Of a stretch of DNA of 34,832 nucleotides, positions 1 through 34,832 are shown piece after piece. Source of the DNA: Nitrospira sp. (lineage in GTDB: Bacteria; Nitrospirota; Nitrospiria; Nitrospirales; Nitrospiraceae); assembly GCA_020697375.1 (NCBI GenBank), contig JAJFBJ010000047.1, positions 1-34,832 on the forward strand, in the 5' to 3' direction. Numbering within the stretch: the stretch's first letter is position 1; every line of letters starts with the position of its first letter. The translations under genes were made by a program, and so were the position numbers. The notes beneath the pieces were generated by a model that saw nothing but the letters and a program-made list of their open reading frames with translations, had not been told where the DNA came from and searched no databases.

Positions 1-155
1 AGGCAGCCATGCAGGACCCTGCCGTCAGATCGAACGCGAATGAGTTGCAGGAACGCAGCCATGTCTTGCAAGCGGCGCAAGCCGACGTCGAGCGGCTCTA
101 CGCCCGATGGGCCGAACTTGAGGAGAGACGAGCAGAGACCGTGCCTGGTTCGTGA
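1..155 (+). CDS. ABC-F family ATPase, C-terminal end only (partial)
   Basis: The open frame enters from the left edge and ends at TGA 153-155, leaving about 50 residues. They are highly charged and helical, with the pattern LQAAQADVERLYARWAELEE. This is typical of the C-terminal coiled coil of ABC-F ATPases (Uup/EttA-like soluble proteins acting on the ribosome or nucleic acid), where an LYARWEELE-like helix closes the protein. No nucleotide-binding domain is inside the window, so the family call rests on this tail alone. Any other protein ending in a coiled coil is possible. Confidence 0.55.
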   Translation, partial: AAMQDPAVRSNANELQERSHVLQAAQADVERLYARWAELEERRAETVPGS

Positions 156-526
156 GCAGCCGTCGGTTTATTGCTGCCGGCTCAACTACTGGGTCCGGCA
201 GATAAGGCGTCGATGCGCCTCTTCCGCATGTACCTCATCAAAGTTTCATGCATTCTTTAGCGAATTTTCATGTTGACGACGTACTATCCCGCCTCGTGGA
301 GTGAGGCCCGTTTGTCCTGCGCCTTTGTCTGCGAGGCCATGCCGAACCGGCAGAGAAGGCACAGGCAGCCTCAACTACAACTGTCATTGCTTCGATGGTG
401 GCCAGACTCGATCGATGGGCTGGCTGCCTCTGCTCTTACGGATCGCGCCTCGAAGCTATCATTTCGTTCTACAGCGATGGCATGTGACCCCTGTTGCATG
501 ATCGACAGAAGAAAGGGAATGACCGA
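156..526. other. Intergenic stretch with no gene seen
   Basis: The 371 bases between the ABC-F tail and the glycosyltransferase-like gene contain short open frames on both strands, but none has a ribosome binding site or a recognisable protein. I see no clear terminator hairpin with a T run, no tRNA-like cloverleaf and no tandem repeat. The promoter of the next gene must lie here, but I cannot place it with confidence. Confidence 0.4.
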
Positions 527-1174
527 ATGCGTATCGCTCATGTCAGCCCGTTTTTCGAGGAAGTGTCGGCCGATGCCGATGGTGTGGAAGGAAGAGGCGT
601 CGCGTTTCTGGCGAAGGGCCTGACCCGGTTCGGTCATGATGTCACGGTGTTTGCCAGTGGGGGAAGCAGCGTATCGGGTACGTTGGTACCTATCGCCCAC
701 CAGGCGCTGCGGCACTATCCCTCTCCGAAACGCCATCTCTCGGAAGGGTTGGCGTTTCTCGCGCTCGAAAAGGCATTCTCTACGGCCTCGCCCTTCGATC
801 TCATTCATGTGCATGCGGGATTTGCCGCCTTTCCGTTGATGCGCCGTAGCCCGGTCCCCATCATGGCGACGGTGTATGGCCCATTGGATGCGCCTGAAGT
901 CCTCAAGGTCTATCGCGAGTTCAAGGAATTGGCCCTCGTGGCGACTTGTGCGGAACAGGTCCGGCAATGTCCCGAGCTGAACTGGCAGGCCATCATTCCC
1001 TGGAATTTTTCACTGCAGCGAGAAGGCGCATTTGGAGCGGAGCCCGGATCCCTCGTTGAGACCGCGATGGCCTACACGGCGGTCTACGATCGCGTGATCA
1101 CGGCATCGATCACTCGTCGGCGAGCGGTTTTGCTTGGCTACTCCCTTCAAGAAGCGGAGAGCCGCCTTGGATGA
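527..1174 (+). CDS. Glycosyltransferase family 4-like protein lacking the donor-binding domain
   Basis: The 215-residue product starts MRIAHVSPFFEE, the usual opening of the N-terminal Rossmann domain of GT4 (GT-B fold) glycosyltransferases. A GxGxxFLAKGLxxxGHDVTVFA region follows (residues 22-43), then DLIHVHAGFAAF (91-102) and the acceptor-side segment VYGPLDAPEVLKVYREF (116-132). ATG 527 is chosen over TTG 494 because GAAAGGGA lies just upstream and homology begins there. GT4 enzymes are normally 350-400 residues. Here the chain passes from the end of the N-domain (NWQAIIPWN, about 153-160) almost directly to a helix like the C-terminal closing helix of the family (VETAMAYTAVYDRVI, about 177-191). 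The UDP-sugar-binding C-terminal domain with its E(x7)E motif is therefore missing. It is probably not a normal transferase: either a decayed gene or a repurposed single-domain protein. Confidence 0.7.
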   Translation: MRIAHVSPFFEEVSADADGVEGRGVAFLAKGLTRFGHDVTVFASGGSSVSGTLVPIAHQALRHYPSPKRHLSEGLAFLALEKAFSTASPFDLIHVHAGFAAFPLMRRSPVPIMATVYGPLDAPEVLKVYREFKELALVATCAEQVRQCPELNWQAIIPWNFSLQREGAFGAEPGSLVETAMAYTAVYDRVITASITRRRAVLLGYSLQEAESRLG

Positions 1175-1234
1175 CCTCATGGCGGCCTAAAATCCCTCTT
1201 TCTTCCCTCACAGTAACTCTGATAGAAGTCTTGC

Positions 1235-1987
1235 ATGTTGGAATTGCTTGGGCTCGGCGCGATTGCCGGTGTCATTCCTGTTTATCTCGGCATTTTCGCG
1301 GCATTGCTGCTTGGCAAAGTCTTGCCGCGTACCTGGGAAGGCGCACTCATCGGTGTCGCGACCGGGGTCTTGGTCTATCTCTTTTTCGATCTCATGCACG
1401 AGGCTGTCGAGCTGACGGGCGCGCGCGACGGACTCTCGTGGATCCTGTTTCTCGGAAGCCTCGGATTGAGTTTGATCGGGTTGGTGGCGTTGGAGTCCAG
1501 TCAGGTATTCGCCGGCCGATCCGGAAACCGGGTACTGTCCCTTCCCTATATGATCGCGGTGGGGATGGGATTGCACAATCTCGGCGAGGGCCTCGCGATC
1601 GGCGCGAGCTACGCGAGCGGGCAGTGGGCCCTGAGCATGTTGCTGGTGACGGGATTCGGCCTGCACAACGGCACTGAAGGATTCGGTATCGTGGGGGCGG
1701 CCGGCAAAACGCCGATCTCCGGCCGTGATGTGCTGTTGCTGGGACTGATCGCCGGAGCGCCGACCTGCATCGGAACGTTCCTCAGCGGTCAGGGGCTGTC
1801 TCCCTATTTCTCCATTTGCTTTTATACGCTGGCAGCGGGATCACTGCTGTACGTGATTCTCTCGCTCACGGCCATGTCTTACACCGCGACGCGCCGCCTG
1901 CAGGTTGCGGTGGGAATGTTCTTCGGCATCAGTCTCATGTTTGTCACCGCCATGATCCTGACGCTTGTCAGTGGTATCCGCAGCTGA
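1235..1987 (+). CDS. ZIP family divalent metal transporter (ZupT/GufA-like)
   Basis: The product is a 250-residue polytopic inner-membrane protein with about eight hydrophobic segments. The two ZIP metal-site motifs are present: HNLGEG (His114, Glu118) in the fourth segment and HNGTEG (His144, Glu148) in the fifth. In the family these form the binuclear metal site that carries Zn2+, Fe2+ or related ions into the cytoplasm. A histidine/acid cluster (FDLMHEAVE, residues 51-59) in an early segment also fits. The length matches bacterial GufA/ZupT proteins. ATG 1235 has only a weak purine-rich element (GATAGAAG) upstream. It lies 60 bases after the glycosyltransferase-like gene. The metal transported cannot be read from sequence. 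Confidence 0.85.
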   Translation: MLELLGLGAIAGVIPVYLGIFAALLLGKVLPRTWEGALIGVATGVLVYLFFDLMHEAVELTGARDGLSWILFLGSLGLSLIGLVALESSQVFAGRSGNRVLSLPYMIAVGMGLHNLGEGLAIGASYASGQWALSMLLVTGFGLHNGTEGFGIVGAAGKTPISGRDVLLLGLIAGAPTCIGTFLSGQGLSPYFSICFYTLAAGSLLYVILSLTAMSYTATRRLQVAVGMFFGISLMFVTAMILTLVSGIRS

Positions 1988-2122
1988 CATACCTCCACGC
2001 GTCCTTTCTGTTCCCATACGAGTCAGCTCATCTCACTCGCCTCATCGTTGAAATGCCGGAGGTGACTTTCGAAACGGCGCGGTACTCATGGACAGAGCAT
2101 GGCGGATCTATCCGGCATTGAA

Positions 2123-2152
2123 TTGACCCCGCGCAGGTCGGTTGTGTATAAA
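2123..2152 (+). promoter_or_regulatory. Sigma-70-like promoter of the DHS-like gene
   Basis: TTGACC (2123-2128) and TATAAA (2147-2152) are separated by 18 bases. They lie 46 bases before the start codon of the deoxyhypusine-synthase-like gene, which itself has GGGAGG eight bases upstream. The same TTGACC plus 18-base spacing recurs before the hlyD-like gene and purE. Confidence 0.5.
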
Positions 2153-2198
2153 ATGACTGCCGGTTTAAAGGTGTGATTTTTTTCGGGAGGCGTTCATC

Positions 2199-3302
2199 AT
2201 GGCGGTACGGGAATTTCACGACGGTGCCAAGGATGGCTTGGAGGCCTTGGAGCCTCTCGACCCCGACAAGATTCATTCTTTTTCTGAGCTGCTGGAGGCG
2301 ATGAGGAAGACGGCATTCGGCGGGAGACGGCTCGGAGAGGCCTATGAAACCCTCGCTGCGATGGTCGACGATCCCGAATGCAAAGTCGTCCTGACGCTCT
2401 CGGGCGCCATGACCATCGCCAAAATGGGCAAGATCATCAGCACGATGATCGATCGCGGCATGGTGCAGGCCATCGTCTCGACCGGCGCGCTGGTGGCGCA
2501 CGGTTTGAGTGAATCGGTCGGCAAGGTCCACTATCGTCACGACGCATCTTCCAGCGACGAAGAATTGTTTCAAAAAGGTTATAACCGCGTGTACGACACG
2601 CTCGAAATGGAATCGAATCTCAACTATGTCGAGCATGTCGTCTCCAGGACCTTGAAACGCCTCAATACCGATCAGCCCTTGTCGTCCCATCTCTTGACCA
2701 GGGAATTGGGTAAGACATTGACGGAAGAGTTCGAAGGTCCCGGCATTCTCAAGAGCGCCTATGTGAAACAGGTGCCGGTGTATATTCCTGCGTTCACCGA
2801 TTCCGAAATGGGCCTCGATGTGGGCACCTGGGCCATGGGGAAGAATATTGATTGGGCCCGCGGCCAAACGAAGGAGGGCGGGGATCTGGCGGTATTGCGC
2901 GCCCTGCACCAGACTTGCCCGTTGTTCAATCCCTATCTCGACCTCAATCACTATGCGGAGGAAATTCTGGGCTCCACGCGGCTCGGCATTTTCACCATCG
3001 GCGGCGGGGTCCCACGGAATTGGGCTCAACAGGTCGCGCCCTATATTGAAATCGGGAATGCGCGCCTGGGGTTGAATGTGAGGCCGCCGCGCTTTCACTA
3101 TGGGGTCAGGATCTGTCCGGAACCGGATTACTGGGGCGGGCTGAGCGGTTGCACCTATCAGGAAGGCATCTCATGGGGTAAATTCGTGCCGCCTGCCGAA
3201 GGCGGCCGCTTTGCCGAAGTCTTGAGCGATGCCACACTGGTGTGGCCCTTGCTCATGCTGGGATTGCTGGAACGAAGCCGCACGAAGAGCGCTTCAGCAT
3301 GA
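2199..3302 (+). CDS. Deoxyhypusine synthase-like protein (possible homospermidine synthase)
   Basis: The 367-residue product has the length and layout of the deoxyhypusine synthase family, which moves an aminobutyl group with NAD. In eukaryotes and archaea the acceptor is a lysine of eIF5A; in many bacteria DHS-like enzymes make sym-homospermidine from putrescine or spermidine. Visible family features are VVLTLSGAMTIAKMG (NAD site, about 64-78), STGALVAHGLSESVG (about 94-108), YIPAFTDSEMG (about 196-206), and near the end EGISWGKF, whose Lys (about 328) aligns with the catalytic lysine of human DHS. ATG 2199 is backed by GGGAGG. The stop overlaps the next start (ATGA), so it is probably co-transcribed with the DsbA-like gene. 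Arginine decarboxylase and agmatinase downstream favour a polyamine role, since bacteria have no eIF5A. The substrate is inferred. Confidence 0.85.
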   Translation: MAVREFHDGAKDGLEALEPLDPDKIHSFSELLEAMRKTAFGGRRLGEAYETLAAMVDDPECKVVLTLSGAMTIAKMGKIISTMIDRGMVQAIVSTGALVAHGLSESVGKVHYRHDASSSDEELFQKGYNRVYDTLEMESNLNYVEHVVSRTLKRLNTDQPLSSHLLTRELGKTLTEEFEGPGILKSAYVKQVPVYIPAFTDSEMGLDVGTWAMGKNIDWARGQTKEGGDLAVLRALHQTCPLFNPYLDLNHYAEEILGSTRLGIFTIGGGVPRNWAQQVAPYIEIGNARLGLNVRPPRFHYGVRICPEPDYWGGLSGCTYQEGISWGKFVPPAEGGRFAEVLSDATLVWPLLMLGLLERSRTKSASA

Positions 3303-3952
3303 CCGTCGTAAAGGGCTGGCCGGCGAAGCTCAGTGCGCCGCTCATTCTGCTCCTGCTCGTGGCCGGCACTGCGGTGGCGGCGAGCGCGCCGGTGGTCGAT
3401 AGTCGTATGCGGGGCCAGGTGGATGCACCCGTGACGATGATCGAGTATTCGGACTTTACCTGCGGCTATTGCCTCAAATTCTTCAAGGAAACGTGGCCAA
3501 GGATTCAGGCGCGGTATGTCGAGACCGGCAAGGTCCGTTTCCTCTACAAGGATTATCCTCGCGCCGATCAAGGTCCCGGGCTGACCGCTGCCCTCGCGGC
3601 TCGCTGCGCCGGAGATCAGGGCGCCTATTGGCCGATGCACGACCGGTTATTTTCCGCGGACGGGCGGCTGGACGCAGACATCTACACACAACATGCCAAG
3701 ACGATCGGTCTCAATCAATCCCAGTTCCGGCAATGTTTGCGCGATGCTCCGCACGTGCAGGCCATTTTCCAAGACCGGAAGGAGGCGAATGCATGGGGTT
3801 TCCGAGGAACGCCAGGGTTTGTGCTGATGCGCACGACCCAGGAGCCGACCGTCAAGAACCCGGCGATTGCGATTCCCGGCGCCTTCCCGTTCGAAGCTTT
3901 CGAGGAAGAAATCGAGAAGTTGCTCTCCTCTGCGGGGTCGAAACCGAAGTAA
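3299..3952 (+). CDS. Secreted DsbA-like thioredoxin-fold protein (CGYC)
   Basis: The product is 217 residues. An N-terminal hydrophobic stretch (LSAPLILLLLVAGTAVAASA, about 11-30) looks like a cleavable Sec signal. The mature part has the DsbA/thioredoxin_4 pattern: APVTMIEYSDFTCGYCLKF with the redox pair Cys55-x-x-Cys58, and the cis-proline loop GTPGFVL near the C-terminus. Proteins of this class form or isomerise disulfides in the periplasm, or reduce them. ATG 3299 overlaps the stop of the DHS-like gene by four bases, so translation is probably coupled; a GTG at 3242 inside the upstream gene would spoil the signal peptide. A third cysteine lies at LAARCAGDQG and a fourth at FRQCLRD, a spacing seen in several DsbA-like proteins. 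The client is unknown. Confidence 0.85.
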   Translation: MTVVKGWPAKLSAPLILLLLVAGTAVAASAPVVDSRMRGQVDAPVTMIEYSDFTCGYCLKFFKETWPRIQARYVETGKVRFLYKDYPRADQGPGLTAALAARCAGDQGAYWPMHDRLFSADGRLDADIYTQHAKTIGLNQSQFRQCLRDAPHVQAIFQDRKEANAWGFRGTPGFVLMRTTQEPTVKNPAIAIPGAFPFEAFEEEIEKLLSSAGSKPK

Positions 3953-4033
3953 ATGCTCGAGGCAGAAAAGGAAGCAGCGCTATCAGCCTTTGTGAGTCGA
4001 TTATCGTCTAGCCAGGAAAGAGGAAACCGCACT

Positions 4034-4312
4034 ATGGGGTCGAAACAAGCCTTTTGGTCTGTGCCTGTGAAGGAAGGGCAGCCTGATCTGTGGGTCTGCA
4101 TGTCCTGTTTGGAGGAAGCGTTCTACCGAAAAGTTCCCATGCCCGATTGTCCCACATGCCATGGCGTGTCTACCTACGAAGCCTTTACCTTGGCCGCGAT
4201 TCAGGATTGGGGAACTGAAGAACTGATCGCCAAGGCACAGGCCGCTCAGAGCGATGAAGAAGCGCTTCGTATCGCTGTCCCCGCTTCTCCTCCCTTGGAG
4301 TCGGTGCCGTAG
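4034..4312 (+). CDS. Small zinc-ribbon protein, function unknown
   Basis: The 92-residue product carries two CxxC knuckles: VCMSC (Cys22, Cys25) and CPTC (Cys39, Cys42), 13 residues apart, as in a rubredoxin-like or zinc-ribbon fold. The flanks are acidic with no membrane segment or signal, so it is probably cytoplasmic. I start it at ATG 4034 because AGGAAAGAGGAAA lies just upstream. An in-frame ATG at 3953, directly after the previous stop, would add 27 residues that look unstructured. It sits between the DsbA-like gene and the aldehyde dehydrogenase in the same direction. I do not recognise a named family. It could bind zinc structurally or iron as a rubredoxin-like carrier. Confidence 0.6.
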   Translation: MGSKQAFWSVPVKEGQPDLWVCMSCLEEAFYRKVPMPDCPTCHGVSTYEAFTLAAIQDWGTEELIAKAQAAQSDEEALRIAVPASPPLESVP

Positions 4313-4340
4313 CGATCCCTTCTCTCGCGGAGTTGATCCG

Positions 4341-5771
4341 TTGGACAATGCACGCCCATTTCTAATCGGCGGCCGGTGGCATCACACCACTGCGGCCGTC
4401 CCCATACGAAACCCCTACAACGGCGAGATCATTGCCCACGTCTGCCACGCCGGTCCGACCGAAGCGGCGATGGCCGTGCAGTCTACCGTCGAAGGCGCCG
4501 TTGCGATGCGCGAGCTGTCGAGCTATGCGCGAGCCACGATTCTTCAGAAGGCCGCGCAGTCACTCCAGGCACGTCAGGAAGAGTTTGCGCGCGCGATGAC
4601 GGGAGAGGCCGGCAAGCCTCTGACCGATTCGCGCCGGGAGGTCGGCCGTGCCATTCAGACCTTCACGGTTGCCGCCGAAGAGGCAAAACGAATCGGCGGC
4701 GACGTGGTGCCGCTGGATTGGTCGCCCGGAATGGAATCGCATTGGGGCATCACGCGGCGGTTTCCCATCGGGCCGATTCTCGGCATCACTCCTTTCAATT
4801 TCCCGCTGAACCTCGTCGTCCATAAGGTGGCTCCGGCCCTGGCGGCGGGCAATTCGATCCTGATCAAGCCTGCCCCGCAGACTCCCTTGACGGCACTCAT
4901 GCTCGGTGAATTGTTGATCGAGGCCGGCGTTCCGCCTGGAGGCCTCAACGTGCTGCCCTGCGATAACTCCACGGCTGAGCAATTGGTGATCGAGCCGAGA
5001 TTCAAGTTGCTCAGCTTTACCGGGAGTGCTCCGGTGGGCTGGATGTTGAAGGAGAAATGCGGCAAAAAGAAAGTGGTGCTCGAGCTGGGCGGCAACGCCG
5101 CGGTGATCGTCGAACCGGATGCCGACCTGGATCATGTGGTGCAACGTTGTGTGGCCGGAGGGTTCAGCTATGCCGGACAAACCTGCATTTCAGTGCAGCG
5201 GATTTTCGTGCATGAATCGGTCTCGGCGGCTTTTACCGATAGGCTGGTTTCCCAGGTGCGGCGGCTTCAAACGGGAGATCCGGCCGACGAGCGCACCGTT
5301 GTCGGTCCGTTGATCGACGTCGGCGCGGCCCAACGCATCGAAAATTGGATCGGAGAATCCGTGGCGCAAGGAGCACGGCTTCTGTCTGGGGGGACTCGAA
5401 CGGGATCACTCGTTCAGCCGGTCGTGTTGTCTCAGGTAACGGCCACGATGAAGGTGTCTTGCCGGGAAGTTTTCGGCCCGCTGGTGAGCGTCACTCCCTA
5501 CCGTGACTTCGACGCAGCGCTGAAGTCGGTGAACGAGTCGGATTACGGTCTGCAAGCCGGAGTCTTTACTCAACAGGTGGGACGCATTTTCCAAGCGTTC
5601 GAGGGGCTGGAGGTCGGCGCAGTCCTGGCAAACGAGATTCCCACCTTCCGTGCGGACCATATGCCCTATGGAGGAGTGAAGGATTCGGGGATCGGCCGCG
5701 AAGGTGTTCGGTATGCCATCGAAGACATGACGGAGACGAAACTGCTGGTCATGAATCTTCGCCGACCCTGA
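4341..5771 (+). CDS. NAD(P)-dependent aldehyde dehydrogenase
   Basis: The 476-residue product is a full-length member of the ALDH superfamily, which oxidises aldehydes to acids. It has the cofactor segment PIGPILGITPFNFPLN, the glycine motif FTGSAPVG, the general-base glutamate in LELGGN (Glu248) and the nucleophilic cysteine in GQTCISVQR (Cys282). The C-terminal EVFGPLVSV and PYGGVKDSGIGREG segments also fit. I take TTG 4341 as start: it follows GCGGAG at a good distance and gives the usual opening (PFLIGGRW). ATG 4254 would overlap the zinc-ribbon gene by 59 bases and add a non-homologous leader. The substrate is not readable. Because it lies between polyamine genes, oxidation of 4-aminobutyraldehyde is an attractive but unproven guess. 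Confidence 0.85.
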   Translation: MDNARPFLIGGRWHHTTAAVPIRNPYNGEIIAHVCHAGPTEAAMAVQSTVEGAVAMRELSSYARATILQKAAQSLQARQEEFARAMTGEAGKPLTDSRREVGRAIQTFTVAAEEAKRIGGDVVPLDWSPGMESHWGITRRFPIGPILGITPFNFPLNLVVHKVAPALAAGNSILIKPAPQTPLTALMLGELLIEAGVPPGGLNVLPCDNSTAEQLVIEPRFKLLSFTGSAPVGWMLKEKCGKKKVVLELGGNAAVIVEPDADLDHVVQRCVAGGFSYAGQTCISVQRIFVHESVSAAFTDRLVSQVRRLQTGDPADERTVVGPLIDVGAAQRIENWIGESVAQGARLLSGGTRTGSLVQPVVLSQVTATMKVSCREVFGPLVSVTPYRDFDAALKSVNESDYGLQAGVFTQQVGRIFQAFEGLEVGAVLANEIPTFRADHMPYGGVKDSGIGREGVRYAIEDMTETKLLVMNLRRP

Positions 5772-5946
5772 TAGAATTGAACCGGCCACAAAAAAACCAC
5801 GCCGCTATATTGCGCATACAGCACAAACTTGATACAACTTCCGCCCGTATAGCCGCATCATTACGCGCGCCGGTGAAGGTCCGTGACAATCATTCGACCA
5901 CTCATGTTGGAGTGATTTCGACGAGGGATGAAGGGGGAGCGTATAC

Positions 5947-6522
5947 ATGGTACCGACACACATGTTCCTGACGCGAGGCGTCGGGATGCACAAGGAAAAG
6001 CTGGCCGCGTTCGAGCAGGCCTTACGAAGCGCCGGCGTGGCCTACTGCAACCTCGTCAGCGTCTCGTCGATTCTTCCTCCCAATTGCAAAATCCTTCCGC
6101 GCAAGCGCGGCGAAAAACTGCTGAACCCGGGTGAAATCACCTTCTGCGTCATGGCCAGGTCGGAAACGAATGAGCGCAACCGGTTGATCTCCGCGTCCAT
6201 CGGGTTGGCCATTCCGACCGATCGCGATACGTATGGCTATCTCTCCGAGCACCATGCCTATGGCGAGACGGACGAGGAGTCAGGCGAATACACCGAGGAC
6301 CTGGCCGCGCAAATGTTGGCCACCACGCAAGGTATCGAATTCGATCCCGATGTCGCCTGGAAAGAGCGCGAGCAGGTGTTCAAGGTGGGCGGGAAAATCG
6401 TTCGGACGCTGAATATCACGCAATCGGCGGTCGGCCGCCCCCATCGGTGGACATGCGTCATAGCGCTGGCGGTATTTATTCCCACAGAAAATATTCCCAA
6501 GAGTCTCCGGAACCAGGACTGA
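5947..6522 (+). CDS. pdaD: Pyruvoyl-dependent arginine decarboxylase
   Basis: The 191-residue proenzyme matches the archaeal/bacterial PvlArgDC family: [20 protein letters not shown] (7-26), then the self-cleavage site [10 protein letters not shown]. The chain is expected to break between Ser40 and Ser41, converting Ser41 into the pyruvoyl cofactor. The downstream [12 protein letters not shown] segment carries Glu101, the likely counterpart of the catalytic acid of the Methanocaldococcus enzyme. It converts arginine to agmatine plus CO2. ATG 5947 is preceded by AAGGGGGAG. The NITQSAVG(R) segment near residue 165 is also family-typical; the last dozen residues (after AVFIPTEN) extend beyond the archaeal form. 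Agmatinase begins 12 bases after its stop, so the two steps to putrescine are co-encoded. Confidence 0.9.
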
Positions 6523-6534
6523 CGGCGGGCGGTT

Positions 6535-7467
6535 ATGGCGCTCCCATCTGGATGGCTCGGGCAGAGCGACAACTTTCTCGGCATCGACGAGCCCTGGTGT
6601 CATCCCGAGCTCGCCGGGGTCTACGTACTTCCCGCTCCCTACGAACATACCTCGAGTTATATCCTCGGGTCCGATAAAGGACCATCCGCCATCATCGAAG
6701 CGTCCCAGCAGGTCGAGTTGTACGATGAGACGCTGCGGTACGAACCCTATCGCGAATGGGGCGGCGTGGCCACGGCCGCCGGCCTGAACCTAGACGGCCT
6801 CGTCGATGGACCGGCCGTGCAGGCCATTCAAAACTTCGTGGAGCCGCATGTCGGCCGGGGGAAATTTCTCGTCACCTTGACCGGTGAACATACCGGCGCG
6901 CTGGGGGCGATTCGCGCGCATGCGCGGGCCTATCCGGCGATGTGCGTCGTGCAGATCGATGCCCATGGCGATCTCCGCCAGGCCTATCAAGGGAATCCTT
7001 TCAGCCATGCCAGCGTCATGGCGCGCGTGGTTCAGGACGGGCTTCCGCTGGTGCAGGTCGGCGTCCGTTCGATCAGCCCGGAGGAAATCGACCTGATCGA
7101 AACGACCTCTCGAATCACTACGTTTTTTGCGGACTCGATTCTAGATCCCTCCGGTCCTTACGAGGGGAAAGCCGCCAGATGGATTCCGGACATTCTGGCA
7201 TCCTGCACCGGTCCGGTATATCTCACGTTCGATTGCGATGGACTCGATGCCTCGCTCGTGCCGGCGCTTGGGACGCCTGAGCCGGGCGGCTTAGGGTGGT
7301 ACGACACTCTTGCACTCGTTACCGCGCTGGCCAAGGGTCCAGGAATCGTGGGCATGGACATCAGCGAAATCGCGCCCATTGAAGGATTCGTCGCTCCCCA
7401 ATTCTGTATCGCCAGACTGATCTATCGCATGCTCGGCCGGATCCGTGCCGGCCGGCGCGTCCACTAG
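6535..7467 (+). CDS. speB: Agmatinase / ureohydrolase family enzyme
   Basis: The 310-residue product has all binuclear manganese motifs of the ureohydrolases: GEHT (His119, usually GGDH), DAHGD (Asp142, His144, Asp146), the SHAS loop (157-160) and LTFDCDGLDAS (Asp233, Asp235). The GTPEPGG loop of agmatinases follows. It should hydrolyse agmatine to putrescine and urea in the cytoplasm. Arginase is the alternative, but the arginine decarboxylase immediately upstream argues for agmatinase. The Asp-to-Glu change in GEHT is conservative and the His ligand remains. Its TAG stop lies inside a CTAGCAGG repeat motif that begins at 7464. Confidence 0.88.
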   Translation: MALPSGWLGQSDNFLGIDEPWCHPELAGVYVLPAPYEHTSSYILGSDKGPSAIIEASQQVELYDETLRYEPYREWGGVATAAGLNLDGLVDGPAVQAIQNFVEPHVGRGKFLVTLTGEHTGALGAIRAHARAYPAMCVVQIDAHGDLRQAYQGNPFSHASVMARVVQDGLPLVQVGVRSISPEEIDLIETTSRITTFFADSILDPSGPYEGKAARWIPDILASCTGPVYLTFDCDGLDASLVPALGTPEPGGLGWYDTLALVTALAKGPGIVGMDISEIAPIEGFVAPQFCIARLIYRMLGRIRAGRRVH

Positions 7468-7531
7468 CAGGTGTCGAAAAGGGCCTCCAGCGCCGTTTTC
7501 GCGTCGCTCAGACATTCAACGTAGGGGCTCA
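7464..7531 (+). repeat. Dispersed intergenic repeat, copy A
   Basis: The segment starts CTAGCAGGTGTCGAAAAG and continues with GCGCCGTTTTCGCGTCGCTC and CAACGTAGGGGC. It aligns, with scattered differences, to copy B (9329-9470, same strand: CTAACGGGCCGTTCACAAAG, CAGCGGCGTTCTC, CACCGTACGGCC). Its first 17 bases are nearly identical to copy C read on the minus strand (9550 downward). The TAG of the agmatinase stop is part of the first four bases. It resembles repeats I recall from Nitrospira intergenic regions; genome-wide copy number cannot be checked here. Confidence 0.5.
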
Positions 7532-7570
7532 AGGTAGGTCTCATCTCTTCACCCTCCCATTCATATCGTG

Positions 7571-8275
7571 ATGCGTATCAATAAGTTCTTTACGGAACAG
7601 GGATATTGTTCGAGAAGAGAAGCTGATCGGTTGATTGCCGATGGACGGGTGACGATCAACGGCCGGGTGGCCCGGCTTGGCGATCAGGTATCAGCCCAGG
7701 ATGTGGTGGCGCGCGATGGCACGGTCGTTCATGGAGACAATCACGCCATTTATATCAAGTATCACAAACCGGTCGGGGTGACGACGACCACTGAATTGCA
7801 TGTCCGGCGGAACATCATCGCTGAAATCGGGCATGCCGCCAGGATTTTCCCGATCGGGCGTCTCGATAAGGATTCCTCCGGCCTCATTCTTCTCACGAAC
7901 GACGGCGATATCGTAAATGAAATCCTGCGGGTCGAACATGGGCATGAGCGCGAATACCAGGTCGAGGTGGATCGGGAGGTTGACGAGGCGTTTCTCGGGC
8001 GCATGTCTCAAGGAGTGATGATTCTGGGTGTTCGTACGAGACGCTGTGCCCTGGCCCGTCTTGGCGCTCGCCGCTTCCGCATCATTCTTACGGAAGGACG
8101 AAATCGTCAAATTCGGCGCATGACTCAGACGCTCGGCTACCGGGTTGTTGCGCTGCATCGCGTGCGAATCATGCACATCACCATCGAGGGATTGCAGGCG
8201 GGTCAGTGGATGGATCTGACTGCGGAGGAGCGCGGAGGGCTCTTTAAGGCGCTCGGCCGACCGGTCGATCGTTGA
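7571..8275 (+). CDS. rluF: 23S rRNA pseudouridine synthase, RluF/RluB type
   Basis: The 234-residue product has an N-terminal S4 RNA-binding domain (RINKFFTEQGYCSRREADRL, 2-21) and a pseudouridine synthase domain. The catalytic motif is GRLDKDSSGLILLTNDGD, with nucleophile Asp99. HEREYQVEVD, QGVMILGVRTRRC and EGRNRQIRRMTQTLGYRVV follow the order seen in E. coli RluF, which modifies U2604 of 23S rRNA; RluB is the close alternative. I use ATG 7571 rather than GTG 7568. No Shine-Dalgarno sequence is visible in the 25 bases before it, so the message may be leaderless or weakly initiated. It is separated from agmatinase by the copy A repeat and is probably its own unit. Confidence 0.85.
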   Translation: MRINKFFTEQGYCSRREADRLIADGRVTINGRVARLGDQVSAQDVVARDGTVVHGDNHAIYIKYHKPVGVTTTTELHVRRNIIAEIGHAARIFPIGRLDKDSSGLILLTNDGDIVNEILRVEHGHEREYQVEVDREVDEAFLGRMSQGVMILGVRTRRCALARLGARRFRIILTEGRNRQIRRMTQTLGYRVVALHRVRIMHITIEGLQAGQWMDLTAEERGGLFKALGRPVDR

Positions 8276-8331
8276 GGTGAGAGGCAAGGCAGCGTGGTGA
8301 TCAGTCGGTGCGCAGGGCAGGAGTCGGTCGG

Positions 8332-9081
8332 TCATGGGGAAGATTCAAGGGCAATTCCGGTCCGGCCGTTTCTTCCTGTCTGTTCGTGGACGCTTCGCGA
8401 GCGAGACGTACGGCTCAGAAACAGATTCAAAAGGGCAATAAAGAAACTCCCCCCGACGATCCAGTAACTCGTCGTGCGGATCGTTTTGGTGCCCTGATCG
8501 CGCATGTCCCTTGCGACCTCTGCCACGGTTTCCAGCAGCCGGTCGAGCGCCAGGCTCACCTGCATGACTTTCGGCCCTCCGTTGTCGGCGGCATGAATTT
8601 CGGCTTTCCGCCGCAATTCCGCCGCTTCCGCCGCGGAGTTCGCGGACCATTCCAAGGCTAGTAGATCTGTCGTTTTGCTGGCCATGGAAAAGTACTGGTC
8701 GAGGCTTTCACGAACCGCCAGAATATCCTTCTCCTCGCTTCTGCCGCTGCGGGATACGCGCAGGCCTGCCGCGGCATACCGATCCACGGCATGTTGTATG
8801 CGTGCCCGTTGCATCGGCAGGGACTCGATGATTCGTTCAAAGGTTTTTTCATCCTCTGCCTCAAGCGACCGAATGATCGTATTGCGATAGCGTATGACGT
8901 CCGCCGAGATATGGGCGAGGTCTGCCGCGCCGAGGGTGTATTCGGTATACATGATGCGCAAGTCTTGGTCGATCAGGCTCAGTGATTGGCCACTGATCCA
9001 TCCCAACAGTGCGATCAGGATGCTGATGATCCATTCATTGGTTTCCGGGAAGGGTCTCTTCAGGCGTGAAAGCAGCGACAC
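8332..9081 (-). CDS. Membrane four-helix-bundle sensor-like protein without output domain
   Basis: The 249-residue product has one transmembrane helix near each end (EWIISILIALLGWISGQSL, about 16-34, and YWIVGGSFFIALLNLFLS near 208-226). Between them lies a long, charged, all-helical stretch of about 170 residues. This is the layout of the four-helix-bundle ligand domain of chemoreceptors and sensor kinases. The second membrane helix is followed only by a short basic tail: no HAMP, kinase, cyclase or methyl-accepting domain. I start it at GTG 9081, after AAAAGGA. In-frame sequence upstream of it reads through repeats and is unlikely to be coding. It is 465 bases downstream of the ABC exporter gene on the same strand. 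Function unknown; it may act with a separate output partner. Confidence 0.6.
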   Translation of the reverse strand: MSLLSRLKRPFPETNEWIISILIALLGWISGQSLSLIDQDLRIMYTEYTLGAADLAHISADVIRYRNTIIRSLEAEDEKTFERIIESLPMQRARIQHAVDRYAAAGLRVSRSGRSEEKDILAVRESLDQYFSMASKTTDLLALEWSANSAAEAAELRRKAEIHAADNGGPKVMQVSLALDRLLETVAEVARDMRDQGTKTIRTTSYWIVGGSFFIALLNLFLSRTSRSRSVHEQTGRNGRTGIALESSP

Positions 9082-9546
9082 GGCTGTCCTTTTCGTCGGG
9101 TGATACGGAGCACAAGTAGCGAATTCTTTGGCTGTCAGTCTAGCAGATCGGGTGGAAAGAAAGAAGGCAAGACCTGTTTGACGCGGAATGGCGCGCCAGT
9201 CGAGCGCCACGCGCCGCTCCACCCGATCAGGCGATTTCAGGGCGGTCGTAGACGAAGAATGGTCCAGGCGGAAGGGGTGGAAACGATAGGACCTATAGGC
9301 CCATACAAACGAGGTGCTGAGGATCTCGCTAACGGGCCGTTCACAAAGCCCCCAGCGGCGTTCTCTCGGCGCCCAGCGGCTCACCGTACGGCCATGGGAG
9401 AGAGCCTGTCTCTACGCTTCGCCTCATCGCTTGCTGCGGCCTTGCTGGACGGCCTTTCTGAACAGCCTGCGGACGATTCCGAGGGAGACTGTGACTGTCT
9501 CAGCCTCCACGTTTCCGTAGTGCGCCAGCAGTTTGTCGACAGCCTG
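9082..9546. other. Gap of 465 bases filled largely by repeats
   Basis: No convincing gene is seen here. The right half (9329-9546) is made of repeat copies B and C. The left part (9082-9328) should hold the promoter of the membrane sensor-like gene on the minus strand. An open frame continues from the ABC gene after its TAG (9424-9546, minus); this is described among the findings. Confidence 0.45.
9329..9470 (+). repeat. Dispersed intergenic repeat, copy B (long form)
   Basis: Read on the plus strand the element opens GCTAACGGGCCGTTCACAAA followed by CAGCGGCGTTCTC. It ends GGACGGCCTTTCTGAACAGC plus CTGC. The two ends are loosely inverted relative to each other (CCGTTCACAAAG versus CTTTCTGAACAGC), so the whole could fold back. 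The opening part aligns to copy A. The CGCTTGCTGCGGCCTTGCTG part resembles sequences I recall repeatedly between Nitrospira genes; this is memory, not a search result. Confidence 0.45.
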
Positions 9547-9550
9547 CTAG
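9501..9550 (-). repeat. Dispersed intergenic repeat, copy C
   Basis: On the minus strand this reads CTAGCAGGCTGTCGACAAAC from 9550 downward. That matches copy A (CTAGCAGG-TGTCGAAAAG) in nearly every position over the first 17 bases, then continues CTGCTGGCGCAC. The TAG stop of the ABC exporter gene is inside the CTAG, exactly as the agmatinase stop is in copy A. Confidence 0.45.
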
Positions 9551-11214
9551 TTCAGGAGAATCCGGCGGTCGATATGTGAGGTCAGGTTGGGATCGTTGGA
9601 GATGAAGACCACGGACCAGGGCTCTTCTTTACTGCAGAGGCGCCGGAGAATTGTCTCGCGTGTCGTAGGATGCATATTGTGGAGGATGCCCTCGAAGATG
9701 AGCAGTTGCGGCCGGCCCAGGATCGCTCGCGCGATCAGAATACGTACGATCTGCGTGGGGGCAAAGATTTTACCGCCGGTCCGGATATGGGTTTTCAGAC
9801 CTTGAGGCAAGGCATCGACTTCTTCTTCGAGCTCCGTAAAGCGGAGCGCCCACCGCACATCGTTATAGGGAATATAGTCTCGGCCAAGCACGATATTGTC
9901 TTCGAGGGTCCCCTCGAACAACGAAAGCTGCGAATCCAGAATGAAGCCTCTGAACCGGTTGACGGAGTCAGGATTGAGGTGCCGGAGGTCGACCCCGTTG
10001 TAGCGGATCACGCCGGCCGTGGGTGAGTCCAATCCGGCCAGTATGCGGGCCAGCGCGGTTTTTGCCGGTGTCGTGTCCGCGTAAATGCCGATCTTTTCAC
10101 CAGGGGTGACTTCCAGATTGAAGTCCTCGAACACGGCCTGTCCACCGGCGGGCGCGAACGCCAGATCCTTGCAGGTCATCCGAATGCCGTGGACAGTCGG
10201 ATCGGGTAGGGGAATCGACAGGGTCGCGATATCCTGATCTTTCGGCAATGAAAATAAAAAGTTCAGTTCAGTCAAGGCCGTCAGAAAATAATAGATATGT
10301 CCCATCCGTTTCACGACGCCGTCGAAGCTCGACAGCATGCCGCTCACGACCACTTCCGCGGCGACGAATTGTCCGAGCGTCAACTGGCCGATGCTGAGAA
10401 GCCAGCCGGCCGTGGCGATGAGACCGCCATGGGCGACGGCTTGCCATCCCAATGAACTGAGGTATTGCCGGATCAGCACTCCGAACCTTGTCCGGCGCAC
10501 GGCCATATAGGCATCCAGAAGCTGGTCAGTTTTACTGATCAGGAGCGTCTGGCTGTCGGTTGATTTAAAGTGCAGCAGGTTATCGCCGATTTCCTGAAAC
10601 CAGTGCAAGGTATCGTATTTCGCGTGTGAGAGGTGTAGGTCGGCTTCAGGGCCGCCATGGCTCAGCAGAAAGAACACGACGAAGAATCCGACCAGCAGGA
10701 GGGCGTTATACAGAAGAAAATAGGGATGATAGAAAACCAGAATGGTCATACCCACCGCGCCGCCGACGATGATGTTGATCAAATCGACCAGCAGCACGGA
10801 GGCCGCCCGTTGCATCAACACGGCTTCAACGAATAGATTTGCAAACCGGGGGTGAAATTCTTGATAGCGGACATAGGGGAGCTGTTGAGCCATCGCGATG
10901 GCGACCCGGGCGAAGATGCGCCGCTCCAGGACTTCCACGGCATAATACTGCAAGGCCCGAAAGGCGCCCACGAATAATAATGTCGTGACCATGACCGCCG
11001 CGAGGGTGACGATGGTGATGGGCTGAATCGCGAAGGCAAAGGTATTGACGAGCTCCTGGACCGTGAGGGGAACGATCAGCGCAAACAGTCCGATGACGAT
11101 CGAATAAGAGAAGATGAGGCCTAGGATGCGCCGTTCCAATTGGAACGCCTGGCTGAGATGGCTGACGACTGTCTGAAACAGATTGTTGTGGTTATGAGGA
11201 TGGTCTTGAGCCAT
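9547..11214 (-). CDS. ABC exporter with degenerate ATPase domain
   Basis: The 555-residue product is a type I ABC exporter half-transporter: a membrane domain with about six helices (residues 1-310) and a C-terminal nucleotide-binding domain (about 330-555). The ATPase motifs are eroded. Walker A reads GIYADTTPAKTA (Lys385 kept, glycines lost). The signature LSGGQ region reads TGGKIFAPTQ. Walker B plus catalytic Glu reads LLIFEGIL (Asp to Glu508, Glu to Gly509). The H-loop His is Asn540 (ISNDPN), and the Q-loop Gln appears replaced (ILDSQLSLF). The fold seems intact, but ATP hydrolysis is unlikely. ATG 11214 is preceded by AGGGG; TTG 11232 is less likely. It is the last gene of an adaptor-channel-ABC set, so it should sit in the inner membrane of a type I secretion-like complex. 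Confidence 0.85.
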   Translation of the reverse strand: MAQDHPHNHNNLFQTVVSHLSQAFQLERRILGLIFSYSIVIGLFALIVPLTVQELVNTFAFAIQPITIVTLAAVMVTTLLFVGAFRALQYYAVEVLERRIFARVAIAMAQQLPYVRYQEFHPRFANLFVEAVLMQRAASVLLVDLINIIVGGAVGMTILVFYHPYFLLYNALLLVGFFVVFFLLSHGGPEADLHLSHAKYDTLHWFQEIGDNLLHFKSTDSQTLLISKTDQLLDAYMAVRRTRFGVLIRQYLSSLGWQAVAHGGLIATAGWLLSIGQLTLGQFVAAEVVVSGMLSSFDGVVKRMGHIYYFLTALTELNFLFSLPKDQDIATLSIPLPDPTVHGIRMTCKDLAFAPAGGQAVFEDFNLEVTPGEKIGIYADTTPAKTALARILAGLDSPTAGVIRYNGVDLRHLNPDSVNRFRGFILDSQLSLFEGTLEDNIVLGRDYIPYNDVRWALRFTELEEEVDALPQGLKTHIRTGGKIFAPTQIVRILIARAILGRPQLLIFEGILHNMHPTTRETILRRLCSKEEPWSVVFISNDPNLTSHIDRRILLN

Positions 11215-11270
11215 GCGTGCTACCCCTGCCAAGACCTGATTCGGCGATCAGCGCAGATTGCAACATGCCA

Positions 11271-12761
11271 CTATTTGGAAAGGCTTGATCCGATTCGATA
11301 GTTGACCGGCACGGCGGACGGATTGCTTCTTGCCCAGACGCCAGTCGCCCACTGGTACAGGGCCAGAGCCTTCTGATAATCCGCTTTGGCCCGTACGAGC
11401 TGCATTTCCGAGTCGACTGAATTCCGTTCGCGCAGATTGACAAACAGCACGCTGGTAGCGCCTAAGCTGAAGCGGAACCGCTCGCCTTCCTCCAGGGTCT
11501 TGGCCATACGGAGCGACTCGGTGGCCGCAGCGACCCGTTCCTTCGCCCGTTCGATCGCCGACAGGGCATTGTCGACATCCACGACCACCTGCTGCTCGCG
11601 GAACTTCTGAACCAGGACCAGGCGGTCGGCCTGCGCCTGCGCTTCCAACACTTCACCGCGGCTTCTCCGTTGCAGGATCGGCATGCGCAGTTCCACTCCA
11701 AACCGATAGCCCAGCCCGAGCGCGAATTTTTCCGGAGCACGCGCAGGCGCGGCCTCCACGTCGAGACTCGGCAAAAGATTGTTCTTGGCCAGTTCCAAGT
11801 CGATATTGTTGATTTTGGCTTCGATATCGACCTCACGAATTTCGGGTCGATCGGTTTTCGCTTGCAGTTTGTCGGCTTTGACGATTTCAGCGGTCGGGGC
11901 GGCAGACGCAGGTGGAAAATCCGGAGCTCGATCGAGTTGAGGCGTGGTCGGTGTCTGATTCTCCCATAGGAACATCGACATTTTGTACTGTTCTTGTTCC
12001 ACGGCCCGCTGCGCGCTGATGGCGACTTCACGTCTGCGCTGGACTTCCTGGCCCGCTTCGACCACGTCGAGAGGCGCCACAGCTCCGGCTTTGGCTCTTC
12101 CTTCCACTTGCCGGAGCCGCTCCTCCGCGACGCCGAGCGCCCGGCGTTGCACGTCCACGAATTTCGCCACCGAGACCCAATCCCAAAACTGGGTGGCCGC
12201 CGCAAGGAACAGGTCCTGTCGAGTTTGGGAAATCTTCACTTCGGCACGAGGATCGGCCAATTGGGAGCGCTGGTACTCCGCATTTTCCGGATTGACCATG
12301 AGGCCTTTGAGGAGTGGCATGAAGCCGCCGAGAATGACCTGTTGATTGCCGTCGCCGAAGGAGAGGTCGGGGATTCTCGCGTCGCCGATCGCCTGGCGAA
12401 AGCCCGCGCTGCCGCGAAACCCCCAGGGATGGCGCGCTTCAATCAAGGTATCGTTGAATCCGACGCTTTGCGTGTTCGTGCTGTCCTTGGGGAGAAATCG
12501 TTCGATTTCGGTATCATTGACCACGACCGGTTCGAAGGCGCCCAAGGCCTTGAGCATTTTGCCGCGAGCCGCTACTTTTTCAGTTCCGGCGCCCTTCAGC
12601 AGTGGATGGGATCGATCGATCCACGCCAGCACTTCATTCAACGAAAACGGTATAGGCGGGAGCGATTTCGGCTTCGCCGGGGTTTCGGCGGCCATGCTGC
12701 CTTCCGTCAGCCAACAGAGCGCACAGGCTGCGACAATGAATAGCCGGACATGTTTCTTCAT
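11271..12761 (-). CDS. TolC-family outer membrane efflux/secretion protein
   Basis: The 496-residue product begins with a Sec signal (KKHVRLFIVAACALCWLTEG, likely cut after SMA near residue 24). It continues with two long helical repeats typical of outer membrane efflux proteins. VLEAQAQADRLVLVQKFREQ and ERVAAATESLRMAKTLEEGE in the second half carry the usual Ala/Leu/Glu-rich hairpin pattern. FSLGATSVLFVNLRERN matches the conserved turn G(A/T)xSxxxxLxxxxx of the family. Such proteins trimerise into a channel through the outer membrane and periplasm. I use ATG 12761 because AAAGGAG lies eight bases before it; GTG 12770 overlaps that site. It lies between the HlyD-like and ABC genes with spacers of 92 and 56 bases, forming one transcript. 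Confidence 0.85.
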   Translation of the reverse strand: MKKHVRLFIVAACALCWLTEGSMAAETPAKPKSLPPIPFSLNEVLAWIDRSHPLLKGAGTEKVAARGKMLKALGAFEPVVVNDTEIERFLPKDSTNTQSVGFNDTLIEARHPWGFRGSAGFRQAIGDARIPDLSFGDGNQQVILGGFMPLLKGLMVNPENAEYQRSQLADPRAEVKISQTRQDLFLAAATQFWDWVSVAKFVDVQRRALGVAEERLRQVEGRAKAGAVAPLDVVEAGQEVQRRREVAISAQRAVEQEQYKMSMFLWENQTPTTPQLDRAPDFPPASAAPTAEIVKADKLQAKTDRPEIREVDIEAKINNIDLELAKNNLLPSLDVEAAPARAPEKFALGLGYRFGVELRMPILQRRSRGEVLEAQAQADRLVLVQKFREQQVVVDVDNALSAIERAKERVAAATESLRMAKTLEEGERFRFSLGATSVLFVNLRERNSVDSEMQLVRAKADYQKALALYQWATGVWARSNPSAVPVNYRIGSSLSK

Positions 12762-12853
12762 GAGGCGCACTCCTTTTTGACTCGACAGGAGAGAGGTTGA
12801 GAATCGAAGTGCATGGACGTTTCGGTACGAACGTCGATTCAGCCTGGGACGGA

Positions 12854-14290
12854 TTACTTGGCTCCTCGTCCGGCTTTGGGCAAAAGCGTGTCAATCAAAC
12901 TCGGCGGCCCTTCCTGGTAGTCGGGCGGGAACAGGTTGAATCGACGCCATAGCTCATACCAGAGGGGGACACGATTGAGGATGACCCATCCCATGGCTTT
13001 GGTGCCTTGGCGGACATGTTCCTGCGGAGGCCATGGACGTTCTTCCTCGTCGGGGACGACCCAAAAGCGGTAGTTCCCTTTTCCATCGTCCACTTGGTCG
13101 ATGACATTGATGACGCCGTTGTAGGTGCCTGCCATCAGCTCCGGCCAGGCCGGCAAGGGGATGGCGGGAATGCCATAAAAGAGAATCTTTACCTTCCGTC
13201 CGACATTGAGCAACGGCGCATCGATACCGTCGGCAACCATCGCAATGGCCTTGTCGCTACTGGTTGGAGAAATTCTGACCAGTTTTTCTCCCGGCCGCAC
13301 CGTTTCCCCCGCGCCGGCTTGCGCCATCCTCACAACGGTCCCGTCGACCGGTGCAAGAATGCGGCTGGCGAGCCGCCGTTGGTTGGCGTTTGAGAGCCGT
13401 AGAGACAGGTCCGCCAATTGATCCGCGGCTCGCGCGGCGTCACTCACCGAAGCATCGCGCGCCGCCTCCGCCTCAAGGAGCCGCTGAAGCACTTCGGCGC
13501 TGATCTGATCGCGTCCAAAGTCAGACGCTTTCATGGATTGCTGAGCCGCCCTGACATTGGCTTGGGCGGCGCTGAGGTCAGCCTTGGAGGCAATGGCTTG
13601 CTGGATGGTGACTTCCAATTCACGTTGAGACGCAAGCCCTTGCTCCGCGAGCTGTCTATACCTGTCGACATTCAGCTCCGCCGTTGCGACGGCAATTTTC
13701 GCTGCTTCGACCCTTTGATAGGCTTCACGAACTTTGTTGTCCGCTTCCTGTACACGCGCTCCTGCCGAGGGGACCGCGGCCTTCACGAGGTTGCGCATTT
13801 CTTTGATGCGCTTATCCAGTTGATCGGCGCGGCTCAAAGCGGCCCTTCGGGTGTCTTCCAATGCCGTTTTCCGTTGTTCCAGCAAGTTCAGCAGGTCCGG
13901 GGCCATGAAGGTAGGGTCGTAGTCGTCGAGTTCAAGAATCACGTCCCCTGCTTTGACCCGCACGCCTTCGAAGACGTGCCACTTCTTGATGCGGCCGGTG
14001 ATCTGCGCCTCGATGTCTTGCGGGCGATTCGATGGCGCATAGGCCGAAAGCTGCCCGCTCACCGTGATGGTTTGGGTCCAGGGGACAAAGGCCACGATCA
14101 GAACGAAGAGCCCGACTAGGAGTAGGGCGAGACGCGAAGAGAAGCGAAGACGTTCGGGGATTTGGACGGCTTCCCAGGATTGCAACTTCGTCGATGTGGC
14201 GAAATCATCGACGGCCAGTTCATCCAGCCCGGTGCGATGGGTGACGAGGGAGCGAAATTTTGTCTTGAGCCCTTCACGAATGCGCTGCAC
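12854..14290 (-). CDS. HlyD-family periplasmic adaptor (membrane fusion protein)
   Basis: The 478-residue product has a cytoplasmic N-terminus, one transmembrane helix (RLALLLVGLFVLIVAFVP, about 53-70) and a lipoyl-like half (ITGRIKKWHVFEGVRVKAGD). A long coiled-coil hairpin (about 130-310) follows, then the second lipoyl half (RILAPVDGTVVRMAQAGAG) and a beta-barrel C-terminal part. This is the adaptor that bridges an inner-membrane ABC or proton-driven pump to a TolC channel. The start is GTG 14290 with AAGGGGG a few bases upstream. It is the first gene of the minus-strand export set and diverges from purE. It has 478 residues, against 350-480 for type I secretion adaptors. The cargo is unknown. 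Confidence 0.85.
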   Translation of the reverse strand: MQRIREGLKTKFRSLVTHRTGLDELAVDDFATSTKLQSWEAVQIPERLRFSSRLALLLVGLFVLIVAFVPWTQTITVSGQLSAYAPSNRPQDIEAQITGRIKKWHVFEGVRVKAGDVILELDDYDPTFMAPDLLNLLEQRKTALEDTRRAALSRADQLDKRIKEMRNLVKAAVPSAGARVQEADNKVREAYQRVEAAKIAVATAELNVDRYRQLAEQGLASQRELEVTIQQAIASKADLSAAQANVRAAQQSMKASDFGRDQISAEVLQRLLEAEAARDASVSDAARAADQLADLSLRLSNANQRRLASRILAPVDGTVVRMAQAGAGETVRPGEKLVRISPTSSDKAIAMVADGIDAPLLNVGRKVKILFYGIPAIPLPAWPELMAGTYNGVINVIDQVDDGKGNYRFWVVPDEEERPWPPQEHVRQGTKAMGWVILNRVPLWYELWRRFNLFPPDYQEGPPSLIDTLLPKAGRGAK

Positions 14291-14334
14291 GTGTCCCCCT
14301 TCAGGGCACAGTCGACTGCGGGAAACCGCTGGTT

Positions 14335-14364
14335 ATCATAGTGGATTGTCGAGGACTTGGTCAA
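14335..14364 (-). promoter_or_regulatory. Sigma-70-like promoter of the HlyD-TolC-ABC set
   Basis: On the minus strand TTGACC (14364-14359) and TATGAT (14340-14335) are 18 bases apart. They lie 45 bases before the GTG start of the adaptor gene. This is the best-looking promoter in the window. Confidence 0.6.
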
Positions 14365-14393
14365 TTCAATGGGCGGTTTTGCCGGTGAACCGC

Positions 14394-14423
14394 TTGACCC
14401 TTCGACTGCGGAACAGCTAAGGT
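14394..14423 (+). promoter_or_regulatory. Possible purE promoter
   Basis: TTGACC (14394-14399) and a weak TAAGGT (14418-14423) are 18 bases apart, 43 bases before the purE start. A hairpin (GCGGTT 14373-14378 with AACCGC 14388-14393) lies just upstream, between this and the divergent adaptor promoter. It could be an operator, but I see nothing that identifies its protein. Confidence 0.35.
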
Positions 14424-14465
14424 TTGCTCCCGGTCAGCCGACCTTCATCCACAGGTGAACCTCGC

Positions 14466-15020
14466 ATGGCGATCAGCAATACAGTGAGTCGGGCTTCTGT
14501 CGGGGTGCTCGGCGGTAGCAAGTCCGACTTTCCCATTCTTGAGAAAGCGGCGGCCATGTTGAGCGAGCTCGGGATTCCCAATGAGCTGCTGGTGGTATCG
14601 GCCCATCGCACACCTGATCGCCTCTTTGCCTATGCGGAACAGGCAGCGGAGCGGGGCATTCAGGTCATTATTGCAGGAGCGGGGGGCGCGGCTCACCTTC
14701 CCGGAATGCTGGCCGCCAAGACGCAGTTGCCCGTGATCGGGGTCCCCATTCCTACCGAAAACCTCCGCGGCTTGGATTCCCTGTTGTCGATCGTGCAGAT
14801 GCCCAGGGGTATTCCCGTCGCAACGGTCGCCATCGGCGCAGCGGAAAACGCCGCGCTTCTGGCTGCACAGATCCTCGCTTTGCATTCGGCGACCATCAGA
14901 AAACGAGTGGAAAAATTCCGTGCCTCGCAAACGCAGGCGGTGCTCGATTCGCAAGATGATGCCCGGTTGGCGCCGCCTTTTCTGGCGACACGAAGCCAAC
15001 GCACGAGACGTCGATCGTGA
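14466..15020 (+). CDS. purE: N5-carboxyaminoimidazole ribonucleotide mutase
   Basis: The 184-residue product carries the class I PurE signature: [18 protein letters not shown] near the N-terminus and [20 protein letters not shown] with the catalytic histidine. [17 protein letters not shown] and [20 protein letters not shown] follow. It moves the carboxyl group of N5-CAIR to C4 to give CAIR in purine synthesis. ATG 14466 is chosen because AGGTGA lies six bases upstream and homology starts there. The last 25 residues, rich in arginine, extend slightly past the usual end. The stop overlaps the purK start region, so the two are translationally coupled. Confidence 0.93.
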
Positions 15021-16183
15021 GCATGGCGGTCATCGATCCTGGCGCGACCCTGGGGATGCTTGGCGGGGGGCAGCTCGGTGCGATGTTCGCAACGGTGGCT
15101 CGCCGCATGGGGTACCCAGTGGCGGTGTGGGACCCCGACGCCGAAGCGCCCGCCCATCGCCACGCCGACTATTCACTGATCAGGCCATTCTCCGACGCGG
15201 CGTCCCGTAAAGATTTTGCGCAGCATGTCCGCGCCGTGACGTACGAATGGGAAAATGTGCCGAGCGAATTGTGCCGGCAGTTGGAACTCGATGTGCCGGT
15301 CCGGCCGTCAAGCCGGGTCCTCTCCGTCATTCAGGATCGAATCGAACAAAAAACCTTTCTGCAGGCTCACGGACTGGCCGGGCCGGCATTTCACAGAATA
15401 TCATCGCCGGAAGAACTCGGCGGGCACATCGCGTTCGGATACCCGCGCGTCTGCAAGACCGCGACAGCCGGTTACGACGGGAAAGGCCAATGGAAAATCA
15501 ACGATGTCGAAAATTCTCGAATGGTGCAACAGGAACTTGCCAAGACCATGACGTCAGGTTCGCGCTGGATCTTGGAAGAATTCATTGCCTTTGAGCGCGA
15601 ACTCTCCATCTTGGTCGTGCGAAGCCACGATGGGACGATGCGGACGTACCCGCTGGCCGAAAATATCCATGAGGAAAGCATGCTCCGTCAGACAACGGTG
15701 CCGGCCGATGTTCCCGCGACGGTCGCTGAACAGGCTGCGACGATGGCGAGAAGTGCGGTGCAGGCGTTAGATGGTGTCGGAATGTTTTGCGTGGAGCTGT
15801 TTCTCATGGCCGACGGAGGCGTGCTGATCAATGAAGTGGCGCCAAGGCCGCATAATTCCGGTCACTACTCGCTCGATGCCTGTACGGTGTCGCAGTTCGA
15901 ACAGCAGGTACGCACTCTCTGCGGTTTGCCGCTCGGAGAAGTGCGTCTGCTCAGTCCCGCGGTCATGCTCAATCTGATCGGCGATGAAATCTCGTTCGCC
16001 ACGACCTCGCCCTCGGCGCAAGTGTTATTGCGCGAGCCCGGGGCGGTGCTGCACCTCTATGGGAAACGTGTCATTCGACCGAAGCGGAAAATGGGGCACA
16101 TCACATTCCTGGCTTCCACCAGCGCGGATGCCCTCGCGAAAGCGTCGGCCTTCCGAGCCTGTCTTGCCGCGTCTCGCCTCTGA
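15017..16183 (+). CDS. purK: N5-carboxyaminoimidazole ribonucleotide synthase
   Basis: The 388-residue ATP-grasp enzyme starts with a Rossmann-like preATP domain ([20 protein letters not shown]). It has the carboxylase ATP-grasp segments [33 protein letters not shown] and the metal-binding [20 protein letters not shown] typical of PurK. It makes N5-CAIR from AIR, ATP and bicarbonate, feeding PurE. GTG 15017 overlaps the purE stop (GTGA); ATG 15023, two codons later, is equally possible. Length is normal for the family. Confidence 0.92.
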
Positions 16184-16503
16184 GGAACTGCACTTCTGCC
16201 ATCGCGACGCTCCTATCAGTCGTCCCATCTCGAACATACACGAGTGTGGAATCCCAGGCCTCGGTCAACCAACGCGTAGCGGTTCAGCCACCCGGCCTGC
16301 CGCTCCTCCTGTGTGCCGGCCCGGCCACGCTCATGTGGTGAGTGACTGTTCGTTTTTGTGATATGCAATCGAACGATACGGCCCTTTAGGACCAACCCTT
16401 TGGGGTCAGTGCTCTTGAAATGCGGTGACTTGCCTTTTTCTGAGAGAGGGTATGGGACTTGCTGATAATCCAGCCGGTCTCACATTTCACTGAAGGCAGG
16501 ATT
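16184..16503. other. Intergenic stretch of 320 bases, no gene seen
   Basis: It lies between purK and the hybrid kinase. There is a small hairpin near 16389-16408 (GGACC with GGGTC around a CTTT core) but no T run that would make it a convincing terminator. I see no RNA gene. The kinase is preceded by AAGGCAGG just before ATG 16504. Confidence 0.4.
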
Positions 16504-18366
16504 ATGAGCGTGACATTGTCCTCCGCTGAATTCGACCAAACCTTGCAGCACTCAGCCATGCGAGGCCTGGCTCGTTGTCTCAATCACCCCCGATCGCGAA
16601 CCATGTTTCTGCAGGGGCTTGTCGCAGGCATTCTTTCCTACGAATTGTTGATCGGCAATGAAACGATATTCGGGCCTGCGGTGAGCCGAACGATGACGGC
16701 CAGCCTGATTCTGGTCAGCGGTGGCATCATGCTGTTGCCGCGAAACCTTCTGGAGAGCGTCTGGTTTCCAGGCGCGTTGATCAGCCTCAACACGGTGCTG
16801 GTGACGGGAACGATTTACCTATCCGGGAACGCCAGCTCGGAGTTGTATCTCACCTATTTTCTTCTTGTCCTGATTGCGTCCTCGGCTCCGTCGCTGAGAC
16901 AGCTCCTGGGCCTCTCGCTGGTGGTCTGCACGGGATATGGTGTATTGGTGTACGAACATGCGATGCAGTCGGGCGCCCTTGCCGTGGGGCACGTCCTGGG
17001 CATTCCCATATTGCTGATTATGGCGGTGTTTTATGGAGTGACACTTGAAACGGTCGCCAACGAGCGTCGGCGAAGTCGCTGTTTGCAGGAAGACGTGCAG
17101 GGTTTGAAGCAGTCCGAACAGGCGCTGGAGGAGCGCCGGGCACAGCTGGCCATGCGCGTGCAAGGCTTGAAACAGGGACTCTCCCGGGCGAACCAAGAAA
17201 TCCGTCAAGGCATGGTTGAGCGGACGGGACTGGAGCGGCAGCTTCGGGAAGCCCAGAAGTTCGAGGTGGTGGGTCGCCTGGCTTCCAGGTTGGCGCATGA
17301 ATTCAATTTGGTGACGGCGGTCATTGGAAATAGGACCGGCGTGATTTTGTCAAGGCTGAGGCCGGAAGATCCGTTGCAAGCTCCGGTGCATGACATGTTC
17401 AGGAGCGGGGAACGGGCTGCGGCATTGACGGCACAGCTCCTGGCGCTGAATAGCCATGAACCGACGGTTCGGGACACGCTGTCGCTTGGGCCGGCGATTG
17501 AAACGATGCGAGAAACACTCCAAGGATTGCTTCCCGATGAAATCGGCTTGCATGTGGCAAGCGACTCTCCAACCGCCTTAGTGGAGATCAGTTACGACCG
17601 GCTGGAACAGGTCTTGTTTCATCTGGTCGCCAATGCGCGGGATGCGATGCCGGATGGCGGTCGCATAGATATCTCGCTGCAGGTCATCACAGGCGAGGCT
17701 CTCCCTATTGAACAACTGGAAAAGAATCCACGGAAACGCATGGCACGGATTGCCGTCAGCGACAGTGGCCGTGGAATGACCTTGGACGTTCAATCGCACA
17801 TGTTCGAGCCTTTTTTTTCGACCAGGGAAGACAAGACCGGTCTCGGCCTGACTTGCGTGTATGGAATCACCAGACAAGAGGGAGGCGCGATCGAAATAGA
17901 AAGTCAGCCCGGACAGGGAACGACGGTGCGTCTCTATTTCCCTCTGATGGAGCGAAACGGTGCGTTGCGTGACACGAAGGTCATCCGCGAGTGTCTCTCA
18001 AATGGAGCCGAAACGGTGCTGCTCGTTGAGGAGGACGAAATCTCCAGGAAGCTTGCGCGATCGACGCTTCAGCGCCATCGATATCAGGTGCTGGAGGCGG
18101 GGTCCGGGGTGGAGGCATTGGTGGTGGCCCACCAGTATGGGGCGCCGATCCATCTCATAGTCACCCATCTTTCGATGGCCGAGATCAGCGGACGGGAGTT
18201 GGCCAAGCGCCTGGTGCTTCAACATCCCAAGATGAAGGTATTGTTTCTGTCCGGATTCCCGGAGGAGACGATGACGATTCATCGAATCAATAAAAAATAC
18301 TTCTTGCAGCGGCCCTATCAGCAACAGGCATTGGCCGGGAAGGTCCGAGAGTTGCTGGATACGTAA
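16504..18366 (+). CDS. Membrane hybrid histidine kinase with degenerate receiver domain
   Basis: The 620-residue product has about six transmembrane helices (residues 35-180), a coiled coil (about 185-245) and a HisKA-type helix with LAHEFN (His265). A complete HATPase domain follows (LVANARDAMPDGG, DSGRGM, FEPFFSTRE, GLGLTCVYGI). The C-terminus (about 505-620) is a receiver fold. Its acidic pocket (VEEDE) and LSGF serine are present, but the phospho-accepting aspartate is His555 (VTHLSM, normally TDxxM) and the conserved lysine is Arg603 (LQRPY, normally KP). The kinase core looks active while the receiver should not take phosphate in the usual way. ATG 16504 is preferred over 16459 because AAGGCAGG lies directly upstream. 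No sensor domain beyond the membrane helices is seen. Its response-regulator partner is not in the window. Confidence 0.85.
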   Translation: MSVTLSSAEFDQTLQHSAMRGLARCLNHPRSRTMFLQGLVAGILSYELLIGNETIFGPAVSRTMTASLILVSGGIMLLPRNLLESVWFPGALISLNTVLVTGTIYLSGNASSELYLTYFLLVLIASSAPSLRQLLGLSLVVCTGYGVLVYEHAMQSGALAVGHVLGIPILLIMAVFYGVTLETVANERRRSRCLQEDVQGLKQSEQALEERRAQLAMRVQGLKQGLSRANQEIRQGMVERTGLERQLREAQKFEVVGRLASRLAHEFNLVTAVIGNRTGVILSRLRPEDPLQAPVHDMFRSGERAAALTAQLLALNSHEPTVRDTLSLGPAIETMRETLQGLLPDEIGLHVASDSPTALVEISYDRLEQVLFHLVANARDAMPDGGRIDISLQVITGEALPIEQLEKNPRKRMARIAVSDSGRGMTLDVQSHMFEPFFSTREDKTGLGLTCVYGITRQEGGAIEIESQPGQGTTVRLYFPLMERNGALRDTKVIRECLSNGAETVLLVEEDEISRKLARSTLQRHRYQVLEAGSGVEALVVAHQYGAPIHLIVTHLSMAEISGRELAKRLVLQHPKMKVLFLSGFPEETMTIHRINKKYFLQRPYQQQALAGKVRELLDT

Positions 18367-18378
18367 TGGAGTCGGATG

Positions 18379-19083
18379 TTAATACCGCCATGAAGTGGGG
18401 CGCGCAGGCGTAAAAAATCGTACCTCCGGTCGTTTGAAGAAACCGATCAGCACCATCCCAGCGATGAATCCACCGATGTGAGCGAAGAATGCCACCCCGC
18501 CTCCTTGGGATCCCGGGCTCAATCCTCCGCTCAGAAGCTGCATCACGAACCAGAATCCCAACACGATGCCGGCCGGCACATAGGTCATGCCGACGACCGG
18601 TGCGAGCAGCAGCACTCGGGCATGCGGAAAGAGCAGGAGGTAGGCGCCCAGAATTCCGGAAATGGCGCCGCTGGCTCCGACCATCGGGATAGTAGACGTC
18701 GGTTCGGTCAGGGCATGGCTGAGTGCCGCCAAGGTACCGCAGGCTACATAAAATACGATGAACCTTGCATGGCCCATGACATCTTCGATGTTATTACCGA
18801 AGATCCATAGGTACAGCATGTTGCCGATGAGGTGCATCCAACTGCCATGCAGGAACATGCTTGTCACTACGGTCGAGTAAGCGGGAATGGCCATCATCTC
18901 GGGAGGGAGTGCGGCATGGCCGAACACGACAGCGGGAATTGCGCCGAACTGATAGACAAAGATCTCCCCCGGGCCCGGGAGAAGAGAGCTTTGATAGAAA
19001 AAGATGAGGCAGCAGACGACGATGAACGCGATGGTTACGACCGGTGTGATTTCCGTCGGGTTATCGTCGTTAAGCGGCATCAT
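18379..19083 (-). CDS. Rhomboid family intramembrane serine protease
   Basis: The 234-residue product has six to seven membrane segments. The rhomboid motifs are present: FLHGSWMHLIGNMLYLWIFG (77-96), the nucleophile in VGASGAISG (Ser138) and the catalytic histidine in FAHIGGFIAG (His202). These enzymes cut membrane proteins inside the bilayer. The opening MPLNDDNPT resembles the MIPLRDDNPT start of this bacterial subgroup, so the true start may be the second ATG (19080). No clear ribosome binding site is visible. It converges with the hybrid kinase gene, whose stop is 12 bases away. Substrate unknown. Confidence 0.88.
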   Translation of the reverse strand: MMPLNDDNPTEITPVVTIAFIVVCCLIFFYQSSLLPGPGEIFVYQFGAIPAVVFGHAALPPEMMAIPAYSTVVTSMFLHGSWMHLIGNMLYLWIFGNNIEDVMGHARFIVFYVACGTLAALSHALTEPTSTIPMVGASGAISGILGAYLLLFPHARVLLLAPVVGMTYVPAGIVLGFWFVMQLLSGGLSPGSQGGGVAFFAHIGGFIAGMVLIGFFKRPEVRFFTPARPTSWRY

Positions 19084-19106
19084 ACGTACACCAGGAATTG
19101 AGTCGT

Positions 19107-19961
19107 TTAGAGGGCCGGCCGAGGGAGCCGGGGGTTGGGAAGAAGGGAGCCGTCTTTCTGCAATGGCACCGAGAATCCGGCCGCGTGGGTATGGCCTCCT
19201 CCGCCGAATGAGGCGGCGATAGAGCCCACGTCGGTTCCCTCCTCGCGGGACCTGAGGCTGTAATATCGTTTGCCGTCGCGGTCGTGCCAGATGAGACAGA
19301 ATGGAAAACGCATCGACAACCGTTCGCCGATTTGGCTGGTGAGCACTGTGCTCTGAACAACTGGGATGGTTGCTCCCTCGAAATGCATCATCACAGCCTG
19401 TGCCGCGAGTTTCGTGACGAGTTCATTCTCATAGCGGAGAATGGCCCGGCCGTCCCGTTCTAGTTCCTGCTGCTCGAAACGGTTCCATAGTTGAAAGTCG
19501 AACGGATGCGACGCGAGCGCGGCGCTGATTTCCCGGCTGTTCGGAAGCGCCCAAGTCCACAAATCCTTGTCCTGCACATAGCGAAGCAGCCAGGGCGCCG
19601 GTTCATCATGAGCCCATTCCCACCCGAGCACGGCGCCTGATTTATTCAGATCGAAATAGGCATAGGGAAGGTCGGCCAACGCCTTTTCGGCCGTGACGTG
19701 ATGATCCAGGACGACGAGGCTGCCTGCGTCCTTGGCCATGGCTTCGAGGATCGGCCGGGTGTAACTGAAATCCACGATGACAATGTGTTGTCCGGTCAGG
19801 TTTGGGGGAGGCGGGTCCCCATGTTTCACGGCGACATACCGTGCGTCGGGATAACGTCTCCACAAGGCCCAGGCGGCGGCGAAACCGTCGGTACATTCCG
19901 CGTGATAGAGGATCACCGTGGGGGGAGAAGGGGAAAGTCGTCGCATGGCGGCTGCCGTCAT
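19107..19961 (-). CDS. DHH-family phosphoesterase
   Basis: The 284-residue product has the DHH metal-binding motifs: ILYHAECTDGFAAAWAL (motif I, normally HxDxDG), a VDFSYTR aspartate, LVVLDHHVTA (the DHH signature) and a C-terminal DHHA1-type GGGGHTHAAGF. Family members hydrolyse phosphoester bonds in short oligonucleotides, cyclic dinucleotides or polyphosphate. The substrate here cannot be told. The first motif has HAECTDG rather than the common HxxPDxDA, closer to the uncharacterised DHH proteins than to NrnA or RecJ. The gene sits 23 bases upstream of the rhomboid gene on the same strand. Confidence 0.82.
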   Translation of the reverse strand: MTAAAMRRLSPSPPTVILYHAECTDGFAAAWALWRRYPDARYVAVKHGDPPPPNLTGQHIVIVDFSYTRPILEAMAKDAGSLVVLDHHVTAEKALADLPYAYFDLNKSGAVLGWEWAHDEPAPWLLRYVQDKDLWTWALPNSREISAALASHPFDFQLWNRFEQQELERDGRAILRYENELVTKLAAQAVMMHFEGATIPVVQSTVLTSQIGERLSMRFPFCLIWHDRDGKRYYSLRSREEGTDVGSIAASFGGGGHTHAAGFSVPLQKDGSLLPNPRLPRPAL

Positions 19962-20051
19962 GCGGCCAGCCTAGCATGTCCGTTCATGCAGACTAAAGTG
20001 CTATCTCAGGAAGAGACGGTGGCCCATGACGACGGCGCCATAGAGATCAAA

Positions 20052-21107
20052 TCACGCCGTCTCAGGAAGACGGTTGAGGTGATTGATGAGTTGCCTGAGA
20101 CGGCCGGCACTCCGGCGGTGGAAGGAGAAGGTCAAACGCATGAGATCTTTCAGTCCCGGCTCATCGATTTCCTCAGGTAGGGACGGTCGTTGCTCGAATG
20201 TGCCGTCCGTCAGCAGATCGTTGAATTGGTCCTGCACTTCATGAAGTTGCGTCTCGGTCAGGGGGGTCTTCAGCCTGATGGCCAGTTGGCGTCCCACGAA
20301 TCGGAGTGAATGGTACCGTCGGTAAAACAAACGAATTTCTGTGACGGCATCCTCAACATTGTCCACGATGGTAAAGAGGGAGAGATCCTCGGCGTTGATC
20401 AGACGGCGTTTCAACAATTGATCGGTGATAAACGAGTTCCAGTGATTCCAGTAGTCACATCCGGGTGCTTGCAGACAAACGATCGGTTTCGGATCACTCT
20501 TGCCGGTTTGCACGAGGGTCAAAATTTCAAACCCTTCATCGTGGGTACCGAACCCGCCGGGGAATAAAGCAATGGCATGCGACTCCTTCTGAAACATCAG
20601 TTTGCGTGTGAAGAAGTATTTGAAGGTGACGAGCTTGGGGTCATCGGCAATGACGGCATTGGCGCCCTGCTCGAAGGGCAGCATGATATTGACGCCGAAA
20701 CTGTGCTCGCGTCCGGCCCCTTCCTGCGAAGCCCGCATGATGCCATCCGCTCCGCCGGTAATGGTCATATAGCCCTCTTCGACCATTCTTCGGGCAAACT
20801 GAAAGGCAAGCTGGTAATTGGGATCGTCGGCGAGAGTGCGGGCCGACCCGAAAACACTGATTTTCAAGCGGTGCCGATAGCCTTGGAACACTTGGAAAGC
20901 ATGCCGTAGTTCTTTCAACGCGCGATTGACGATTTTCAGATCCAACACGTCCAGCTGTGAATCCGACAGCCGGATGACACCGGTGAGGATTTCTTTCATG
21001 AGCGCCGCCTGGATATCATCGTCCGGACGGTCGAGCAGGGTGCTCAATTGTGTGAGAATCTCATTTTTCGTCGGGGTCGGTCTTGAACGGGATGCAGGGC
21101 TTTTCAT
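20052..21107 (-). CDS. LOG-family-like Rossmann nucleotide-binding protein with extended ends
   Basis: The 351-residue product contains the Rossmann core of the LOG/lysine decarboxylase-like family: ISVFGSARTLADD, YMTITGGADGIMRASQEGAG and the signature FPGGFGTHDEGFE (usual PGGxGTxxE). The core spans about residues 80-260. LOG enzymes release free bases from nucleoside monophosphates, as in cytokinin activation, but most bacterial members have no proven role. Here an N-terminal helical region of about 80 residues and a C-terminal part of about 90 residues surround the core, so it is larger than the usual 180-220 residues. It is a lone minus-strand gene between DHH and CBS-PilZ genes. Confidence 0.8.
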   Translation of the reverse strand: MKSPASRSRPTPTKNEILTQLSTLLDRPDDDIQAALMKEILTGVIRLSDSQLDVLDLKIVNRALKELRHAFQVFQGYRHRLKISVFGSARTLADDPNYQLAFQFARRMVEEGYMTITGGADGIMRASQEGAGREHSFGVNIMLPFEQGANAVIADDPKLVTFKYFFTRKLMFQKESHAIALFPGGFGTHDEGFEILTLVQTGKSDPKPIVCLQAPGCDYWNHWNSFITDQLLKRRLINAEDLSLFTIVDNVEDAVTEIRLFYRRYHSLRFVGRQLAIRLKTPLTETQLHEVQDQFNDLLTDGTFEQRPSLPEEIDEPGLKDLMRLTFSFHRRSAGRLRQLINHLNRLPETA

Positions 21108-21208
21108 CAGTTGTCACCCCCAAACACGGTAAACGGCGGACGCCTATCGCAGGAGAAGGAAATCATAACAACCCCTGCCCGGCGAAGCAAAGATTCATCG
21201 GAAGAAGG

Positions 21209-21985
21209 TTAGGAAGGTTCGGACGTACGGGGCAAATTTTGAAGGACCCAGGCGCGTATTTTCGATTCATCGGAAGGAGGCATGGGAGCGAATTGGATAT
21301 CGACTCCGGGATTGGGTCCCATTATCCCATCCTCTCCCGGAAAGTCCTGTTCATAACTGCTATTGAGAATGGTGCCGCGCAGGGAGAAGCTCAAATCGGG
21401 TCCGGGAAGAAGAAATGAAAGGACTACCGCCGTGCCGGGAAGCAGCAATGTCCGGCTTTCGATGAAGGCCCCCACATGGCTGAGTTGCCGGATTGTGGCG
21501 ATATGTTTCGCCGCTTCACCTTCGCCATCCGCAACTCGTACGGTGGCGGGGAGGCAGGTCTCGCATCGCCGGGGAGCCAGCGCAAGATCCCTGGCCGTGA
21601 GAATACCCACCGGTTGGTTTTGTTTCGTCACGATCAGGAGCGAAGCCCCGGTGGCGGCCATCACACTCGTGGCATCTTCAAGCATCTGATCGTATTCGAT
21701 GGAATATACCGGTTTCGACATGATGGTCCGAACTTCCACGTCGTGCGGTTCCAATCCCTGTGCCACGACCTTCTTCACGATGTCGCCGGACGTCATGATC
21801 CCGAAGGTGGTCTCGCTGTCTTTCACCAGTAGACAGGGCATATGCTCACGGTCGAGAAGCAACGCGGCTTCGCTCACGGAGACATCCCCGGGAACCTGTA
21901 CCACGCCCGGTGTCATCATGTGCGCCACCAACGAGGTTGAAGAATTGGATGATCTGTCGCGGAGCATGTAGCCGGCCTTTGTCAT
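21209..21985 (-). CDS. CBS-pair protein with C-terminal PilZ-like domain
   Basis: The 258-residue product has two CBS motifs in its first half: HMMTPGVVQVPGDVSVSEAA to GIMTSGDIVKKVV (about 22-75), and TIMSKPVYSIEYDQMLEDA to GILTARDLAL (about 87-135). These usually bind adenosine nucleotides. The second half (about 145-250) looks like a PilZ beta barrel, with LSHVGAFIES and GVDIQFAPM. The PilZ RxxxR motif is not evident and the (D/N)xSxxG motif reads QLSHVG, so c-di-GMP binding is doubtful. A start at 21967 (MLRDRSS) is possible. The layout suggests a nucleotide-responsive regulator. Confidence 0.7.
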   Translation of the reverse strand: MTKAGYMLRDRSSNSSTSLVAHMMTPGVVQVPGDVSVSEAALLLDREHMPCLLVKDSETTFGIMTSGDIVKKVVAQGLEPHDVEVRTIMSKPVYSIEYDQMLEDATSVMAATGASLLIVTKQNQPVGILTARDLALAPRRCETCLPATVRVADGEGEAAKHIATIRQLSHVGAFIESRTLLLPGTAVVLSFLLPGPDLSFSLRGTILNSSYEQDFPGEDGIMGPNPGVDIQFAPMPPSDESKIRAWVLQNLPRTSEPS

Positions 21986-22132
21986 CGCTTGAGCCTGTTT
22001 CTCGCCGCGAGAGGGGCTGACGTCCGGGCTCGGCGACCATCACGTCGAAAGGAAGTATAGCAGATGGTTTGTTGGATCGGCGGTTCCATCTTCCCTTGTC
22101 AAGCAAGAGGTTAGGCGATTAGACTGCACCAC

Positions 22133-23650
22133 ATGCATGTCTCTACGATCGTTTCAAAATATGCTAAACGAGACCTGATGGAAAGGGAATTCACACAACG
22201 CGCGGGCCGTATTTCCCCGCATGGCCTCGGTCTGTCGGTGGATGTCTATTCTCCGGATTTGCTCCACCTCCTTCAATCGCTCCGTGAAGCGGAATTGAGA
22301 GCCGGGTACTTAGAGATCTTCAAAGCGACGACCTCAGCCATGCGGTATGTTCGGCGGCAACTGCCGGACATCAAGCTAACCTACCATGGAGAAGGCTTAT
22401 GGGTGACACAGCCGGATTTTTTGCGGAGCTGCTCGGGGCTGCAAGGCCTGGCGGAAGCCTGTGCGCAGACAGCCGCACTCGGAAGCGCTTGGCTGAATCA
22501 TGAATGTGCGACCAAACAGATGGCGGGCTATGCATTCGGTACGTACCTGCCGCCATTGTATACGGAGTTGTCGGCAAGAGTGACCGCCGAAAATCTCATC
22601 TTCCTTCAGGGACAGTTGGACGAGCTGGTTCGATGTCACATGGACATTCCCCCGCTGGTCTTGCTGGAAATGCCGCCGTTGACCTATTTCGCCTGCGGAT
22701 CTCTCGGGATTCCCGAGTTTTTCCGCATGGTGACCGATCGGGCGCCCTGTGGCTTGGTGTTGGATATCGGCCACTTGTGGACGGTGTATCGCTATACGGG
22801 AGTATGGCGTCGCCAGGCGTTGGAGTCGTTCGTCGGGCAGTTTTTAGATGATTTTCCAATGCAGCGGGTGGTGGAGATTCATGTGGCCGGGCTTGCAGCA
22901 CAGGGTGAAACAAGGGGGGACGCCAAGCCCGGTACATTGCCGTACTGGATCGATGCGCATGAGGCTCCTATTCCGGACGTCTTATTCGATCTATTGGCGC
23001 AGGTATTGGCTCATCCCCGCCTGACGGGTCTGAAAGGCGTGGCGCTCGAAGTCGACACCAAGCCGGTCGCAGCCATCGTCACCGAATTTCGCCGGTTCCG
23101 TGAACGCTTCGAATCGACAGTTCGTTGCGCGGAACAGGCGGTTCATATCGATCTACCGCCATGCAAGCAGTCGGAGGCCCGGAAATATTGTCATCCGGTA
23201 GGCTCGCCCACACCGGAAGAGCAGGCGACATTGCATCGGCAGTACGAAGGGTATGTCGAACTCGTGACGGCTTCGGATCGCGCATCCACGGCGCATGAAC
23301 TTTCCTTGTTGGGGGGATCGCTGGATGATCTGGACCGATATCGCGAGACCTACCTTCCTCATGAGTTGCTCCATTGGGGTGGTGAGTTGAACGATATGTT
23401 TCCGAAAACAAGCGATTTGTTAGGGGCGGCCGGTATCCCTCTAGAGCGATTCGTCTCCTTCTGGTTCGAAATGCCGAGACCCGAACAGGACGAGTATGAC
23501 TTTTTCCTGTTGAAGATCGATCGATTCATCGAATTTGTGGAACGTGACTGTCCCTCCGCCTGTACGACCGTAACGGAAGAGGCGGAGGAATTGCGGGCGG
23601 CCTATCATGCGGCGAATGAGCCTATCCTATGGGTCAAGGTGTCCGCATGA
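22133..23650 (+). CDS. MNIO (DUF692) family protein with fused C-terminal domain
   Basis: The 505-residue product has an N-terminal TIM-barrel part (about 30-320) matching DUF692, now called multinuclear non-haem iron oxidases (MbnB, TglH). Likely iron ligands appear in family order: YHGEGLW (His85), LLEMPPLTYF (Glu179), GLVLDIGHLW (Asp211, His214), VVEIHVAGL (Glu249, His250), YWIDAHEAPIPD (Asp274, His276) and VALEVDTKP (Glu306). MNIO enzymes modify cysteine or other residues of ribosomal peptides, usually with a separate DUF2063-type partner. Here residues 325-505 add a domain with RYRETYLPHELL, FPKTSDLLGAAGIPLERFV and FFLLKIDRFIEFVE. This resembles DUF2063 (YRNN..., FP.t..LLG), so partner and enzyme may be fused. 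ATG 22133 is the longest start; ATG 22178 is possible. No precursor peptide gene is visible nearby. It overlaps the dus gene by four bases (ATGA). Confidence 0.72.
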   Translation: MHVSTIVSKYAKRDLMEREFTQRAGRISPHGLGLSVDVYSPDLLHLLQSLREAELRAGYLEIFKATTSAMRYVRRQLPDIKLTYHGEGLWVTQPDFLRSCSGLQGLAEACAQTAALGSAWLNHECATKQMAGYAFGTYLPPLYTELSARVTAENLIFLQGQLDELVRCHMDIPPLVLLEMPPLTYFACGSLGIPEFFRMVTDRAPCGLVLDIGHLWTVYRYTGVWRRQALESFVGQFLDDFPMQRVVEIHVAGLAAQGETRGDAKPGTLPYWIDAHEAPIPDVLFDLLAQVLAHPRLTGLKGVALEVDTKPVAAIVTEFRRFRERFESTVRCAEQAVHIDLPPCKQSEARKYCHPVGSPTPEEQATLHRQYEGYVELVTASDRASTAHELSLLGGSLDDLDRYRETYLPHELLHWGGELNDMFPKTSDLLGAAGIPLERFVSFWFEMPRPEQDEYDFFLLKIDRFIEFVERDCPSACTTVTEEAEELRAAYHAANEPILWVKVSA

Positions 23651-24831
23651 ATTTTTGGTCTAAGCTTCCGCAGCCCATCCTGGGTTTGGCCCCTATGGAT
23701 GGCGTCACTGACGCCACCTTCCGGCGCGTGGTGGCTGCTCAGGGGCGACCCGATGTCATGTTTACCGAATTCACCAACGTCAGCGACCTCTGTCGCGGGC
23801 CTGAACATCTGCTGTCCTCACTCATCTACAGCGAGTGCGAACGGCCGATTGTGGCGCAGCTTTACGGCAAGGATCCCGACCTGTTTTATCGTGCGGCGCA
23901 TGTGGTCTGTGAGCTCGGCTTCGACGGACTCGACGTCAACATGGGCTGTCCTTCGAAAAACGTGGCCTCGTCGGGATCGGGAGCGGCGTTGATCAAGACT
24001 CCCGACTTGGCCCACGCCATTTTGCAGGCTACCAAGCAAGGGCTGAATGATTGGGCTGGCGGCCAGTCGATCGATAGCCTGGGGTTTAAGCCATCCCGCG
24101 TCGAGCTCATTCGAGCCATGAATTTGCTCCGGGCCGGCGTGCCGGCTGTTCCGCGTCGTCTCCTTCCATTGTCGGTCAAAACGCGGCTGGGGTTTGATTG
24201 CAGCGTCGTCGAAGGGTGGGTGGAGCATCTGCTGGGGACCGGCCCGGCGGCAATCACGTTGCATGGGCGGACGCTCCAGCAGATGTATCGAGGAGCAGCC
24301 GATTGGTCGGCCATAGCCGCAGCAGTAAAAGTCGCACAGGGTTCGGAGACGCTGATTCTCGGGAACGGAGACCTTCACACGTTGGTAGACGCGGCCAGGC
24401 GCATTGCCGAGAGCCGGGTGCAGGGTGTCCTGGTCGGGCGGGGGACGTTGGGAGCGCCCTGGTTTTTTCGCGCAAAAGAACAGGCCCGACAGGCGATGCG
24501 CGAGCAAGCTGACCTCCACGACGTGCCGGTAACCGCATGGGAGACTCAGATCTCGGTGGACCAGCGGATGCGCGTGATGCTGGACCACGCGAAGCAATAT
24601 GAATCCATCGCGGGACTTGAGCGGTTCCGTTCGATCCGCAAGCATCTGGGCTGGTACTGCAAAGGATTTCCGCATGCCGCGGCGATGCGTTTACAGATGT
24701 TTCAGGTCTGTAACGTGCCGGATGTTGAACGCGTGGTCGCAGATTTTTGTCGCCATCTCATGGGAGCAGATCCCGTCGCCATTGACTCGGCAGCCTTCGA
24801 ATCCCAGCCTTCCCAGCCCTGTGTCTTCTGA
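23647..24831 (+). CDS. tRNA-dihydrouridine synthase
   Basis: The 394-residue flavoenzyme has the Dus signatures LGLAPMDGVTDATFRRVV (FMN site, 12-29), IVAQLYGKDPDLF and DGLDVNMGCPSKNVASSGSG with catalytic Cys101. ITLHGRTLQQMYRGAADWSA and LILGNGDLHTLVDA follow. It reduces uridines of tRNA to dihydrouridine. The product is about 60 residues longer than DusA/B/C, with an insertion after the catalytic loop (LNDWAGGQSIDSLGFKPSRV). Which D-loop position it serves is not clear. ATG 23647 overlaps the MNIO stop, so the two are probably coupled; Maf follows after four bases. Confidence 0.88.
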   Translation: MNFWSKLPQPILGLAPMDGVTDATFRRVVAAQGRPDVMFTEFTNVSDLCRGPEHLLSSLIYSECERPIVAQLYGKDPDLFYRAAHVVCELGFDGLDVNMGCPSKNVASSGSGAALIKTPDLAHAILQATKQGLNDWAGGQSIDSLGFKPSRVELIRAMNLLRAGVPAVPRRLLPLSVKTRLGFDCSVVEGWVEHLLGTGPAAITLHGRTLQQMYRGAADWSAIAAAVKVAQGSETLILGNGDLHTLVDAARRIAESRVQGVLVGRGTLGAPWFFRAKEQARQAMREQADLHDVPVTAWETQISVDQRMRVMLDHAKQYESIAGLERFRSIRKHLGWYCKGFPHAAAMRLQMFQVCNVPDVERVVADFCRHLMGADPVAIDSAAFESQPSQPCVF

Positions 24832-24835
24832 CTCC

Positions 24836-25468
24836 ATGCGACTCGTCCTTGCCTCCACCTCCCCAAGGCGATCTGAGTTATTGGCCCTTCTTGGAATGCC
24901 CTTCGAAGTCATGGCCCCGCAGTTTGTCGAACAGTTGGTGCCGCATCTTCCCGCCGGACAACAGGCGGCCAAGTTTGCTGCGGGTAAGGCCGGGTCTTGT
25001 GCGATCAACGTTTCCGATGCCTTGGTGATCGGTAGTGACACGTTGATCAGTCTTGGCTCGGAAGTGTTGGGCAAGCCACTGGATCTAATAGATGCCGAAG
25101 CCATGCTTAGACGAATGGCCGGAGAGACGCATACGATCTATACGGCGGTCGCTCTCATGAGCCAGGATCGTGGCCTTTGCGACGTGCAGGTTGCCGCCGT
25201 GCATGTCACGATGAAACCCTTCGACGAAGAGAGCCTCTCTGCCTATCTACGTACAGGAGAGAGTTTGGGTAAGGCCGGATCCTATTCAATACAGGGCGCC
25301 GGTGCCGGATTGATCGAGCGCATCGCAGGCGATTATACCGCAGCCGTGGGTCTTCCCCTTCGCATGGTCGCCGGCATGCTGCAGCGGCGTGAAATGACAT
25401 GCCCGGTGGATCTCGACCGACTGTATGCCCTCAGGCCCTACCCGAACTGGATCCGCTTCGGTTCCTAG
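24836..25468 (+). CDS. maf: Maf-family nucleoside triphosphate pyrophosphatase
   Basis: The 210-residue product has the Maf motifs: LASTSPRRSELLALLG at the start, the SDTLI acidic site (usually ADT), LGKPLDLIDAEAMLRRMAG, and the closing block KAGSYSIQGAGAGLIERIAG plus DYTAAVGLPL. These enzymes remove pyrophosphate from dTTP/UTP or modified nucleotides and keep them out of nucleic acid. ATG 24836 starts exactly at the conserved block, four bases after the dus stop. The C-terminus has about 20 residues after the usual end (CPVDLDRLYALRPYPNW). Confidence 0.88.
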   Translation: MRLVLASTSPRRSELLALLGMPFEVMAPQFVEQLVPHLPAGQQAAKFAAGKAGSCAINVSDALVIGSDTLISLGSEVLGKPLDLIDAEAMLRRMAGETHTIYTAVALMSQDRGLCDVQVAAVHVTMKPFDEESLSAYLRTGESLGKAGSYSIQGAGAGLIERIAGDYTAAVGLPLRMVAGMLQRREMTCPVDLDRLYALRPYPNWIRFGS

Positions 25469-25866
25469 GGAGTAGCAGAACATCAGAAAGACCATCGGGA
25501 GAAGGAATGGTCCGCCATCATTGAGAAGTATGGAATGTCGTCGACGAGCTCTTGAGAAGGATCAACCGGGAACTGAAAGGACGTCGTGACAAAGGCGCAA
25601 TCTTCCCCGAGGCATAGAGTCAACCGGCAATGCGACCGTTCAAAGGTCTTATTTGACGGACCATCCAGCCATGTCGTCACAGTTGAACAGCTGGATGATC
25701 GGAGCAACGAGGAGATCCGGCGGCGGACTACTCCTCTTCATCGCAAAGTTTAGCCAGGTAAAATTTGGTCGGCTTCTGCTCATCAGGAATCAACGGCTTC
25801 TTCAGAAGAATGGAGGGAGAAGATCGTCGGTTTGCCAGGGGGCTCCCTTCCCCGAGTGAAGCCAAT
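25469..25866. other. Intergenic stretch of 398 bases, possibly a degenerate repeat at its left end
   Basis: Right after the maf stop, GTAGCAGAACATCAGAAAGA (from about 25472) loosely resembles the CTAGCAGGCTGTTCAGAAAG repeat type and may be a decayed copy. A minus-strand frame of 74 codons (25483-25707) has no ribosome binding site and no recognisable family. I see no other feature. Confidence 0.3.
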
Positions 25867-26277
25867 CTATGAGGCGGGCTTCGCAGCGGCGCCTGGGAAC
25901 CATTCAGTATGTTCGTCGCCCTGCCGTCCCAAGTACGTAACCCGTTGTCCGCGCAAAAACGCAAAGTAACTCTGCACACCGGCGTTCATGGCGCGTCGGG
26001 AGAACTCGCGGTAGGGTTGACTGTTCTGCTGGCTATCCCTGATCGCCTCTCGCAACGCCGGAGCATCGAAGTTCAGTGCAACGGATGGCAGGTCTTCATA
26101 TGTGATCGGGCAGACAACCACGTCCCCTTCCGTCCCATAGTAAGTGGTGCGCAACGAGACATAATCTACATGGTAATACTCGACCCCTGCTTGGAGAAGG
26201 TTGCTTACGATCTGCGGAAACGCCAGAGTATTCGACAGACTGGCTCGCGAGGCTTTGAGCACGAGATGACCGTTCAT
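25867..26277 (-). CDS. DUF1398-like family protein
   Basis: The 136-residue product resembles the DUF1398 (phage envelope-like) family: FPQIVSNLLQAGVEYYHVDY, a TTYY segment, LNFDAPALREAIRDSQQNSQ, and the closing block YFAFLRGQRVTYLGRQGDEH followed by TEWFPG. The family is small, soluble and without a known activity. ATG 26277 is preceded by AAGGA at seven bases. It stands alone in a gene-poor stretch, with no partner on either side. Confidence 0.7.
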   Translation of the reverse strand: MNGHLVLKASRASLSNTLAFPQIVSNLLQAGVEYYHVDYVSLRTTYYGTEGDVVVCPITYEDLPSVALNFDAPALREAIRDSQQNSQPYREFSRRAMNAGVQSYFAFLRGQRVTYLGRQGDEHTEWFPGAAAKPAS

Positions 26278-26807
26278 GATGATTTCCTTCGATACATTCT
26301 GATCGATGTGTCAGCGAGCCTGAGTGACCGCCATACCTCTTCCACTTGCCTGCCTCAGACGCTTCGATGTGTCGTTGAAGCGCCCGACTTCTCGTGACTT
26401 CTCGGTTGCGAGGAAGATATGAAGGAGACTGGTTGCTTTCCCACTGGTCATCGTCACGTTTCCAGCCGTCCGCAACGGCCTCTTTCTTCAGGGTATCGTC
26501 TACCATTGTCGGACGACGGCGGTCTAAGCGCCCATTGAGCAGTATCGTAAGCGTCTCCTTTATACGTGTTTGCACTTGAACATGGCAACAGCTTCCGCCG
26601 AGGTCAGGAGCTGTGAGCGTACCATGGCTTAAGCACGGCTCGAAGTCTTAAGTCTCTCCCACCCCCGCATCCGATAGGCACAGCTTCACGGACCGGGTCG
26701 CGTAGAACAAGCTCAGGCTTCATATCCTGTGACTCCCATCTTGCGGTAGCATTCTCCATCCATTTACAATGCGCCCCATTATTCAGTGACGCGTCAGGGA
26801 GGAACTC
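26278..26807. other. Intergenic stretch of 530 bases, no gene seen
   Basis: Several short frames exist on both strands but none has good start signals or family likeness. A 10-base tandem (GACTTCTCGT/GACTTCTCGG near 26389) is present and trivial. The right end holds the probable promoter of the secreted protein gene. Confidence 0.35.
26741..26770 (+). promoter_or_regulatory. Possible promoter of the secreted hypothetical gene
   Basis: TTGCGG (26741-26746) and TACAAT (26765-26770) are 18 bases apart. They lie 37 bases before ATG 26808, which has GGGAGGA upstream. The -10 is good and the -35 moderate. Confidence 0.35.
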
Positions 26808-27482
26808 ATGCGCGCTTATGATTACTTTGCAGGCAGGCGTCGGTGGTCTCCGGGGCTTGCCGGGCTGCTGGTGGGGTCATTGGTGTGGGGGATCAGCGGG
26901 CTGGCATTGGCGATTGATATCAAATTATCTCCGGAAGAAGCCAAGATAGCCCTGGAGGCTGGACGCACGCCGATGGAAAAGGCCAACTCGCCGGAGGACG
27001 TCAAGAAGGTCTTGCAGCAGGCGTCGCTGGTGACCAGGATCGGGTCGGATCCGGAGAAGGATCCATGCGGCCCGAGCGCGATCTTGCGCACTAAGCGCTA
27101 TCGGCTCGAAGCGTTCGGCCGGCAGGAAGCGGCGGAATCGAAGAAGCAAAAAAAAGAAATCCGCATGCCCGACGAATTCATCCAGAAGGTCGTGGAGATG
27201 CCGAACATGGAAATTGAAGTGCAGCTCTGCGGCGACGATGAATACTTTGCGGAGAAGGCCGACATCGTATTTCAGCAAAAGGGAAAGAACATCCGGCCGG
27301 TGGATGTCAGTCCTGCTGATCGGGGCAGGAAAAACGACGGGCAAGGCCCGGCCTACCGGTCGCGCTTCACGGCTCGCTTCGGATACGATACCTTCGATCC
27401 AAATGGAAAGACGACCGTGATCGTGACATTGCAGGATGGACAACTTTTGCAGTTCGACGCCGATTTCTCCAAGGTGAAATAA
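26808..27482 (+). CDS. Secreted hypothetical protein
   Basis: The 224-residue product starts with a basic N-terminus (FAGRRRW) and a hydrophobic core ending LALA near residue 35, a Sec-type signal. The mature part is very charged (KKQKKEIRMPDEFIQKVVE) with two cysteines (Cys87 in DPCGPS, Cys141 in LCGDDEYF) that could pair. The C-terminal part (YRSRFTARFGYDTFDPNGKT, then TVIVTLQDGQLLQFDADF) looks like a beta-rich domain. GGGAGGA precedes ATG 26808. I do not recognise a family. It is likely periplasmic and transcribed alone. Confidence 0.65.
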   Translation: MRAYDYFAGRRRWSPGLAGLLVGSLVWGISGLALAIDIKLSPEEAKIALEAGRTPMEKANSPEDVKKVLQQASLVTRIGSDPEKDPCGPSAILRTKRYRLEAFGRQEAAESKKQKKEIRMPDEFIQKVVEMPNMEIEVQLCGDDEYFAEKADIVFQQKGKNIRPVDVSPADRGRKNDGQGPAYRSRFTARFGYDTFDPNGKTTVIVTLQDGQLLQFDADFSKVK

Positions 27483-27592
27483 CATCATGACTCAGGTGCG
27501 GGCATAGGGCCTGTGCCTGAAGCGGGCTTCTCATGGCATTCTCCGTCCTCGGCGCCTGCACCCTTCCCCTCTCGATCCAGCAGTTCGGCTCG

Positions 27593-27711
27593 CTACCGGT
27601 ACGCAAGTCGGAGATCTTCACTGCCTGGGGAACCCAAGTCCTGCCGATAAAACGTCAGCGCTCGCTCCAAATCGCAACAGCGAGAGCCATGGCAGTGATG
27701 CATGGTCTCAT
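27593..27711 (-). pseudogene. Frameshifted fragment of a VOC (glyoxalase-like) gene
   Basis: On the minus strand ATG 27711 opens MRPCITAMALAVA. A one-base shift then leads into LERALTFYRQDLG in another frame. Restoring a single G in the GTTGCGATTTGG stretch gives ...ALAVADLERALTFYRQDLG, the standard beginning of vicinal-oxygen-chelate proteins (glyoxalase/bleomycin-resistance fold). After LG the frame soon meets TAG (27593-27595), and no further VOC sequence is found downstream. I read this as the leftover 5' end of a lost gene. Confidence 0.5.
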
Positions 27712-27756
27712 GGGATCGGGCGGCTTATAACGGAAGCACCGCGCGCTGCGTTGCTG

Positions 27757-28491
27757 TTAAGGAATGTGCAGGGCGATTGGAAATGTGGCGGCATAGCCAT
27801 CGGTCGATTCTTTCGCAGCCAGCATGAGTTGCTCTCCGCCACGCCGGAAGATCCGATCATGTTGGTTTCGCACATTGCGTTCGCCTTTCGCGGCATACGG
27901 TTGGTCACGGTAAACGCGATCCGTCAGTCTATCGTCAAAATACATTTGTGAGGTAAACTCCAAACTCCGCTCTGGTATGGGGGGCGTGCGAATCTTGAGG
28001 TGAATGTGCACGGTCCTGCCGGGATACCAACCGGGATAGATGGTCACGAACCTGGCCTCGCCGCGCGCGTCGGTGATCTGGTAGCCGCGCAAAAATTTCT
28101 GACCGATGCTGTTGAAGCCGGCATCCTGCACATCGGAGTAGACACCGAGCGCATCGCAGTGCCAAATGTCCACTTGGGCGCCGGTCAGTGGGTGACAGTC
28201 TCCGGAGCTAAGTTGGAATACCTGTAATGTTAAAGCGAGTGGCGTGCCCGGCTTCATTTTTCCATCGTTCGGATCCGAGCGAACGTCGGATCGATTCAAC
28301 CGTTCGTCGACGAAATATGGACCTTGGGTTTGTTCCGGCCTGACCACACAGGAAAGGCCATGCGTGCTTGCAACGGCCCGCCTGAGAAATAGACCGCCGC
28401 CCATCAGCCAGAGTGCACCCGTGGCGCCGAGCAATGTGACCAATTGGCGTCGGGAGAGAAGCTGCCCCACAGGTGAGTCTTCATGCGTCAT
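27757..28491 (-). CDS. Tat-exported intradiol ring-cleavage dioxygenase-like protein
   Basis: The 244-residue product has a twin-arginine signal (LSRRQLVTLLGATGALW, 12-28). It then shows the intradiol dioxygenase core: QTQGPYFVDE (55-63), GAQVDIWHCDALGVYSD with Tyr118, and IYPGWYPGRTVHIHLKI with Tyr156, His162 and His164. These two Tyr and two His are the Fe(III) ligands of protocatechuate and catechol 1,2-type dioxygenases. Classical enzymes are cytoplasmic; exported relatives in many bacteria have unknown substrates. No catechol pathway genes are near. It ends only 45 bases from the VOC fragment. Confidence 0.82.
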   Translation of the reverse strand: MTHEDSPVGQLLSRRQLVTLLGATGALWLMGGGLFLRRAVASTHGLSCVVRPEQTQGPYFVDERLNRSDVRSDPNDGKMKPGTPLALTLQVFQLSSGDCHPLTGAQVDIWHCDALGVYSDVQDAGFNSIGQKFLRGYQITDARGEARFVTIYPGWYPGRTVHIHLKIRTPPIPERSLEFTSQMYFDDRLTDRVYRDQPYAAKGERNVRNQHDRIFRRGGEQLMLAAKESTDGYAATFPIALHIP

Positions 28492-28575
28492 ATTGTTCGT
28501 TTTCGTTCGAGCATGATGAACTGCAGACTACTTTTTCGAAGAAGCCTCGGCGGCAGAACGAAATTCCTCGCAGTG

Positions 28576-28683
28576 CTATTGCACTTCGACGTTGATGGTC
28601 TGAGTGGCGACGAGGAGGGCGTGATCCTTTGTCGAGCCGGTCACGGTGACCTTGTGTGTGCCTTGGTCAGATCCTGCGCCGCG
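28576..28683 (-). pseudogene. Ig-like domain gene tail in frame after the PII-like stop
   Basis: Directly after the TGA of the PII-like gene the same frame stays open for 35 codons to TAG 28576. It reads SDQGTHKVTVTGSTKDHALL and then VATQTINVEVQ. This is the classic last two strands of a bacterial Ig-like/cadherin-like domain (GTYxVTVTG...TxTVTVxV). It probably is the remnant of a secreted protein gene whose front was lost next to the PII-like gene. A true read-through tail is less likely. Confidence 0.35.
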
Positions 28684-29013
28684 TCATTCGGCAACGAAAT
28701 GTTCCCGGCGGCTGACCGCCACGTCTGTGACGAACATGGCTCCGGAATGTTTGTTGAAGAGCGGTCCGAGCCCGGAGAGGATCGGATCGACCTTGTCATT
28801 CGGCACGACCGTGAACACGATCACCTGGCTGCTCGTGTCATTGAACAGCAGATGACCTTCGTGAAATCCATGGTGCCCTTTGCCGGACACACTGTTGATG
28901 ATCGTATAGCCGGTCGCGCCGACCCGATTGAGCAGGTCAGTGACGTGCGTCACATGTTCCCCCTGAACTACGATCTTGATCTCCTTCATCGAATGCAATG
29001 TCAAACTGATCAT
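28684..29013 (-). CDS. PII-like signalling protein associated with DabAB
   Basis: The product has PII-fold features: KEIKIVVQGEHVTHVTDLLN, a small T-loop-like stretch SVSGKGHHGFHEGHLLF, and QVIVFTVVPNDKVDPILSGL plus a closing VTDVAVSRREHF strand. The T-loop lacks the uridylylated Tyr motif of GlnB/GlnK, so it is a PII-like protein such as those found beside carbon transporters (SbtB, CPII). I start at ATG 29013 because GAGGAGGG lies seven bases before it; ATG 28989 (MKEIKI) is the homology start. It overlaps the dabA 3' end by over 50 bases, so coupling is strong. It may bind an adenine nucleotide or bicarbonate and gate the transporter; this is inferred. Confidence 0.75.
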   Translation of the reverse strand: MISLTLHSMKEIKIVVQGEHVTHVTDLLNRVGATGYTIINSVSGKGHHGFHEGHLLFNDTSSQVIVFTVVPNDKVDPILSGLGPLFNKHSGAMFVTDVAVSRREHFVAE

Positions 29014-32000
29014 CCTCCGTCCCTCCTCGTATCCATCCGGCCATACTGTCATACAGATCGAATGTGTGGTCCTCCGGATTCAGGGCCGCCACGGTAATCC
29101 ATCGCTGGGTGACTAGCTGTTCAAGATGGGGATGCTGGTCGATGATCGACTGGATGCGCGCCCGCGGCGCCTCGATCACAGCCAGCAGCCGCATCGGCTC
29201 ATGATAAGGACGGGTTCCCTTCAGCACCGTTTGGGCAGGCAGGCCGATGCGCAAATCGCTCGTGCCGCCGGTCATGACGCCGATCCGGCCGACCACATTG
29301 TGATAGGCCTTGCTGCCGCTTCCGTAGATCTCGTTATCGACGGTCGAGAAGTAATGTTCCATGTTGATCCACTGAGCGACCACGAGCGGCGCGGTCATGA
29401 TGGCTTCCAGCAATTTCCCGGACGCATCCTGCCGGTAATCGTAGGAGTGAAGAAACGCGCGGCCCTGGAGATCGACCGACTGGGTCAAGGCGCGTCGCCC
29501 GATGACCATGAGGCTGTTCCGTGACAGCCCCCATTCCGGACGGACTTCCGCCCAGTGCTCGCTGCGCCTCCCGGCGAGTTGCCGTGCCGCATGAGTCTGT
29601 GAAGTTTCCTGATTCGCCTCCAACCTGATCCCTCGTTCGTGGGCCGACTGCGCTCCGGCCTCTTCCAGATCTGCCATCAGCCGCTGGAGGTCTTTGCGGT
29701 GCGTGGGGGGGGCATCTTCGAGGTCGACCACTCGGACCTGATCGCTCGTGGTATCGTGCTGGGCGGCGCAGAAATGAGTGTCGCTGGGAATTTTGATGCC
29801 TCGGCCCAGCAGGATCTCGCGAACAGTCAGGTTGTTTCCCATCGTTGCAATGGTCCTCGCATTGGGCAGCCCGTGATTTCCGCCGCAGGCGCCGCAATCG
29901 AGCGCCGACTCGTACGGGTTGTTTTGAGAGGTGCTGCCATGCGCGCAGAACAGGACGACGCGCGCGAAATTCGAGGTGAGTCCCATCAGCCGGAGGGCCG
30001 CCTCCACAAAATAGGCTTGCTCGGTGATCGAGAACCCGGTCCGTGTGAGACGATTCAGACGCTCTGAAATGCCGCGCAGACTGATCCGATAGCGCTCACG
30101 CAACTCCCGATAGAAGGCCTCCTCTCTCTCAGGATCAAGCCCCAACGCTCGCCCGACTTCACCGGCTGCTCCATCCGCATGGCCGATCGCATTTTTTCGG
30201 ATCTGATCCAGGAGCGCCGGTGAGAGGGCTGTCCCCCGGAGTCCAAATCGTTCACGAAGAATTTCGCGAATGTGCGCATGCTGCTCGGTGGTAATCATGT
30301 CATCCGCCGCTTGGCGCGAAATCTTTTCGACCGTCAAGGTGGTGGCCACCGAGGGCAGGAGCAGTTGCTTAACCCATCGGATGCTGTTGTGGTACCAGCG
30401 CGGGAACAACGTTTTGCCGAACAAAGGCAGGCTAAAAAACCAACCGAGCGCCTCCACCATGACATAGGGAGTCACCACATTTTCCTTGAGGTCATGCAGC
30501 AGTAAATGCCCGGCCGCTCCCAGGCGCGCCGCTGTCTTATGCCGTTCGGCCAGGGTTCCGTGATAGCTTCGGGGCACTTCTCGAATCTGATTCTTGGGTT
30601 TCAGGAGCACGGGGCATTGGGAGACCGTGCTCTGCATGCTGAAGGCTTGGTATTCCAAGGGGACGCCAAAAAATCCGGCCAGGCCCAATGTCTCATACCC
30701 GCCGCGATGTTCGAGGTGGCGGCGAAAGACTTCCGACCGCACGTCGATGCAGAATATAACCTGGGCAAGGGGCCTCGACAGGCCGTCTCCCTGGGGCAGC
30801 GGGAGATCGCCAAGCCGGGCGGAGGCGGCTCCCAGGTCTCGCAACTGCTGTCGCCGGTGATGGGCCTCAAAAGCCTCCAGCCAGCGCGGCCCCTGCTGCG
30901 AAGGAGGAAACCCGGCGAGCCAGTCGAGGACCGTGAGGATGTCCGACGGAGAGGTCGATTCGATTGCGGCCGGCGTAATCGACAGCGCGCTTGTCAGCCG
31001 CGCGAGCGCCCGCGCCGACTGCCGGTGAACCTGTTGTTCGTCCTCTTCGGCCTGGAGTTCGAACTGTGCGCGGCCCAATTCCTCCCAGGCCGACGGTTCG
31101 AATTGTCGATTGGAACGTGCAAGTTGCTGCGCCAGACCAGAGCCTGCGGGAGAGAGTCGTCCGGCAACCCATTCACGTCGCAGCCAGTATGCGTAGGGCT
31201 GCCCGTCCATGAATCTGCGGATCTCATCGTAGGTTCCAGCGATCCCGAGTCGATTTCGGCAACTATGCTCCACGAGCTCCCGCTCATAAAACAGACGCAC
31301 CGCCAGGTATTTCACGAGATCGATGGGAAATTGTTGCTGCCAGGCATAATTATTTTGAGTCGAGCGCCATTTGATGAAGCCGGTCCAACCAGGCAAGGCG
31401 GCCATGTGAAGGGAGAGGTACTCTTCCCATACCGGTTTGGGTATGGCGAGCTCGCCCAAACTATCCAAGACGGCGTCTTCCGTCCGGTCCGGTAGCGCGC
31501 GAATGCGTTGCCGAGCCTGTTTCAGACCGAGGCATCGGAATATGCCGTCATATTGGGCCAATGATTTCCAAGCGCGAAAGAACGTCTGATCCCGGCGCGG
31601 CATGGCCCACCCGGCCTCTCCTTCATCCAGAAAGGCGCTGCACCACTTGACCAACTCCTGGTTGATGGTTTGGACAATCGTCGTGCCCAGGGTCTGATCG
31701 CACCAGGCGCTGAGCGTCTCTCGGCTCGGTACGGCAATGGAATCACATTGAGGAGCTGAAGCGCCGGCGGGTCGTCCGTGCATGACCATCGCGAGACGCC
31801 GGGCGATGGTGTCGATGAGTTCCGGATCCCCCGCCGCCTCGTCCTCCGTTCCCTGTCCGGAAAGGAACGGCTCGGTGATCCCATGCCTCATGGATGCGGT
31901 CAGGACATCGAGGTGGGTCGTACGGCGATCTCCCAACATGACTTCTTTGTCGGCCGCGAGCGGGGAGAGTACCGTGCGCAGGTCACTGCTGCGGATGCGT

Positions 32001-32239
32001 CCTTGTCGTAAGTACTCGCGGAATGTCTCGTTGCTCAGGTACCCCCGCCCGCCGAACAGCTGCGCCCCTCGTTTCACCGCCTGCTCGAACGACATGGATT
32101 CCAAACCGTGCAGCGGATTGTGGTGAATGAACGTGCGCATCGGCCAATACGAGGAAATCACTTCCCCCGCCAGCTGAACGTAGGATCGCAACTCCATTCG
32201 CTGCGCATCGGTAAACCTCTGTGGGCTGTTCGAACTCAT
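28937..32239 (-). CDS. dabA: Inorganic carbon transporter subunit DabA (DUF2309)
   Basis: The 1100-residue product is the large soluble subunit of the DAB (DABs accumulate bicarbonate) complex, a beta-carbonic-anhydrase-like unit that makes bicarbonate from CO2 vectorially. The zinc site of characterised DabA (Cys, Asp, His, Cys) is visible: VIFCIDVRSE (Cys497, Asp499), CAHGSTSQNN (His767) and DCGACGG (Cys782). The Cys-x-Asp and His-x14-Cys spacings match. Other family blocks are FIHHNPLHGLESMSFEQA, GNHGLPNARTIA and YDYRQDASGKLLEAIMTAPL. It is longer than the Halothiobacillus protein (about 830 residues) but matches the long DUF2309 forms. Its ATG overlaps the dabB stop (ATGA). It is transcribed after dabB and overlaps the PII-like gene. 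Confidence 0.92.
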   Translation of the reverse strand: MSSNSPQRFTDAQRMELRSYVQLAGEVISSYWPMRTFIHHNPLHGLESMSFEQAVKRGAQLFGGRGYLSNETFREYLRQGRIRSSDLRTVLSPLAADKEVMLGDRRTTHLDVLTASMRHGITEPFLSGQGTEDEAAGDPELIDTIARRLAMVMHGRPAGASAPQCDSIAVPSRETLSAWCDQTLGTTIVQTINQELVKWCSAFLDEGEAGWAMPRRDQTFFRAWKSLAQYDGIFRCLGLKQARQRIRALPDRTEDAVLDSLGELAIPKPVWEEYLSLHMAALPGWTGFIKWRSTQNNYAWQQQFPIDLVKYLAVRLFYERELVEHSCRNRLGIAGTYDEIRRFMDGQPYAYWLRREWVAGRLSPAGSGLAQQLARSNRQFEPSAWEELGRAQFELQAEEDEQQVHRQSARALARLTSALSITPAAIESTSPSDILTVLDWLAGFPPSQQGPRWLEAFEAHHRRQQLRDLGAASARLGDLPLPQGDGLSRPLAQVIFCIDVRSEVFRRHLEHRGGYETLGLAGFFGVPLEYQAFSMQSTVSQCPVLLKPKNQIREVPRSYHGTLAERHKTAARLGAAGHLLLHDLKENVVTPYVMVEALGWFFSLPLFGKTLFPRWYHNSIRWVKQLLLPSVATTLTVEKISRQAADDMITTEQHAHIREILRERFGLRGTALSPALLDQIRKNAIGHADGAAGEVGRALGLDPEREEAFYRELRERYRISLRGISERLNRLTRTGFSITEQAYFVEAALRLMGLTSNFARVVLFCAHGSTSQNNPYESALDCGACGGNHGLPNARTIATMGNNLTVREILLGRGIKIPSDTHFCAAQHDTTSDQVRVVDLEDAPPTHRKDLQRLMADLEEAGAQSAHERGIRLEANQETSQTHAARQLAGRRSEHWAEVRPEWGLSRNSLMVIGRRALTQSVDLQGRAFLHSYDYRQDASGKLLEAIMTAPLVVAQWINMEHYFSTVDNEIYGSGSKAYHNVVGRIGVMTGGTSDLRIGLPAQTVLKGTRPYHEPMRLLAVIEAPRARIQSIIDQHPHLEQLVTQRWITVAALNPEDHTFDLYDSMAGWIRGGTEDDQFDIAFDEGDQDRSSGGTCDARH

Positions 32240-33954
32240 CGAGGCAGTCCTTGCGAGGTTCTCCGGTCATATCGACGCGCTACCCTGCGCCCCACGACAT
32301 CGCCGGCGGCGCGGAGCAGAGCTTCCACGTACAGCCCACTCAACAGCGCAACGTACAGGCGGTCGCGGAGTCCGTCGAGGCAGTGAGGGAGCAGCAGGCG
32401 CATGCCATGGGCCTTGCCGTAGAGGATGACCCACACGGCCACGATGAGGAAAGTCGAGAGGGCCACGAACGAATCGAAGAGACGCTGATTCCAGGCGGCC
32501 GCTTCAAAATAGGCCGCCACGTGGCCGGGAGCCGGGTAGAGGAAGTGGCTAAAGGCCTCTCCGGCCCAGAGATAGGTCAGTCCGATGAGCGTCATGGTGG
32601 CGACCATCGTGAGGGACACCTTCCATGAGGCAACGGCCTCGAGGCGGTAGAGACTGAATGTGGCTTGAGCGGACGTGACCCAGGCGAAGAAGAGAAAAAT
32701 CAAGGTGCCTTGCGTCTCGAAGAGAGGAATGTTCACAAGCCCATGGGCCATGAGCACGATGAGCAGGGGAAGGATGAGCGTGATGGCCAGTCCGGTGATC
32801 CAAGGCAAGAGGGCAAATTCTCTGGTGTCTCGCAAGCTGTGAGCGTCGGGGAGCTTGAACTCGGTCCGCGACTTGTGGATGTTCGCCCCGGAATTCAGAA
32901 ATAACGTGGCTTTGAACAGGCCATGGGCACAGAGATGAAACACGGCCAACGCGAAGGCTCCCAGCCCGCATTCCATCACCATGTATCCCATTTGCCCCAT
33001 GGTCGAGTATACGAGAGTCCGTTTGATGCTGGACTGAGTCAACATGGTGGCGGCTCCGATCAGGGCGGTCAGCGCGCCGACGAAGAACAGCACATAGAGC
33101 GTGGCAGGAGCCGACCCAAATAGAGGAGCCAGCCGGTTCACGAGAAATCCCCCGGCGTTCACAATGCCCGCATGCAGCATGGCGGACACGGGGGTCGGAG
33201 CTTCAATGGTGCCGGCGAGCCACACATGGAAGGGAAACTGCGCGGATTTGGTCATGATCGTGATGACCAGCAGGAGCGTGACGAGCGTCACAGAGCGCAT
33301 TTCAAACCATGTGCCCTCCCAGAACCCCGTAGCGGCGGCGTCGCCGTTCGCCTGTTCGAAGAGCACCGACAGGTCGAAGGTCCCGAAGGCCGAATAGGCC
33401 AGCATGATGGCAATGACAAAAGCGGCGTCGCCGATGCCATGTACGCGCAGGGTCGTGCGTCCAGCCTGCCGGGCCGCGGCGCTTTCGGCATTGAAGGTGA
33501 GCAGGCTTCTGAGCAGCCAGGTGACCATATGCCAAAACAAGAAGAGCCAAAGGAGATGCCCGCTGGTGACGAGACATAACAAGACGAAGGTCAAGAGGCT
33601 CAACAGGAGATAAAACCTGACATAGCCCGGGTCGTCTCGCATGTAGCGCCGCGAGTACAGGTGGATGACGAAACTCACCGAGGTGATCAGCACCATCATG
33701 ACCGCCGCGAGCCGATCCACGAACACTATGGGAATGAGAGGCGAGGGCGGACCGGACAACCGGAAGGGGGTCGGGTCTGCGCTGAGCCGGTAGAGCGTGA
33801 ACAGGGCAGCGCAGGTTGAAAACGCCAATGCTCCAATGCCGATGGCGGCGCTTCGCTCGGCCTGACGCTCATCGAGCAGGGCAATCGCGGCACTGGCCAC
33901 GAACGGGGCGCCGATTGCGAATAATATGATGAGTGATGGCATGAGGTGACTCAT
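32236..33954 (-). CDS. dabB: Inorganic carbon transporter subunit DabB (NuoL/MrpA-like)
   Basis: The 572-residue product has about 14-16 membrane helices and the antiporter-like core of complex I NuoL: IHLYSRRYMRDDPGYVRFY, WLFLFWHMVTWLLRSLL and the conserved FHVWLAGTIEAPTPVSAMLH plus IVNAGGFLVNRL. SSIKRTLVYSTMGQMGYM and HLCAHGLFKATLFLNSG follow. In DAB complexes this subunit couples cation flow to DabA. It is shorter than NuoL at the C-terminus and has no partner Mrp or Nuo genes, which fits DabB. ATG 33954 has no clear ribosome binding site; ATG 33942 is possible. Confidence 0.9.
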   Translation of the reverse strand: MSHLMPSLIILFAIGAPFVASAAIALLDERQAERSAAIGIGALAFSTCAALFTLYRLSADPTPFRLSGPPSPLIPIVFVDRLAAVMMVLITSVSFVIHLYSRRYMRDDPGYVRFYLLLSLLTFVLLCLVTSGHLLWLFLFWHMVTWLLRSLLTFNAESAAARQAGRTTLRVHGIGDAAFVIAIMLAYSAFGTFDLSVLFEQANGDAAATGFWEGTWFEMRSVTLVTLLLVITIMTKSAQFPFHVWLAGTIEAPTPVSAMLHAGIVNAGGFLVNRLAPLFGSAPATLYVLFFVGALTALIGAATMLTQSSIKRTLVYSTMGQMGYMVMECGLGAFALAVFHLCAHGLFKATLFLNSGANIHKSRTEFKLPDAHSLRDTREFALLPWITGLAITLILPLLIVLMAHGLVNIPLFETQGTLIFLFFAWVTSAQATFSLYRLEAVASWKVSLTMVATMTLIGLTYLWAGEAFSHFLYPAPGHVAAYFEAAAWNQRLFDSFVALSTFLIVAVWVILYGKAHGMRLLLPHCLDGLRDRLYVALLSGLYVEALLRAAGDVVGRRVARRYDRRTSQGLPR

Positions 33955-34458
33955 TGAGATACTACGAGCGAGAATAAAAATGCGCCTCAGTATGGTTGGA
34001 GGCTAACGGCTCCTGTCGAATCACGTGCCGAAGAACAAGCACTGAAATCAAGTCGTGAGAAAACGGCAAGTTCCCGGGAGCCATCATCCGGTCGATGGCC
34101 GTGCGAGGATTCTCCTTGCGCCTCAGGCCGCGGCGGACGGAATTATAACTTTGAATTCGTTCGCTTTTCCAGACAGAATCCGGGCTGCTGCCTCTTTCAA
34201 AGATTCGAAGTCTTGACGCCGGTTCCGGTGCGTCATGATGTGCGTGGGCTGTGAATGTTTGGACCACCCTTTCGATGGATATCCAGACTGCAAGACCGTT
34301 TGAAGGTATCTCACCCCGCGAGCAGATTTGTCCATCCGGTGATCGCTGGTCTGTCTCGTTGTGAGACAGATTTTTTTTGAGAGCCGATCGTCCACGCAGG
34401 GTTGCACCGAAGTTGGTCGGACGATCAAGGGTTGAGTCGACCTATCCTGCCGTGCATA
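33955..34458. other. Divergent intergenic stretch of 504 bases between dabB and pdhA
   Basis: It holds the terminator and pdhA promoter listed separately. A minus-strand frame (34123-34236) encodes 37 residues ending EAAARILSGKANEFKVIIPS, plausible as a small protein but without a ribosome binding site. I see nothing else. Confidence 0.35.
34350..34378 (+). terminator. Rho-independent terminator on the plus strand
   Basis: TCTGTCTC (34350-34357) and GAGACAGA (34363-34370) form a perfect 8-bp stem with a 5-base loop, followed at once by eight T. No plus-strand gene precedes it in the 395 bases since dabB, so it either ends an unannotated RNA or shields pdhA. Confidence 0.75.
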
Positions 34459-34460
34459 AT
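34432..34460 (+). promoter_or_regulatory. Probable pdhA promoter
   Basis: TTGAGT (34432-34437) and CATAAT (34455-34460) are 17 bases apart. The -10 overlaps the first candidate ATG (34459), so transcription would begin near the second in-frame ATG (34468). Confidence 0.4.
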
Positions 34461-34832
34461 GACCGACATGGACAAGGCAGACCTTTTCTCGCTCTATCAC
34501 CAGATGTTGCTGATCCGCCGATTCGAAGAAAAATCGGCGGAGATGTATGCCCTCGCGAAAATCGCCGGGTTCCTGCATCTCTATATCGGCGAAGAAGCCG
34601 TGGCCGTCGGAGCCATCGCCGCTCTTCGGCCGGACGATTATGTGATCAGCGCTTACCGTGACCATGGACATTGTCTCGCCAGAGGGTCCGATCCGAATCT
34701 GGTGATGGCCGAGCTGTTCGGCCGGGCCACCGGCCTGTGCAAAGGCAAAGGCGGTTCCATGCATCTGGTGGATCTCGCCAACCGATTTATGGGCGGTTAT
34801 GCCATCGTCGGCGGCCATATTCCGCTGGGCGC
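34459..34832 (+). CDS. pdhA: Pyruvate dehydrogenase E1 component, alpha subunit (partial)
   Basis: The frame is open to the right edge, giving 124 residues. It matches the start of E1 alpha subunits: [20 protein letters not shown], then [36 protein letters not shown] and the thiamine diphosphate region [10 protein letters not shown]1 alpha and beta decarboxylate pyruvate in the pyruvate dehydrogenase complex. The second half of the thiamine diphosphate motif lies outside the window. Two starts are possible: ATG 34459 and ATG 34468. The promoter position favours 34468 with little or no leader. Other 2-oxoacid dehydrogenases are an alternative, but [12 protein letters not shown] is most like pyruvate dehydrogenase. 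Confidence 0.88.

Follow-up and report, generated by a model that had tools for sequence, protein, structure and literature searches.

A multinuclear non-haem iron oxidase of Nitrospira joined in one chain to a helical, partner-like domain

In a stretch of 34,832 nucleotides from a Nitrospira sp. (assembly GCA_020697375.1, contig JAJFBJ010000047.1; the whole stretch is called the window here), one gene encodes a multinuclear non-haem iron oxidase (MNIO) together with a C-terminal helical domain. The fused state and the MNIO nature of the gene are firm: sequence comparison and a structural model show a DUF692 barrel, its metal ligands nearly all canonical, which is continued, in one chain, by the helical domain. 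The product is probably a self-contained MNIO holoenzyme, in which the fused tail would act as the partner and an exported protein would be modified at cysteine. A wider reading, in which a clade of Nitrospirota, seemingly with the gene in the Nitrospira core, possesses a one-chain holoenzyme with a rebuilt iron site, used for housekeeping maturation of full-size exported proteins instead of RiPPs, is offered tentatively and appears rather doubtful as a whole; in the Leptospirillia-type branch described below, these proteins would be represented by a translationally coupled lipoprotein-like family. The gene is composed as follows:

22133..23650, + strand: fusion of an MNIO and a C-terminal helical domain, 505 amino acids
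22211..23137, + strand: MNIO (DUF692, PF05114) TIM barrel, residues 27-335
23138..23212, + strand: variable linker, about residues 336-360, with low pLDDT at about 340-360 and little that can be aligned between the Nitrospira-type and Leptospirillia-type clades
23213..23617, + strand: C-terminal helical, partner-like domain, residues 361-495

The frame is open from ATG to stop, with no internal stops. PF05114 (MbnB_TglH_ChrH) was the sole Pfam family found on the protein (52 bits over residues 64-320, cut-off 25, E 8e-14), and an AlphaFold2 model computed from 64 aligned sequences (pLDDT 87.4, pTM 0.89) consists of a TIM barrel of the DUF692 type, the low-confidence linker and the helical tail; the assignment to the MNIOs made in a preliminary description of this DNA is thereby confirmed. 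None of the NCBIfam MNIO models reached its own cut-off (ApyH 44.4 bits, BufB 37.2, HvfB family 23.5, ChrH 11.4). A phmmer search of the PDB with the fusion found no MNIO, and a search with a profile of 64 relatives found 3bww (E 1.3e-4). That barrel and C-terminal domain share one gene, as had also been proposed, was seen again in 80/80 loci (the best 80 of 140 relatives), each with a single ORF, so that the fusion is not an accident of gene calling.

The metal ligands of TglH, a set of nine residues for two to three irons, are His71, His107, Glu151, Asp184, Asn187, His216, Asp229, His231 and Glu258, as listed in an excerpt of PMC10880893. Their nine equivalents in the fusion, assigned by alignment, are all invariant in the window and the 80 loci (81/81):

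22385..22387, + strand: His85, first metal-ligand position (TglH His71), also 64/64 in the protein set
22499..22504, + strand: His123-Glu124; in a gapless hhalign alignment Glu124 meets the second His of canonical MNIOs (TglH His107)
22667..22669, + strand: Glu179, position of the bridging Glu (TglH Glu151), the register being off by one residue between alignments
22763..22774, + strand: Asp211 and His214, a DxxH motif in place of the DxxN of most MNIOs (TglH Asp184/Asn187)
22880..22882, + strand: His250 (TglH His216)
22952..22960, + strand: Asp274 and His276 (TglH Asp229/His231)
23048..23050, + strand: Glu306 (TglH Glu258)

The ordered His/Glu/Asp ligands described previously are thus canonical, by alignment, at seven of the nine positions, whereas Glu124 replaces a His and His214 an Asn. 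In the hhalign comparison of fusion barrels with 13 canonical MNIOs (eleven that have a separate gene next to them, an ApyH member and one from L172; E 4e-23), W-L-N-H-E-C-A lies on W-x-x-E-H-L-A without a gap, which puts Glu124 on the canonical His. His123 is incompletely conserved, being present in 80/81 sequences of the window and loci and in 61/64 of the protein set (L, I and V in P0088, P0106 and P0119). Glu124 is therefore given here as the predicted ligand; His123 could take its place if the real strand were shifted by one residue. L134, an ApyH member at 440.7 bits (cut-off 400), likewise has DxxH, and Asn is present in 12/12 other canonical MNIOs compared. In HvfB, changing the site-3 residues N175, D242 or H244 abolished activity, according to an excerpt of PMC13419390; the predicted changes from His to Glu and from Asn to His amount to a natural experiment on which iron site is responsible for the chemistry.

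A protein search with the fusion yielded 1222 matches, of which the 120 listed were 473-537 amino acids long and, where named by organism, belonged to Nitrospira, Nitrospiraceae or Nitrospirota. The best 80 of 140 relatives from the genome scan were titled Nitrospira, Nitrospirae/Nitrospirota, Nitrospiraceae or, in two cases, as uncultured Nitrosospira isolates (NOB2 and CMX). The fusion alignment matched 142 of 395 genomes from the phylum to which the Nitrospira defluvii genome belongs; these were read as 118 with E < 1e-90, a divergent set of 21 (best E from 5e-35 to 4e-78; the copy of G079 is split over two contigs) and three fragments or weak matches. A protein search with one divergent member gave 45 matches, some named Leptospirillia bacterium or "Leptospirales bacterium", and the label Leptospirillia-type used here rests on these names. 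The fusion was one ORF in 14/14 loci of this type that were read (437-604 amino acids by longest frame). All fusion rows and L133 stood on one side of a 100/100 branch in a tree of the barrels, in which long branches were flagged. The fusion is seemingly a core gene of Nitrospira. No relative of it was found in viral contigs, and a comparison of P0001 with plasmids gave only MNIO barrels, none covering 80 % of the query. Its hosts are of importance, Nitrospira for nitrite oxidation and, if the Leptospirillia naming holds, the others for iron oxidation in acid waters; no paper on DUF692 in Nitrospira, or on MNIOs in Leptospirillum or Nitrospirota, was found in the open-access papers searched. 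One in-frame stop each was present in the fusion matches of G183, G145 and G271, and these few may be in decay or carry sequencing errors.

The tail had been regarded as DUF2063-like in the preliminary description, and this likeness was not borne out by profile search: PF09836 (DUF2063) matched 0/23 tail sequences at E<=10, with 12/12 DUF2063-type yardstick partners above the cut-off as control. On the whole, that first interpretation is partly supported. DUF2063 represented by four sequences in hhalign did not match the tail, the tail profile found nothing in the PDB, and Foldseek gave no match under E 0.001. In a second structural look the helical N-terminal domain of TglI (PME-type 2) was considered as a candidate counterpart of the tail, and MbnC and NGO1945 were absent among the matches listed. 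A protein search with the tail alone returned 193 matches; among the best 120 of these no Pfam domain and no independent lineage were recognised, the named organisms being Nitrospira or Nitrospirales. A possible remote profile similarity between tail and partners had E 0.0056, with shuffle controls of 0/300, 4/300 and 39/300 and a reversed template at 17.1 vs 21.6. Comparisons by hhalign with single partner sequences were not significant (probability 0.7 % for the ORF in the ApyI position, 2.8 % for that of L172), and a direct comparison with two actinobacterial neighbours gave a score of 9.8 and no match. In the model the C-terminal part is all-helical, without strands, and the chain ends about 10 residues past the last helix; no RRE-type domain follows.

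One locus (L133), the sole two-ORF case recognised in the fusion-match list of the 395 genomes, contains an enzyme ORF of 314 amino acids followed by a tail ORF of 156 amino acids, with an overlap of 31 bases; this could be a natural pair or a frameshift, both being possible. An excerpt of PMC13419390 reports an engineered HvfB-HvfC fusion joined in the same order as the natural one, which its authors preferred for being homogeneous and more active; the partner was required for the mixed-valent state. In five of six Nitrospira genomes searched, the fusion was the only PF05114 match and PF09836 had no match, and the sixth had a canonical MNIO/partner pair besides the fusion. A wider search for canonical MNIOs gave matches in 132/390 genomes; 30 contained a strong canonical MNIO (E < 1e-50), and 27 of these 30 also had the fusion when the lists were compared. 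A role of the tail as partner is considered likely, at a level lowered slightly because of the reversed-template control.

The tail would then stand in for the separate partner which most MNIOs need; it may help the iron cluster to reach the active mixed-valent state and may shape the substrate cleft. Since an RRE-type part is missing, substrate recognition probably relies on a motif within the target, the mode reported for DybH, and not on an RRE-bound leader peptide. The target would be a full-size exported protein, modified at cysteine before secretion. A natural single chain of enzyme and partner would indicate which part of a partner is needed without an RRE, and it gives structural and spectroscopic studies a single stable polypeptide to work with.

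The best substrate candidate came from the Leptospirillia-type loci. In 12/14 of them the next gene on the same strand encodes a lipoprotein-like protein, its ATG overlapping the stop codon of the fusion (offset -10 to 0); in the genomes of the two exceptions, L120 and L122, the gene is located elsewhere (L164 and L162, respectively) with the Cys motifs kept. A simple lipobox pattern fits 6/11 listed ORFs, and the Cys at the lipobox position, a Cys-Pro pair and F-x-x-Cys are invariant in 11/11 aligned sequences, three of which are from genomes where the gene is unlinked to the fusion. A CarboxypepD_reg domain was found in 4/8 of the proteins. When a profile of the lipoprotein-like family was run against 390 genomes, 19 matched at E < 1e-35, all among the 21 with the Leptospirillia-type fusion (the presence of all 21 in both the 395-genome and the 390-genome draw being assumed), and in 16/19 the gene adjoins the fusion by coordinates. 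Of the remaining two, G087 has a weak adjacent match (E 8e-4) and G091 none; the best match outside the 21 was at E 7e-6. It is plausible, with about even chances, that this protein, the most likely target in that branch, is the substrate of the Leptospirillia-type enzyme. If so, MNIOs would move further from peptide natural products and towards routine protein modification.

A fused C-terminal helical bundle is already known from ChrH-type MNIOs. In an excerpt of PMC12636315, ChrH-like enzymes are described with an extra bundle of this kind, which is a separate polypeptide in Cyanobacteriota, and with substrates including lipoproteins and proteins of >30 kDa, and DybH is said to work without a partner; a 2023 paper on ChrH (excerpt of PMC10214503) states that ChrH needs ChrI, and partner dependence thus varies. 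The present gene might encode a ChrH/DybH-like MNIO with a tail homologous to the ChrH bundle, which would need no partner and would act on lipoproteins or large proteins at their C-terminal Cys motif. The common layout and the lipoprotein-like neighbour agree with this, although the fusion reached 11.4 bits of the 600 required by the ChrH model, with ApyH, BufB and HvfB scoring higher, and the neighbour contains no CPxCGxG, its Cys-Pro being followed by V/I and then a residue other than Cys. A CPxCGxG-type DNA pattern gave 17 matches in eight genomes against 7 for the reversed-pattern control; only one of the 17 is followed by a stop, in an implausible frame of 32 codons with no signal-like start. 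This explanation is unlikely.

Other known systems differ from the partner-containing holoenzyme proposed here in several respects. TglH and TglI, which carry out excision of a peptidyl-Cys carbon in the 3-thiaglutamate pathway, are separate polypeptides, TglI having an RRE and TglA serving as peptide scaffold (PMC10880893, excerpt), and TglH His107 and Asn187 stand, by alignment, against Glu124 and His214. HvfB-HvfC and BufB-BufC share the barrel family and the order of enzyme and partner, and in the former an engineered fusion is active (PMC13419390, excerpt), but their partners are of PME-type 1 (DUF2063 plus RRE), whereas the present fusion is natural, without a DUF2063 match and without an RRE-type part in the model. 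ApyH of the aminopyruvatide system (ApyH/ApyI) is the best NCBIfam model for the barrel and DxxH is common with L134; however, the fusion remains far under the cut-off of 400, and in L134 the EH motif is canonical and the enzyme belongs to a cluster of several genes, where a separate ORF downstream of it takes the position of a partner.

Downstream of the fusion lie two further genes:

23647..24831, + strand: tRNA-dihydrouridine synthase (Dus), Pfam Dus 190.7 bits, from an in-frame ATG; the longest frame begins at 23629
24836..25468, + strand: Maf-like protein, Pfam Maf 167.7 bits

The coupling to dus and maf that had been described earlier holds for the Nitrospira-type: an ATGA overlap at 23647-23650 places the in-frame ATG of dus on the stop of the fusion, and dus was found in 80/80 and maf in 79/80 of the best 80 of 140 relatives. 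By rule, dus starts at most 250 bases from the fusion stop in 79/80 loci: the two genes overlap by ATGA in 50, are 1-60 bases apart in 27 and lie further apart in 2. In L071 the frame of the fusion continues into dus. The other neighbours were a two-Cys gene (74 of the 80 loci), CBS-PilZ (69), LOG-like (72), rhomboid (73) and DHHA1 (73), some misses being explained by contig ends. Recurrence of fusion and dus-maf together did not extend to the Leptospirillia-type, which keeps the fusion without dus or maf (14/14); no window neighbour was found nearby in these loci of 8.6-18 kb. The presence of dus and maf beside the fusion may owe more to a stable gene order than to a common pathway. It is quite improbable that the tail, as an unrelated domain, serves regulation or substrate binding while a small molecule or a core-metabolism protein tied to the dus-maf operon is the substrate of the barrel.

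For the holoenzyme in Nitrospira, the search for a substrate drew on 85 ORFs of 25-200 amino acids with at least two Cys between positions 16000 and 29200 of the window. The precursor comparison covered the 13 of these window ORFs which lie mostly outside genes, the other 72 being located mostly within them. Against the 80 loci, ten of the 13 matched none and the others 1, 8 and 10, in agreement with the earlier statement that no precursor gene is in view. A precursor beside the MNIO, as in RiPP clusters, was not found among these 13 ORFs of the window, and a candidate occurred only in the Leptospirillia-type loci. In 20 Nitrospira genomes no convincing homologue of the lipoprotein-like protein was seen (four matches, best E 0.036), and among CarboxypepD_reg matches in six Nitrospira genomes and G025 no lipoprotein with CP...F-x-x-C was recognised when eight short regions were inspected by eye (ORFs of at least 100 amino acids). 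The Nitrospira target would presumably be encoded away from the fusion locus. One gene downstream of maf was considered in addition:

26808..27482, + strand: protein of 224 amino acids whose N-terminus looks signal-like by eye; two Cys, Cys87 and Cys141, are invariant (75/75)

It is an uncharacterised conserved family without a Pfam match, found in 135/390 genomes of the phylum, and as the Nitrospira substrate it is very improbable and was mostly rejected, for despite its presence in 74/80 loci with both Cys invariant, 19 of the 135 genomes with the protein have no fusion match and it matches in 0/21 of the Leptospirillia-type (two tables compared), and the genes near it are about equally conserved.

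In the window, about 1.3 kb separate maf from the two-Cys gene (25469-26807) and hold a DUF1398 gene (25867-26277, - strand), which matches 0/80 related loci; since the corresponding gap is 31-294 bases in 73/74 loci with both genes (918 in one), this is an insertion peculiar to the genome of the window.

Canonical MNIOs of other types were also encountered in the phylum. In L134 (2259-8731) the ApyH member stands beside P450-, partner-, radical-SAM- and methyltransferase-like ORFs (by eye); the cluster is aminopyruvatide-like, and its genome, which belongs to the Nitrospira phylum, also has the fusion. In L138, L140, L142, L143 and L145 (Nitrospirota) a canonical MNIO is preceded by a bufferin-precursor-like protein of about 110 amino acids with a signal-like start and four Cys; a DUF2063 partner is present in L138, L140, L142 and L143, and the enzyme of L142 is above the BufB cut-off.
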